The position numbers and the translations under genes are program-made. Shown here piece after piece: positions 1 through 51,986 of a stretch of DNA of 51,986 nt. Under the pieces are notes generated by a model. It did not search any database. It was not told where the DNA came from and worked only from the letters and a program-made list of their open reading frames with translations. The stretch is taken from assembly GCA_947169915.1 (NCBI GenBank), contig CAMVRN010000008.1:1-51986 (forward strand). The letters run 5' to 3'. The DNA comes from an uncultured Candidatus Saccharibacteria bacterium (GTDB taxonomy: Bacteria; Patescibacteriota; Saccharimonadia; Saccharimonadales; Saccharimonadaceae). Position 1 is the first letter of the stretch; the number at the start of each line of letters is the position of its first letter.

Positions 1-1089
1 AACGAATATATCACTGGTGAAATCCAAGATTTGAACCCAGAAACTGGCAGAATCGAAACCCGTCGCGTTAAACGTGATGCGGTCGTTCTTATGGAAGGTA
101 CCTCACTCGATGGAGTCGAACGTACCGCCTACGCAAACATGGACGAATCAATCCGCCTCGCTTTTGCCGATGGTGTAGACGAAAATGGCAAACCAACCCT
201 TTCTAGAGAAGCCATCGAAAAAATGGTCAAGCGCCGTGGTGAAATCTACAACGCAATTCTTCCGGCCTTCATTTCCGCAGCGTTAAAGTACCCATCTGGT
301 TCCGAACAAATCCAAAGTCAAGCCTCTTGGCTTACTGGCTATAAACTCAAGGATGGCCGATGGATTCCTCGTTGGACTGACCCAGGCGACCCACTCTATG
401 GTCTCCCGGAAGAACACTTTAAGAAGCAGACTGATACCTTTGTCTCTGCTCAGACTTCTGGCCAAATCCTAAATCTTCGTACCGACTTCATTCTTCCTCT
501 CATAGAATCCTTCGCAGATGAAAGAATCGCCGAGTTAAAGAAAGACGGTACTCTTCCAGAAAAATGGGAAGAAGAAACACCAGAAGACGAGAAAGCGAAA
601 AAACGACAAGAATTTGCTAAACAAAAATTCCAAGAAATTCTCGATAAGAAAGGCAACCTCGAGCTTATCTACAAATCCAAACGCTCCGGTGCCGCCCTCA
701 ACTCCAAGGCTCAACTACGCGATATGCTCGACCTTAACGACGATATTAAGATTGCTAAATATAACGCAAAGAAAGCCGCCGAGCGCAAGAGGCGTATGGA
801 AGAACTCCGTGAAGAACTCCGTGAAGAGGGAATCGATGTCGACGATACGCCTCCCGCTCCATCCTACGATAATCACGAATTCTTCATTGATACGATCAAT
901 GAAATCATGGACGAAGGTCTCGACAACGAAACTTTCTTCAAACGTAGCTACAAAAAGCTCAAGAAGTTCGGTCTCGAACGCATCTCAAGAGCCTACAAAG
1001 AACACCATGATAACAATCCTGGAATTTCTTCTGAAGATTTATTCCTCTTCCTCACCGACTTACTTGACGACCCAAGCAATTACGACTAG
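1..1089 (+). CDS. Unknown charged protein, 5' end outside window
   Basis: The reading frame is open from base 1, so the gene begins upstream of the window; the TTG at 31 is not a convincing start. About 362 residues are visible. They are soluble-looking, with no membrane segment, and the second half is strongly charged: Glu/Lys-rich stretches and a helical Arg/Glu segment near the AERKRRMEELREEL motif (about nt 775-820), which suggests a coiled coil. I recognise no enzyme motif. It lies just upstream of PrgI-like and VirB4-like genes and is separated from them by a hairpin terminator, so a role with the secretion apparatus is possible by position only. It could be the cytoplasmic tail of a larger membrane component whose N-terminus is outside the window. 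Confidence 0.75.
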   Translation, partial: NEYITGEIQDLNPETGRIETRRVKRDAVVLMEGTSLDGVERTAYANMDESIRLAFADGVDENGKPTLSREAIEKMVKRRGEIYNAILPAFISAALKYPSGSEQIQSQASWLTGYKLKDGRWIPRWTDPGDPLYGLPEEHFKKQTDTFVSAQTSGQILNLRTDFILPLIESFADERIAELKKDGTLPEKWEEETPEDEKAKKRQEFAKQKFQEILDKKGNLELIYKSKRSGAALNSKAQLRDMLDLNDDIKIAKYNAKKAAERKRRMEELREELREEGIDVDDTPPAPSYDNHEFFIDTINEIMDEGLDNETFFKRSYKKLKKFGLERISRAYKEHHDNNPGISSEDLFLFLTDLLDDPSNYD

Positions 1090-1090
1090 T

Positions 1091-1121
1091 AAATATCCCG
1101 TTTAATTACGGGATATTTTTA
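1091..1121 (+). terminator. Rho-independent terminator
   Basis: An 11-bp perfect stem (AAATATCCCGT / ACGGGATATTT) closes a 6-base loop, begins one base after the TAG of the upstream gene and runs into a short T tract. It separates that gene from the PrgI/VirB4 operon. Confidence 0.85.
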
Positions 1122-1159
1122 TTCAACTTATGCTCGTAAATCCATAAGTTTTATGGTAA

Positions 1160-1165
1160 TATAAT
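1160..1165 (+). promoter_or_regulatory. -10 box, leaderless promoter of PrgI-like gene
   Basis: A perfect TATAAT lies 6 bases before the ATG at 1172 and no Shine-Dalgarno sequence fits between them. Transcription would begin at or next to the start codon. This one lacks the TGn extension. Confidence 0.65.
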
Positions 1166-1171
1166 ACATAT

Positions 1172-2068
1172 ATGGCGCAGTATAAGGTCCCACAAGACGT
1201 TGAAGCGGACGATAAACTTCTCGGCCCATTTAATTTCCGACAATTCATTTACCTACTGATTGTAGCTGCCCTTATTGCCCTCGCCTGGGCACTCGGCCAA
1301 ATCTTTCCGCTTTTTGCAATTCTGCCAATTCTTCCGGCACTCTTTTTGCTTCTTCTCGCCCTACCACTTCGTAAGGACCAACCAATGGAAACTTATATCG
1401 CCGCCCTTATTAGCTTCTACACAAAACCAAATCGTCGCATGTGGAATCCTGGTCAACGCGAGTCCACCATCGAAATCACTGTTCCAAAAACCATCGAAAA
1501 ACCACTCACTAAAGACATTAGCGAAGAAGAGGCTGGTCGTAGGCTTTCGTTCCTTGCAAATGTCGTCGACTCGGAAGGAAACTCGCTTCGTGACGGTATC
1601 TCCGCTCCAACAACCACAACCATCGTTCGTGACGAGTTTATTGCTGAAGCAGAATCAATTCCCGACATTTTTGAGAACTACCAATCTACTCAAGTCGCAG
1701 CTGACCTTTCTTCTGAATCGGACCGTCACCGCGCCGAAGTAGTCGAACAAATGCGCGCGGCAATCGCCGCTAATAATCCAATTAAGGCTGACTTACCTCC
1801 AACTCCTCCTACTGACCCGAACGCTCCAAAGTTCAATCCTGCCGTAATGTCCCAGACCACTCCTCCAGTCCCAACCGTTTCCGATGCAAAAGCAACCCTT
1901 CCGTCCCAAATTCCTCCCGACCAACTCCCTTCAAACCCACTCGCTTCTCATGAACGCTTAGTCGAGCTTTCTAAAAATAAAGATTTTACGATTGCGACTA
2001 TCGCAAAAGAAGCCAAACGCAAATCTGGCTTAGATGAAAAAGATGAAGTTTATATTAGTTTACATTAA
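1172..2068 (+). CDS. PrgI-like type IV secretion membrane protein
   Basis: 298 residues. The N-terminus (MAQYKVPQDVEADDKLLGPF) followed by two hydrophobic segments (about residues 25-42 and 46-66) and the 'RKDQPMETYI' stretch matches the PrgI/VirB3-like layout found beside VirB4 ATPases in Gram-positive-type conjugation systems. PrgI-like proteins are small inner-membrane parts of the translocation channel. The family core is about 100-120 residues; here a long hydrophilic, Pro-rich tail (about residues 195-255) is added, probably cytoplasmic. It is followed after 12 bases, with an AAGGAG ribosome site, by the TraC/VirB4-type genes, so the three form one operon. Confidence 0.8.
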   Translation: MAQYKVPQDVEADDKLLGPFNFRQFIYLLIVAALIALAWALGQIFPLFAILPILPALFLLLLALPLRKDQPMETYIAALISFYTKPNRRMWNPGQRESTIEITVPKTIEKPLTKDISEEEAGRRLSFLANVVDSEGNSLRDGISAPTTTTIVRDEFIAEAESIPDIFENYQSTQVAADLSSESDRHRAEVVEQMRAAIAANNPIKADLPPTPPTDPNAPKFNPAVMSQTTPPVPTVSDAKATLPSQIPPDQLPSNPLASHERLVELSKNKDFTIATIAKEAKRKSGLDEKDEVYISLH

Positions 2069-2080
2069 GGAGAAACGAAC

Positions 2081-2920
2081 ATGAATCCAAACCAGCCCCA
2101 ATCAACTGCAAGTGCCAACGCTGGCGTCTATCCAGGCCAGCCGCTTCCTAACTCTGCCCCAATCGTAAATAATCAAGTTCTCGCTTCTCCTCAACAGCAA
2201 CAAACCAACAAACACGCCACTCCAGACCATCCAAGTGCAACTCAAACCACTCTTCAAATCTCCGAAATTAGAGATGGCATGGTCATTATGAAAGACGGCT
2301 CCTTCCGCGCAGTCATCGCTTGCCAGTCTATCAACTTCGACCTCATGTCTGAAACCGAACGCGAAGGCGTCGAATTTTCCTATCAAAACTTCTTAAACTC
2401 TTTAAACTTCACTACTCAGATTCTTATCCGTTCTCAACGTGTCGATATCGGCCCATATATCAATCGTCTCGTCGAAATACGTCGTAACAACGACAATATG
2501 CTTCTTGGTATTCTCATGGACGACTACATCAACTTCATCGATGTGCTTTCCCGCGAAGCCAACATTATGGATAAGTCATTCTTTATCGTTATTCCTTACT
2601 ATCCGTCCGCGGAGCAAGAAAAGATGCTTACTGAAACTAAAAACTTATTTGCTTCACTCCAAAAGACCAAAGTTCAACCCGTTACACGCATTGACCGCGC
2701 AACTTACGACAAAGCCGCTACCGAAATTAACAACCGCGTTGATACGGTCACATCCGGTCTTTTCCAAATTGGCATCCATTCCGTTCGCCTTAACACTAAA
2801 CAACTTGCCGAACTTTATTACGACTTTAACAACCCAGACACAGCAGTTCGCGAACCGCTAGTCGACTTTACACAAGTCGCTACTACATACGTGAAGAAAG
2901 GAGAGGCACAAAATGTCTAG
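2081..2920 (+). CDS. TraC/VirB4 N-terminal-domain-like protein
   Basis: 279 residues. A Gln/Pro/Asn-rich, probably disordered N-terminus of about 65 residues precedes a folded part (about 68-260) with the 'ISEIRDGMVIMKDGSFRAVI' opening typical of the N-terminal domain of TraC/VirB4-type conjugation ATPases. There is no Walker motif. The gene overlaps the following VirB4 ATPase gene by 8 bases, so the two are probably translated together and act as one unit. In ordinary systems this domain is part of the same chain as the ATPase. I infer a split VirB4 architecture; a database comparison would confirm it. Confidence 0.7.
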   Translation: MNPNQPQSTASANAGVYPGQPLPNSAPIVNNQVLASPQQQQTNKHATPDHPSATQTTLQISEIRDGMVIMKDGSFRAVIACQSINFDLMSETEREGVEFSYQNFLNSLNFTTQILIRSQRVDIGPYINRLVEIRRNNDNMLLGILMDDYINFIDVLSREANIMDKSFFIVIPYYPSAEQEKMLTETKNLFASLQKTKVQPVTRIDRATYDKAATEINNRVDTVTSGLFQIGIHSVRLNTKQLAELYYDFNNPDTAVREPLVDFTQVATTYVKKGEAQNV

Positions 2921-4733
2921 AAAAAACAAACAGTCCGCCGCACAAATTGCAGCGCAAAGCCAAATAAATGAAGACCTTCAAATCCAGCGTGCTTTTGAGC
3001 AAGGCGTCACCACCCTTCGTGACCTCATTTCTCCGTCTTCTATTGAAATCAATTCCGAGTACTTCCGTCTCGGTACAAAGTATGGACAAACACTATACGT
3101 CTACGGCTATCCACGTTCTCTCTATACAGGCTGGCTCTCTCCGCTTATTAATATCGACGAAGTTCTCGATATTTCTATGTACATCTACCCAGTTGACACT
3201 ACCGTCGTCATGAAAAACCTTCGCAAGAAAGTCACTCAGCTCGAAGCGAGCATGAACGTCAATGCCGAGAAAGGCCGTGTTCGCGACCCAGAACTCGAAG
3301 CTGCCATTAATGACGCCGAGGAGCTCCGTGACCAACTCCAAGTTGGCGCAGAACGCTTCTTCCGCTTTGGTCTTTATGTAACTTTATGGGCAGATTCTCT
3401 CGATGAACTCAAATTCGTCAGACAAAAAATCGAAACACTATTCGGCCAACAAATGGTCTTCTCAAAGGTTGCCACATCCCAACAAGAGCAGGGAATGCAA
3501 TCTTGTATGCCTCAATGTACCGACCAACTTCAAATTCGTCGCAACATGAACACCGGCGCAATTTCCACAAGCTTCCCGTTCACGTCCGCAGACCTCACTC
3601 AAGAAAAAGGTATTCTTTACGGCGTCAACATGCACAACAACGGCCTAGTTATCTTCGACCGCTTCTCGCTTGAAAACGCCAACATGGTCGTATTCGCTAA
3701 ATCCGGTGCAGGTAAATCATTTACCGTTAAACTTGAAGCGCTTCGCTCAATGATGATTGGCAGTGAAATCATTATTATCGACCCAGAAAACGAGTATCAA
3801 AAACTTTGTGATGCCGTCGGCGGTTCCTACATTCGTCTCAGTCTAAACTCCGATGTTCGCATAAACCCATTCGACCTTCCAAAAGTTGTAGATAGTGAGG
3901 ACGCAAACGATGCACTTCGTGCAAACCTTGTTACTCTCCATGGTCTCTTCCGCCTCATGCTAGGTGGCGCATCAACAGGAGGCCAAGCAGTGTCTCCATT
4001 AAGCCCAAATGAGGAAGCCGACCTAGACCAAGCTCTTATCGATACATATGCACGTGCCGGCATCACTTCTGACCCACTCACGCATCAATCAACACCTCCA
4101 ACCATTTTAAACCTCTACGACACCTTGTTGCATATGGACGGAACCGGACCACAACTCGCACAACGCCTCCGTAAATACACCACCGGTACTTTCGCGGGTA
4201 TCTTCTCGCAACAATCCAACGTCGACATCAACAACCAAATGGTTGTCTTTAACATCCGCGACCTCGAAGACGAACTTCGCCCTGTTGCCATGTACATCGT
4301 TCTGTCACACATCTGGAACATCGTCCGCGCCGAACAAAAACGTCGCATCCTTATCGTCGATGAAGCCTGGCAACTTATGCAATACGAAGACTCTGCAAAC
4401 TTCCTCTTCTCGCTTGCAAAGCGCGCTCGCAAATACTATCTCGGACTTACGACGATTACCCAAGACGTCGGCGACTTTATGGGTACCAAGATGGGCCGCG
4501 CTATCGTTTCCAACTCATCTATGCAGCTTCTCTTAAAGCAGTCCGCATCCGCAGTTGATGTTCTCTCTGAAGTCTTCAAACTCACAGATGAAGAAAAGAA
4601 ACGCCTTGCTAACTTCCCAGTCGGCCAAGGTCTCTTCTTCGCTGGCCCAAACCACGTCCATATTCAAGTCATCGCATCAGAGACTGAAGAATCCCTCATT
4701 ACAACCAATCCAAACGCCACAGCCACTCGCTAG
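2913..4733 (+). CDS. virB4: VirB4-family secretion ATPase
   Basis: 606 residues. VirB4/TraC ATPases power substrate transfer and pilus assembly in type IV secretion systems from the cytoplasmic face. The Walker A loop is KSGAGKSFTVK at about residues 263-273. Walker B is RILIVDEAW at about 477-485, followed by the family's conserved 'LAKRARKYYLGLTTITQDVGDF' region (about 502-522). An N-terminal portion of about 200 residues carries a Glu/Lys-rich helical segment. A clear AAGGAGAGG ribosome site lies inside the end of the upstream gene. No VirD4 coupling protein or relaxase occurs in the window, so this need not be a conjugation system; DNA uptake or a surface apparatus is equally possible. 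Confidence 0.92.
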   Translation: MSRKNKQSAAQIAAQSQINEDLQIQRAFEQGVTTLRDLISPSSIEINSEYFRLGTKYGQTLYVYGYPRSLYTGWLSPLINIDEVLDISMYIYPVDTTVVMKNLRKKVTQLEASMNVNAEKGRVRDPELEAAINDAEELRDQLQVGAERFFRFGLYVTLWADSLDELKFVRQKIETLFGQQMVFSKVATSQQEQGMQSCMPQCTDQLQIRRNMNTGAISTSFPFTSADLTQEKGILYGVNMHNNGLVIFDRFSLENANMVVFAKSGAGKSFTVKLEALRSMMIGSEIIIIDPENEYQKLCDAVGGSYIRLSLNSDVRINPFDLPKVVDSEDANDALRANLVTLHGLFRLMLGGASTGGQAVSPLSPNEEADLDQALIDTYARAGITSDPLTHQSTPPTILNLYDTLLHMDGTGPQLAQRLRKYTTGTFAGIFSQQSNVDINNQMVVFNIRDLEDELRPVAMYIVLSHIWNIVRAEQKRRILIVDEAWQLMQYEDSANFLFSLAKRARKYYLGLTTITQDVGDFMGTKMGRAIVSNSSMQLLLKQSASAVDVLSEVFKLTDEEKKRLANFPVGQGLFFAGPNHVHIQVIASETEESLITTNPNATATR

Positions 4734-4755
4734 AGTAAACAATCTCTCTAATTCA

Positions 4756-4764
4756 TGATATAAT
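4756..4764 (+). promoter_or_regulatory. Extended -10 promoter of wall hydrolase gene
   Basis: TGATATAAT is a full extended -10 element ending 8 bases before the ATG at 4773. The gap has no ribosome site, consistent with a leaderless message. It gives the hydrolase genes their own transcription start. Confidence 0.7.
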
Positions 4765-4772
4765 ATCATCAA

Positions 4773-6245
4773 ATGGTCAAACATAGCCTCTGTTTATTTC
4801 TGTCCTCAATGCTTGCTTTTGTAGGTCCTCTTTTTCTAATGACGAAAGCGACCGCCCTTAGCCACGCCGACCTTAAGTTCTACGCTCAGAACAACATCAT
4901 GTTTATCGACGATGAAGACTCCGCCTTAAGAGATTGCTTGGATGGCGACCTCGTTGATTTAGGCGACAACTCCAAAACAGCACTCAACTACCTTATAAAA
5001 AAGGGTTATTCCGCCTCATCTGCCGCCGCCATTGTTGGCAACCTCATTGCAGAATCAAGCGTCGTTCCGAACAAAAAAGAAGGCGGGGAGCTAATCACCG
5101 ACACATCCTGGCGTCTTACCGAATGGGAGAAATTCGGCAAGCGCGGCTTCGGTATCGCCCAATGGACATCTGCTGGTCGTCAAACCTCACTCCAAAACTT
5201 TGCGGACCAAAACGGCCTACCAGTTATTTCTATGGAAGCTCAACTTGGCTATTTATTCGACGAACTCCAGCGAGGTGTTCGGGGTGCTACCTCCAAAGTA
5301 GAAAATATGAACGCAATTTCTCTTGAAGAGGCTACCTTCTTTATGTATCGACACTTTGAAACCCCACGCTCTTCATTCTGTACCACAAACGACCGTGCGG
5401 GTTGCTATAACAACTACGCACCAAAGACCTACGCCGACCTCTCTGAAACTGAAACATCCTCTGCTTATTCTGCCTTTATGAACCGCCTAAAATACGCCAA
5501 ATCCGCTCTTGCAGAAGTTGGAGATATCTCCTCTTCGACCAGCTCCGACGGCTCGTCTGACACAACCGCTATCTCCAGCCTCACTTGTGCTGGTATCACA
5601 GGCGGCTCCGCTGGTACTCAAAAAATCGTTAACACTGCAATTTCCATGTCTTGGCCAAACACCGATGGAACCTGCGACGCCGTTTATGGACCCGTCGCTT
5701 GGAAGAGTCGTGCTTCTGGCGGCATCCAAGCTTGCTCAGCAACCCTTAATGCTGTAGCAAAACAAGCTCAACAAGCCGTTGGAGGGCTTTCTCTTCGTGA
5801 CTGCGGAAAATTCGTCGGCGCTGTTATGATTTATGGACAAATTGACCCAGATTTTCCAAAAGTCGGAGTTCGCTCACAAATGGCATATATGAACAAGTCC
5901 AATAAATGGACCAAGGTTTCGACCGACGGTCAAGTCTTCTCGATGTCCAATCTCCAGCCTGGCGATGTTCTCGCATTCTCAGCTGGTCCAGGTGACCCAA
6001 ACGCTGGACACATTCAAATCTGGATTGGTGAACAAACTGTGAAAGGGAACGCTTGCCCAGGCGGAACCTGCAAAGTAAACATTGCTTCCGCTTCATACCA
6101 ATCATGGACGCCTTCCTTAAACCTCACAACCCGCTTATCTACCTCGTATCATGGAACATCATATGCATACTCAGTTTATCGTTTTGTTTCAAATCCAGAA
6201 ACAAACATTCCAACTGACGATATTGTAACCGAGGAAAACTCTTAA
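4773..6245 (+). CDS. Secreted peptidoglycan hydrolase, lysozyme + NlpC/P60-like
   Basis: 490 residues. A signal peptide (about 1-29) is followed by a short motif FYAQNNIMFI (about 37-46) that recurs in the secreted protein at 7776. Residues about 65-165 resemble the phage-tail-type lysozyme fold (repeated Ala-rich helix, NLIAESS with a likely catalytic Glu, then FGIAQWTSAGR). Residues about 300-450 look like an NlpC/P60 or CHAP-type cysteine amidase/peptidase, with RDCGKFV (Cys nucleophile) and AGHIQIWIG (His). It probably cuts both glycan and peptide bonds of peptidoglycan, the role VirB1/CwlT proteins play in secretion systems. The target could be the cell's own wall or that of a host; the sequence does not decide. 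Confidence 0.82.
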   Translation: MVKHSLCLFLSSMLAFVGPLFLMTKATALSHADLKFYAQNNIMFIDDEDSALRDCLDGDLVDLGDNSKTALNYLIKKGYSASSAAAIVGNLIAESSVVPNKKEGGELITDTSWRLTEWEKFGKRGFGIAQWTSAGRQTSLQNFADQNGLPVISMEAQLGYLFDELQRGVRGATSKVENMNAISLEEATFFMYRHFETPRSSFCTTNDRAGCYNNYAPKTYADLSETETSSAYSAFMNRLKYAKSALAEVGDISSSTSSDGSSDTTAISSLTCAGITGGSAGTQKIVNTAISMSWPNTDGTCDAVYGPVAWKSRASGGIQACSATLNAVAKQAQQAVGGLSLRDCGKFVGAVMIYGQIDPDFPKVGVRSQMAYMNKSNKWTKVSTDGQVFSMSNLQPGDVLAFSAGPGDPNAGHIQIWIGEQTVKGNACPGGTCKVNIASASYQSWTPSLNLTTRLSTSYHGTSYAYSVYRFVSNPETNIPTDDIVTEENS

Positions 6246-6925
6246 TGAATAAAACAAACCCTTTACGAGTTTTTTACGCAGAGCATAAACTTCTTGCGAT
6301 AAGTCTTACCGCAATCATCATTATCCTCCTTATCGTTATTGCTATTATTACTCTAAATTCTGGCGATAATGATGGCGTAATGGGCGACGATTCTAGAGCG
6401 GTCGAAGCCTCAATAAAAGAGGACCAAAAGGCGTTAGAGCGCTTCCCGATAACAAACTACTTACCAATTATTTCCAAAGACCCCGCCTACACTATTTCCT
6501 ATATTCTAGACAAAAACGAAGAGTCATCTGAATACAGTATAAAACTATCTCTTTCCGCCTTTTCCGCATCAGCTCGTGAAGCTATGGTAAAACGCTTTTT
6601 ATCAGAAGATTTTGGCGGCGCTGACCCATTAACTTTCGATATAATCATTGAGAACTACTACAACCCATTCACCTCTTACTCCCTCGATGATATAAAATCC
6701 GGTGAGCTCCCAGAAAACTTTACCAAGAACAACCTCTACGTTTTTGGCGATTCTACCTATACAGTTCAAACACTAACACATACTCTATATGACGGCTCGA
6801 CCAACACTTATCGCTACGTACTCGAGAACGGCGAACCAAAAACTATTCCAGCACTTTTCTATACTTATAAAGACCTTCCTTTTCTTTCAGAATCGCAAGT
6901 TGTTTCTTTAAATACGCTCGAATAA
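6245..6925 (+). CDS. Membrane-anchored extracytoplasmic protein, unknown
   Basis: 226 residues, starting inside a TAATG junction with the hydrolase gene, so translationally coupled to it. One strong membrane helix (about residues 17-36) follows a basic N-terminus; the remaining 185 residues should be outside the cell. I see no catalytic motif and no cysteines. The Ser/Tyr/Asp-rich sequence looks like a compact alpha/beta domain. By position it may partner the secretion apparatus or the hydrolase. Confidence 0.75.
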   Translation: MNKTNPLRVFYAEHKLLAISLTAIIIILLIVIAIITLNSGDNDGVMGDDSRAVEASIKEDQKALERFPITNYLPIISKDPAYTISYILDKNEESSEYSIKLSLSAFSASAREAMVKRFLSEDFGGADPLTFDIIIENYYNPFTSYSLDDIKSGELPENFTKNNLYVFGDSTYTVQTLTHTLYDGSTNTYRYVLENGEPKTIPALFYTYKDLPFLSESQVVSLNTLE

Positions 6926-6956
6926 ACCAAAAAATCTAGAACAAACCACCTCGTCA

Positions 6957-6965
6957 TGCTATAAT
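6957..6965 (+). promoter_or_regulatory. Extended -10 promoter
   Basis: TGCTATAAT ends 7 bases before the ATG at 6973. It would produce a leaderless message for the two C39-like genes. Confidence 0.7.
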
Positions 6966-6972
6966 AAAGCTA

Positions 6973-7776
6973 ATGCTTGAGGTCTTAAAAAAATATAAGT
7001 GGTTAGTTACCGGCATTATTGCGGTCCTAATTCTGAGTGTCGTTTTTGTTTTTCTTCACAACAACAATGCTTTTGTCTCAATTCCAGAAGAGCCTGAAGT
7101 AACCGACTTTTTCGTCAACGGGGAAGAGGAAGAACTTAATGAACACCTTAGCGCTTTAGTCGCAAAAGATAAAAACGCAAATTACGAATCAAAAAACGAC
7201 CAAACCCGGTTCGTTAACGCTCCGTCTTATTATGCCTATGACACAACCGAACCTTGGTGGACTATCGCGGACGGTTCTGCCAAAAACGGTGCCGCAGTTA
7301 CCGCCTTCGCAACAGCTATTTCCGTACTATCAGAACGATATCTAACGCCTGCTTCCATCGGCTATACAACCAAAAAGCAAGAAATATGGGATTTATCTGG
7401 CAATGCACCAAACGACCTCATTGAAAAGCTCGCCGACTATTACGGCCTCTTCTTCCGCGAGGTCCCTGCAATGAACTCAAAAATCCTAAACTATTATCTG
7501 GACCAAGACGCAGTCGTTATTATCTATGGTAAAGGCAACGTCCCTTATTCTTCCGACGGAAGCTATCTGGTGGTTCTAGGTGGATACCCCAGCGCTGGCT
7601 CATATTTAGTCTCTTCTCCAACAAGTGCCCATTACCGCAATAACCAGGCAACTTATTTTGAAATCCTTTCCATGCTGGAGTCTGACGAAAAATTTTATGT
7701 TCTATCGGGCCTAACACTAAAACCAGACTATTCTGCATACTCAGCCGATTTTAACTATCGAGGAGAAAACAATTAA
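6973..7776 (+). CDS. Anchored C39-like protein, catalytic residues apparently lost
   Basis: 267 residues. An N-terminal membrane helix (about 10-28) anchors an outside domain. Residues about 75-250 follow the outline of a peptidase C39-like (papain-fold) domain: a 'PWWTIADGS' opening, a helix where the Cys would sit, a middle 'GLFFREV' segment and a 'GSYLVVLGGY' strand where the His would sit. The usual GCGPT-type cysteine motif is replaced by NGAAVTAF, and the His position reads Ser. If the alignment is right this is a non-catalytic binding or scaffold version. It is coupled by TAATG to the next gene, which encodes a C39-like protein with intact residues. Fold assignment is moderate and made by eye. 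Confidence 0.62.
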   Translation: MLEVLKKYKWLVTGIIAVLILSVVFVFLHNNNAFVSIPEEPEVTDFFVNGEEEELNEHLSALVAKDKNANYESKNDQTRFVNAPSYYAYDTTEPWWTIADGSAKNGAAVTAFATAISVLSERYLTPASIGYTTKKQEIWDLSGNAPNDLIEKLADYYGLFFREVPAMNSKILNYYLDQDAVVIIYGKGNVPYSSDGSYLVVLGGYPSAGSYLVSSPTSAHYRNNQATYFEILSMLESDEKFYVLSGLTLKPDYSAYSADFNYRGENN

Positions 7777-9101
7777 TGACAAAAAACACGAAATATCTTC
7801 TTAACGCCTTTGTTTTATCTTTATTAATCGCTTGTGCCGCTGTACCATCACAGGCTCTCTCAAAATACCAGCAAAAAGTCTACGCTCAAAACAATATTAT
7901 TTTCTATAAACCCTGCGGAACCGACGCAACAGTTTCTGCAGCAGAATCAGCAGCAGCGGCTCAAATAACCGTCTATGGAGAGACTGTTACGGACAAATTC
8001 TACTACGGAATAAAGGGTATGTTTAGCGACCAAACCAAGGCACAAAAGTACTTTGCATACATTCTTTATATCTCTCGTTTTGAGACCAACAAACGCCTGA
8101 ATAGTTATCTTACTGCCTTTGATGTTGAAACTGAACCGTCTGGTGTTGATTTTAAAAACTACACCGCCTATGTTGTGTATGGAGATGATGAGGTTATTAG
8201 TAATGTTGGATCCTCTAAGACCAACGAAATAATCGGCTACCTCCTCTATAACACTAAGTCTGACATTGAAAGTAAAACCCTCCCAGAAGGAGACGCTTCT
8301 TTCGATGAAGCACTAGAAGAAGCAAAAAACTACATCCCAAAACCAGGTGGAATCGATGATGCTAGAAACTGGCCAACAACTGTCTCTGTTCCAGAAACTG
8401 AACCAGGCTCATCTGAAGACTCCTCAACTTCCTCATGCGCTAATGATTTATTATCTGGAATTCTTGGTGGAGAGAACCCTACAGGAGGTACAACAACCAC
8501 CGCAACCGGAAGTGTAAGTATGGGTGAATTTAAAGTGGTCGATTCTTCTATCCCGGTATCTACATATGCTCAACAACTCAAATCAAAAGGAATATACCAA
8601 GGCGCACGCAACTGGAAAGGTAGCGAGTCTAGAAACGGAAAGTATGGATGGAACGACCACTGCCTACAAATGGCAAAAGCCCAAGCGAACGGCCTTCTTC
8701 ATGGCACATATCCATCAACCGATGTGGTTCACGATCCAGACCAAGGCAGCGGCTGGAATGTCAAAGAAAATGCTACACTTAGCGAATTTCTCTCTATCGT
8801 TTTCGAAAAGATTAACAGTGGCCATCCTGTAGTTATCAAAGTTGGTCTCCATCGGAATAAAGACCTAGAAAAATACTACCCTTCAACAGAAGATAAAGAC
8901 ACCAGGCACTTTGTAACCGTTGTTGGGTATAAAAAGACCGCTACCTCCGCATCCGACCTTACCCTAAACGACCTCTACATTCTCGATTCGTGGGGCGCCG
9001 ACCTTTACAATAGTAGCTCCTCGAGCTCTCGCGTTATTCGTCCAAATAACCAACTCAAGTGGCAAAGCGGAGAAGGCTATTGGCTTAGCTACCAGAATTA
9101 A
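7776..9101 (+). CDS. Secreted C39-like cysteine peptidase
   Basis: 441 residues. A signal peptide (about 1-28, ending PSQALS) is followed by YAQNNIIFY (about 36-44), the same mature-end motif as in the hydrolase at 4773. A middle region (about 50-210) is unassigned, then comes a Ser/Thr/Gly linker (about 205-250). The C-terminal domain (about 260-440) carries NDHCLQMAKA (Cys), TRHFVTVVGY (His) and LYILDSWG (Asp), in the order of the C39-like_2 papain-type peptidases. The protein should act outside the cell. The stop abuts the end of recF with no space and no terminator. Confidence 0.72.
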   Translation: MTKNTKYLLNAFVLSLLIACAAVPSQALSKYQQKVYAQNNIIFYKPCGTDATVSAAESAAAAQITVYGETVTDKFYYGIKGMFSDQTKAQKYFAYILYISRFETNKRLNSYLTAFDVETEPSGVDFKNYTAYVVYGDDEVISNVGSSKTNEIIGYLLYNTKSDIESKTLPEGDASFDEALEEAKNYIPKPGGIDDARNWPTTVSVPETEPGSSEDSSTSSCANDLLSGILGGENPTGGTTTTATGSVSMGEFKVVDSSIPVSTYAQQLKSKGIYQGARNWKGSESRNGKYGWNDHCLQMAKAQANGLLHGTYPSTDVVHDPDQGSGWNVKENATLSEFLSIVFEKINSGHPVVIKVGLHRNKDLEKYYPSTEDKDTRHFVTVVGYKKTATSASDLTLNDLYILDSWGADLYNSSSSSSRVIRPNNQLKWQSGEGYWLSYQN

Positions 9102-10109
9102 TTATTCAATATCTTCAACTGCACCAACGCTAGTAATAATCACCTGATTCTTTTTAAAGTTATAAACTAGAGCCTTTTGTCTTGTTTCATCAAGCTCGGA
9201 AAACACATCATCGAGAAGCACAACCGGGGCTTTACCGGTTGTTTCTAAAATCATATCTGCTTCTATAAACTTCATCGCCACCACAATACTTCTTACCTCG
9301 CCCCTACTCGCTGACCCGTCTGCGCCTGATTTATTAAACACAAAGTCGTAGTTATCCCGATGCACCCCGAAACAGGTATGGCCCAGTATCTTATCTTTTT
9401 CGAGATTGGTTTCTAACTTTTTTAGATACTCACTTTCCGCAGTTATTTCCGCATCTTTCTTAAGAACTAATAAAACCTCATCCTTATTATTCGCTATAGA
9501 CCTATAAACATCTGTTAGTTTTTTATTAATCCTTTCTACTTGTTTCTCTCTGAGTGCCCACAGTTTTACACCAAAGCGACTCAGCATCACATTCCATGAA
9601 AAAATCATCTCCTCGTTCATAAAATCGTCTTTTAGAAGCTCATTTCGTTGTTTTAAGGCTTTATTGTAGCTGTTTAGTAAATTCGTGTACTCTTCAGATA
9701 ATTGACCAAAACTGCGGTCAAAGTACTCACGTTTATGAGACGGGGAGCTAGACACGAGGTTCAAGTCATACGGTTCAAACAAAATCACTGGATACTTATA
9801 TTTTTTCGGAAGCCTCGCAGTCTTCTTATCTCCTACGTAGAACGTTTTCTTTTCATTTTCATATACAGCAACCGTTTTCTCGCCATTAACATACTCTAAC
9901 TCAACTCGGTAGAATTCTTTTCCTCTTTTAAGAATATCTCTATCCACCGCACGAAAACTCTTTCCTTGAAGACATTCATATATAGCCTCAAGAATCGACG
10001 TTTTTCCACCGCCGTTTTCCCCAGAAATCATTGTCGTTTCTTTCCAGCAATTCAGCTCGAAGAAGTCATGATTCCTGAAATTTGTTAACTTAACGTTTTT
10101 TATAATCAT
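9102..10109 (-). CDS. recF: RecF DNA repair/replication ATPase
   Basis: 335 residues, close to the usual 360. RecF binds gapped DNA and helps load RecA. The N-terminus 'MIIKNVKLTNFRNH' and the Walker A loop SGENGGGKTSILEAI (about residues 29-43) are diagnostic. The C-terminal VLLDDVFSELDETR is the SMC-like Walker B with the adjoining D-loop. The ATG overlaps the dnaN stop (TAATG), so the two are coupled, in the classical dnaA-dnaN-recF order. Confidence 0.95.
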   Translation of the reverse strand: MIIKNVKLTNFRNHDFFELNCWKETTMISGENGGGKTSILEAIYECLQGKSFRAVDRDILKRGKEFYRVELEYVNGEKTVAVYENEKKTFYVGDKKTARLPKKYKYPVILFEPYDLNLVSSSPSHKREYFDRSFGQLSEEYTNLLNSYNKALKQRNELLKDDFMNEEMIFSWNVMLSRFGVKLWALREKQVERINKKLTDVYRSIANNKDEVLLVLKKDAEITAESEYLKKLETNLEKDKILGHTCFGVHRDNYDFVFNKSGADGSASRGEVRSIVVAMKFIEADMILETTGKAPVVLLDDVFSELDETRQKALVYNFKKNQVIITSVGAVEDIE

Positions 10110-11215
10110 TACGATTTAAGAGGCATAATAATATGCGTATATTTGTCGCTTTTTTGATTCTTTATTACTATAGGATTAAGTTTTCCGGAAAACCCAAGAG
10201 TAACCTTTTCTTCATCGATTGCCCCCAGTGCATCAATCAAGAATCTTGAATTGAGTATCATTCTTTCATCTTTCGTAACCTCCGTGTCTATCTCTGAAGT
10301 GTTTTCTCCAAACTCATTCGCTACTGAAGCGACGGAGAATGTTTTAGTGGACGTCTTCGCTTCAAGTACAATTGAGCCTCCAGCCTCTCTTGCAAATAAC
10401 GCAGCTAACTTTGTGACTCTCGTAAGTTCCGCTTTATCAAGGACTAGTTCCGCCTCATTGGTCTTTGGAATCAATTTTCGATAATCGGGAAAGCTTCCGT
10501 CTATTAGTTTCGAAGTGATTTCAATCTCTCCAAACCTAAATCGAACCTGTGTCTCGTCAAACAAAATCTCTATCTCTTCAACACTATCATCTAACGACCT
10601 CATTACCTCAGATAATGAGCTCGTAGGAACGATTGCTCTTACTTCACTTTTAACTTTGTCAATAAACCTTCTCTCAGCTAATCTGTAACCATCGGTTGCA
10701 GCTATGTAAAGCGCATCTTCATCAGTATTGAAATAGATACCGGTGAGCGCAGGCCTCGTCATATCGTTCGAACTCGCCATTAGTACTTGATTTACACCCG
10801 CTTTAAAATCATCCACCCCCATTTTATAGGAAACCATCTTAACTTCGTCTATCTCTGGAAGTTCAGGGAAGTCGTCTGCTACCGTTCCATTAAGTACTGA
10901 ACTATACTTACCCGCCTTAGTGGTCACCTTTGTACCATCAAGAGCCAGCTTAACTAGTGTATCTTTCGGTAGATTTGAAGCAAATTCAGCAAGAAGCTTA
11001 GCTGGAACCGTAATCACTCCGTCTTTACTCTTACTTACTGGTAAATATTCCACTACAGCCATATCTAGATTTGTTGTAGTTAAACTAACCTTACCGCCAT
11101 CAACCCTAATTAATACATTATTTAAAATAGGTAGTGTTGCCTTTCCGCTTGATGCAATCCTACTTACTACGCTAAGTGCTTTAGCTAGGATTCCTGATTC
11201 AACTTCTATTTCCAT
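10109..11215 (-). CDS. dnaN: DNA polymerase III beta sliding clamp
   Basis: 368 residues from the ATG at 11215, the normal clamp length. It forms the ring that tethers the replicative polymerase. The start 'MEIEVESGILAKALSVVSRI' and the end 'THIIMPLKS' (clamp C-terminal MPxR/K-type) fit the family. A longer in-frame start at 11320 would add 35 unrelated residues and run into the DnaA boxes; the ATG at 11215 has an AAAGGAAG ribosome site and is preferred. Confidence 0.96.
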   Translation of the reverse strand: MEIEVESGILAKALSVVSRIASSGKATLPILNNVLIRVDGGKVSLTTTNLDMAVVEYLPVSKSKDGVITVPAKLLAEFASNLPKDTLVKLALDGTKVTTKAGKYSSVLNGTVADDFPELPEIDEVKMVSYKMGVDDFKAGVNQVLMASSNDMTRPALTGIYFNTDEDALYIAATDGYRLAERRFIDKVKSEVRAIVPTSSLSEVMRSLDDSVEEIEILFDETQVRFRFGEIEITSKLIDGSFPDYRKLIPKTNEAELVLDKAELTRVTKLAALFAREAGGSIVLEAKTSTKTFSVASVANEFGENTSEIDTEVTKDERMILNSRFLIDALGAIDEEKVTLGFSGKLNPIVIKNQKSDKYTHIIMPLKS

Positions 11216-11493
11216 TTTCTTTCTTCCTTTCTTATATATTTTTAGTAGTAGTATTAGGCTATGTGGAAATCGTGGAAAAGGTGGAAAACCAGCCAATATC
11301 TCCCTGTTGTCGTTTTCCACAAAACTTTGTTCTTAAATAAACAGGTGCGTAAAATAATCCACTAAAACCTGAGGTTTTCCACGCATTAAAATCACCCAAA
11401 ACTTGCAGATATAACATTTCCACAAACTTTTCCACGCAAAATCCACAAGAAACCAACACGGTTTTCCACGTACTTTTCCACAAAATTTGACAA
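11216..11493. other. oriC: oriC part 2: DnaA-box cluster between dnaA and dnaN
   Basis: This 278-bp gap holds ten 9-mers matching (T/A)TTTCCACN or close. On the minus strand they are at 11262-11270, 11271-11279 and 11280-11288 (back to back). On the plus strand they are at 11313-11321, 11375-11383, 11416-11424, 11428-11436, 11439-11447 (AAATCCACA, weakest), 11462-11470 and 11474-11482. The E. coli consensus is TTATCCACA; here the third base is usually T. The density and position beside dnaA make an origin subregion very likely. Confidence 0.85.
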
Positions 11494-12855
11494 CTAACCA
11501 TAAATAGCCTCTCGTATTTGTGTAACTTGGTCGCGTAGTTGCGAATCAGTTTTTTGGTCGCTATCAATCTTCTTTATACCGTTCATAACGGTCGTATGGT
11601 CCTTTACGCCAACCTCTAAAGCGATTTTAGGAGTACTCATCCCGAGCTCTTTAGATAGAAGATACATACTCACTTGCCTTGCATTCTTTATCTTAAACAC
11701 ACGGCTCTTTCCAGTCATCTCTATAACAGTTAGACCATAATACTTCGCAACCTTCTCAATAATACTTTTAGGAGTTACTTTTCGCTGACGCTGCCTAGCG
11801 GTACCAGAAATATACCCTTCATTGATTAGCTCAAGAGGAGATATATTCCTAACCTCGGAAGTAACCATTAGTTTTTGAAATTCACCATTTAAATCACGAA
11901 TATTAGTCTTAATATTTTCAGCAAGATATTCAATTGCTTCGTCTTCAATCTCTTGCCCACTATAATCAGCCTTCATGCGAAGAATAGCGCACCTCTCTTC
12001 GAAACTTGGGAACTGTAAATCCCAAGCTCCACCCATCGTTAAACGAGAGGAAAGACGGGTATCTAGGTCTTTTATTTGGTCCGGAAGACGGTCGCTAGTT
12101 ATAATTAGTTGTTTATGAGCCTGATGTAGGTCATTAAATAGGTTAAAGAACTCTTCCTGACTTTTTTCTTTTCCGATAATCATTTGAAAATCATCGATAA
12201 TCAACACATCATAACGAAGGTACTTATTCGAAAACTCACGACCCTTATCCGCCTTAATCATCGAAACAAACTCAGAGTAGAAGTGGTTTGTGGGAATGTA
12301 TAAAACCTTCTTATCGGGAAATTTTCTTACAATCTCGTTACCAATAGCCTGAACCAAGTGGGTCTTACCCAAACCAGGCCCACCATAAAGAAAAAACGGG
12401 TTATATTTTCCACCAGGGTCATTAGCGATAAGCTTAGCGACCCCAACCGCAACATCATTACTCGAGCCGACAACGAAATTACTAAACGTATAATCAGGGT
12501 TTAGTCCTGTCGAAGACTTACGCGACCCTAAAGAAATACGCATAACGTTACGGTCGGTATTTTCATCCCCTGGCTTAGAGACCTCATGGGGGCTCACAAC
12601 TGCTTTTTTATTATCACTAACCTTAACGACAATCTGTCCAACATCGCAGCTATTGTTGCGGAAGGCCTCCAACAATATCTTAGAATAGCGAGACTCTATT
12701 TGTTTCTTTTTAAAGATGTTTGGCACACCAATCACAGCAACACCAGAATCTTTATCAAGACTAACAAGCTTAGTGTCGGTAAACCACGCATTGTAGTTCA
12801 TGTCACTAATCTTCGTTTTGATTTCTGCTAGCACGTTCTGAAAAACGTCAAACAC
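11494..12855 (-). CDS. dnaA: Chromosomal replication initiator DnaA
   Basis: 453 residues. DnaA binds its boxes at oriC and opens the duplex. Domain I is at about 1-80, a linker follows, the AAA+ core has Walker A GGPGLGKTHL (about 157-166) and Walker B VLIIDDFQ, and the C-terminal DNA-binding domain has the DnaA signature around KDHTTVMNGIKKI (about 419-431). The start is GTG with a strong AAGGAGG site 7 bases upstream, and TATAAT at 12880-12885. Boxes lie on both sides of the gene, including one next to its promoter, so autoregulation is likely. Confidence 0.97.
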   Translation of the reverse strand: MFDVFQNVLAEIKTKISDMNYNAWFTDTKLVSLDKDSGVAVIGVPNIFKKKQIESRYSKILLEAFRNNSCDVGQIVVKVSDNKKAVVSPHEVSKPGDENTDRNVMRISLGSRKSSTGLNPDYTFSNFVVGSSNDVAVGVAKLIANDPGGKYNPFFLYGGPGLGKTHLVQAIGNEIVRKFPDKKVLYIPTNHFYSEFVSMIKADKGREFSNKYLRYDVLIIDDFQMIIGKEKSQEEFFNLFNDLHQAHKQLIITSDRLPDQIKDLDTRLSSRLTMGGAWDLQFPSFEERCAILRMKADYSGQEIEDEAIEYLAENIKTNIRDLNGEFQKLMVTSEVRNISPLELINEGYISGTARQRQRKVTPKSIIEKVAKYYGLTVIEMTGKSRVFKIKNARQVSMYLLSKELGMSTPKIALEVGVKDHTTVMNGIKKIDSDQKTDSQLRDQVTQIREAIYG

Positions 12856-12879
12856 TTTTCGACCTCCTTAATAAAGTCC

Positions 12880-12885
12880 ATTATA
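12880..12885 (-). promoter_or_regulatory. -10 box of dnaA promoter
   Basis: TATAAT on the minus strand, 24 bases before the GTG start. It gives a short leader containing AAGGAGG, unlike the leaderless promoters elsewhere. The DnaA box at 12902-12910 lies in the -35 region, a classical place for repression by DnaA. Confidence 0.7.
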
Positions 12886-13034
12886 CTCTACAGTAAAAAA
12901 GTTTTCCACAGGTTACTTTTACAATTTTTTATTTTATAATTTATATACGCATAACAGGGGAGGATTTTTCCACTTTTATCAAGCAACCCTGTTTAGAATG
13001 TGGAAAACTTCTTGATTTCGGTGGAAAACTGCGG
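12886..13034. other. oriC: oriC part 1: DnaA boxes and AT-rich unwinding region
   Basis: Upstream of dnaA there are four boxes: TTTTCCACA 12902-12910, TTTTCCACT 12966-12974, TGTGGAAAA 12999-13007 and GGTGGAAAA 13020-13028. Between the first two lies an almost pure A/T stretch (about 12912-12948), a good candidate for the DNA unwinding element. Together with the cluster on the other side of dnaA this makes a bipartite origin. Confidence 0.82.
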
Positions 13035-13040
13035 TATAAT
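13035..13040 (+). promoter_or_regulatory. -10 box of rpmH promoter
   Basis: TATAAT just beyond the last DnaA box, 46 bases before the rpmH ATG. It leaves a leader of about 40 bases containing AGGA. The box next to it (13020-13028) could couple transcription to DnaA. Confidence 0.6.
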
Positions 13041-13086
13041 AAACCAAATATTTGCAAATAATAAAACTATATAGGATTCTAACTAC

Positions 13087-13224
13087 ATGCCAAAACGTAC
13101 GTACCAACCACACAAGCGTCAACGCAAAATTGAACACGGCTTCATGAAGAGAAACGCCACTCACGCTGGCAAACTCGTCTTGAAACGCCGCCGCCTTAAA
13201 GGCCGCAAACAACTTACATATTAA
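13087..13224 (+). CDS. rpmH: Ribosomal protein bL34
   Basis: 45 residues: it begins [10 protein letters not shown], has [20 protein letters not shown] in the middle and ends RKQLTY. This matches bL34, a very basic protein of the large subunit, at the usual 44-46 residues. It lies upstream of rnpA next to the origin, exactly where it is found in most bacteria. Confidence 0.97.
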
Positions 13225-13259
13225 TATATAGATAATAGGGAATCGCATTCCCTATTTTC

Positions 13260-13268
13260 TGTTATAAT
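13260..13268 (+). promoter_or_regulatory. Extended -10 promoter of rnpA
   Basis: TGTTATAAT ends 9 bases before the rnpA ATG, with no ribosome site in the gap. It shows rnpA can be transcribed apart from rpmH. Confidence 0.65.
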
Positions 13269-13277
13269 AAAGAACAG

Positions 13278-13619
13278 ATGCTAAACAAAACCTATCGATT
13301 CCACTCCAGGGGTGGCGTTAAATACGTTTACCAACATGGAAAAACTATCAGACGGCCAGAAGCTAGCCTAGTTTTCTGCGAGAACGAACGGGGAATGACG
13401 AGAGTTGCCGTAGTAGTTTCGAAAAAAGTAAATAAATCCGCCGTTGGAAGAAACCGAATCCGTCGACGAGTATACGAAGCAGTTCGCCTCGACTTCGACA
13501 AGGTAAAAAAATCCAGAGACTATATATTTGTAATCTATAACCGCAACCTGAAAGAGATGCCATTCAAAGACCTTCAGAAACTCATACGTTCTCTTATAGA
13601 GGAAAGTGTGCTACAATAA
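13278..13619 (+). CDS. rnpA: Ribonuclease P protein component
   Basis: 113 residues, normal for the family. The protein binds RNase P RNA and helps trim the 5' end of tRNA precursors. The conserved basic helix motif appears as AVGRNRIRRRVYEAVR (about residues 55-70), and the opening RFHSRGGVKYVYQHGK matches the family start. It lies between rpmH and yidC as usual. Confidence 0.96.
   Translation: MLNKTYRFHSRGGVKYVYQHGKTIRRPEASLVFCENERGMTRVAVVVSKKVNKSAVGRNRIRRRVYEAVRLDFDKVKKSRDYIFVIYNRNLKEMPFKDLQKLIRSLIEESVLQ
13609..13617 (+). promoter_or_regulatory. Possible extended -10 promoter of yidC
   Basis: TGCTACAAT overlaps the end of rnpA and stops 9 bases before the yidC ATG, the same geometry as the other leaderless starts. 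Weaker because of the C in the hexamer. Confidence 0.45.
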
Positions 13620-13626
13620 TTGAGAT

Positions 13627-14682
13627 ATGTTCATATTTGATTTTATAGACCTGATTATCGTTCGTCCAATTACCAACATCCTATTCTTCATCTATAACCT
13701 TGTTGGTGACTTTGGTCTAGCGATTATCCTCTTTGTTATCGTCGTTAAGCTCTGTATGTGGCCACTCGTAAAGCGCCAGCTTCATCAGACCAAACTCATG
13801 CGTAAGCTCCAACCAGAGTTAGCACAAATCAAGAAAAACTGTGCCGGGAACCGCCAACTCGAGTCACTTCAAACGATGGACCTATATAAAAAATATAACG
13901 TCAAGCCATTCCGCTCATTCCTATCCCTCTTAATCCAACTTCCTATGTTTATTGCGATTTTTGGGGCTATTCGCGTTATGGTTTTAGTTCCGACTTATGA
14001 TTCGAATCTGGATAAGCGAGCATATTCCTTTGTAAAACAAGACGGCTCTCATGTTAAAGAAGTAATCGATTTACAATCCAAATACTTTGAAGATAAAGAA
14101 GCCTATGATGGAATTCAAGCAGACGAATCAAAATCTGAAGACGAAAAGAACTCTGCCGAAGCTCCGACCTACGAGTTTCACCCAAGCCTCTTCGGATTTG
14201 TGAATCTCGAATCAAACCCAGGATTCAACTCAAAGAGCGCCATCTTCTCGCTTGTCTTAGCGCTTCTTGCCTGTCTCACCCAATTCTTTATCTCGAAACA
14301 ACTTCGTCCATCCGGAAAGGAAAAGAGTAAATCTTTCCGCGAGCTCATGAAAGAAGCGGGTGAAGGAAAAGAGATTGACCAAGCAGAAATCAATGATATG
14401 ACCTCCGCACAAATGGGCATGTTTATGCCTCTGATGCTCCTCTTTATCATGATTAATCTCCCAGGCGCTATTATCCTTTATTACTTCCTGTCAAACATCA
14501 TTACCTTCATCCAACAAAAAATCGTTCTCGACAAAGCAGAAAAAGAGATGGAAATCTCTGCCGATAAGGCAATTCTTAAAGAACTTAAACACATTCAGGA
14601 AGCTGAAGTGATAGAAAATAAAAAACACGGAACAAAAATAACACGAATCTCCGCAAAAGATACTAAAAAGAAAAGGAGATAA
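13627..14682 (+). CDS. yidC: Membrane protein insertase YidC
   Basis: 351 residues. It inserts and folds membrane proteins with or without SecYEG. A first hydrophobic segment (about 10-45) is followed by the cytoplasmic loop with KLMRKLQPELAQIKK, then by membrane helices near 100-120, 200-220 and 260-290. The charged tail (ADKAILKELKHIQEAE...KKKRR) is typical of ribosome-contacting YidC. A non-consensus loop of about 70 residues (about 120-190, rich in Asp/Glu/Lys) separates the second and third helices. It is one of two YidC domains in the window; the other is fused to a transferase at 27598. Confidence 0.95.
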   Translation: MFIFDFIDLIIVRPITNILFFIYNLVGDFGLAIILFVIVVKLCMWPLVKRQLHQTKLMRKLQPELAQIKKNCAGNRQLESLQTMDLYKKYNVKPFRSFLSLLIQLPMFIAIFGAIRVMVLVPTYDSNLDKRAYSFVKQDGSHVKEVIDLQSKYFEDKEAYDGIQADESKSEDEKNSAEAPTYEFHPSLFGFVNLESNPGFNSKSAIFSLVLALLACLTQFFISKQLRPSGKEKSKSFRELMKEAGEGKEIDQAEINDMTSAQMGMFMPLMLLFIMINLPGAIILYYFLSNIITFIQQKIVLDKAEKEMEISADKAILKELKHIQEAEVIENKKHGTKITRISAKDTKKKRR

Positions 14683-14684
14683 AC

Positions 14685-15152
14685 ATGGACAGAGATGAAT
14701 CTATCCGTTTTGCCACAAAATACCTAGAAGACCTACTTAGCTTCTTCGGGATAAATGTCGCCGTATACTCTACTGTTGACGACGAAGTAATCCAACTTAG
14801 CGTTCCTTCAACTAGCATGAATAGCTTATTGATTGGTAAAAATGCAGAAAACCTTCGATGCCTCCAGCATATCGTGAATGTCTCATTAGTTGCAAAAAAC
14901 GCCGAATTAACCCGCGTAAATGTTGATATTGCCGATTATAAACGCCAACGCGCTGACCGAATTGCGGATAAAGCCGAAGGTTGGATTAAAAAGGTCCGCC
15001 AAACTGGGGAACCAATGACTATCAACCTAAACGCAGCGGACCGTCGTGTTGTTCATAAACTTGCCGAAGACTACACCGACATTACAACTCATTCCGAAGG
15101 GGAAGGACGCGAACGAGTCTTAATCATCAGTAAAAAAGAAATTGAGGAATAA
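14685..15152 (+). CDS. jag: Jag/KhpB-like KH-R3H RNA-binding protein
   Basis: 155 residues, with an AAAGGAGAT ribosome site 2 bases after the yidC stop region. A KH domain with IGKNAENLRCLQ (about 47-58) and an R3H domain with NAADRRVVHKLAED and HSEGEGRERVLII (about 110-150) identify the family, which affects cell shape and wall synthesis through RNA binding. The separate N-terminal Jag domain seen in Firmicutes is absent, giving a short version. Confidence 0.9.
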   Translation: MDRDESIRFATKYLEDLLSFFGINVAVYSTVDDEVIQLSVPSTSMNSLLIGKNAENLRCLQHIVNVSLVAKNAELTRVNVDIADYKRQRADRIADKAEGWIKKVRQTGEPMTINLNAADRRVVHKLAEDYTDITTHSEGEGRERVLIISKKEIEE

Positions 15153-15154
15153 AC

Positions 15155-15187
15155 AAAAATAACCCTGAAATCAGGGTTATTTTTTAT
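15155..15187. terminator. Bidirectional terminator between jag and LCP gene
   Basis: AATAACCCTG / CAGGGTTATT stem with an AAAT loop, followed by TTTTT on the plus strand and preceded by an A run that serves the minus strand. It sits between two converging genes. Confidence 0.88.
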
Positions 15188-15196
15188 CATCTTTTT

Positions 15197-17095
15197 CTAT
15201 TCTTCATTAGTAACAGCGTTTGTTGCACTTCCTACGATAATAATGAAGTCATATCCGATAGGAGTGATGTCGTTTGGAAGGTCTTCCATATCTTTCGCTT
15301 CAACGCCATAGAATCTTTCCAATGCTTTTTTGGTTTCAGGCTTCATCCCTTCACTCGCGTCGTAAAGCTCGATATCTTCAGTATACTTATAGTCGCCTTC
15401 CGGAGCGTTTGCGATTTCTTTGACGGAATAGCCACGTTCTTCAAGTGCAGCTTTTTCTGTTGCAGCAACCCCGTCTTCGCCCGTCCCGTTATAAACGATA
15501 ATCACGGCACCTTCGCGCTGAGCAGGATTACTCTTGAGTTGCTGAGCGACATATTCCTGAATGATTCCATAATTACCAATTCCAGCAACCGGAACGATAT
15601 AAGAGATTCCGTTTTGATTGCCGAACGTCATATACTGAGTATTGTCATCCCAAAGTGGAATTTGCCTGATAGAATCAAGGTCGAAGGTCTCAAGTAGGTG
15701 CATACCAGTTTTTATCTCTGCCATAGTGAGGTTCATTCTTAAATTATCTCCGACTGCGGAAATAATCTTGACAGCCTCACTAAGGCCGAGGCCTTTTTCA
15801 ACTACTTTGTCTTTAATTCCAATTAGAATCTTTTGTTGGCTAGCGGCCCTAGAAAAGTCGCCGTATCCAGTGCCATGACGAGCGCGAGAAAGCGCGAGAG
15901 CATCATAACCGTCTATTTCATACTCAACTCCGGCTTCATAAACCGCGCCAGTATAGGCATAGTCACTGATATCCTCATCAAGAACAATAGTGACTTTACC
16001 AAGAGCGTTAATTATATCAACTAACGCACCCCAGTTCATATGAACATAATACTGGGTATCAATTCCGAGAATTTCTTTAATCTTTCCTTGCAATGCTTGC
16101 GCACCAGCATCCTCGTTATCACCATACTGATTATTACACCAATAAACTTCGTTAATCTTACTCGTAGCAGTGCATGTATAGCCGGCATACAAATCACGCG
16201 GAAGGGAAATAATTGCTACATCGCCAACCTCTTGGTCGAGACTTACGACCATAATAGAATCTGTAAGCTGAGAACCATCGTGTTCATATCCATCAAAGCC
16301 CTCACCGGCCATATCGAACCCGCTCGTTCCGAATACGAGGATATTTGTTCGCCCGTTCTCGTCAGTTTTTAACGGTTCGTATTTTTCGCTCGTTACCACT
16401 CCAATTGCGCTCCAAATATCACTTCTACCGCCGGTAATCTTCCTCAAGACTCCATCGCCCCAAAAGTATAGATAAACACCAGCACCTATTGCAAGCAAAA
16501 GAAGAAAAACCAGTATCCACTTGATAACACGACCAACTTTCGATTTCTTTTTCTTTGCTTGGTGTTTCTCCGCTTTTGCGAGACGTTTGCGCTCCAACTT
16601 CGCCTTCTTTTCACTTTCGCGAAGCTCCTTTTTTGCTTTCTTCATATCTTTAATTTCCTCGTCGTCAACATCAGAAATCGTCCCATCTTTCGTTGACTCA
16701 TTCAACTCTTCGTGTCCAAACGTCTCAACTGGAGACAAGAAATCTTCTTGCGCTTCCGTATTGTCAATTGCATCAATATCAATCTCTTCTTCGAACCTTT
16801 CACCGTCATCATAGTCATCGTCAGACGCATAAGCGGGCGCCTTAATATTTAAATCAAAAGCTTTTGGTTCAGCGGTAAAGATACGCGCCTGAGATACTCT
16901 CCTAGGAGCCCGCGTTTTTTTAATGGTCGCCTTAGAAGTCTTCCTAACAAGCGGACTGCTTTGTTCCGCTGATTTAGTTTTGTTAATAGTTGCTTTATTA
17001 GTTGACGCCTTCCTAGTTTTCGAACGCGCAACAAGCGTAGAATCCTTAGCGCTTCGAATAGGGAAGCCATCAATCGTCTTTTCTTCCTTAACCAT
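15197..17095 (-). CDS. LytR-CpsA-Psr (LCP) family wall-polymer ligase
   Basis: 632 residues. LCP enzymes move lipid-linked anionic glycopolymers onto peptidoglycan outside the cell. A long charged cytoplasmic part (1-189) with Lys/Arg-rich and Asp/Glu-rich sections precedes one membrane helix (about 190-210). The LCP domain (about 245-470) contains DSIMVVSLD and ISLPRDLY with the catalytic Arg-Asp, and RARHGTGYGDFSRAASQQ. A C-terminal LytR_C domain (about 530-630, opening 'GAVIIVYNGTGEDG') follows. With the rhamnose and export genes downstream it is the likely final step of polymer attachment. The cytoplasmic part is longer than usual. Confidence 0.9.
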   Translation of the reverse strand: MVKEEKTIDGFPIRSAKDSTLVARSKTRKASTNKATINKTKSAEQSSPLVRKTSKATIKKTRAPRRVSQARIFTAEPKAFDLNIKAPAYASDDDYDDGERFEEEIDIDAIDNTEAQEDFLSPVETFGHEELNESTKDGTISDVDDEEIKDMKKAKKELRESEKKAKLERKRLAKAEKHQAKKKKSKVGRVIKWILVFLLLLAIGAGVYLYFWGDGVLRKITGGRSDIWSAIGVVTSEKYEPLKTDENGRTNILVFGTSGFDMAGEGFDGYEHDGSQLTDSIMVVSLDQEVGDVAIISLPRDLYAGYTCTATSKINEVYWCNNQYGDNEDAGAQALQGKIKEILGIDTQYYVHMNWGALVDIINALGKVTIVLDEDISDYAYTGAVYEAGVEYEIDGYDALALSRARHGTGYGDFSRAASQQKILIGIKDKVVEKGLGLSEAVKIISAVGDNLRMNLTMAEIKTGMHLLETFDLDSIRQIPLWDDNTQYMTFGNQNGISYIVPVAGIGNYGIIQEYVAQQLKSNPAQREGAVIIVYNGTGEDGVAATEKAALEERGYSVKEIANAPEGDYKYTEDIELYDASEGMKPETKKALERFYGVEAKDMEDLPNDITPIGYDFIIIVGSATNAVTNEE

Positions 17096-17105
17096 TTATT
17101 ATACA

Positions 17106-17114
17106 ATTATACCA
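17106..17114 (-). promoter_or_regulatory. Extended -10 promoter of LCP gene
   Basis: On the minus strand TGGTATAAT ends 10 bases before the ATG at 17095. A second TATAAT (17098-17103) lies only 2 bases before the ATG and is too close to act. The region is shared with the divergent gene at 17118. Confidence 0.6.
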
Positions 17115-17117
17115 TAC

Positions 17118-17450
17118 ATGTCCGTGAAACTGACAAAAAAGCAGAAGCAAATTGTCGACTTCATAGCCGATTTTTTAGAGGAAAACAACTACTCTCCAAC
17201 CTACCGAGAAATAATGGCCGGATTAGGACTCTCGTCGGTTTCAGCGGTAGCAGAACATATTGATAATCTTGTCGAAAAGGGCGTGCTAAAAAAGAACCCA
17301 AATACCGCTCGTTCTCTTGAGGTAATTCTCGAAACGCATAAAGAAACTATCGATTTATTTAATGCCAAAATAAACTCTTCTGAATCGGAAGAAGAAATCG
17401 GTATTCTGCTAAAAGCCGCCACAATCCTAGGCCTCGATTTGGGCGCATAA
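17118..17450 (+). CDS. LexA-like winged-helix DNA-binding protein without protease
   Basis: 110 residues from the ATG at 17118; longer in-frame starts would run through the LCP gene. Residues 1-70 (KLTKKQKQIVDFIADFLEEN, then SPTYREI and LSSVSAVAEHIDNLVEKGVL) match the winged-helix domain of LexA, which binds SOS operators. The Ser/Lys S24 protease half that allows RecA-stimulated self-cleavage is absent and is replaced by a short acidic tail, so this would be a repressor with another control, or a regulator of the divergent LCP gene. It starts 22 bases from the LCP start. Confidence 0.82.
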   Translation: MSVKLTKKQKQIVDFIADFLEENNYSPTYREIMAGLGLSSVSAVAEHIDNLVEKGVLKKNPNTARSLEVILETHKETIDLFNAKINSSESEEEIGILLKAATILGLDLGA

Positions 17451-17513
17451 GAGAGCTTACTCTATTGCGCTTTTAAGTATATCTATATATAATATATATA
17501 GGAGTTTAATAAA

Positions 17514-18128
17514 ATGTCCAAAAACAAACAGCCAACACAATCTATTCGCCGACATCGACCAGTCTATAAAATACCTCTCTTTTGGGTAATTCTTGTGGTT
17601 GTTTTGGGCATAGGAGGCTTCTTTGGCTACCGTCTTTTAACTAAAGAAAAGCCATCCGAAGAAAAGCAAGAAACGAGTATAAGTAAAGAAGAAAAAACTA
17701 CTCGCGTAATCTACGAAACTCCCGATAAAAACACGACAACTAAACCGACCACAAATAGCTTAGAATCCTCATCCTCATCCTCAACCTCGCCAGATGGGAA
17801 AACACCCGAAAAATATGACGGAAATGACCCGAATTTTGAAGAATCATTAACCGGCTCAATCACGACAGCGAGGATTGATGAAGATAAACTAATCATTCGG
17901 GTCACAATCGACCAATATCTATCAAACGGCACCTGTTCCTTAACGATTACAAACGGAGACCAAACTCTAGAAAAAACCGCAAACATCGCACCAATCGCTT
18001 CTACTTCATCTTGCGAGGGATTCGATGTTCCAACATCCGAACTCAACAACATAAACGACAACATATCAATAAAAATAAACATCACCTCTGGGGACAAAAT
18101 AGGAACAATAACTGGAGAAGTAGAGTAA
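17514..18128 (+). CDS. Membrane-anchored protein with Ig-like outer domain
   Basis: 204 residues with a strong AGGAG ribosome site. A basic N-terminus and one membrane helix (about 21-43) lead to a Ser/Thr/Lys-rich linker (about 45-105) and a beta-rich domain (about 115-204). That domain has two cysteines, at NGTCSLTI and SSCEGF, able to form a disulfide. The end of this gene and the start of the LGFP gene are directly adjacent, so the two are co-transcribed and may work together at the surface. No known function. Confidence 0.72.
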   Translation: MSKNKQPTQSIRRHRPVYKIPLFWVILVVVLGIGGFFGYRLLTKEKPSEEKQETSISKEEKTTRVIYETPDKNTTTKPTTNSLESSSSSSTSPDGKTPEKYDGNDPNFEESLTGSITTARIDEDKLIIRVTIDQYLSNGTCSLTITNGDQTLEKTANIAPIASTSSCEGFDVPTSELNNINDNISIKINITSGDKIGTITGEVE

Positions 18129-19955
18129 ATGAAAATAAAAAGAAACACACCGCAAACTATTGTAAAAATTAGCTTCTTGTTTGCTTTTGTTGCGACTATG
18201 ACATTTCTAGGGCTAAAACTCCCAAGCGACTCCAACGCCGCATCTTTAGCAAACTTTAATCCTGGCAATATCATTTCCGATTACACTATGGGCAACTTCG
18301 ACACCATGAGCGTAGAAGAAATAGACGACTTCTTGCACGAACACGGCAACTGCAATAACACAGATACCTACATGGCATCTTGGTATCCATCTGTTCACTA
18401 TCATATCGAAGACGGACATTTTGTTTGTCTAGCAGATGAAGTATTCGCGGAAGGTGTTGAGTATGGAGACCTCATTCCAGAGGGCACTAAATCTCGCACC
18501 GCTGCACAGGTAATTTATGATACTGCCCACGAATTCGAGATTAATCCCCAAGTTCTTCTTGTTCTTCTCGAAAAAGAGCAAGGACTAATTTCTGATTCAT
18601 GGCCAAACTCTCTTCAATATCGCTCCGCTACAGGTTTCGGCTGTCCAGACACAGCCCCATGCAACGAGCTTTATTATGGCTTTGTCAACCAACTTGACAA
18701 TGCCGCCTATCTTTTCCGCACCGTCCTTAATGGGGGATGGACGAACTATCCACTTGGAAAAAACTTTATCTACTATAACCCAAACAGAGATTGTGGTGGA
18801 TCTAATGTTGTCATAGAAAACCTCGCAACTTCATCGCTTTACCGATACACTCCGTATCAACCAAACCAAGCAGCTCTTAACGCCGGCTATGGTACGGTAT
18901 CTTGTGGCGCCTATGGCAATCGCAACTTCTACCTTTTCTTCATGGACTGGTTTGGTGACCCGACTGATGAAGGGGAAAAACCAACCGAAACACAACTCGA
19001 GGCGGTCGAAAAAATCGACGCCAGATACGAAAAGCTAACCGATGCTAAAAAACTTTTGGGAAACAAGATGACTAAATATCCAAACTGTTCAATCGGGCAT
19101 GATGGCGCCTGTGTCCAAGGTTATGATAAAGGAGTCATCATTACCAGCGAATTCGGCACTTGGGAAAACTACGGAGAAATACGTAGTAGGTTTGCAAAGC
19201 TTGGCTCGGTAGATGGCGTTCTTGGCTTTCCGATTTCAAAAATCAACTGCTCAATCGGATACGACGATACTTGCGTCCAAGCCTTTGAAAACGGAGTTAT
19301 CATTCAAACAAAAGAATACGGCGCTATAGAAAACACCGGCGAAATTCGAGAGCGGTTTATTGAACTTGGCTCGGTAGATGGCGTTCTTGGCTTCCCAATC
19401 GCTACAACAAATTGCAATATCGGTCATAAAGGAGCCTGTGTTCAAGCCTTTGAAAAAGGAGTCATTATTTCAAACCCAAGCACAGGCACTTGGGAAAACT
19501 ACGGAGAAATTCGCCGCCGTTTCATCAATAACGGCTCAATTGACGGTCACTTTGGTTTCCCAATAACCGGAATTGTCTGCGATGAAGACGGCGGTTGTTA
19601 CCAAGACTTTGAAGAAAGAGCTATCTTTGAGGACTCCGAAGGAAATTATTGGATTTCCGAAGGAGAGATAGCAGACCGCTACCAAAAAGTGGATGAAATT
19701 CTAGGAAGTGCCACAGCAAACATTAATTGTAATATCAGTCACAAAGGGGCCTGCGTCCAAGCCTTCGAAAACGGCGTTATCATCTCAAGCCCAGAAACTG
19801 GCGCATGGGAATCGTACGGTGATATTCGCAAACAACACATCCTATCCGGTTCAATCGACGGGGAATTAGGCTTCCCAACATCGGGAATTATAACCGATGA
19901 AACCACAGGACAACTCATCCAAAAATTCGAAAACGGTGAACTATCAACCGATTAG
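18129..19955 (+). CDS. Secreted LGFP-repeat adhesin-like protein
   Basis: 608 residues. A signal peptide (about 1-37, ending SNAAS) precedes an N-terminal domain (about 40-285). That domain has 'NFNPGNIISDYTM' and a helical 'INPQVLLVLLEKEQGLI' segment that resembles the domain preceding LGFP or SH3 repeats in actinobacterial secreted proteins; it may have wall-hydrolase ancestry. Residues about 308-608 are six LGFP-type repeats of about 55 residues. Four carry a spaced Cys pair of the form NCxIGxxxxCVQ and another has CDEDGGC, probably disulfides. LGFP repeats are associated with the arabinogalactan-mycolate walls of Corynebacteriales. Binding to an actinobacterial host wall is my inference. 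Confidence 0.85.
   Translation: MKIKRNTPQTIVKISFLFAFVATMTFLGLKLPSDSNAASLANFNPGNIISDYTMGNFDTMSVEEIDDFLHEHGNCNNTDTYMASWYPSVHYHIEDGHFVCLADEVFAEGVEYGDLIPEGTKSRTAAQVIYDTAHEFEINPQVLLVLLEKEQGLISDSWPNSLQYRSATGFGCPDTAPCNELYYGFVNQLDNAAYLFRTVLNGGWTNYPLGKNFIYYNPNRDCGGSNVVIENLATSSLYRYTPYQPNQAALNAGYGTVSCGAYGNRNFYLFFMDWFGDPTDEGEKPTETQLEAVEKIDARYEKLTDAKKLLGNKMTKYPNCSIGHDGACVQGYDKGVIITSEFGTWENYGEIRSRFAKLGSVDGVLGFPISKINCSIGYDDTCVQAFENGVIIQTKEYGAIENTGEIRERFIELGSVDGVLGFPIATTNCNIGHKGACVQAFEKGVIISNPSTGTWENYGEIRRRFINNGSIDGHFGFPITGIVCDEDGGCYQDFEERAIFEDSEGNYWISEGEIADRYQKVDEILGSATANINCNISHKGACVQAFENGVIISSPETGAWESYGDIRKQHILSGSIDGELGFPTSGIITDETTGQLIQKFENGELSTD
19200..19393 (+). repeat. Near-identical LGFP repeat DNA units
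   Basis: A 29-base stretch opening CTTGGCTCGGTAGATGGCG occurs exactly at 19200-19228 and again at 19365-19393, 165 bases (55 codons) apart. Other LGFP units have diverged at the DNA level, so these two units look like a recent duplication or gene conversion. Confidence 0.85.
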
Positions 19956-21953
19956 AATTCCGCCACTCTTCTTTACGTCTCCCCAAGTCATTAAATCCGT
20001 GTCGAAATCAGACTTATTAGAATGAATAGCTTTTCCTTTTCGTGCTCTCCATTTTTCGGCGTATCCAGGAAAATGTTCGACATAATAATCGCAAGTTTCT
20101 TCCCATTGCTCTTCGCTTATTGCCTTACCGTAGTGCTGCACATAGAACTTAGTTACTGTTCTTGAAGTATCTATGCCGTCTGGTTCTCTCATATCAGCCC
20201 TTGTCTTAAAGGTTGCAGAATCACAATTCTTCCAGGCCATCAAAATATCTCTACGCTCCTGTCCAAACATTTTTCTAAAACCATATAGTTTTCCTGAAGT
20301 ATATGGCTCTTCATCACCAAGCGTCATATAGGCATCATAAAGGGATAGTCTAATCGAAGAAACAGTTTTATCCTTAGCTTTTGCTAACATATACTTTCTA
20401 AACTCATCGCCACCTTCCACGCGTTCGTCAGCATCCTGATAGTATAACCACTCAGGATTATATTTTTTTGCCTCATCAAGGAGCAACTGCCTATGTATAC
20501 TTTCTTCCATGCTCCTATCACCTTCAACAGTTATATTGTGACGTATGATTGTCAAACATTTAGCATGTCGTCGAGCAATCTCTACACTATTGTCATCAGA
20601 ATTATCATCTAAAAGTACAAAACCATCAACAATCTTTTCGAGCTCAGTGAGGGTATCTTCAAGTATTAAAGACTCGTTTTTCTCGCGAATCATTCCAATA
20701 ATCTTCATGTCTCGAGCTTCACTAGCTGGCTTAATCACCTCAAGGCTATAGCCATTATCTAGACTAAAAGGATTGACCTCCTTCTTTTTGCCTAAGCCCT
20801 TAACTTTCTCTACCAGTCTCACTGTCCTCGAGTTCTTTAGACTATTATAGGCTGAACTATACTTCTCAAGTTCCTCATGCACCTTTCTATTTTCTTCTAA
20901 ACTCTTAACAAGACAGTTGTCGGCGATACAGCGCTCGCGCACCAACCAAAGTGTGCCGATAGAAGAGGCTAAAAACTCATCGTCGAGTTTTGAAAAGTCA
21001 CGCTCCGCGACCTTCCCGAAGACTTTTTCAAGGGCTGGACCAATACCAAACTCTTCGATAAATCTCGCTCGGTTCTTTTCTTGATAAACCTTTGCATTAT
21101 TAAACTGAGACACTAATTCATCTGCGATTGTCTCTGTGGTTTTAGACTTAAATCCACGACCAGAGAAGTTCAATTTACGGGCCTTGTTGTAATTCTTTTC
21201 AGTTAAATAACCTGGCCCACCAAAATGGTCATAGACATAAACGGGTAAGCCCATACACAAACAGTACTGCACGGTTTTTCCAATAGTAACCACTACACTA
21301 GTACGTGCAAGTCTTTCTGGCGTAACAAGCGTCCGCTCTCCGTTATTACCCACATAATCTACCGTAATGCCTTTAGCCGCTAGCACATCTCTAAGTCTCG
21401 AAACCTCCTCAGGAGTATGGTTTGAAACCGCAAGTACGCTTCGAATATTGTCAGTTTGATTAAACTTAAAATCGCAAAAATTCTCTGGCGCCCAGTTCTT
21501 CAAGACAGAAGCTTGTTTCTTAAGACCAGGGTACTTAGAAGTTATAAACTCAAGCGCCTCATCAGACACAAATAGACTTTTACTCCCGAGTTTTTCTTCT
21601 AACCCATATACATAAGGTTGCTCGAGATAGATTGTTTCAGTTGCTGACATATGAAAGAACAAGAATTTTGTCTTTGAGGTCTTTATATTTTCAAGAACAA
21701 TCTTCGGAATCGCTTGGTGATGTACCCAAACGAAATCCGCCCCAAGTAAACGCCTGTCATTATCGTCAGTAATAACCTCAATTTGTCGACTCTCAAACTC
21801 GTGTTTTATTGGGTCCGATAAAAACCACGTAAAAACTAAAACCTTAGCACCATGGTCCCTAAGATAGGTCGCTAGCTCCAATGTCACTATTTCCGAACCC
21901 GACAAAAAGTGAAGTGCGCTTTGGCAAATGACTATTTTTTTATTCTTGAACAT
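19944..21953 (-). CDS. Two-domain glycosyltransferase (GT4-like + GT2-like)
   Basis: 669 residues. The N-terminal half (about 1-330) has a GT-B look: 'QSALHFLSGSEIVTLELATYL' at the start and a late 'GLPVYVYDHFGGPGYL' donor-site region. A short helical linker (about 345-395) precedes a GT-A/GT2 half (about 410-640) with 'MIREKNESLILEDTL', 'FVLLDDNSDDNS' and YYQDADER as the metal-binding DxD-like site. It probably adds sugars to a cell-surface polymer. It has an AAGGAAGAGGG ribosome site. Its 3' end overlaps the converging LGFP gene by 12 bases. Confidence 0.75.
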   Translation of the reverse strand: MFKNKKIVICQSALHFLSGSEIVTLELATYLRDHGAKVLVFTWFLSDPIKHEFESRQIEVITDDNDRRLLGADFVWVHHQAIPKIVLENIKTSKTKFLFFHMSATETIYLEQPYVYGLEEKLGSKSLFVSDEALEFITSKYPGLKKQASVLKNWAPENFCDFKFNQTDNIRSVLAVSNHTPEEVSRLRDVLAAKGITVDYVGNNGERTLVTPERLARTSVVVTIGKTVQYCLCMGLPVYVYDHFGGPGYLTEKNYNKARKLNFSGRGFKSKTTETIADELVSQFNNAKVYQEKNRARFIEEFGIGPALEKVFGKVAERDFSKLDDEFLASSIGTLWLVRERCIADNCLVKSLEENRKVHEELEKYSSAYNSLKNSRTVRLVEKVKGLGKKKEVNPFSLDNGYSLEVIKPASEARDMKIIGMIREKNESLILEDTLTELEKIVDGFVLLDDNSDDNSVEIARRHAKCLTIIRHNITVEGDRSMEESIHRQLLLDEAKKYNPEWLYYQDADERVEGGDEFRKYMLAKAKDKTVSSIRLSLYDAYMTLGDEEPYTSGKLYGFRKMFGQERRDILMAWKNCDSATFKTRADMREPDGIDTSRTVTKFYVQHYGKAISEEQWEETCDYYVEHFPGYAEKWRARKGKAIHSNKSDFDTDLMTWGDVKKSGGILIG

Positions 21954-21973
21954 AAACCCTCTTCCTTAAGATA

Positions 21974-21982
21974 ATTATATCA
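21974..21982 (-). promoter_or_regulatory. Extended -10 promoter of two-domain transferase
   Basis: TGATATAAT on the minus strand, 20 bases before the ATG. The message has a short leader with a ribosome site, unlike the divergent leaderless gene at 22020. Confidence 0.6.
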
Positions 21983-22003
21983 TAAGGAAAGAAAACGTAT
22001 CTA

Positions 22004-22012
22004 TGCTATAAT
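22004..22012 (+). promoter_or_regulatory. Extended -10 promoter, leaderless
   Basis: TGCTATAAT ends 7 bases before the ATG at 22020, with no ribosome site between. It drives the pair of glycosyltransferase genes to 25018. Confidence 0.7.
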
Positions 22013-22019
22013 TATTTAG

Positions 22020-24167
22020 ATGAAAGTAAATATTTATTCCCAACGACCAGAAGAAAAAAAACGCGCAACAAAAACCATTGCAGCGATTATTCCGAACTAC
22101 AATTACGCTGACTTCATTATCGAACGAATCGATTCGGTCCTTTTTCAAACCTACCCAATTTCCGAACTAGTTATCCTCGATGACGCTTCTCCAGATAATT
22201 CCGTAGAGGTTATCGAGAACAAAATTAAAGAAATCACAAAAGAATACCCAAAGATTAAAGTAAAATTTCTCAAGAACGAAAAGAATTCCGGAGGTTGCGT
22301 CTTTTCTCAGTGGCAGAAAGGACTTAAAGAGGTAGAGAGCGAATACTTTTGGATTGCCGAAGCGGACGACTCTGCTGACGCCCATTTTTTGGAGACCGCT
22401 ATGGAGAAGTTTAAGGAGAGACCAAATACCGTCCTATTCTTCTCCGACTCATACCGCATCAACCAAAAAAATGAAGTAACCAGCCACACCTGTTCTGACT
22501 GGGCAGACATGTGGAAATCTGGTCGCTACAAAAAAGACTTCTATAATTCCGGTCTAGACGAGATTAAAAACTATCTCTCAGGTACAAACCCGATTCTCAA
22601 CGTTTCCAGTGTTGTTTGGAAAAATTCTCCAGAACTCCCAAAAATATTCGAAGAAGCGAAGAAATATAAGGTCGCAGGCGATTGGTATATCTACTCCCGT
22701 GTCCTTGAAAACGGTGACATCGCTTATTCCGCCAAACAGCTCAACTATTACCGCAAACACGACAAAGGCTCCGCTTCCACTGTCGTCAAACTCAATATCG
22801 AGTACGGCGAAGTAACTACAGTTCAGAACCGCATCATCGAAAAATACAATTTAGGTCCCGAACAAATTGAATGGGCAAAAGTTCGTCGACGCGGTATGGG
22901 CTTCGTCGAAAATCCAAAGAACGTTGGGGACAAAGGGACTATCGCCTGGGTTGTTCCAGCTTTCTCAACAGGCTCTGGTGGACATCGCACAATTTTCACA
23001 AACGTGAATTATCTAATCGAACACGGCTACAGATGCGACGTTTATGTAAACGGCAATCAAGGTGAATATCCAAATGATATTTTTAAACGAATCGAGGAAG
23101 GCTATGGCGAATTCAAAGCTGACGTCTTCGCCGGTTACACGCTTGCTAAAAAATATAATATCGCAATTGCTACTGGATGGGATACAGCCGAACCAGTCGC
23201 AAACTCCGACGCGAAAAACAAACTCTACTTTATCCAGGATTTTGAGCCATACTTCTTCCCGAGAAACGGAGAAAACATTGCTGCTGAACGCTCATACTCT
23301 CTAGGTCTTCGCGGTATCACGATTGGCAAATGGCTAACCCAAAAGATTTCTAATAACTATCCAACAGAAACAAATTATTTCCATTTTTGTGCCGACCTTT
23401 CCAATTATCACAAAAACGAAGACGCAGAAAAAGAAGATGCTATCTGCTACATTTTCCAACCAGGCAAGCCACGCCGTTGCGACCAAATTGCTCTTCGCGC
23501 TCTTCAAATTGTTCAAAAACTTCGTCCAGAAACTAAGATTTACTTCTATGGTTCCGCTAAGCGTAAAGTACAAGGTCTCAAAGTCGAACATCTTGGCGAG
23601 ATCACTGTTGAAGATTGCAACAATCTCTACAACAAGTGTTCCGTTGGGCTCTGTATGTCGGCGTCAAATCCATCTCGTATTCCATTTGAGATGATGTCGG
23701 CGGGTCTCCCAGTTGTCGAATTATATCTCGACAATAATCTTTATGATTTTCCCGAAGGAGGATGCCTACTCGCCGAACCGACTCCAGAAGGCGTAGCGAC
23801 TGCACTTTTAAAGGTTTTGAATAGCAAATCCCTTCAAAAATCCATGAGCGAAGCAGGACAAAAATACATGCAAGATTACCCAATCGAGAAGGGGTATGCT
23901 GAATTCTTGGACTTCATAGAACACGTTGCAAGAAATGATATACCAAAACCAACCGGCAAGCAGAAACCAACTTACTCCGCGCCAGCTATAGCCGCGTCCA
24001 AGGAAGTCAAAGAAGTTTCCAGTAAACTTCCGCCAGCAGTTCAAGTTAATACTACTCCAACCACTAAAGAACTTATTAAAAAGGGAACTAAACTTGTTCT
24101 TAGTCGCACAAAAGGATACGCCGGACGTAAACTCCGCGCCGTCTACCATAGGATTCGTCGTCGATGA
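22020..24167 (+). CDS. Fused GT2 + WsaF-like rhamnosyltransferase
   Basis: 715 residues. Residues about 14-290 are a GT2 domain (AIIPNYNYADFIIERIDSVL, ILDDASPDNS, and EADDSAD as the DxD region). Residues about 300-640 form a GT4-type domain with 'IAWVVPAFSTGSGGHRTIF', 'KLYFIQDFEPYFFP' and 'SRIPFEMMSAGLPVVE', which resembles WsaF-type rhamnosyltransferases. A Lys/Pro-rich tail (about 645-715) ends in a basic helix that may touch the membrane. With rmlABCD 7 kb downstream it is a natural user of dTDP-rhamnose. The GT2 half is paralogous to the next gene. Confidence 0.8.
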   Translation: MKVNIYSQRPEEKKRATKTIAAIIPNYNYADFIIERIDSVLFQTYPISELVILDDASPDNSVEVIENKIKEITKEYPKIKVKFLKNEKNSGGCVFSQWQKGLKEVESEYFWIAEADDSADAHFLETAMEKFKERPNTVLFFSDSYRINQKNEVTSHTCSDWADMWKSGRYKKDFYNSGLDEIKNYLSGTNPILNVSSVVWKNSPELPKIFEEAKKYKVAGDWYIYSRVLENGDIAYSAKQLNYYRKHDKGSASTVVKLNIEYGEVTTVQNRIIEKYNLGPEQIEWAKVRRRGMGFVENPKNVGDKGTIAWVVPAFSTGSGGHRTIFTNVNYLIEHGYRCDVYVNGNQGEYPNDIFKRIEEGYGEFKADVFAGYTLAKKYNIAIATGWDTAEPVANSDAKNKLYFIQDFEPYFFPRNGENIAAERSYSLGLRGITIGKWLTQKISNNYPTETNYFHFCADLSNYHKNEDAEKEDAICYIFQPGKPRRCDQIALRALQIVQKLRPETKIYFYGSAKRKVQGLKVEHLGEITVEDCNNLYNKCSVGLCMSASNPSRIPFEMMSAGLPVVELYLDNNLYDFPEGGCLLAEPTPEGVATALLKVLNSKSLQKSMSEAGQKYMQDYPIEKGYAEFLDFIEHVARNDIPKPTGKQKPTYSAPAIAASKEVKEVSSKLPPAVQVNTTPTTKELIKKGTKLVLSRTKGYAGRKLRAVYHRIRRR

Positions 24168-25018
24168 AAATGCCGACTGTTTCCGTAATCCTTCCGAATT
24201 ATAATTACGCTAAATATTTTGCCGACCGCCTCGACGAAATACTCGCACAGTCCTATAAAGTCTCAGAAATCATCATTCTCGACGACGCGTCAACCGACGT
24301 TTCTCTTACCTGCATTAAAACTAAATTAGCTCTTGTCGAGGACGCTAACCCAGAAATAAAGTTCATTACGACATTTAATAAACAAAACTCTGGCTCAGTT
24401 TTTTCTCAATGGCAAAAAGGGATTAAACTAGCAACCTCCGACTATATCTGGATAGCGGAACTTGACGATTCGGCCGAGCCTACCTTTCTAGAAACTGCCA
24501 TGGAACCAGTTTTAAAAGACGCAAACATCGTCTTATCATATACAAACTCTGAGCTCTTTGGTTCAGTATCGATAAAAGACCGCCTTCGCCAAATCTACGA
24601 TTTTTCTCGTCGCAATCATAAGCCAGGAGCATACGTCATATCCGGTGAAGATGAGGTTGCCAAAAACCTCGCAGTCTATAATTCAATCCCTAATGTTTCT
24701 GCATGTGTCATTAAAAACTCCCCAGAGCTGCACGATATTCTAGAGGTATCCAAGGGCTTCAAATTGTCTGGAGATTGGGCATTCTATCTAATACTCTTGA
24801 AACTTGGGAATCTTGCATATTCTCCAAAAAGGCTCAACAAACACCGTCTCTCTAAAGAATCTGTCACTAATCAAACCAATCTAAAAGAACGCTATGATGA
24901 GATTAGAAAAATCCATATTCTAGCAAGTAAAATCTATAAACTACCAGAAACGACCAAAAAACGCATAGAAAAGTCTGAACGACAGCTCTCCGCCTCTTGG
25001 GGCCTAGATAAAAATTGA
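24164..25018 (+). CDS. GT2 family glycosyltransferase
   Basis: 284 residues, starting in an ATGA overlap with the previous gene. The GT-A fold motifs are SVILPNYNYAKYF, ILDDASTDVS and AELDDSAEPTFLETAM (DxD-like). It shares long stretches with the GT2 half of its upstream neighbour, for example FSQWQKG followed about 20 residues later by LETAME, so one arose by duplication of the other. It ends with TGA, evidence that TGA is a stop here. Sugar and acceptor are unknown. Confidence 0.85.
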   Translation: MKMPTVSVILPNYNYAKYFADRLDEILAQSYKVSEIIILDDASTDVSLTCIKTKLALVEDANPEIKFITTFNKQNSGSVFSQWQKGIKLATSDYIWIAELDDSAEPTFLETAMEPVLKDANIVLSYTNSELFGSVSIKDRLRQIYDFSRRNHKPGAYVISGEDEVAKNLAVYNSIPNVSACVIKNSPELHDILEVSKGFKLSGDWAFYLILLKLGNLAYSPKRLNKHRLSKESVTNQTNLKERYDEIRKIHILASKIYKLPETTKKRIEKSERQLSASWGLDKN

Positions 25019-25024
25019 GATAAG

Positions 25025-25033
25025 TGGTATAAT
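25025..25033 (+). promoter_or_regulatory. Extended -10 promoter of cytidylyltransferase gene
   Basis: TGGTATAAT lies 75 bases before the GTG start, giving the longest clear leader in the window. I see no strong hairpin or known riboswitch in the leader. Confidence 0.55.
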
Positions 25034-25108
25034 TAAGGTCAGACTTTTGGATGGGCAGTAGTAACTTAACGTTTATTTTGAATTGCTTAAAGAAAGAAGG
25101 TGTTAAAA

Positions 25109-25891
25109 GTGACCGAGGCGCAGTTTAACCAGTATGTTAAAACTCTGTTAACTAACCCTAAAGACCAAGAAGCTCATGACGCACTAGAGCCCTACCGCGC
25201 GAAGCGCGCCATTTTTCTCGCTGCCGGATTTGGCAGCCGTCTCTTGCCGATTACTCGGCACACGCCCAAACCAATGGTCAAAGTTCACGGCACGCGAATC
25301 ATCGATACTTCGATTGATGCATGCCTGGCGGCCGGCATTGAAGAAATCTATGTCGTCCGCGGTCACCTTGCTGAGCATTTCGATGCTTTGCTTGAAAAAT
25401 ACCCCATGATTAGGTTCATTGAGAACCCCGACTACGATAAGGCCAATAACATTTCTTCAGCGGTGGCAGCTTGTCACCTCTTCGAGAATGCATTTGTCCT
25501 TGAAGCCGACCTTCTCGTCAAAAATCCCAAAATCATCTACCCGTATCATTATCAATCCGATGTCCTTGGCATCTGGATGGAACACTCCGACGACTGGGTA
25601 CTAGTACCCGACCAGGACGGTAACGTTGCCGAAGAAAAGGTTACGGGTGACCATTGCTACCAAATGGTAGGCATCTACTATTGGAACAAATCTGACGCCA
25701 AGAAGCTCCAGACCCATCTTGTCGATGCGTTCGATTTTACTCTCGAAGGACGTAATTTGTATTGGGAAACAGTTCCCAATCAGCTCCATCACGGCGAATA
25801 TAAGATTAAAATTCGTCCGTGTCTTGCGTCTGACGTGGTGGAAATTGATACCTTTGACGAACTCAAGGCTATAGACCCATCATATCGTTAA
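25109..25891 (+). CDS. LicC-like CTP:phosphoalcohol cytidylyltransferase
   Basis: 260 residues from the GTG at 25109; the GTG at 25100 overlaps the AGAAGG ribosome site and is less likely. The nucleotidyltransferase opening AIFLAAGFGSRLLPITRHTPKP (about residues 31-52), the NPDYDKANNISS segment and the FVLEADLLVKN metal site (about 130-140) match LicC-type enzymes that make CDP-choline or a related CDP-alcohol for wall polymers. Proline is mainly CCC here, while neighbours prefer CCA, and G+C looks higher, so recent transfer is likely. No choline kinase (LicA) or LicD follows. It is followed after 13 bases by a permease with the same codon style. Confidence 0.75.
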   Translation: MTEAQFNQYVKTLLTNPKDQEAHDALEPYRAKRAIFLAAGFGSRLLPITRHTPKPMVKVHGTRIIDTSIDACLAAGIEEIYVVRGHLAEHFDALLEKYPMIRFIENPDYDKANNISSAVAACHLFENAFVLEADLLVKNPKIIYPYHYQSDVLGIWMEHSDDWVLVPDQDGNVAEEKVTGDHCYQMVGIYYWNKSDAKKLQTHLVDAFDFTLEGRNLYWETVPNQLHHGEYKIKIRPCLASDVVEIDTFDELKAIDPSYR

Positions 25892-25904
25892 GGAGGGAAC
25901 GTAC

Positions 25905-27350
25905 ATGGAACAGAAAGGATTGAAGAGACGCCTTAGCCCCACTAATGTTTGGGCTATTGCGTTCGGTTGCATCATTGGATGGGGTTCGTTCATCAACCCC
26001 GGCAAGAAGTTCTTGCCCAACTCTGGCGTTGCCGGAACCGCTATTGCTATGTTCCTCGGCGCCATCGTCATGGTCATTATTGCGCGGAGCTATGCGTACA
26101 TGGTTCCTAAATTCCCCAGGGCAGGTGGCGAATTCACATTCACTAAGAACTGCTTCGGGAAATTCGCAGCCTATGCCTGCGGTTGGTTCCTCGTTGTCGC
26201 GTACCTCACGAATGTCCCCATGAACTCCACCGCTATCGGTCTCATTGTCGACGGACTCGATGGCCCGCTTAATATTCTTAAATTTGGTTTTCATTACCAG
26301 ATTGCGGGCTTTGATGTTTGGCTTGGCGAGATTCTGTTAGCATCTGGAATTCTGATTCTCTTTGGCTATCTCAACATCATTGGCGTAGAAAAAGCCGGTT
26401 TTGTGCAGACTATTCTCGCAACACTTTTGGCTGTTTGCGCCGGCACTCTCTGTATTGCTGGTCTCGTTTCTGCCAAAGCACAGGGAATCAACATGGCGCC
26501 CATTTGGGGTTTCGACAAAGCCGCTGCGATTGCTGCAGGTGCAACCACTGAAAATATCGGAGAGTTTGCACACGTCGGCACTTCCGGGGTAATGTCAGCC
26601 ATCCTGGCCACCTTTGCCATTGCGCCGTGGGCATTTGTCGGATTCGACACTATCCCCCAGGCCGCAGAAGAGTTTAAGTTCTCTTACAAGAAAGTCATGA
26701 CCATCCTAGTTGTTGCCATCGCGTTTGGTTGCTTCGTGTATATTTCCAACAACACCGTTGCTGCTGCCGCTCTGACTAACTGGCCTGACCGCGTTATGGC
26801 TGGCGATTGGGTTCTGCTCATCGCCGCAGAAGAACTGCTCGGGAACTTTGGTAAAATCCTGATTGGTGTTGGTGTATCCTGTGCCGTCCTCTCTGGCATT
26901 ATGGGATTCTATCTTGCGTCTTCACGCTTGATGTATTCCATGAGCCAAGATGGATTCCTGCCTCCTTGGTTTGGTAAAATCGACGCCCGTCACGGCACGC
27001 CCAAGAACGCCATGATTTTCTGCGTTATCGTCTCGCTGTCTGGACCGATTCTTGGCCGTGAGGCTCTTGGCTGGTTCGTCGACATGTCCGCAATCGGTGC
27101 TTCAATTGGTTATTTTGCCACTTGTACCGCCACCTTGAAGACGATGCGTCGCGACCATGACGGCACGCCAGGGCTCAAAATCTTGGCAATCGCTGGCGTA
27201 ATTTTCTCACTAATCTTCATGATTCTTCAGCTCATCCCGATTCCGGGACTCTCCGGAGTTCACTTCGGAAACGAGAGCTATATCATGCTGGTTATCTGGC
27301 TCGCCATCGGAGCCGTCTTCTACTTCAAACAGCGTAAAGCTTTCAAGTAA
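25905..27350 (+). CDS. APC superfamily permease
   Basis: 481 residues, with AAGGAGG 10 bases upstream. About 12 membrane helices begin at FGCIIGWGSFINPGKKFLPN, which carries the APC helix-1 unwound glycine motif. The FAIAPWAFVGFDTIPQAAEEF region (about helix 6) is also typical. The family moves amino acids, amines or choline/ethanolamine-like compounds with cations. Pairing with the cytidylyltransferase suggests supply of its alcohol or amine precursor; this is inference. The bias to CCC and GGC codons is shared with its partner and marks the pair as a transferred unit. Confidence 0.88.
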   Translation: MEQKGLKRRLSPTNVWAIAFGCIIGWGSFINPGKKFLPNSGVAGTAIAMFLGAIVMVIIARSYAYMVPKFPRAGGEFTFTKNCFGKFAAYACGWFLVVAYLTNVPMNSTAIGLIVDGLDGPLNILKFGFHYQIAGFDVWLGEILLASGILILFGYLNIIGVEKAGFVQTILATLLAVCAGTLCIAGLVSAKAQGINMAPIWGFDKAAAIAAGATTENIGEFAHVGTSGVMSAILATFAIAPWAFVGFDTIPQAAEEFKFSYKKVMTILVVAIAFGCFVYISNNTVAAAALTNWPDRVMAGDWVLLIAAEELLGNFGKILIGVGVSCAVLSGIMGFYLASSRLMYSMSQDGFLPPWFGKIDARHGTPKNAMIFCVIVSLSGPILGREALGWFVDMSAIGASIGYFATCTATLKTMRRDHDGTPGLKILAIAGVIFSLIFMILQLIPIPGLSGVHFGNESYIMLVIWLAIGAVFYFKQRKAFK

Positions 27351-27366
27351 TTTAAAATCGAAAAAA

Positions 27367-27390
27367 CCGCCGGTTTACCGGCGGCTTTTT
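27367..27390. terminator. Strong bidirectional terminator
   Basis: A 7-bp CCGCCGG / CCGGCGG stem with a TTTA loop is followed by TTTTT on plus and TTTTTT on minus. It ends both the permease operon and the converging sulfatase operon. Confidence 0.92.
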
Positions 27391-27395
27391 AATGG

Positions 27396-27605
27396 CTATT
27401 TTTTCTTCTTTACAGTTATTTCGTCAGATTCGACCTCTTTATTCCTATTCTCATCGATATTCAGTTTCTTGGAAACTTTTTTCTTTGCTTTGCGGTAATA
27501 TAGGCCGACGAAAGCACCGACCGCAATTAAGATGCCGGCACCAGCACTAATTGCGTAAGAAATAACTGATGGATCAATATAGCCAAAGATGACTAAGCTA
27601 TGCAT
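27396..27605 (-). CDS. Small single-pass membrane protein
   Basis: 69 residues. A helix (about 13-35) follows a 'FGYIDPSV' opening; the rest is a highly charged Lys/Glu tail. It has an AAAGGAAG ribosome site and overlaps the end of the YidC-TagF gene by 8 bases, so it is the last gene of that operon. It is probably an accessory or assembly factor of the fusion protein. I know no name for it. Confidence 0.72.
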   Translation of the reverse strand: MHSLVIFGYIDPSVISYAISAGAGILIAVGAFVGLYYRKAKKKVSKKLNIDENRNKEVESDEITVKKKK

Positions 27606-29511
27606 TTTTCTTCCTTTCTTTTATTTGCTCTTGCACAGTTTTAATAATATATTCAGCTCCCACCTCGCCGCTTTTACCTATATTATAAACCGTTTCGTCG
27701 CGAAATTCACTAATCTGCTTTGCATACTTCTTTGGATTTTTTAACATCTTCTCAACAATTTTATCGAGGTTCTTTAAATCCTTAATCTTCACTACTTCGC
27801 CAATCTTTTCGCGTCCCCAGATATTCACTGGTGGAACATCCACTTCTTTATACTTTGGGTTCATTATCTTCATTGGAGTGTCGATAGAAATGACTGGCTT
27901 CTCGGTAGTAAACGCATATTCAAAACCAATGCTTGACCAGTCTCCAATCAGTATATCCGCCTCGAACACCGAACTTGTATTGGAAAAATCAGTTTGAATC
28001 TCAATATTAGTTCCAGCATATTTTTCTTTCATCTTTTCAAACGCCTCACGCATGTGACGCACTTGTTGCGGGTGCGGGCGCACAATCACGTTATAATCTT
28101 TTCCTTCAAGCGCTTTTAGTACTTTATCTAAACACAAGTCGATGATATTGTCTTTCTGCCAGCTCGGCGCAATCATTACAGTCTTTCGTTTGCTTGGCTT
28201 CTTATTCTTGATAGATTTTTTGTAATCCCGAAGCATATCGTCAAGAAGGGAATATCCCCAATCAACAATCTCTTGGTTCTTTAGCCCGTAGTATCGTTTT
28301 ATTCCTTCGCATTCTTCGCGTTGACAAGTAGTTGCAGCAAGGATTACGTCATAATGATTCATCGATTCCTCACGCATCGTCATGTTTAGGCTGTCGATAC
28401 AGTGTGGAACATAGATATATTTAATATCCTTTCGTAAATAACTTCGTTTAATATGGAAGTTTTCAATATCCGGCATGGTCATAACAACCACATCCGCATC
28501 CATCTTCATCATGAGCGTGATAAGCTTCTTCTCTTCAATGTAATACGGCCTCAATTTCTTTTGCTCCTTAGCAATCTCAAAAACTTGGTCGTTATAGTCG
28601 CTCGTCACATAATGAATTGTTAAATTCGTATTTTCAAGAATATATTCAATCATTCCTTTGTAGTATTTATAAAAACCACTGCTCTCGGAATAAAAGACCA
28701 ATTTCTTATTTGCCACATGGAAGAATTCTTTATAATCGGCACGCTCCTTACGAATTTGCTCAACGCTTCGCTTTTTATTTTTGTTCAGAGTCTCTAGCTC
28801 TCTTAGTTCTTTTCGTGATTTTTCCAGCCGCTCATAATCAACGTGTTTCTTCGGGTTAATCGCCTTATTAAGAAGCCATTGTTGTAGAATTGCCATGAGA
28901 TTAGAAGCTGTCCAATAAAGCGCAACGCCAGCCGTTACGAACGTACCAAGATAAACAGAAAGACCAACCGAAAAGATTGACATCCCCCATTTGTTCCATT
29001 TGGACTGTTCAGCTTGAAGTACATTCATCACATTTTGTCCGATACAAAGCGCAAGCGCGCCGAGACCAGCAATAACAGGAATGAGCCATGCAATCCCGCC
29101 ATTTTCAACAGCTACCCATCTAAGGTCGAATCCCAAGAAACCAAAATCGATATCAGAAATACCAAGATATAGCTCAGGATTTTTCACAATCTCAACAACG
29201 CCGAGAAGCAAAATGATTTGTAAAATTAACGGGACGAGGGAGGCAAGTGCATTGTACTTATACTTTTTATAAATCTTTGTTTGTTCTTCGGCAATCGTAT
29301 CTTTGTCACCGAAATATTTCGTTTTCAGCTCGTTAATTTCCGGTTGCATTTTTACCATCTTAATAGAGTTCTTTTGAACCCAAATAGAGATTGGAAGAAG
29401 AATCAATTTACTAACGAGCGTGAAGAGAATAATTGCAACGCCCCAATTAGGAATTAATCCGTAAAGCAATTTCATGATAAACCCGAAGGCTATCCCAATA
29501 TAATACATCAT
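27598..29511 (-). CDS. YidC domain fused to TagF-like glycerophosphotransferase
   Basis: 637 residues. Residues about 1-225 are a YidC/Oxa1 insertase domain: helices around 20-40, the cytoplasmic KNSIKMVKMQPEINELKTKY hairpin, and helices near 90-110, 140-160 and 180-215. A charged linker (about 230-270) joins a CDP-glycerol:polyol glycerophosphotransferase domain (about 285-630). Its motifs include YVPHCIDSLNM, a TVMIAPSWQ strand, VIVRPHPQQ (catalytic His region) and IGDWSSIGFEYAF, all typical of TagB/TagF. Such enzymes build or prime teichoic-acid-like phosphodiester chains from CDP-glycerol. The fusion puts a membrane-insertase fold on a polymerase that normally only touches the membrane. 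It shares an ATGA junction with the upstream sulfatase-like gene. Confidence 0.88.
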   Translation of the reverse strand: MMYYIGIAFGFIMKLLYGLIPNWGVAIILFTLVSKLILLPISIWVQKNSIKMVKMQPEINELKTKYFGDKDTIAEEQTKIYKKYKYNALASLVPLILQIILLLGVVEIVKNPELYLGISDIDFGFLGFDLRWVAVENGGIAWLIPVIAGLGALALCIGQNVMNVLQAEQSKWNKWGMSIFSVGLSVYLGTFVTAGVALYWTASNLMAILQQWLLNKAINPKKHVDYERLEKSRKELRELETLNKNKKRSVEQIRKERADYKEFFHVANKKLVFYSESSGFYKYYKGMIEYILENTNLTIHYVTSDYNDQVFEIAKEQKKLRPYYIEEKKLITLMMKMDADVVVMTMPDIENFHIKRSYLRKDIKYIYVPHCIDSLNMTMREESMNHYDVILAATTCQREECEGIKRYYGLKNQEIVDWGYSLLDDMLRDYKKSIKNKKPSKRKTVMIAPSWQKDNIIDLCLDKVLKALEGKDYNVIVRPHPQQVRHMREAFEKMKEKYAGTNIEIQTDFSNTSSVFEADILIGDWSSIGFEYAFTTEKPVISIDTPMKIMNPKYKEVDVPPVNIWGREKIGEVVKIKDLKNLDKIVEKMLKNPKKYAKQISEFRDETVYNIGKSGEVGAEYIIKTVQEQIKERKKNA

Positions 29512-31163
29512 CTATTAAACTCCTTTCCTGTGGGGATCATTTTTTCTGTTTCCCACGCTTTTCCGTTTAGCGTTTGCTCAATCATGTGGTCTTCGTTCGT
29601 AAATACGTAATATAGATATCTGCGTTCGCGCCCCTCTTCGGGAATCCCCTCAAATATTTCCGTGCTCTTCTTTCCGTCAAGCAAGTCTATGAACATATCT
29701 CCAAGGTCTGCAAAAGACACCTGTTTTGCAGAAGTATGCATCTTCGAATGAGTCTCGCCAGCTTGTCTTACGAGTAGCAAAGGATTCTGTCTCCCCGGAA
29801 CGCCCTTGTCGGCGTTATACCCGTGGTCTCCCAGAATTACAATCGTCGAATTGTCATATACGTCATTTTTTTTCAGATAATTGATAAATCCTTTTATCAC
29901 GGTAAGCGTAGCGTCAACTTTCGTTCGATAATCAGTTCCTCCATCAACAACCCGGACTTCTTTATCGAGATTGAGTGGCACATGTGCTCCCTCGAGATGA
30001 ATAAACGAGAATACTTTTTCGTCAGTTTTTTCAGCCGCCTTCTTCAATGTTTCATAATAATAATTCGTATCGTCCCAGATAAACGGCTCGTAAGTAGTCG
30101 TAAGCCTCGAATCGTTGAAGTTCATCTGGTCTATTTTTGAAAGCGGCTTCAATGGATAAGGCAAGACTTTAAATAGTAGATATTTTAACTCTTGTTTCGT
30201 GAAATGGCCCAACTTATAAGTTTTATCCATCGATTCGATATTATCGAACTCAAATGCTTTACGACTCCTCCAGACAAACTCATAATCATAGAAATTCTTT
30301 ACCACATAATCATTCTTTTCCAGCTCGCTAAAGAATTTCGTATTGTCAAAAGTTTCCGTTGACCACTCCGCGAATGCTTTTTCATTTTCGTTCCAAACAC
30401 CAGAGAAGATAAACGGAATCGAATCTCTTGTGAACGGATACCCTGCGAGAGAATCAGGGAAGTAACTGAAATCCTTTAGTTCGTCTGTACTCGCATCGTC
30501 ATCACCAAGCACATCTTCAAAAGTTTTAGCATCCACGGCGTCAACCATGAATACAAAGTAGTTCTTATCCGTTGAAGCAAGGTTAAGATTTTTGTTTGAA
30601 GAAACCGTAGTCACTTCTTTTGGTTCAAACACGCTCGTAGTTAATATAGTCGTAACGAAAGAGACGATTAACATAAAAATCGTCGCAAGATTCACAAAAT
30701 TAAGTATTTTTGCTGTTTTTTCAGACTTGAATTTTTTAATTAGTAAGACAACGCCTACTCCAAGAAGCACAACAATAGCGATTGAGACAATGTTCGGAAG
30801 CGTTTCTCCCCAATCAAAATCCGTTCCGTCAAGTGGCGGAAGCATACCTGCAAGGAAATTTGCATGCGTATAACAAGAAACAAAAATCGCATCAGCAACA
30901 GCAAGAAGCGTGAAATATATTTTTCTACGCTCTTTCTTCATAAAAATCAGGAAGAGAATCGCCATAATAACAAAGATTGCCGCCATAGGCACTAACGTTA
31001 GGATTAGAGTTGGTTTTGTCATTACGGAAAAATCAAACCAAAAATCATCAACGTTATTCGCGTACATGATAAATAGCTCCGTAAAAATCAAAAGCCCAGA
31101 CGCTATCGATAGAACTAAAGCATATAATAAAGGCTTAACTATATCGTATTTTTTTTGCTTCAT
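29508..31163 (-). CDS. Membrane sulfatase/LtaS-like phosphotransferase family protein
   Basis: 551 residues. Five or so N-terminal membrane helices (within about 10-195) precede an outer alkaline-phosphatase-superfamily domain (about 205-545). That domain has FVFMVDAVDAKTF (first metal Asp), YPFTRDSIPFIFSG (likely nucleophile Thr), FIHLEGAHVP and IVILGDHGYN (metal Asp-His). This family includes lipoteichoic acid synthase, phosphoethanolamine transferases and sulfatases. As first gene of an operon with the TagF fusion, a phosphotransfer or trimming role on a phosphodiester wall polymer is likely. Which reaction it catalyses cannot be read from the sequence. Confidence 0.82.
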   Translation of the reverse strand: MKQKKYDIVKPLLYALVLSIASGLLIFTELFIMYANNVDDFWFDFSVMTKPTLILTLVPMAAIFVIMAILFLIFMKKERRKIYFTLLAVADAIFVSCYTHANFLAGMLPPLDGTDFDWGETLPNIVSIAIVVLLGVGVVLLIKKFKSEKTAKILNFVNLATIFMLIVSFVTTILTTSVFEPKEVTTVSSNKNLNLASTDKNYFVFMVDAVDAKTFEDVLGDDDASTDELKDFSYFPDSLAGYPFTRDSIPFIFSGVWNENEKAFAEWSTETFDNTKFFSELEKNDYVVKNFYDYEFVWRSRKAFEFDNIESMDKTYKLGHFTKQELKYLLFKVLPYPLKPLSKIDQMNFNDSRLTTTYEPFIWDDTNYYYETLKKAAEKTDEKVFSFIHLEGAHVPLNLDKEVRVVDGGTDYRTKVDATLTVIKGFINYLKKNDVYDNSTIVILGDHGYNADKGVPGRQNPLLLVRQAGETHSKMHTSAKQVSFADLGDMFIDLLDGKKSTEIFEGIPEEGRERRYLYYVFTNEDHMIEQTLNGKAWETEKMIPTGKEFNR

Positions 31164-31216
31164 TTATTATCGTGCCTCCACATAAAGCAGTTTTATTTAT
31201 GACTACAATAGTTAAA

Positions 31217-31222
31217 ATTATA
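31217..31222 (-). promoter_or_regulatory. -10 box of sulfatase/TagF operon
   Basis: TATAAT on the minus strand, 53 bases before the ATG at 31163. The leader contains GGAGG. There is no TGn extension (CGG instead). Confidence 0.5.
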
Positions 31223-31261
31223 CCGCACAAACCGCCTCTCGTCTATCAGTAGCCAGGGAAT

Positions 31262-31267
31262 TATGAT
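31262..31267 (+). promoter_or_regulatory. -10 box of rml operon
   Basis: TATGAT, 24 bases before the rmlA ATG, with AAAGGAG between as ribosome site. It is divergent from the sulfatase operon promoter, whose -10 lies 40 bases away. Confidence 0.5.
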
Positions 31268-31291
31268 AAAATAAACACAAAGGAGTTTTTC

Positions 31292-32179
31292 ATGAAAGGA
31301 ATTATTTTAGCCGGCGGTTCTGGCACTCGCCTCTACCCATTGACATTAGCCACCTCGAAGCAGATGCTTCCAGTTTACGACAAGCCAATGATTTACTACC
31401 CATTATCAACTCTTATGCTCGCAGGTATTCGAGATATACTTGTTATCTCAACCCCAGCCGATTTGCCAAACTTTGAAAGACTTCTTGGCGACGGCTCTCG
31501 CTTCGGAATTCATCTTAGCTATAAAGTTCAACCGTCTCCAGACGGGCTCGCTCAAGCATTCATTCTCGGCGAAGAATTTATCGGCGATGATGCCTGCGCT
31601 ATGATTCTTGGAGATAATATTTTCTATGGTGAAGGCTTTACGAATTCTCTTAAGACCGCCGTTGAAAAAGCCGAAAACTCTTCTCGTGCCACCGTCTTCG
31701 GCTATTACGTCAATGACCCAGAAAGATTTGGCGTTGTAGAGTTCGATGAAAATTGGCACGCAGTTTCTATTGAAGAAAAACCAGCAGTTCCGAAATCCAA
31801 CTACGCAGTTACAGGCCTGTATTTTTATCCAGCTGGCGTTTCTGAAAAAGCTAAAGTCGTCGAACCATCTGCTCGTGGCGAACTCGAAATTACCACTCTC
31901 AACGAGTTCTATCTAAGAGACGACGCGCTAGATGTTCAGCTCCTCGGTCGTGGCTTTGCCTGGTTAGACACGGGCACAATGGATTCACTTGCTGACGCAT
32001 CCGACTTTGTCCGCGTCATTCAGAAACGTCAAGGCATTCAAATTTCCGCTCCTGAAGAGATAGCATTTCGTAACTCCTGGATTTCTAAAGAACAACTCGA
32101 AGAATCCGCAACAAAATATGGCAAGTCTACATATGGCCAACACCTAAAGAATGTAGCAGAGGGGAAGATTAAAGATTAA
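31292..32179 (+). CDS. rmlA: Glucose-1-phosphate thymidylyltransferase
   Basis: 295 residues, the normal RmlA size. It makes dTDP-glucose, the first step of dTDP-L-rhamnose synthesis. The signature [22 protein letters not shown] (start) with [18 protein letters not shown] is unmistakable, and [10 protein letters not shown] (about 107-116) and WLDTGT follow. It heads the tight rmlA-rmlC-rmlB-rmlD operon. Confidence 0.97.
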
Positions 32180-32748
32180 TGGCACTTACCTTTGAAAAAA
32201 CAGACATCAAAGATGTCTATATCATCACCCCAAAAGTCTTTGGAGACGAACGTGGTTATTTCATGGAAACCTACTCTGCAAAAGACTTTGAGGCTGAAGG
32301 ACTTCATTATAACTTCGTTCAAGACAATCAGTCTTCAAGCACGAAAGGCGTTCTTCGTGGACTTCACTTTCAAAAAACTTTTCCGCAGGCCAAGCTTGTT
32401 CGTGTACTAAAAGGAGAAGTTTACGATGTCGCCGTTGACCTCCGTAAAGATTCCGCAACTTACGGCAAATACGTTGGAGTTTTGCTATCCGGCGAGAACA
32501 AAAAGCAACTTCTAATACCAAAAGGGTTCGCTCACGGCTTCCTAGTCGTATCCGACACTGCCGAATTTGCTTATAAATGCGACGACTTTTACCACCCAGA
32601 AGATGAAGGCGGGCTGCCATTTGACGATTCGTCTATCAACATCAAGTGGCCAGAAATCGACGTGCCCTACAAACTTAGCGATAAGGACCAAAAACACCTT
32701 CCGCTAAGCGAATCCAAAATCGTTTTTGAGTTAAAAGGAGAACAATAA
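32179..32748 (+). CDS. rmlC: dTDP-4-dehydrorhamnose 3,5-epimerase
   Basis: 189 residues, a full-length cupin. GDERGYFMETY and QDNQSSSTKGVLRGLHFQ (catalytic His) are the family's hallmarks, with LLIPKGFAHGFLV further on. It starts in a TAATG overlap with rmlA. It converts the 4-keto sugar made by RmlB to the L-configuration. Confidence 0.97.
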   Translation: MALTFEKTDIKDVYIITPKVFGDERGYFMETYSAKDFEAEGLHYNFVQDNQSSSTKGVLRGLHFQKTFPQAKLVRVLKGEVYDVAVDLRKDSATYGKYVGVLLSGENKKQLLIPKGFAHGFLVVSDTAEFAYKCDDFYHPEDEGGLPFDDSSINIKWPEIDVPYKLSDKDQKHLPLSESKIVFELKGEQ

Positions 32749-33774
32749 ATGGAAAAAACTGTTGTCGTAACCGGTGGTGCTGGCTTTATTGGTAGTAACT
32801 TTGTTTACTACATGCTAAACAAATATCCAACGTATAAAATTATCTGTATTGACTGTTTAACTTATGCGGGGAACCTATCAACGCTCAAGGAAGCTCTAGA
32901 AAACCCAAATTTTCGCTTTGAAAAACTTAACATCTGTGACCGCGAGAGAATTAAGAAACTATTCGAAGAAGTTAAGCCAGACATTGTAGTAAACTTTGCC
33001 GCAGAATCACACGTCGACCGTTCAATCAAAACCCCAGGCATCTTTGTCGAAACAAACATCGAAGGTACTCAAGCTCTTATGGACGTTTGTCGAGAGCTAA
33101 ACATTCCACGTTACCACCAAGTTTCAACCGACGAAGTGTATGGCGACCTACCGCTTGACCGCCCAGACCTCTTCTTCACCGAAACTACGCCAATTCACGC
33201 TTCGTCTCCCTACTCTGCCTCCAAAGCTGGCGCAGATTTGCTTGTCCTCGCCTACTGCCGCACTTACGGTTTTCCTGCTACTATCTCTCGTTGCTCCAAC
33301 AACTACGGCCCATATCATTTTCCAGAAAAACTGATTCCATTAATGATTATCAACGCTCTTGCTGATAAATCTTTGCCTGTCTATGGCGACGGCTTGAACG
33401 TTCGTGACTGGCTCTACGTCGAAGACCACTGTAAAGCGATTGATTTAATAATTCACGATGGAAAAATCGGCGAAGTATATAATGTTGGTGGTCACAATGA
33501 GATGGCGAACATCGATATCGTTAAACTCATACTAAAGAAACTTGATAAGCCAGAATCACTCATTACTTTCGTCGAAGACCGCAAAGGGCATGACCGTCGC
33601 TATGCTATCGACCCAACTAAAATTCACAAAGAGCTTGGTTGGTTGCCAGATACAAAATTCGCTGACGGTATCGAGAAGACTATCGATTGGTATCTAAATC
33701 ACAAAGATTGGTGGGAAGAAATCATTTCAGGCGAATACAAAACTTACTACGAAAAAATGTACGGAGGAAAATAA
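32749..33774 (+). CDS. rmlB: dTDP-glucose 4,6-dehydratase
   Basis: 341 residues. A short-chain dehydrogenase-type fold has the NAD motif GGAGFIGSNF (about 8-17), the STDEVYGDL loop and the YSASKAG catalytic Tyr/Lys. It has an AAAGGAG ribosome site and abuts rmlC. Confidence 0.97.
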   Translation: MEKTVVVTGGAGFIGSNFVYYMLNKYPTYKIICIDCLTYAGNLSTLKEALENPNFRFEKLNICDRERIKKLFEEVKPDIVVNFAAESHVDRSIKTPGIFVETNIEGTQALMDVCRELNIPRYHQVSTDEVYGDLPLDRPDLFFTETTPIHASSPYSASKAGADLLVLAYCRTYGFPATISRCSNNYGPYHFPEKLIPLMIINALADKSLPVYGDGLNVRDWLYVEDHCKAIDLIIHDGKIGEVYNVGGHNEMANIDIVKLILKKLDKPESLITFVEDRKGHDRRYAIDPTKIHKELGWLPDTKFADGIEKTIDWYLNHKDWWEEIISGEYKTYYEKMYGGK

Positions 33775-34664
33775 TGAAAGTATTTGTCACAGGCGTTTCG
33801 GGACAACTCGGTCGCGACGTGATGCTAGAACTAGAAAAACGGGGAATCGAAGCAATCGGTTCCGACCGTTCTGGCGACGGAAAAGGCGAGTTCAAAGTTG
33901 TATCTCTCGACATTACGGACCGCGAAGGCGTGGAGAGGACTCTCTCCGAAATAAAACCAGATGCTATTGTTCATTGTGCCGCATGGACCAACGTCGATGG
34001 AGCTGAAGACGAAAAAATGAAACCAATCGTCAAAAAAGTGAACGTTGACGGAACACAAAACATTGCCGATATGGCCAAAGAACTCGGTGCAAAAATGGTC
34101 TACATCTCCACAGATTACGTGTTCAACGGTAAGGGAACTGAACCTTGGCAACCTGACGACAAGAGTTATGCGCCACAGAACTATTACGGGGAAACAAAAC
34201 TTGGTGGCGAACTTGCAGTTTCAAACACTATCGATAAATACTTCATTGTTCGTATCGCTTGGGTATTCGGGAAAAATGGCAAGAATTTCGTAGACACTAT
34301 GCTTCGCGTTGGCGCCGAACATGACGAAGTTCGTGTCGTAGATGACCAGATTGGCACTCCGACCTATTGCCCAGACCTTGCCAGACTTCTTGTCGATATG
34401 ATTGAGACCGAAAAATACGGTTATTATCATGCGACGAACGAAGGCGGATATATCTCTTGGGCTGATTTTACCAAAGAAATCTTTAAACAAGCGGGCATCA
34501 AGTCTAAAGTTGTCCCCGTCACTACGGAAGAATATGGTGTCTCTATCGCTGCTCGCCCAAAGAATTCAAGGCTCGATAAGTCCAAGCTCACCGAAAACGG
34601 CTTCGCACTACTACCAACATGGCAGGACGCTCTTAGTCGTTATCTCGCCTCTCGCGAATCATAA
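33774..34664 (+). CDS. rmlD: dTDP-4-dehydrorhamnose reductase
   Basis: 296 residues from the ATG at 33774, which overlaps the rmlB stop (TAATG) and has GGAGG upstream; the longer in-frame start at 33687 lies within rmlB and is rejected. Motifs are GVSGQLGRDV (NADPH loop), HCAAWTNVDGAE, STDYVFNG and YYGETKLGGE (Tyr-Lys). It completes dTDP-L-rhamnose. Confidence 0.96.
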   Translation: MKVFVTGVSGQLGRDVMLELEKRGIEAIGSDRSGDGKGEFKVVSLDITDREGVERTLSEIKPDAIVHCAAWTNVDGAEDEKMKPIVKKVNVDGTQNIADMAKELGAKMVYISTDYVFNGKGTEPWQPDDKSYAPQNYYGETKLGGELAVSNTIDKYFIVRIAWVFGKNGKNFVDTMLRVGAEHDEVRVVDDQIGTPTYCPDLARLLVDMIETEKYGYYHATNEGGYISWADFTKEIFKQAGIKSKVVPVTTEEYGVSIAARPKNSRLDKSKLTENGFALLPTWQDALSRYLASRES

Positions 34665-34672
34665 TCTTGTTT

Positions 34673-34697
34673 AAAAAATCCCCCTTCATGGGGGGTT
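34673..34697 (-). terminator. Terminator of TagGH operon
   Basis: On the minus strand a CCCCC(C)/GGGGG stem with an ATGAA-type loop begins at the stop of the ATPase gene and runs into ATTTTTTT. On the plus strand the T tract is poor, so it serves rmlD only weakly. Confidence 0.8.
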
Positions 34698-35478
34698 ATT
34701 TGAACAGGCTCATATACTTTTCAGCGACTTCGCTCGGGTCACCTTCAGCAGCGATTTTGCCATCTTCAATCATAATTGCTCTATCACAGAATCTTCTTAC
34801 ATTCTCCATCGAGTGAGTAACGAGAATAATAGTCTGTTTCTTTTCTTTAAGTGAGGCAAAGTAGTTATTGCACTTTTGTTGGAAGGCTGCGTCTCCAACT
34901 GCAAGCACTTCATCAAGAACCAAGATATCACCCTTAGCACGAATCGCAATCGAGAACGCTAAACGCACCAGCATACCACTCGAATAATTCTTCAATTTCT
35001 GGTCCTGGAATTTTTCTAGTTCTGCAAACTTCCAAATATCGTCATACATCTCATCCATCTCTTTATTAGAAAAGCCAAGAAGCGCACCGTTGAGATAAAC
35101 GTTTTCTCGTCCAGTCAATTCTGGATTAAAACCAACACCAAGTTCAATAAATGGCACGAGGTTTCCGTTTACTATGATTGTTGAATCTTTCTCTGGGTAG
35201 TAAATCCCAGCCAAGATTTTGAGGAGTGTTGATTTTCCACTTCCGTTACGCCCCACGATTCCGAGAAACTCACCTTGTTTAACCGTAAAATTCAGCCCCT
35301 TAAGAACCTTCTGGTCCTTATATCCCTTAATACCTCTCAGGCGGTTAAAGATTGCTTGCTTTAGTCCCCAACTTCGCTCAGTAGGAAGACGGAATGACTT
35401 ATGAAGATTATGAACTTCGATAGCATTCTCGTTTTCCGGGCTATTAATCAGAATACGTTTTCCAATTTCGCGACGCAT
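34696..35478 (-). CDS. tagH: Polysaccharide/teichoic-acid ABC exporter ATPase
   Basis: 260 residues. Walker A is GRNGSGKSTLLKIL (about 76-89), the ABC signature is YSSGMLVRLAFSI and Walker B is ILVLDEVLAVGD. The N-terminal 'NLHKSFRLPTERSWGLKQAIFNRL' and the 'VPFIELGVGFNPELTGRENVYLNG' insert are typical of TagH/Wzt/RfbE-type exporters, not of general importers. There is no C-terminal sugar-binding (Wzt-C) domain. It is coupled by TAATG to the permease gene. Confidence 0.93.
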   Translation of the reverse strand: MRREIGKRILINSPENENAIEVHNLHKSFRLPTERSWGLKQAIFNRLRGIKGYKDQKVLKGLNFTVKQGEFLGIVGRNGSGKSTLLKILAGIYYPEKDSTIIVNGNLVPFIELGVGFNPELTGRENVYLNGALLGFSNKEMDEMYDDIWKFAELEKFQDQKLKNYSSGMLVRLAFSIAIRAKGDILVLDEVLAVGDAAFQQKCNNYFASLKEKKQTIILVTHSMENVRRFCDRAIMIEDGKIAAEGDPSEVAEKYMSLFK

Positions 35479-36290
35479 TAGATTTCCTCCGCAAAGAACT
35501 TAGATTTTCTTCGGAAATAAATCGAACCAACAATCAGGATGATTACAACAATTACAATTGGGATTGCCATAACTATAGGATTATTGAAGAAGTTCCACGT
35601 TGTTGTGGCTTCTGTGGTAATCAAACTATATCTAACATCTTGAATTGCCTGAGCAATTGGATTTAAAAGAATAATCTTTGCAGCCAACATGCTTGAGTTT
35701 GCGACCATTGTGACCGGATAAATAATCGGCACCGCATAGAACAAGGCCTGAATGCAAACATCCCAAATCGACATGACATCGCGGTATTTAACGTTAATAG
35801 CACCAAGCAAGAAGGCAATACCGAGCGAGAGCGCATAGAGCTCAAAAATAAATACCGGAACCATTAGCCACGACAAACTAGGTTGAACCCCATTTATCAA
35901 AGCGAAGATAACTACCACACCAAGGTTAATGGCAAGGTTAATTAACGCTGTAAATGTTGTAGAAACTACAACAATATATTTAGGGAAAGAAATCTTACGA
36001 ATTAAATCTCCGCGAGCCAACATCGCTTGGATGCCTTGACTCGTACATTCCGTGAAGAAGCTCCAAAGAACTGTACCAGTCAAAAGATAAACTGGATAGT
36101 GAGGAATATCATTCCCGAGCCGGAGAAGCTTAGCGAATACTATATAGAGAATCGCGAACATCATTAACGGACGAAGAAGCGCCCATAAATAACCCAAAAC
36201 GGAACCTTGATACCTAAGCTTGAAGTCCGTTTTCGTCAATTCTCTGAGGAGAACACGATTCTTTTTATTTAGAACTTTTGGGATACCCAT
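35478..36290 (-). CDS. tagG: Polysaccharide/teichoic-acid ABC exporter permease
   Basis: 270 residues from the ATG at 36290. About six helices in the ABC-2 layout follow 'RELTKTDFKLRYQGSVLGYLW', a strong TagG/RfbD/Wzm signature. An ATG 6 codons upstream (36308) lies inside an extended -10 (TGATAGAAT, 36299-36307), so the later ATG fits the leaderless pattern. With TagH it should move a lipid-linked polymer across the membrane. Confidence 0.9.
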   Translation of the reverse strand: MGIPKVLNKKNRVLLRELTKTDFKLRYQGSVLGYLWALLRPLMMFAILYIVFAKLLRLGNDIPHYPVYLLTGTVLWSFFTECTSQGIQAMLARGDLIRKISFPKYIVVVSTTFTALINLAINLGVVVIFALINGVQPSLSWLMVPVFIFELYALSLGIAFLLGAINVKYRDVMSIWDVCIQALFYAVPIIYPVTMVANSSMLAAKIILLNPIAQAIQDVRYSLITTEATTTWNFFNNPIVMAIPIVIVVIILIVGSIYFRRKSKFFAEEI

Positions 36291-36298
36291 ATCTTTAT

Positions 36299-36307
36299 AT
36301 TCTATCA
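36299..36307 (-). promoter_or_regulatory. Extended -10 promoter of exporter operon
   Basis: TGATAGAAT on the minus strand, 8 bases before the ATG at 36290. It decides the start of the permease gene. Confidence 0.5.
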
Positions 36308-36322
36308 TAAATAAATCTAATG

Positions 36323-36328
36323 TATAAT
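36323..36328 (+). promoter_or_regulatory. -10 box, leaderless promoter
   Basis: TATAAT, 9 bases before the GTG at 36338. The ATG at 36320 overlaps the box region and cannot be the start of a message made from it. Confidence 0.6.
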
Positions 36329-36337
36329 ATATTTATA

Positions 36338-37321
36338 GTGAAACCCCTAGTATCCATCATCGTTCCAGTCTACAATGTCGCCCCATATCTCGACCAATGT
36401 TTTGGCTCGCTAAAGAATCAAACCTATAAAAATCTAGAAATCATTCTTATTGATGATGGCTCAACAGACGAGTCGAAAGAACTCTGTGAAAAGTTCGCAA
36501 ATGAAGACTCTCGAGTAGTCCTAAAACGCCAAAAAAACGGAGGCTTATCCTCGGCCCGAAACACCGGCCTTAGTTTTGCTAATGGCAAATATGTGACATT
36601 CCTCGACTCCGACGACTTCATAACAAACGATTACGTTGAATTTCTCTACGATTTAATAAAGAAAGAAGATGCACTTATTTCAATCTGCTCTCGTTACGAA
36701 CGTAAAGAAAATGGGGAACTGAAGAACGTTGCGGCCGACTATTCCTCGAAAACAATGCCAGTTAAAGAAGCGCTCCGTGAGATGCTAAACGAAAATGGCT
36801 TTAACGTTTCGGCATGGGGCAAGCTTTATTCGCGCGAGCTTTTTGAAAAAGCTCCAAAAGTCCGCTACCCAGTAAACAAGGTTCACGAAGACCTTGGCAC
36901 TACCTATAAACTCTTCCTAAAAGCCTATAGAAGCGCACCGGATAAAAAGATATCTTTCGGTGCCGAACCGAAATACTATTACAATATTCGAAAAGAATCA
37001 ATTTCTCACCAAGAATTTGACCCGCGCAAACTCGACATTATTACCCAAACTGACGAAATGTGCGACCACATCGAAGCGCTCTTCCCAGATTTAATAAACA
37101 CAACCAACCTTCGCCGCATGCACGCTCGCTTTTCAATTATTCGCCAAGCTAAAACCGCTAGATATCTTGACCCATGCATCAAATTCATCAAAGAGCATAA
37201 AACCTGGATTTCAAAAAATCCTGAAGCCACAAAAAGAGACAAGCTTGCACTCGCCTCTCTCTTGCTCGGTAAAACCGCCTTCAAAATTTCTTGGCACTTT
37301 TACGAAACATTTTTCAAATAG
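36338..37321 (+). CDS. GT2 family glycosyltransferase
   Basis: 327 residues from a GTG start. The motifs are LVSIIVPVYNVAPYLDQCF, ILIDDGSTDESKELCEKF and FLDSDDFITNDY (DxD-like SDD), the standard set of capsule/EPS GT2 enzymes. The C-terminal third is helical and basic. It is transcribed away from the exporter and its end overlaps converging galE by 22 bases. Confidence 0.9.
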   Translation: MKPLVSIIVPVYNVAPYLDQCFGSLKNQTYKNLEIILIDDGSTDESKELCEKFANEDSRVVLKRQKNGGLSSARNTGLSFANGKYVTFLDSDDFITNDYVEFLYDLIKKEDALISICSRYERKENGELKNVAADYSSKTMPVKEALREMLNENGFNVSAWGKLYSRELFEKAPKVRYPVNKVHEDLGTTYKLFLKAYRSAPDKKISFGAEPKYYYNIRKESISHQEFDPRKLDIITQTDEMCDHIEALFPDLINTTNLRRMHARFSIIRQAKTARYLDPCIKFIKEHKTWISKNPEATKRDKLALASLLLGKTAFKISWHFYETFFK

Positions 37322-38304
37322 TTTAGGGTATCTTTAATTGCGTCTTCGAAAGTGAGATTTGTCTTCCATCCAAGTTTTTCTGAAGCAAGGGAAGAATCTG
37401 CACAGACCACTGCAAGGTCTCCTGGGCGTCTCGCCCCAATTTTCTTCGGAAGCTCTTTTCCGGAAATTTCTTCAAACGCACGGATTATCTCAAACACAGA
37501 AGTTGCCTTGCCTGTTCCGAGATTATAAACTTGAACTCCCATCTCCATATGTTCTAGGGCTGCAAGATGGCCTTTTGCCAAATCAGTCACGTGGATAAAA
37601 TCGCGCTCGCAACTCCCATCTTTTGTTTTGTAATCATCTCCATAAATAGTTAGTTCTGGGATTTCGCCACGATAAACTTTCATCACGATAGGCATCAGAT
37701 TATTCGGAATTCCATTTGGGTCTTCGCCAAGAAGCCCAGACTTATCCGCCCCGACCGGATTAAAGTAACGAAGAATCGTTGCGGAGAAATCCGAATCTGA
37801 AGTGGCGACATCGCGAAGGATTTGCTCAATCATCGCCTTCGTCCAGCCGTATGGATTCGTAATCCCAACTCCCGTCATCATCGTCTCGACTAGCTCGCCG
37901 GACTTATCGCCTTTGTCTCCATAAACGGTCGCCGAAGAAGAGAACACGATTTTATGAACCCCAGTTATCTTCATAGCCTTGAGAAGATTGATGGTTCCTT
38001 GAATGTTGTTTTCGTAATACGTCAAAGGTTTTTCAACGCTTTCACCCACCGCCTTCATGCCGGCAAAATGAATCACCGCATCAAAAGTCGTGCCTCTCAT
38101 CACTTCGAGGGTTTTATCATAATCAAGCAAATCAACTTTATGGAATTTTGGCTCCACTCCGGTGATTTGTTTAATTTTGCCAAGCACCTCGATTTTAGAA
38201 TTGAATAAATTATCTAAAATCTCAACTGTGTGCCCGGCACGAATTAATTCTATTGTTGTATGAGAACCGATATAACCAGTTCCGCCAGTCACTAAAATCT
38301 TCAT
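37300..38304 (-). CDS. galE: UDP-glucose 4-epimerase
   Basis: 334 residues. It interconverts UDP-glucose and UDP-galactose (or the GlcNAc forms). GGTGYIGSHT (NAD loop), FSSSATVYGD and YGWTKAMIEQ (Tyr-Lys) are all present at the usual spacing, with PVGADKSGLLGEDP and GSCERDFIHV typical of GalE. It provides galactose-type donors for the surrounding transferases. Confidence 0.95.
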   Translation of the reverse strand: MKILVTGGTGYIGSHTTIELIRAGHTVEILDNLFNSKIEVLGKIKQITGVEPKFHKVDLLDYDKTLEVMRGTTFDAVIHFAGMKAVGESVEKPLTYYENNIQGTINLLKAMKITGVHKIVFSSSATVYGDKGDKSGELVETMMTGVGITNPYGWTKAMIEQILRDVATSDSDFSATILRYFNPVGADKSGLLGEDPNGIPNNLMPIVMKVYRGEIPELTIYGDDYKTKDGSCERDFIHVTDLAKGHLAALEHMEMGVQVYNLGTGKATSVFEIIRAFEEISGKELPKKIGARRPGDLAVVCADSSLASEKLGWKTNLTFEDAIKDTLNYLKNVS

Positions 38305-38311
38305 ATATTAT

Positions 38312-38320
38312 ATTATACCA
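38312..38320 (-). promoter_or_regulatory. Extended -10 promoter of galE, leaderless
   Basis: TGGTATAAT on the minus strand, 7 bases before the ATG at 38304. The gap is pure A/T, with no ribosome site. Confidence 0.65.
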
Positions 38321-38351
38321 GTTTTGCTCGTCCCTGCAAAAAACACCTCTA

Positions 38352-38360
38352 TGTTATAAT
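38352..38360 (+). promoter_or_regulatory. Extended -10 promoter of glmS
   Basis: TGTTATAAT, 26 bases before the ATG, leaving a leader with a TAGGAG ribosome site. There is no room for a glmS ribozyme. Confidence 0.65.
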
Positions 38361-38386
38361 AGCCCCATAATAACCTAGGAGTTTAT

Positions 38387-40216
38387 ATGTGTGGAATTGT
38401 GGGCTACGTGGGGAATAAAAATGCGCAAGATTTTCTAATCAGCGGTTTAAAGCGTCTAGAATATCGTGGCTATGATTCGGCCGGCATCGTCACTTTAAAC
38501 GGGAAAGGAAGAGCGACACTCTTAAAGGTAAAAGGAAAAATTTCCGGCCTTGAAACGAAAGTCGCCAAAAACAAAACGACGGATAAAATTGGTATCGGGC
38601 ACACTCGCTGGGCTACACACGGAGAACCGAGCGAACTTAATGCACATCCGCACAAATCCGGAAAAATCTACCTAGTCCATAACGGCATTATTGAAAACTA
38701 CAAAGAGCTTAAAGCGAAGCTAAAGTCTTCTCATAAATTCGTCTCGGAAACAGACACGGAAGTATTAGTTGCTCTCGTAAACCATTTTTACTCAGACGGG
38801 AAATATCCACTCTCGAACGCTGTCGTCCAAGCTTTAAAACTCGTTCATGGAACATACGGTATCGCCGTTGTTTCTGAACTTAATCCTAACGAAATCGTCG
38901 TCGCACGTTCTGGCTCGCCACTCGTTATTGGTATAGGCAATAACGAAACTCTTATCGCCTCCGACGCGTCTGCGCTTGTCGGCCACACCAAAAAAGCCAT
39001 CTACTTAAATGACGGCGAAGTTGCGACGGTTACTGCCGATTCTATAGAAATCAAAACTTTGAACTCGCAACCTGTTTCTGCAAAAGTCGAAGCTATTCAA
39101 ACCGACTTATCTGCTATTCAGAAAGGTGGATACGACCACTTCCTCCTTAAAGAAATTATGGAACAACCAAGTTCTCTCACGGAGACTCTTCGTGGTCGTA
39201 TTAATCGTGAAGAACATCTTGTCCATCTTGGTGGCCCTAAACTCTCCGACGAAGAGCTAAAGTCAATCAAACATCTTATCATTGTTGGGTGCGGAACCGC
39301 ATATCACGCAGGCGTCTTGGCCAGTTACTATATTGAACAATTCACTCCCGACATTTCCATTGAACCAGTAATGGCTTCCGAATATCGCTATCGACACGCT
39401 CACGTTCCAGAAAACTCAGTCGCACTAATAGTATCCCAATCTGGCGAAACTGCAGATACCCTCGCCTGTCTTCGCGACCTAAAAGCGCAAGGTGTAAAAA
39501 CAATTGGCATCATCAACGCCATTGGCTCCACTATTGCTCGCGAAGTTGATGGTGGAACCTATATTCACGCTGGTCCAGAAATCTCTGTCGCCTCAACCAA
39601 GGCCTTCACCTCCCAAGCGGTGGCGATGATTATGTTCGGTCTTACCGTAGCCGAGGCAAAAGGAGTAAAGAACTCATTGCTAGCTCCATATATTGACGAA
39701 ATAGCCAACCTTCCAAAAGCAATCGAAAAGCTTCTGAAAAACGCTCCAGAAAGCGTTAAAAACCTCGCAAAAAGATACAAAAAATACGACCACGCAATTT
39801 TTCTTGGCCGGGATGTAGCGTACCCAATCGCACTTGAAGGCGCCCTGAAGCTCAAGGAGATTTCTTATATTGACGCCAACGCCTACCCAGCTGGAGAACT
39901 TAAACATGGTCCACTTGCTCTCGTTGATGACCGTTTCTTTGAATTTGTGTTCCTTCCAGAGAACAACCTCTACGACAAAACCGTTTCTGGCATTCAAGAA
40001 GTACTCGCGCGTGGCGGACATGTCATTGTCATAACCGACGCCGACGACTTCTCGCTTCCAGTAGAAAGCGTTGTAAAAATAACAACAAAGATGAAAATCT
40101 TCACCCCGATTTTAATGAATCTCGTCGCACAACTATTTGCCTACTACATTACCGTGGCAAAAAATTACAACGTCGACCAACCAAGAAACTTGGCCAAATC
40201 TGTTACCGTAGAATAG
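38387..40216 (+). CDS. glmS: Glutamine:fructose-6-phosphate aminotransferase
   Basis: 609 residues, full length. It makes glucosamine-6-phosphate, the entry to UDP-GlcNAc and peptidoglycan. The Cys nucleophile is residue 2 (MCGIVGYVG); the glutaminase domain has HTRWATHGEPSELNAHPH. Two SIS sugar-isomerase domains follow (GCGTAYHAG about 305, SQSGETADT about 348), with the family C-terminus NLAKSVTVE. Confidence 0.97.
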   Translation: MCGIVGYVGNKNAQDFLISGLKRLEYRGYDSAGIVTLNGKGRATLLKVKGKISGLETKVAKNKTTDKIGIGHTRWATHGEPSELNAHPHKSGKIYLVHNGIIENYKELKAKLKSSHKFVSETDTEVLVALVNHFYSDGKYPLSNAVVQALKLVHGTYGIAVVSELNPNEIVVARSGSPLVIGIGNNETLIASDASALVGHTKKAIYLNDGEVATVTADSIEIKTLNSQPVSAKVEAIQTDLSAIQKGGYDHFLLKEIMEQPSSLTETLRGRINREEHLVHLGGPKLSDEELKSIKHLIIVGCGTAYHAGVLASYYIEQFTPDISIEPVMASEYRYRHAHVPENSVALIVSQSGETADTLACLRDLKAQGVKTIGIINAIGSTIAREVDGGTYIHAGPEISVASTKAFTSQAVAMIMFGLTVAEAKGVKNSLLAPYIDEIANLPKAIEKLLKNAPESVKNLAKRYKKYDHAIFLGRDVAYPIALEGALKLKEISYIDANAYPAGELKHGPLALVDDRFFEFVFLPENNLYDKTVSGIQEVLARGGHVIVITDADDFSLPVESVVKITTKMKIFTPILMNLVAQLFAYYITVAKNYNVDQPRNLAKSVTVE

Positions 40217-40231
40217 GGAAATGTAGGAAGA

Positions 40232-40672
40232 TTAAAACTCCATTCTAAAAAAATCGGTTTCGTAAATTTCGGCACCATGTTTATGATAGAATGCATGCGC
40301 GGCTTCACGACCATTTCCGCAGGTAAACTCAATTCTTTTAGCGCCCTTTTCCTTAGCCCAAGCTAGCATCTCTTCCCAAAGCATTCCTCCGACTCCTTTT
40401 CCGCGCGACTCCGAACTCACCACAAAATCTTCAAGATACGCATTCTTGCGGATTCCGGCACCCATCATAATCGACATAGACGCCATTCCAAGCAGCTTCC
40501 CATCTTCCTCGGCAATCAACAAATCATGCCATGGAGAGGAAATAATATCATCAAACCACTCTTTTGGTATTTCACCCTTATCTTTACCGCTTCGAGAGAG
40601 TTCAATCAAGAGTTTTCGAATTGCATCCGCAATTTCTGGCGTATATTTATCTAGTCGTCTGATTTTTAGCAT
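40232..40672 (-). CDS. GNAT family N-acetyltransferase
   Basis: 146 residues. The acetyl-CoA loop is SRGKGVGGMLWEEM (about 89-102), preceded by YLEDFVVSSE; FTCGNGREAAHAFYHKHGAE (about 118-137) closes the fold. It starts inside the end of glmM (26-base overlap) with GGAGG upstream, so it is translated with that gene. Next to glmS and glmM, an amino-sugar acetyltransferase like eukaryotic GNA1 is conceivable; otherwise the substrate is unknown. Confidence 0.88.
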   Translation of the reverse strand: MLKIRRLDKYTPEIADAIRKLLIELSRSGKDKGEIPKEWFDDIISSPWHDLLIAEEDGKLLGMASMSIMMGAGIRKNAYLEDFVVSSESRGKGVGGMLWEEMLAWAKEKGAKRIEFTCGNGREAAHAFYHKHGAEIYETDFFRMEF

Positions 40673-41996
40673 GTTTAATTGCCTCCGTTAATTTTTCAGC
40701 AAGTTCTCCAGCGAGTGCCGTAATTGTATCTTGTTCATCGCCCCACATAGTTATACGAATTACTGGTTCCGTACCACTTGGTCTAACTAATACGCGCCCA
40801 TGAATGTCTTTTAGTTTTTTCGCGTATCCATCAATAATCGTTTCCGTATCATTTAGTTTCTTAAATAAAGCCTTTTCGTCATCAGTTGCTGGCATATTTA
40901 TCATCACCTGTGGCGACTTTTCCATCAAACCCGCTAGCCCACTTAATTTGCGCATGCTTTCTTTCATAGATTTAGCAACCATGAGCGCCGTCAACATACC
41001 GTCGCCCATTGGTTCGCCAGGCAGAATAATATGGCCACTCTGTTCACCACCTAGTTTAATCCCACGTGCTTGCATCTCTTTAGCTACGTTTTGGTCACCA
41101 ACATCAGTTGTTACGACTTCAACGCTATTATCAGCACCCCAGTTCAGTAGTCCCTGGTTAGCCATCACGGTCGTGACAATTTTGTCGAGTTTTAAGTATT
41201 TTGCAAGTATCGTCAGAATTTGGTCACCATCAATTACTTCTCCTGTTTCATCAACTAGAAGGCACCTATCTCCATCTCCATCAAAAGCGGCCCCAAGATG
41301 GTATTCGCCACTTTTCATTATTTCTTGAAGACTTTCGATATGAGTACTTCCAGCACCATCATTAATTTTGCGTCCATAAGACGTATCGTCATTTATCACA
41401 TAAACACTTGCCCCAAGTTTTTCAAATACTACTCCGCCTACAGTACCAGTAGCTCCATTAGCACAGTCTAATGCAACTTTGAACCCGTCGAGTCGCGTGT
41501 CTCCGACATACTGTCCCAAGTGCTGTATGTAATAATTTAAAGCTCTTTCTCTATCATTAAAATGTTGGGTCTCAATTTGTGGTATTTCTAAACTCGATGG
41601 GGAATTGTTATCAATTTCTTGCTCAATTCTTCCTTGAGCTTCAAAACCAAGTTTCACCCCATGACCATCTCCAGGTTCAAAAATCTTAATCCCATTATCA
41701 GTATATGGATTATGCGACGCGGTAACATCAACCGCGTAGTCATAGCCGAGATAGTAAAATGCATAATTAATTCCGGGAGTCGTCATCACTCCCGCCATTC
41801 CAACTTCAGTTGCTCCGTTATTATCAAGCGCTCTTCTAAATTTTTCCAAGATTTCTTCAGTCGATTCACGGGTATCGCCACCTATCAATACGCGTTTCCC
41901 AGATACATTAAGGCCTCTTACAATTCTTTCGATAAAGTCGCCAGTAAAAATTTCTGCTTTTCCGCGTATGCCGTCTGTCCCGAAATATTTTCCCAT
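40647..41996 (-). CDS. glmM: Phosphoglucosamine mutase
   Basis: 449 residues from the ATG at 41996, with AAAAAGGAG upstream; an in-frame TTG at 42017 lies across that ribosome site and is rejected. The family start MGKYFGTDGIRGKAEI, the active-site serine loop DVTASHNPYTDNGIKIF (about 96-112), the metal loop AAFDGDGDRCLLVD and RPSGTEPVIRI near the end are all present. It turns GlcN-6-P into GlcN-1-P. Confidence 0.95.
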   Translation of the reverse strand: MGKYFGTDGIRGKAEIFTGDFIERIVRGLNVSGKRVLIGGDTRESTEEILEKFRRALDNNGATEVGMAGVMTTPGINYAFYYLGYDYAVDVTASHNPYTDNGIKIFEPGDGHGVKLGFEAQGRIEQEIDNNSPSSLEIPQIETQHFNDRERALNYYIQHLGQYVGDTRLDGFKVALDCANGATGTVGGVVFEKLGASVYVINDDTSYGRKINDGAGSTHIESLQEIMKSGEYHLGAAFDGDGDRCLLVDETGEVIDGDQILTILAKYLKLDKIVTTVMANQGLLNWGADNSVEVVTTDVGDQNVAKEMQARGIKLGGEQSGHIILPGEPMGDGMLTALMVAKSMKESMRKLSGLAGLMEKSPQVMINMPATDDEKALFKKLNDTETIIDGYAKKLKDIHGRVLVRPSGTEPVIRITMWGDEQDTITALAGELAEKLTEAIKHAKNQTTR

Positions 41997-42022
41997 CCCG
42001 CTTCTCCTTTTTACCAATAATA

Positions 42023-42038
42023 TGGTATAATTATAGCA
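42023..42038. promoter_or_regulatory. Symmetric bidirectional promoter
   Basis: TGGTATAATTATAGCA contains TGGTATAAT reading right (to the sugar transferase at 42042, gap 10) and TGCTATAAT reading left (to glmM at 41996, gap 33 with a ribosome site). The two extended -10 elements share two bases, around the palindrome TATAATTATA. Confidence 0.7.
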
Positions 42039-42041
42039 TAT

Positions 42042-43466
42042 ATGAAAAAGGACTCTACATTCCTGTCCAGGGTGTTGTTGGTATTAAGCGATTTATTGGC
42101 GGTCGTTTTTTCATTCCTTTTCGCGTACTATTTTCGTACTCACGTAGATACACGCCCCTATTTTTTTGAGTCAAACCTAACTGGCTTTATTATTGAAATC
42201 GTCCTTCTTATTCCAATCTGGATTGCTATTCTTGCCGCCCTCGGCCTTTATTCGAAAAATATGCTCTCGCGTCAGAACCGCACGAAAGAAGTAGAAAGGC
42301 TCTTTATGGGCTCCGTCGTTGGAACCATGGCCATCATCACTGCCGACTTCTTTGGCTCAGACAATCTTTTCCCGGTCCGCACCGTCGCAATCTATTCTTT
42401 CTTCCTTTGCTTCCTCTTCCTCGTTTTTAATCGCTCAATCTTCCGCCTTATAAGAGATATTCGCTATCGTCACAACAAAGGCACTCTTCGAGCTGTCGTT
42501 ATCGGAAATAACAAAAACACCGATTATCTTTCGGATTACATCTCCTCAAATCCAGAATCTGGCTACGTTCTCGTGGGTATTGTCGCCTCGAGAAAGTATT
42601 TTCCAAAAGATTTAGCAGGAAAACAATACTCTTCCTTAAAAGACGCTCTTCGTCGCGCTAAACCAGACGTCATCTTTCAGACCGACGAACACCAGACTGA
42701 ATATGTCTATAAAAATTCCGTAGACCGTCATTTACTATACTATTTTGTCCCGAGCGAAACTGCCCTTTCTTCCCAACTTGGTCAGCTTGAACTTGTCGGC
42801 AACACTCCAACACTTCGTGTTAATGCAACTCCACTAAGCGGCAACTATCGACACGTGAAGAGGTTCTTTGATATTCTTCTCGGCACGATTATGTTCATCA
42901 TTGCCTTTATTCCGATGCTCTTAATTTGGCTCATTATAAAACTATCCGACATCAAACACCCAGCGATTTATTCCGAGTACCGCCTTTCCCAGTTCAATCG
43001 CAAATTCAAAATCTACAAATTCCGCTCCATGAAACCAGCCTATTCAGGTATGTCTCCAGAAGAGGCTTTCAAGAAGATGCATCACCCAGAACTCATTAAA
43101 AAATACCGCAAAAACGGTGATTATCTACCAGACGACCCGCGCATCACTAAAATCGGTCACTTTATTCGCAAAACATCCCTTGATGAGCTTCCTCAACTCT
43201 TCAACGTCATTCGAGGAGACATTTCGCTAGTTGGTCCACGTGCCCTCGTTCCTGGAGAACTAAAGACCTATGGCGACCGCTCTCTACTTTTAACGGTTAA
43301 ATCTGGTCTCACCGGACTTGCCCAGGTTTCTGGTCGACGCGATATCTCTTTCGAAGAGCGACGCTCTCTCGACCTCTACTATATAAAGAACTGGTCACTC
43401 GGCCTCGATTTTCAAATTCTCCTCCGCACAGTCAAAGCTGTCTTTAAGCGAGAAGGAGCAAAATAG
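42042..43466 (+). CDS. Polyprenyl-phosphate sugar-1-phosphate transferase
   Basis: 474 residues. Four to five N-terminal helices (about 8-130), a CoA-binding-like middle domain (about 145-260) and a C-terminal bacterial sugar transferase domain (about 268-474) give the WbaP/WcaJ layout. The last has 'KRFFDILLGTIMF', KFRSMKPAY, DELPQLFNVIRGDISLVGPR and QVSGRRDISFEER. These enzymes start a surface polysaccharide by loading the first sugar phosphate onto the lipid carrier. The donor (for example glucose, galactose or an amino sugar) cannot be read from sequence. Confidence 0.94.
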   Translation: MKKDSTFLSRVLLVLSDLLAVVFSFLFAYYFRTHVDTRPYFFESNLTGFIIEIVLLIPIWIAILAALGLYSKNMLSRQNRTKEVERLFMGSVVGTMAIITADFFGSDNLFPVRTVAIYSFFLCFLFLVFNRSIFRLIRDIRYRHNKGTLRAVVIGNNKNTDYLSDYISSNPESGYVLVGIVASRKYFPKDLAGKQYSSLKDALRRAKPDVIFQTDEHQTEYVYKNSVDRHLLYYFVPSETALSSQLGQLELVGNTPTLRVNATPLSGNYRHVKRFFDILLGTIMFIIAFIPMLLIWLIIKLSDIKHPAIYSEYRLSQFNRKFKIYKFRSMKPAYSGMSPEEAFKKMHHPELIKKYRKNGDYLPDDPRITKIGHFIRKTSLDELPQLFNVIRGDISLVGPRALVPGELKTYGDRSLLLTVKSGLTGLAQVSGRRDISFEERRSLDLYYIKNWSLGLDFQILLRTVKAVFKREGAK

Positions 43467-44689
43467 TGAAGGTAGCCATCGTTTGCGACTGGCTCGTATC
43501 TGTCGGTGGTGCCGAACAAGTTCTAAGAGCAATCTGCGACTTATACCCAGAGGCGCCAATCTATACTTCTCAGTACAACCCCAAGAAAATTGACTGGTTC
43601 AAAGACAGGGAAGTACATACTGGCTGGCTCCAAATCCTTCCAACCGGCCTCCGTCGTTTTATCGGTCCTTTGCGCCAACGCTATTTCTCACATCTCGACC
43701 TATCAAACTATGATTTAATTATCTCCGTAACCGGAGCCGAAGCAAAAGCTATAAAAAAGGGAAGTGCCATCCATCTCTGTTACTGCCATGTCCCAACCCA
43801 ATATTATTGGGGGCTTAAAGATGATTATATGAAGAATCCAGGATTCGGCATTCTAAACCCTCTGGCTCGTTTTGGCCTTAAAATCCTCTTGCCACCGCTC
43901 AAAAAAGCCGACTACGCATCCGCGCAACGCCCAGATGAATTCATTACCATCTCTTCATACGCCCAGGCTCAAATCAAGTCAGCCTACGATAGGGAATCAA
44001 CAATAATCTCTCCACCAGTGGCTGTGGAAAAGTTTTCCACAGGGAAGTTATCCACAAGCGACAACGCAACAAAAACGGAAAAAAGTCAAGCGAAAGAAAC
44101 CGAACAGAAAAACAATAAAAATCAAAAAAGTCAAACTAAACCCCAAGTGACCTCTGCAAAAAACTCGGCTAGACACGGATTCGTCACAACTTCTAGACAA
44201 GTAAACTGGAAACGTCTCGACCTTGCCGTTAAGGCTTGCAAAAGATTGCATCTGCCGCTAACAGTTGTCGGCGAAGGTCCAGAACATAAAAAACTCGTCA
44301 AATTAGCAAACGGTGCTGACGATATTTCTTTCGTTCCCGTAACTGACCAAAAAGGTATCAAGCGTTATCTTGAATCCGCCGAGGGATACATTTTTCCCTC
44401 CCTTGAACCATTCGGAATTGCCCCTGTAGAAGCCCTCGCCTGCGGATGTCCAGTCATAGCCTATGGCAGTGGTGGCGCTTTGGACTACATAACCGACGGC
44501 AAAAACGGCGTTTTATTCGACAAACAATCAACGCATTCGCTCTGCAACGCACTTGAACGATTCTCTACTTTGAAATTCGACGAATCAGAAATTCGAAAAT
44601 CTGCGCTTCCCTATTCCGAAAATGAATTCCGCAGAAAACTCACAGCATTTATTGACGAAAAAGTAAAATCCATAAACACAACAAAATAG
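43466..44689 (+). CDS. GT4 glycosyltransferase with inserted linker
   Basis: 407 residues, GTG start overlapping the previous TAG, AAGGAG upstream. 'VCDWLVSVGGAEQVLRAICDLYP' and SVTGAEAKAIKKG mark the N-lobe. GEGPEHKKLVKLA and the Glu-rich donor loop SLEPFGIAPVEALACGCPVI mark the GT4 C-lobe; the pattern is WbaZ-like (mannosyl or similar transfer). Between the lobes (about residues 188-232) the usual short hinge is replaced by a Lys/Thr/Gln/Asn-rich low-complexity insert. The DNA at the start of this insert (44023-44056) carries three DnaA-type boxes. Confidence 0.88.
   Translation: MKVAIVCDWLVSVGGAEQVLRAICDLYPEAPIYTSQYNPKKIDWFKDREVHTGWLQILPTGLRRFIGPLRQRYFSHLDLSNYDLIISVTGAEAKAIKKGSAIHLCYCHVPTQYYWGLKDDYMKNPGFGILNPLARFGLKILLPPLKKADYASAQRPDEFITISSYAQAQIKSAYDRESTIISPPVAVEKFSTGKLSTSDNATKTEKSQAKETEQKNNKNQKSQTKPQVTSAKNSARHGFVTTSRQVNWKRLDLAVKACKRLHLPLTVVGEGPEHKKLVKLANGADDISFVPVTDQKGIKRYLESAEGYIFPSLEPFGIAPVEALACGCPVIAYGSGGALDYITDGKNGVLFDKQSTHSLCNALERFSTLKFDESEIRKSALPYSENEFRRKLTAFIDEKVKSINTTK
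44023..44056. other. Three DnaA-type boxes inside a gene
   Basis: TGTGGAAAA at 44023-44031 and TTTTCCACA at 44033-44041 form an inverted pair one base apart. TTATCCACA, the exact E. coli consensus, follows at 44048-44056. Boxes of this kind are otherwise seen as a cluster only around dnaA, 31 kb away. The boxes are in frame with the GT4 coding region. Confidence 0.7.
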
Positions 44690-44713
44690 AAAAATTGCAA
44701 GAAAGAGGGAAAC

Positions 44714-46150
44714 ATGAAATCCGAAAAAGTCAAGAAACTCTCTATAATGATGAAATTGCGGCTGATATTATTATATATATCCCCCATCGTCCTGTTCTTT
44801 TCCTATTATCCAATCATTCCAATCATTTCCACCGAATCAACCAACTATGAGTTTTCTCTTCCTCTTCTCTGGCTTCTTCTCTTTTCGATTCTGTCTTTGA
44901 AAGATTTCTTCATCACTCTTAAAAACGCTCTGAAGAAAAAAAATCCGGTAGTTCTCTCTCTATTATTCCCTGTATATATCTCTCTATCTGCCATCTGGAG
45001 CCAGAACCATCTCCGAGGGCTTCTAACCGCTGGAATATTTTGGTGTCTTATTATTACCGGCGTTTCAATCCTGACGACGTTCATGAAGAACCCTAGTTTT
45101 AGTCGTGATAAGTTCCTCAAAATCTTTCTATTCTCTTCTGTCGGATTCTGCATTATTTGTTGGCTTCAATCAATCCTTGATGTTTTGAACGTCGGACGCG
45201 AAACAACTCTTCTCTGCTTGGGCTGCACCTCTCGTATGTTTGGTTTTCCTCATCCATCAGGCTTTGCCATCGAACCTCAATTCATGGGCAACCTCCTGCT
45301 TGCCCCAACGCTTGCTGCAATCTACCTCTGGACAAAGCCAAAGACCGAAAAGCTACCTCTGAAAAGAAACACCCTTATGGTTCTCTCTTTTCTTTTTGCC
45401 TCGACGCTCTTCCTGACCTTTTCTCGGGGCGCCATTTATGCCTTTGGCGTTGGATTCGTTCTCTTGCTCGTCCTAAACCTCGCAAAACTCAAAAACCACA
45501 CATTCCTTAAATCCTTACCTCTTATCATCGCGAGCGGAGTATTCGTTGTCCTTGCTCAGGGCATATTCTCTGCCGTATCTTACACAGATAGTACTTTCCT
45601 CTCCGGCATCGAGAAATCTATCTCTCAAATGACTCTCGGAAAAGTAAATCTCGAGCTCGAGCCAAAACAGTCATCCGAAACTACTCCGGACGAAACCACC
45701 GAGTCAAACGATTCCCCAGTTTTCTCTGGATATGTCGAGGAGTCCACTAATGTTCGCATGAACTTCAACCGCATCGCCCTAGAACTCGCGCCAAAAACCC
45801 CAATGACTCTACTATTCGGCTATGGACTCGGCTCCGCTGGTACCGCCATGTATAACGAAGGTCGCACTGCTGCCCCACTCGAGATTATTCAGAACGAACC
45901 TCTTTCCCTCCTTCTAGAGACCGGGCTTCTAGGCATTATTCTTGCACTCTTCTCGCTTGCTCTAATCTTAAAATTCCTCAAGAAATTAAATCGCCCCGAG
46001 CGATATCTGCTCTGGGCGATTCTTTTGAGTTTTGCCTTATCTTTGATGTTCTTCTCTGGACTTCCAAACGCCTTACATGTTTATCTCTTCCCAGTCTTCC
46101 TTATTTCTTCTCTTCCTCAACCTTCCTCTCAGAAGCATCTTTCTCGCTAG
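44714..46150 (+). CDS. O-antigen ligase/Wzy-like membrane protein
   Basis: 478 residues with AGAGGG upstream. About 11-12 helices and a large outer loop (about 295-365, Ser/Thr/Glu-rich) match the Wzy/WaaL layout; 'FLTFSRGAIYAFGVGF' after the middle helices and 'LFGYGLGSAGT' in the loop region fit this family. It would polymerise or transfer lipid-linked oligosaccharides on the outer face. Its 3' end overlaps the converging GtrA-like gene by 50 bases. Confidence 0.82.
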   Translation: MKSEKVKKLSIMMKLRLILLYISPIVLFFSYYPIIPIISTESTNYEFSLPLLWLLLFSILSLKDFFITLKNALKKKNPVVLSLLFPVYISLSAIWSQNHLRGLLTAGIFWCLIITGVSILTTFMKNPSFSRDKFLKIFLFSSVGFCIICWLQSILDVLNVGRETTLLCLGCTSRMFGFPHPSGFAIEPQFMGNLLLAPTLAAIYLWTKPKTEKLPLKRNTLMVLSFLFASTLFLTFSRGAIYAFGVGFVLLLVLNLAKLKNHTFLKSLPLIIASGVFVVLAQGIFSAVSYTDSTFLSGIEKSISQMTLGKVNLELEPKQSSETTPDETTESNDSPVFSGYVEESTNVRMNFNRIALELAPKTPMTLLFGYGLGSAGTAMYNEGRTAAPLEIIQNEPLSLLLETGLLGIILALFSLALILKFLKKLNRPERYLLWAILLSFALSLMFFSGLPNALHVYLFPVFLISSLPQPSSQKHLSR

Positions 46151-46619
46151 GCTCTTTTGCGTCTCCAAACACAAACTTATCATAGATTAAGAAGTTTACA
46201 ATCATTTCTACCGCCATCACAAGTACGAAAATACCAGTAGTTTCGACAAAATCGTAAGTGAAGTTTATTCCGATTCCCTGGAAGATGTTGTAGGCGAACT
46301 GATATAGGAATCCAAATAGCCCAAACAACCTCGTTAGTAACGGCCCAATCGCAAGATTAAGGATAACATTCCAAACAAAGAATCTTCCGAGCTGTTTCTT
46401 TCCAACCTTCCTATCTTTCCATGTAAAGCGAGAATGTAGATAATATCCTACAAAGAGTGCCACTACTCCAGATATTAACGTCGCAACCCAAAGCAAATCT
46501 CCAGAAAAGAACAAAAGTGCGACCGCTTCATAAACCCCGTATTTTATCAGAGTATTAAGTATTCCGAAAATCAGATACTTACCTGCTGTTTTCTTTTTAC
46601 TTGTTCTCTTGTCTGCCAT
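46101..46619 (-). CDS. GtrA-like membrane protein
   Basis: 172 residues with four helices (about 12-32, 40-62, 82-105 and 122-145). 'KYLIFGILNTLIKYGVYEAV' and 'GYYLHSRFTWKDR' are standard GtrA features. GtrA proteins are thought to help flip or present lipid-linked sugars. A charged Glu/Lys tail ends the protein within the overlap with the ligase gene. It lies 2 bases downstream of the desulfurase-like gene. Confidence 0.9.
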   Translation of the reverse strand: MADKRTSKKKTAGKYLIFGILNTLIKYGVYEAVALLFFSGDLLWVATLISGVVALFVGYYLHSRFTWKDRKVGKKQLGRFFVWNVILNLAIGPLLTRLFGLFGFLYQFAYNIFQGIGINFTYDFVETTGIFVLVMAVEMIVNFLIYDKFVFGDAKEPSEKDASERKVEEEKK

Positions 46620-46621
46620 AA

Positions 46622-47782
46622 CTAAACGACTTTATTCATCACTTTCTTAATTTTTTCGATATCTTCAGGCTTATTGTGATAGCCTAACGAAAAACGAACT
46701 AGTGGCGGGAAATGACGCACTTTATCAAGATAATAATGCGCACAGAAGTATCCTGTCCTAGCCATGACTTTCTCTGCTCCGAGTGCTTCCCCGAGCAAAT
46801 GTGAATCAATATCATTAAGATAAAAACTCATCGTTGGGTTCGCCTCTTGGTTAACCATCGTTACTTTGTCGCTATGTTTCAAAAATTCAAAGAGTTCCGT
46901 ATAATTCTCTTCCAGGTTTTTATGTTCTGCTTTCGAAAGTCCATTTAGCCAATCAATTGCCGCTCCAAGTGCGATAATCTCTCCCCAAGCCTGAAGCCCG
47001 CTTTCGAATTTTGTATATAAATGGTCCGGATTTTTTTCACTAGATAGAAGATAGGATTCTTTGTCCACATCGTCAACCATCCCACCCCCAATAAACGATG
47101 TTTCGATTTTCTTCAACATATCTTTTCGTACAATAATTCCCCCGAGACTCGGAGCGTACATTTTGTGCGCAGAGAAACAGATTGCATCCGCATCGGTTTT
47201 ATAAAGCACGTCAGCGGAATGCGCCATAGCCTGCGCAGCATCAATGATTATGATTCCCCCAGTCTTATGGACTTTTTTAACAACGTCCTTAATATTTATG
47301 AGCCTGCGGCCATCAATATTAGACGCCGCATTGACCACAACTACTGCCTTCTCTGGAATCTCGTTAACAGGTAGTGCCCCATCTTCCTCACGGCTTAACA
47401 CAAGTCGAGGAAGACCATGTTTTTTTGCAAACGTCATCGTTGACAGAAACGGGGAATTATGTTCAATATCACTCGTGACTACAACATCAAATTGTTTTCC
47501 GTCAAGTTGAGACAATAACAAGTTAATACCATACGTCGTATTGAGCGTGAACGAAACAAAATAATCCTTTTTTGACAGCTTTAAGTACTTCAAAATCTTT
47601 TCGCGAGTCGCCTCGACGCGCCTATCCGTTTCAATTCCCCATGGATATTTTACGCGTTCACCGCACGAATTAAATTTTTCATAGTATTCGCTTAATGCAT
47701 TAAGAACGGGTCGAGGGCGTAGACTTTGGCATGCTGCATCAACATACACTTCCCCATTTTTGAGATAATCAAAATCATTCAT
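46622..47782 (-). CDS. Cysteine desulfurase-like aminotransferase (class V)
   Basis: 386 residues from the ATG at 47782; a longer open frame to 47905 covers the promoter and the divergent gene. The PLP lysine is in CFSAHKMYAPSLGG, SDIEHNSP is the cofactor stacking region, and ARTGYFCAHYY has the catalytic-type Cys of SufS/Csd enzymes. It would mobilise sulfur from cysteine for Fe-S or thio-cofactor synthesis. No SufBCDU partner is near, so a related PLP function is possible. Confidence 0.85.
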   Translation of the reverse strand: MNDFDYLKNGEVYVDAACQSLRPRPVLNALSEYYEKFNSCGERVKYPWGIETDRRVEATREKILKYLKLSKKDYFVSFTLNTTYGINLLLSQLDGKQFDVVVTSDIEHNSPFLSTMTFAKKHGLPRLVLSREEDGALPVNEIPEKAVVVVNAASNIDGRRLINIKDVVKKVHKTGGIIIIDAAQAMAHSADVLYKTDADAICFSAHKMYAPSLGGIIVRKDMLKKIETSFIGGGMVDDVDKESYLLSSEKNPDHLYTKFESGLQAWGEIIALGAAIDWLNGLSKAEHKNLEENYTELFEFLKHSDKVTMVNQEANPTMSFYLNDIDSHLLGEALGAEKVMARTGYFCAHYYLDKVRHFPPLVRFSLGYHNKPEDIEKIKKVMNKVV

Positions 47783-47789
47783 GCACCTC

Positions 47790-47798
47790 ATTATACCA
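47790..47798 (-). promoter_or_regulatory. Extended -10 promoter, leaderless
   Basis: TGGTATAAT on the minus strand, 7 bases before the ATG at 47782. It fixes the start of the desulfurase-like gene. Confidence 0.7.
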
Positions 47799-47830
47799 TA
47801 AGACCTAAATCCAAAGCGCCAAGCCAAGTA

Positions 47831-47839
47831 TGTTATAAT
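47831..47839 (+). promoter_or_regulatory. Extended -10 promoter, leaderless
   Basis: TGTTATAAT overlaps the ATG at 47838, which therefore cannot be the start. The ATG at 47847 follows after 7 bases. Confidence 0.7.
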
Positions 47840-47846
47840 GACTATT

Positions 47847-48944
47847 ATGGTTTGTATTGCTGCATTTATTATCCTCGGTCTTATCGGTATTTTTGTCGCT
47901 ATCATTTCTATTTTTAAGCGCGACTTTGGCCGTGCCTATTGGAAAGCCATGAAGAAGGCTTGGGGATGCGTTGGCAAAAAAATTCGCCTCCAAAAATGTG
48001 ATACTAATTTCAAGGATGACGTAAAGAATTCCCTCTTAAAGAAGATTATCTTGAAACGACCAAAATTAGTTAAACCACTTTCTGCGATTATCGAGGTACT
48101 ATCAGTCGTAATCGTCATTGTCTTCGTCTGGGCACTGCTTACTTCAATCAAATCCCTACTTGCCCTCTGGGCGCTTGGCACGTGCAACGTAACAAAACCA
48201 TCCGCTTGTTCTCTAGGTGCCGAAGTTTGCTCTCTAGGTAATGAGGAAGACGATAAAAACATTCTCGAGCAAACCGGCCGTTGGTTCACCGAATGGGGCG
48301 ACATTTTCTCTGCCATCCCAGACCGCATCAAAAACTGGAAAGCCGAAGAATACTTTGTCGAACCAATTGTTGTTGTTGACGCATCCGTTCTCGACGATAC
48401 GAAAACTCGAGCTTCAGATGATAAACCATACGCTCTCGATATTCTTGACCCAGGTTGCTCCGCTTGTTTGAATAGTTTCCGCAACCAACTAGAATCTGGT
48501 TTCTTCGAGTCCCATCGCACCGCTATCCTCGTCTACCCAATCGAATCCGACGGCGTCTATAAATTCGCTAATTCCGACCTTATTGCTCGTTACTTCTACG
48601 CTTCTGCTCTTCTAGACCAAGGAGAAACTCCGGAGAATCAACGTCACTTTGATATTAAACTTCTCCACAAAATCTACACCGATAGAACCGAAAACGGCGT
48701 AATCGTCCAAAGTTACCTTGCTTCCCTTGACTATGATGAAGCAAAATCAACCCTTAAAACCTATCTCAAAGAATTTGGTGCCACAGACAGCGACCTAAAA
48801 CAAATCTCGACTCTCGAAAAATCTGACGAAGTAAAAGTTATTCTTGAAAGAGTGGAGGATGTAGCCAACAATCAAGTTAAAATCACCGGCATTCCAACCC
48901 TGGTTTATAATGGAGGTAAGCATTTAGGCCAATATGGAGAATAG
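47847..48944 (+). CDS. Membrane thioredoxin-like protein
   Basis: 365 residues from the ATG at 47847. One helix at the start (about 1-20) and another near 75-105 flank a basic cytoplasmic loop. The outer part (about 170-365) has DPGCSACLNSFRNQL (CxxC) and, near the end, GIPTLVYNGGKHLG with the cis-Pro typical of thioredoxin and DsbA folds. It is probably a thiol oxidoreductase or sensor acting on disulfides outside the cell, consistent with the many Cys-paired secreted proteins here. Two small membrane or secreted genes follow with overlaps. Confidence 0.72.
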   Translation: MVCIAAFIILGLIGIFVAIISIFKRDFGRAYWKAMKKAWGCVGKKIRLQKCDTNFKDDVKNSLLKKIILKRPKLVKPLSAIIEVLSVVIVIVFVWALLTSIKSLLALWALGTCNVTKPSACSLGAEVCSLGNEEDDKNILEQTGRWFTEWGDIFSAIPDRIKNWKAEEYFVEPIVVVDASVLDDTKTRASDDKPYALDILDPGCSACLNSFRNQLESGFFESHRTAILVYPIESDGVYKFANSDLIARYFYASALLDQGETPENQRHFDIKLLHKIYTDRTENGVIVQSYLASLDYDEAKSTLKTYLKEFGATDSDLKQISTLEKSDEVKVILERVEDVANNQVKITGIPTLVYNGGKHLGQYGE

Positions 48945-49452
48945 AATCATTTCCCTCGCCACTATCGTCTTGCTCGCCGTTGCGCTTGTCGCATCGCCAG
49001 TTTTTGCCGCTGCTCCAAAACTTAGCGAAACCCAAAAGGCTGGCATTACTACAAACTGTGGTGCGATTCGCCAAAAACTAGAAAACCTTCAGCGCATGGA
49101 TTCAAAAACCTATTCTTATTATCAGGCTATTTACGAAACCGCTGCTACTCGCTACATCAAACCCTTGAATCTCCGTCTCGTTGATAACAACAAATCAAAT
49201 CAAAAACTCCTAGACCTTCAAACTGGAATTGCTACATCAGAAAAGAACTTCAGCGACGACTTCATCGCCTACAACAAACTACTCGACAGTCTAAAGAAAA
49301 TCGATTGTAAAGTCGAGCCAGAAACGTTCTACGAAAAACTCATAGAAGTCCGAGTAAGTCGTGCAATTCTCAAAAAAGATATCGAAAAACTAAATGAGCT
49401 AGTTGTTTCTGCCGTCAAAAGTGCTGAAACTTTGAAAGGTTCTCTAAAATGA
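48934..49452 (+). CDS. Secreted helical protein, unknown
   Basis: 172 residues. A signal peptide (about 1-25, VFAAAP) is followed by a mostly helical, Lys/Leu-rich protein likely to form a coiled coil. It has two cysteines (about residues 42 and 124), possibly a disulfide. It starts 11 bases before the end of the thioredoxin-like gene and ends in an ATGA overlap with the next gene. The arrangement suggests a substrate or partner of the thiol enzyme. Confidence 0.75.
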   Translation: MENRIISLATIVLLAVALVASPVFAAAPKLSETQKAGITTNCGAIRQKLENLQRMDSKTYSYYQAIYETAATRYIKPLNLRLVDNNKSNQKLLDLQTGIATSEKNFSDDFIAYNKLLDSLKKIDCKVEPETFYEKLIEVRVSRAILKKDIEKLNELVVSAVKSAETLKGSLK

Positions 49453-49847
49453 ACGACGAGAAGATAAAACAGCCAAAAGAACAACCAAATGAGCCCGTAA
49501 AAACCGAGGCCCCAGAAAAACCAAAGAAGAACTACAACCTCGTCTTCCTCGGCATCGGGGCAACGGTTTTAGCGTTTTTGACAACCTTTATTTCCTTGAA
49601 ACTCTATCATGATTCTGGCGACATTTATCTTGACCGCTCTCGCCCAGGTTTCCTCCCCGAAAAAGAAGAAGTCGAGCAAAGCGAACAGGAAAAATCCGAC
49701 TACGCTTTTCCATCTACCGGCACAATCACTCCAGAAGTCATGGACGAATTCTTAGAAAACCTCAAGGCCGAAGTAAATCGCCTCAACGATTTTCCTGTCG
49801 AGGCGTTTGACCCAAATTCTCTTTCAGACGATACGCTTGGTTTCTAA
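49449..49847 (+). CDS. Small membrane-anchored acidic protein
   Basis: 132 residues: a Lys/Pro/Glu N-terminus, one helix (about 30-50) and an acidic outer part with no known motif. It is third and last of an overlapping trio (47847, 48934, 49449). Its end overlaps the converging murC stop by 4 bases. Confidence 0.72.
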   Translation: MNDEKIKQPKEQPNEPVKTEAPEKPKKNYNLVFLGIGATVLAFLTTFISLKLYHDSGDIYLDRSRPGFLPEKEEVEQSEQEKSDYAFPSTGTITPEVMDEFLENLKAEVNRLNDFPVEAFDPNSLSDDTLGF

Positions 49848-51082
49848 TCTTTCTTAAAATGCTCGCGCATCCAATCATCTCCCGCGCCACCGCTAAGGAA
49901 AGCGACTAGATAATTTTGTGCGAGATAATCTTTAATTCGAAGATAGAATTTTTCGTCATAATCCGCCACCTCTGCTATTTCTGCATTATCAAGTTTTTGA
50001 ATGAATTCAATCGGAGGAATTACCCTTTGTCCCTCGATTTCGCGTAGTAAAGTCGTAGGTAACCAGAACAACTTATCGACATCTTTGAAGATGTCATGAT
50101 AATCGTTTATCACGTCATATTGTCTTGCATTTTGAAGCGGGGAATAGGCGACCACGAGTCCCTTCTTCCCAGTGAGCTTCATTTCTTCCTTGGCGATTTC
50201 GATTGTCGCCGAGACTTCTTCCGGGTGATGCGCATAATCCGTATAGAGCCCATCGCACAATTTTTCCATTCTTCGCTCAACGCCAGGGAATTCGTTCATA
50301 AGCTCAATCAGCTCTTCCTCAGAAACTTTTAGCCCTTCTTCACGTGCCATTTCTTTCACGGCCTCAATCGCAAGCGCAAGGTCAAACCGACGGACTTCTC
50401 CCGCTTGTTTAATTCTTTTTGCAAGTCGTGAACTAGTAATCACTTTTCGGCTCTGTCGGATATACTGCGCAAAAGCCTGTTTATATTCATCCTCGGTTTT
50501 ATAAATATCAGCATGGTCATAAGTCACTGACGGAATTACTGCGAGCCACGGATGATACATTAGAAAGTTTCTATCATATTCATCAGCTTCATAGACCAAG
50601 TACTTCGCTTTTGGTACAAATTTTCCAGCGCCAGCAAACCCTAGCGTCGAACCCACTAACCAACTAACCGGAAGCTCAAGCTTAAGCGAGAGCCAAAGAA
50701 TCCCAGCAGTCGTAGTGGTTTTACCGTGCGTTCCTGCAACTCCAATCATTTTAAGTTCATAATCTTCAACGAGTTTTTCTATAAACTCATCTCGTTTTGA
50801 AACCTTCAATCCGAGTTCATGAGCAGTTTCGAGTTCTTTATTTCCAGGACGGACTGCAGACGTATGTACATACCAATCTACCCCACCTTTTTCAGCCACT
50901 TTTTTCTTCAAGAACTCACCAGTTTGTTCACCAATCGAAACTTCAATTCCATTATCGCGTAGTTCCTTAGTGACTAGCCCTTCATGTAAATCAGAGCCAA
51001 ACACTTCCATCCCGAGGCTTTTTGCCCCGAGTGCCAAAGGACCCATCGCAACCCCCGAAATACCAGAAATATATATTCTCAT
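49844..51082 (-). CDS. murC: UDP-N-acetylmuramate-L-alanine ligase
   Basis: 412 residues from the ATG at 51082, slightly shorter than usual (about 450-490). It adds L-alanine to UDP-MurNAc, the first peptide step of peptidoglycan. MRIYISGISGVAMGPLALGA is the N-terminal Rossmann loop, VAGTHGKTTTTAGIL the ATP loop, and DYAHHPEEV the MurC-type motif before the C-terminal domain. A longer frame to 51400 would add 106 unrelated residues and cross the promoter and the divergent gene. Mpl is a less likely alternative. Confidence 0.88.
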   Translation of the reverse strand: MRIYISGISGVAMGPLALGAKSLGMEVFGSDLHEGLVTKELRDNGIEVSIGEQTGEFLKKKVAEKGGVDWYVHTSAVRPGNKELETAHELGLKVSKRDEFIEKLVEDYELKMIGVAGTHGKTTTTAGILWLSLKLELPVSWLVGSTLGFAGAGKFVPKAKYLVYEADEYDRNFLMYHPWLAVIPSVTYDHADIYKTEDEYKQAFAQYIRQSRKVITSSRLAKRIKQAGEVRRFDLALAIEAVKEMAREEGLKVSEEELIELMNEFPGVERRMEKLCDGLYTDYAHHPEEVSATIEIAKEEMKLTGKKGLVVAYSPLQNARQYDVINDYHDIFKDVDKLFWLPTTLLREIEGQRVIPPIEFIQKLDNAEIAEVADYDEKFYLRIKDYLAQNYLVAFLSGGAGDDWMREHFKKD

Positions 51083-51089
51083 AGGTTTC

Positions 51090-51098
51090 ATTATATCA
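51090..51098 (-). promoter_or_regulatory. Extended -10 promoter of murC, leaderless
   Basis: TGATATAAT on the minus strand, 7 bases before the ATG at 51082. It settles the murC start. Confidence 0.7.
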
Positions 51099-51109
51099 CG
51101 TTCATGTGT

Positions 51110-51115
51110 TATACT
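51110..51115 (+). promoter_or_regulatory. Possible -10 box
   Basis: TATACT, 13 bases before the ATG at 51129. A weaker hexamer than most here. Confidence 0.4.
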
Positions 51116-51128
51116 TAACGTAAGTATC

Positions 51129-51833
51129 ATGGGTGGCAAAGGTATAAAACGCATAAAATCCCTTCTTGGAAAAGTCCGCGCCGTGAAAACTTGGCAACTT
51201 TTCCTTATTTTTGTGCTTCTTCTTTTTGCCAGCGCTACGCTTCTTCGCATAGACCACGTAAAGATGACCGAACTCCGCTCTGCGGTTATTTCCGCCGATG
51301 AATCTGGCAACGAATTTGAACTTGCCGATTCACTGAACGCCCTTAAAGACTTCACTACGAACAATATTATCGTCAACATCGTCGACGATAACGGCCTCAA
51401 AAAGATTGAGTTCGGTACCGGCGTCTTTTATCTAGAGCGAAGCTATACTCGCCAGGCTACCGCACTTCTCGAAGCGGCTTCCGAAAAAGAAATCGACGAC
51501 AGCAACCCTCATGGCAACATTTACGCTGACGTTTCGGCAACCTGTAAAGGCCTCGCTCTTGCAAACGGTTGGTCATGGGATACTCCAGCATATATTGATT
51601 GTTGGCAGGAAGAACTGGCCAAGTTCCCAGAAAGTGAGCTCGAAGAGGGGATTATTAAAGTTGAGCTCCCATCGACCGAGCTCTTCCGTCGCGAGTTTTC
51701 CTCGCCACTTTGGGCCCCAACAGCTACCGGTTTTGTCGTCCTAATAACCGCTTTACTTGGTGTTGTAATTTTTATACGCTTCATTATCTGGTGCGTCCTC
51801 GAAATAACCTTAATTATTATAAAAAAGTCATAA
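51129..51833 (+). CDS. Membrane protein with outer domain, unknown
   Basis: 234 residues from the ATG at 51129; a longer open frame from 50970 runs antisense through murC and is rejected. A basic start, one helix (about 20-38), an outer domain of about 150 residues with two cysteines (about 134 and 152), and a last helix (about 198-222) are visible. A 'GNIYADVSATCKGLALANGWSWDT' type segment gives no family I know. It is divergent from murC. Confidence 0.72.
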   Translation: MGGKGIKRIKSLLGKVRAVKTWQLFLIFVLLLFASATLLRIDHVKMTELRSAVISADESGNEFELADSLNALKDFTTNNIIVNIVDDNGLKKIEFGTGVFYLERSYTRQATALLEAASEKEIDDSNPHGNIYADVSATCKGLALANGWSWDTPAYIDCWQEELAKFPESELEEGIIKVELPSTELFRREFSSPLWAPTATGFVVLITALLGVVIFIRFIIWCVLEITLIIIKKS

Positions 51834-51839
51834 AACCCC

Positions 51840-51868
51840 TTGACACCCCTGTCGAAGAATAATAAGAT
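51840..51868 (+). promoter_or_regulatory. Canonical -35/-10 promoter
   Basis: TTGACA (51840-51845), 17 bases, then TAAGAT (51863-51868). It is one of the few promoters here with a good -35. The message has a leader with AAAGGAGG before the ATG at 51901, suggesting strong expression. Confidence 0.6.
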
Positions 51869-51900
51869 TAAAATACAATAACTAAAGGAGGATTAAGCTA

Positions 51901-51986
51901 ATGGCTTATGAACATACTAACAGCAAAGGCGTAAAGTACTATCTTCACAAATCCGAAGTTACGCTCCGTGGCGGCAAACCTCAGAC
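51901..51986 (+). CDS. Short conserved protein, truncated by window end
   Basis: The first 28 residues are visible (MAYEHTNSKGVKYYLHKSEV, then TLRGGKPQ). The NSKGVxYYLHK...TLRGG pattern matches a family of very short proteins I recall as common in Saccharibacteria and other members of this radiation, of unknown function. AAAGGAGG 10 bases upstream makes it a true gene. Confidence 0.75.
   Translation, partial: MAYEHTNSKGVKYYLHKSEVTLRGGKPQ

Follow-up and report, generated by a model that had tools for sequence, protein, structure and literature searches.

The window, a 51,986-nt stretch of DNA from a rumen-type Saccharibacterium, contains a conserved three-gene unit that looks like a machine decorating the cell surface across the membrane and that was apparently acquired from gut Firmicutes. 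Its central gene joins a YidC/Oxa1 domain and a TagF-like phosphotransferase domain in one chain. A sulfatase-fold membrane protein is encoded upstream and a small unannotated membrane protein, the YIDPS protein, downstream, both in overlapping frames on the same strand.

Features of the window that bear on the three-gene unit (positions are those of the window)
Feature	Position	Strand	Basis and remarks
Housekeeping yidC, in rnpA-yidC-jag cluster	13627..14682	+	PF02096; Saccharibacterial clade in tree
LicC-like nucleotidyltransferase, candidate maker of a CDP-linked donor	25100..25891	+	PF00483/PF12804
Amino-acid/amine permease	25905..27350	+	PF13520; 13 nt past the LicC-like gene
YIDPS small membrane protein, 69 aa, unannotated	27396..27605	-	Downstream of the fusion; overlaps its 3' end by 8 nt
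YidC-TagF fusion, 637 aa	27598..29511	-	Single uninterrupted ORF; 79-row alignment A1; AF2 model
TagF-like CDP-alcohol phosphotransferase domain, GT-B fold, predicted cytosolic	27868..28710	-	PF04464; 3l7i, 8va1; H370 and H480
YidC/Oxa1 domain, five membrane helices	28864..29445	-	PF02096; fold match to 3wo7 and E. coli YidC 6al2
Sulfatase-fold membrane phosphotransferase, LtaS/SccH-like, 551 aa	29508..31163	-	PF00884; upstream of the fusion, 4-nt overlap
dTDP-rhamnose genes RmlA, C, B, D; likely glycan context	31292..34664	+	RmlD by PF04321; RmlA/B/C by sequence reading
TagGH-type polysaccharide ABC exporter	34696..36308	-	PF00005, PF01061

A preliminary description of this DNA had proposed that a single 637-residue gene combines YidC with a glycerophosphotransferase-family domain, and both families were matched in the one chain: PF02096 (60KD_IMP) at residues 23-216 (E = 3.6e-33; 115 bits against a cut-off of 35) and PF04464 (Glyphos_transf) at residues 268-547 (E = 1.6e-14; 54 bits against a cut-off of 22.1). 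That description had missed the genes flanking the fusion, among them the one for the 69-aa protein. The concern that YidC might not be found in residues 1-225 was not borne out, as Pfam, NCBIfam TIGR03592 (also above its cut-off) and the fold all locate it within residues 1-226. Neither a frameshift nor an assembly error accounts for the join, since the ORF is uninterrupted and the identical join occurs at 80 other loci from many separate assemblies; the alignment of the fusion has 79 rows and a mean column identity of 61%. The stand-alone yidC that had been described at 13627 is indeed there. Apart from it and the fusion, the assembly (770 kb, 96% complete) has no PF02096 gene, and the fusion is also its sole PF04464 gene. 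This assembly is a draft in 12 contigs, which is what could be said for a chimeric assembly or binning contamination. We consider such an artefact practically negligible, because the same join was seen at the 80 further loci and because the housekeeping copy, which groups with Saccharibacteria, is located ~13 kb from the fusion on the same contig; the two genes share a contig in a second Saccharibacterial genome (G116) as well.

The AlphaFold2 model of the fusion, built with 79 relatives, has a mean pLDDT of 91.7 and a pTM of 0.75. In a fold search it matched S. epidermidis TagF (3l7i; Z 21.5, 344 residues aligned, 4.9 Å) and S. aureus TarL (8va1; Z 20.3), while residues 1-226 matched B. halodurans YidC (3wo7; Z 18.9, 201 of 225 residues, 2.9 Å) and likewise E. 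coli YidC. The fold search thus found relatives of the TagF half, for which phmmer with that half alone gave no convincing PDB relative by sequence. The YidC fold with its known topology, together with the helices that follow it, would place the TagF domain in the cytosol, at the inner face of the membrane. In the TagF half, all 79 rows share H370, H480 (motif RPHPQ), D524, W525 and S526, and we infer from the motif, rather than from a residue-level superposition, that H370 and H480 correspond to the catalytic histidines of TagF. In the YidC half, T31, P40, Q98, N160, N163, Q166, S185, Y199, W200 and N204 are invariant among 54 fusions compared. The position of the groove arginine in the first core helix is Lys in 53 of these 54; this says little, as housekeeping copies can also have Lys there (Arg 7, Lys 5, Asn 2 and Tyr 1 among the rows compared).

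The sulfatase-fold partner is the sole PF00884 member of the genome. Among 42 relatives, D208, H389, H394, D446 and H447 are invariant, the DH metal motif is present in all, and the nucleophile position T245 is Thr in 39 and Ser in 3. With Thr or Ser at this position throughout and the metal residues D208, D446 and H447 unchanged, the partner reads as expected of a phosphotransferase of the LtaS/EptA type and not of a cysteine sulfatase. In the AF2 model of a longer chain from locus L056, which is described below, membrane helices precede the sulfatase-type ectodomain, whose fold resembles PbgA/YejM, MCR-1 and sulfatases in the fold search. The partner was found within the fetched flanks at 61 of 81 loci, about a quarter showing none. 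At locus L016 the flank lacks it, yet the genome (G158) has one ~20 kb away; in the genome of locus L078, BLAST found no sulfatase partner.

The YIDPS protein has no match to a Pfam family. Its relatives share the motif YIDPSVMTYAIQAxAGxxIAxGA, one membrane span and then a basic followed by an acidic tail. Between the window and L016 the gene differs by 8, 6 and 31 substitutions at codon positions 1, 2 and 3 over 52 codons, a pattern like that of coding sequence. The module is present at 80 of the 81 loci, within 400 nt of the fusion in 76. Most Bacillota YIDPS proteins begin with a signal peptide-like stretch that ends ahead of YIDPS, and 26-27 Bacillota loci carry a signal peptidase I gene near the fusion and the YIDPS gene (for example L075:2014-2502 and L151:4718-5317). 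The Saccharibacterial proteins are without this start and the Saccharibacterial loci without this gene.

Relatives of the fusion number at least 178 in the genome collection, and we fetched 80 of them, all full-length or nearly so except one ended by its contig edge (L077). They come from 14 Saccharibacteria, with 64-76% identity to the window copy, and from 66 mostly gut Bacillota, with 46-60% identity. The spread is patchy: the fusion occurs in 2 of 151 genomes sampled from the window's own family and in 4 of 100 sampled from the family to which the Lachnospiraceae genome with locus L057 belongs. Separate trees of the two domains, which the preliminary description had suggested as a check, agree with each other. 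The 14 Saccharibacterial rows form one clade in the YidC and TagF trees (99/100 and 100/100), and this clade is nested within a Bacillota group in both (95/99 and 97/99). The YidC tree also unites all fusions in a single clade (98/100) apart from the housekeeping YidC of both phyla, and the window's own housekeeping yidC falls in the Saccharibacterial clade. These results support a transfer, from Bacillota into Saccharibacteria, of the gene in its fused state; the direction of transfer rests on the nesting, in trees drawn with midpoint roots. The TagF tree leaves a single or a multiple origin of the fusion undecided, because the stand-alone relatives form very long branches. Of the earlier suggestion of fusions in Actinobacteria and an exchange with hosts, horizontal acquisition is supported, but the relatives found are from Bacillota and not from Actinobacteria, in a search that was non-exhaustive for the latter. 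Neither PLSDB (tblastn, 1e-20) nor the viral contigs gave a match that would point to spread of the unit by plasmids or viruses. The GC content of the operon (0.387 against 0.427 for the window) was set aside as evidence for transfer, other stretches being equally low.

The modules of the unit are also found joined in other ways. At L056 and L057, sulfatase, YidC and TagF domains form one chain of 1180-1192 aa, and at 13 loci, mostly from Erysipelotrichaceae, the sulfatase carries YIDPS at its N-terminus. Two further genomes contain a divergent sister system (L148:1169-4966, G151:C47, and L149:3578-7622, G181:C24), in which a YIDPG-TagF-like chain lies beside a YidC-sulfatase chain; the sulfatase domain of the latter scores just below its cut-off in L149. 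With the fusion-family profile the TagF domain of the sister system scored 168 bits, compared with 16-42 for other stand-alone PF04464 proteins. At L148 a further YidC-like ORF follows, its end lying off the contig. As the four modules (YIDPS, sulfatase, YidC and TagF) are joined in at least five different ways in single chains, their arrangement argues strongly that the proteins would form one physical complex. A chance neighbourhood is ruled out by the near-constant presence of YIDPS and by the repeated fusions. The model of the three-domain chain from L056 (pLDDT 86.1, pTM 0.57) recovered each fold, with a relative placement that is untrustworthy. The order sulfatase-YidC-TagF fits the membrane without extra spans, with the ectodomain outside, then YidC, and TagF inside.

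The neighbouring genes suggest what might be transferred. A cytidylyltransferase-type gene is near the fusion at 39 of 52 loci with long flanks, LicC-like in 33 and of the TagD family in 16 (some of these fused to PEP mutase), and 10 of the 52 have aminoethylphosphonate genes (PEP mutase, phosphonopyruvate decarboxylase, PhnW/AepZ); these are raw counts, not enrichments over a background rate. That aminoethylphosphonate is activated with CMP before it is used on the cell surface is known from a study that does not mention YidC or TagF (PMC6697681). In the 96%-complete genome analysed here, neither PF01467 (TagD-type cytidylyltransferase) nor PF01633 (choline kinase) was detected, which makes the LicC-like gene and the adjacent permease the best candidates for donor supply. 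A homologue of the permease is also found near the fusion in Erysipelotrichaceae (L079 and L150). We suspect that the head group, X, differs among organisms and is probably the product of the LicC-type enzyme in this one. The preliminary description had called the enzyme a glycerophosphotransferase, which is too specific: PF01467 was not detected, the candidate CDP-maker nearby is LicC-like, and other loci make aminoethylphosphonate. As to the acceptor, dTDP-rhamnose genes lie beside the operon both here and in L150 (RmlA/B), making a rhamnose-containing wall polymer a plausible candidate. Homologues of the TagGH-type exporter are near the fusion at 13 of 81 loci.

Several other genes were noted in these regions. 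LicC-like nucleotidyltransferases are fused to a CobD/HisC-like PLP enzyme in L008:8091-9923, L150:3125-4933 and others; such chains could possibly convert phosphoserine to phosphoethanolamine and then make CDP-ethanolamine. Near another Saccharibacterial fusion, L013:11649-12548 encodes a LicD protein whose best NCBIfam match, below cut-off, is the diacylglycerol cholinephosphotransferase Mf1. The window itself encodes a glycopolymer transferase of the LCP family next to rnpA-yidC-jag (632 aa; 15197-17095), a 608-aa protein with LGFP repeats (18129-19955; PF08310, three matched stretches), and a chain that combines a GT2 glycosyltransferase with a WsaF-type (rhamnosyltransferase-like) C-terminal half (22020-24167). 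The LGFP repeat is a surface-protein repeat known from Actinobacteria.

The preliminary description had suggested that the insertase fold could serve as a membrane platform, present the acceptor or help to move the polymer. With a sulfatase-fold partner predicted outside and a transferase domain predicted inside, a role of the YidC domain in moving something across the membrane becomes more likely. We tentatively favour, at somewhat less than an even chance, a transmembrane relay by which the operon would add a phospho- or phosphono-head group to a surface glycan. The neighbouring cytidylyltransferase would make CDP-X in the cytosol, and the TagF domain, for which the fold and the invariant His are observed, would move X-phosphate from CDP-X to a presumed lipid acceptor in the inner leaflet. 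The polar head would then cross to the outer leaflet through the hydrophilic groove of the YidC domain as a dedicated scramblase, an activity suggested by a published study in which E. coli YidC, like every Oxa1-family member tested, scrambled lipids in vitro (PMC10491306). Outside, the sulfatase-fold enzyme with its Thr nucleophile and metal site may pass X-phosphate on from the lipid to a glycan outside the cytoplasm, in parallel to LtaS and SccH, which act with phosphatidylglycerol; SccH transfers glycerol phosphate from this lipid to the wall rhamnan (PMC11754754). The YIDPS protein, whose co-occurrence and fusions are observed, could be the constant single-span subunit of the complex. The relay is favoured by the single chains of L056 and L057, the sister system and the YIDPS-sulfatase fusions; by the frequencies of YIDPS, sulfatase, cytidylyltransferase-type and aminoethylphosphonate genes; by the fusion and the sulfatase each being the only member of its Pfam family in the genome; and by the nucleophile, DH motif and PbgA/YejM-, MCR-1- and sulfatase-like fold of the partner. 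Against it count the loci without a sulfatase and the genome of L078, as well as the uncertain domain placement in the three-domain model. In addition, TagF/TarL-type enzymes are known to act on hydroxyls of glycans or polyols and not on simple lipids, and the TagGH exporters would allow a purely cytosolic decoration ahead of export.

There is one main and serious rival, which we consider somewhat unlikely. Here YidC would be a mere platform, the cytosolic target of X-phosphate transfer by TagF would be a glycan on a lipid carrier, which the groove might hold and which TagGH or a Wzx-type exporter would then move, and the sulfatase-fold enzyme would add a separate second decoration from phosphatidylglycerol. 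TagF enzymes are known to work in this manner, TagGH genes are present in the window and near other fusions, and the YidC fold with the helices after it puts TagF at the inner membrane face. A mere platform, however, would need no conservation of the full five-span fold, in which T31, P40, Q98, N160, N163, Q166, S185 and N204 are invariant, and it leaves the sulfatase-YidC-TagF and YidC-sulfatase chains unexplained. The YidC domain might instead be a dedicated insertase or chaperone that inserts or assembles YIDPS and the sulfatase-fold partner, thereby tying the machine's assembly to its own enzyme. YIDPS, a tiny single-span protein encoded beside the fusion at nearly every locus, is of the classic type of YidC substrate, and the signal peptide-like starts in Bacillota, with signal peptidase I often adjacent (about 27 of 81 loci), would suit such a role. 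This reading is nevertheless improbable, as the YidC domain is kept where YIDPS is part of the sulfatase or, in the sister system, of TagF and is thus no free substrate, and as most carrier genomes checked have a housekeeping yidC. It is more improbable still that the fusion is a classic teichoic-acid polymerase, in which a TagF tethered to the membrane would use CDP-glycerol to build poly(glycerol phosphate). The PF04464 match, the TagF fold and a TagD-like gene directly downstream of the fusion at Saccharibacterial locus L016 would fit, whereas this genome has no detected PF01467 gene, most loci carry LicC-type, PEP-mutase-linked or other cytidylyltransferases instead, and the stand-alone PF04464 proteins of the same genomes diverge strongly from the family, as their scores beside that of the sister system indicate.

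Returning to the relay, its fullest form is that a YidC fold was repurposed as a dedicated lipid scramblase within a four-module machine that takes head groups of the phospho or phosphono type out of the cytosol and onto surface glycans, a phosphate counterpart of transmembrane glycosylation systems, and that was passed from gut Bacillota to Saccharibacteria of the same community. We regard this combined claim as possible, though doubtful. If true, an insertase fold would have been given a job beyond protein insertion, and the lipid scrambling of YidC/Oxa1 proteins would gain a defined physiological substrate and partner enzymes. The unit would be a candidate for the missing membrane-crossing step in the decoration of Gram-positive wall polymers, including that with aminoethylphosphonate, and an unannotated conserved small protein would receive a name. 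Ultra-small Saccharibacteria would have gained a surface-decoration unit of Firmicute type, with relevance to how they attach to hosts and how phages or the immune system recognise them.

Our literature search, YidC papers included, found no published description of the fusion or the unit. What appears new is the domain combination, the small YIDPS protein and the use of an insertase fold in a unit that would decorate glycans, while the family of each domain is known. With YidC/Oxa1 insertases the fusion shares the five-span fold, the C1 hairpin and the hydrophilic groove positions; it differs in its separate clade, the TagF domain at its C-terminus and the housekeeping YidC alongside, and the Lys in place of the groove Arg, itself seen in some housekeeping copies, may be a further difference. 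TagF/TarL polymerases (PF04464; 3l7i, 8va1) have the GT-B fold and two invariant His in common with the fusion, but they are monotopic and YidC-free, and the donor in this organism is probably not CDP-glycerol. SccH/GacH and LtaS resemble the partner gene in their membrane spans, sulfatase-fold ectodomain, Thr nucleophile position and metal Asp-His, and the rhamnose-polysaccharide context of SccH/GacH is paralleled in the window; in contrast, their donor is phosphatidylglycerol, and they work without a dedicated CDP-dependent partner or a YidC domain. Dlt D-alanylation similarly has small partners and a membrane protein that passes an activated group across, with no shared protein family. The nearest known kind is the three-component transmembrane glycosylation system, such as CsbB-GtcA-YfhO (PMC8035078), where the same proposed logic applies: a lipid is loaded in the cytosol, crosses, and serves an outside transferase that acts on a wall polymer. 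The likeness is one of logic only. Those systems use C55-P sugars, a GtrA/Wzx flippase and a GT-C transferase, which are not the conserved partners of this unit; here CDP-X, a YidC fold and a sulfatase-fold transferase would take their places, partly in one chain and with the YIDPS module beside them.
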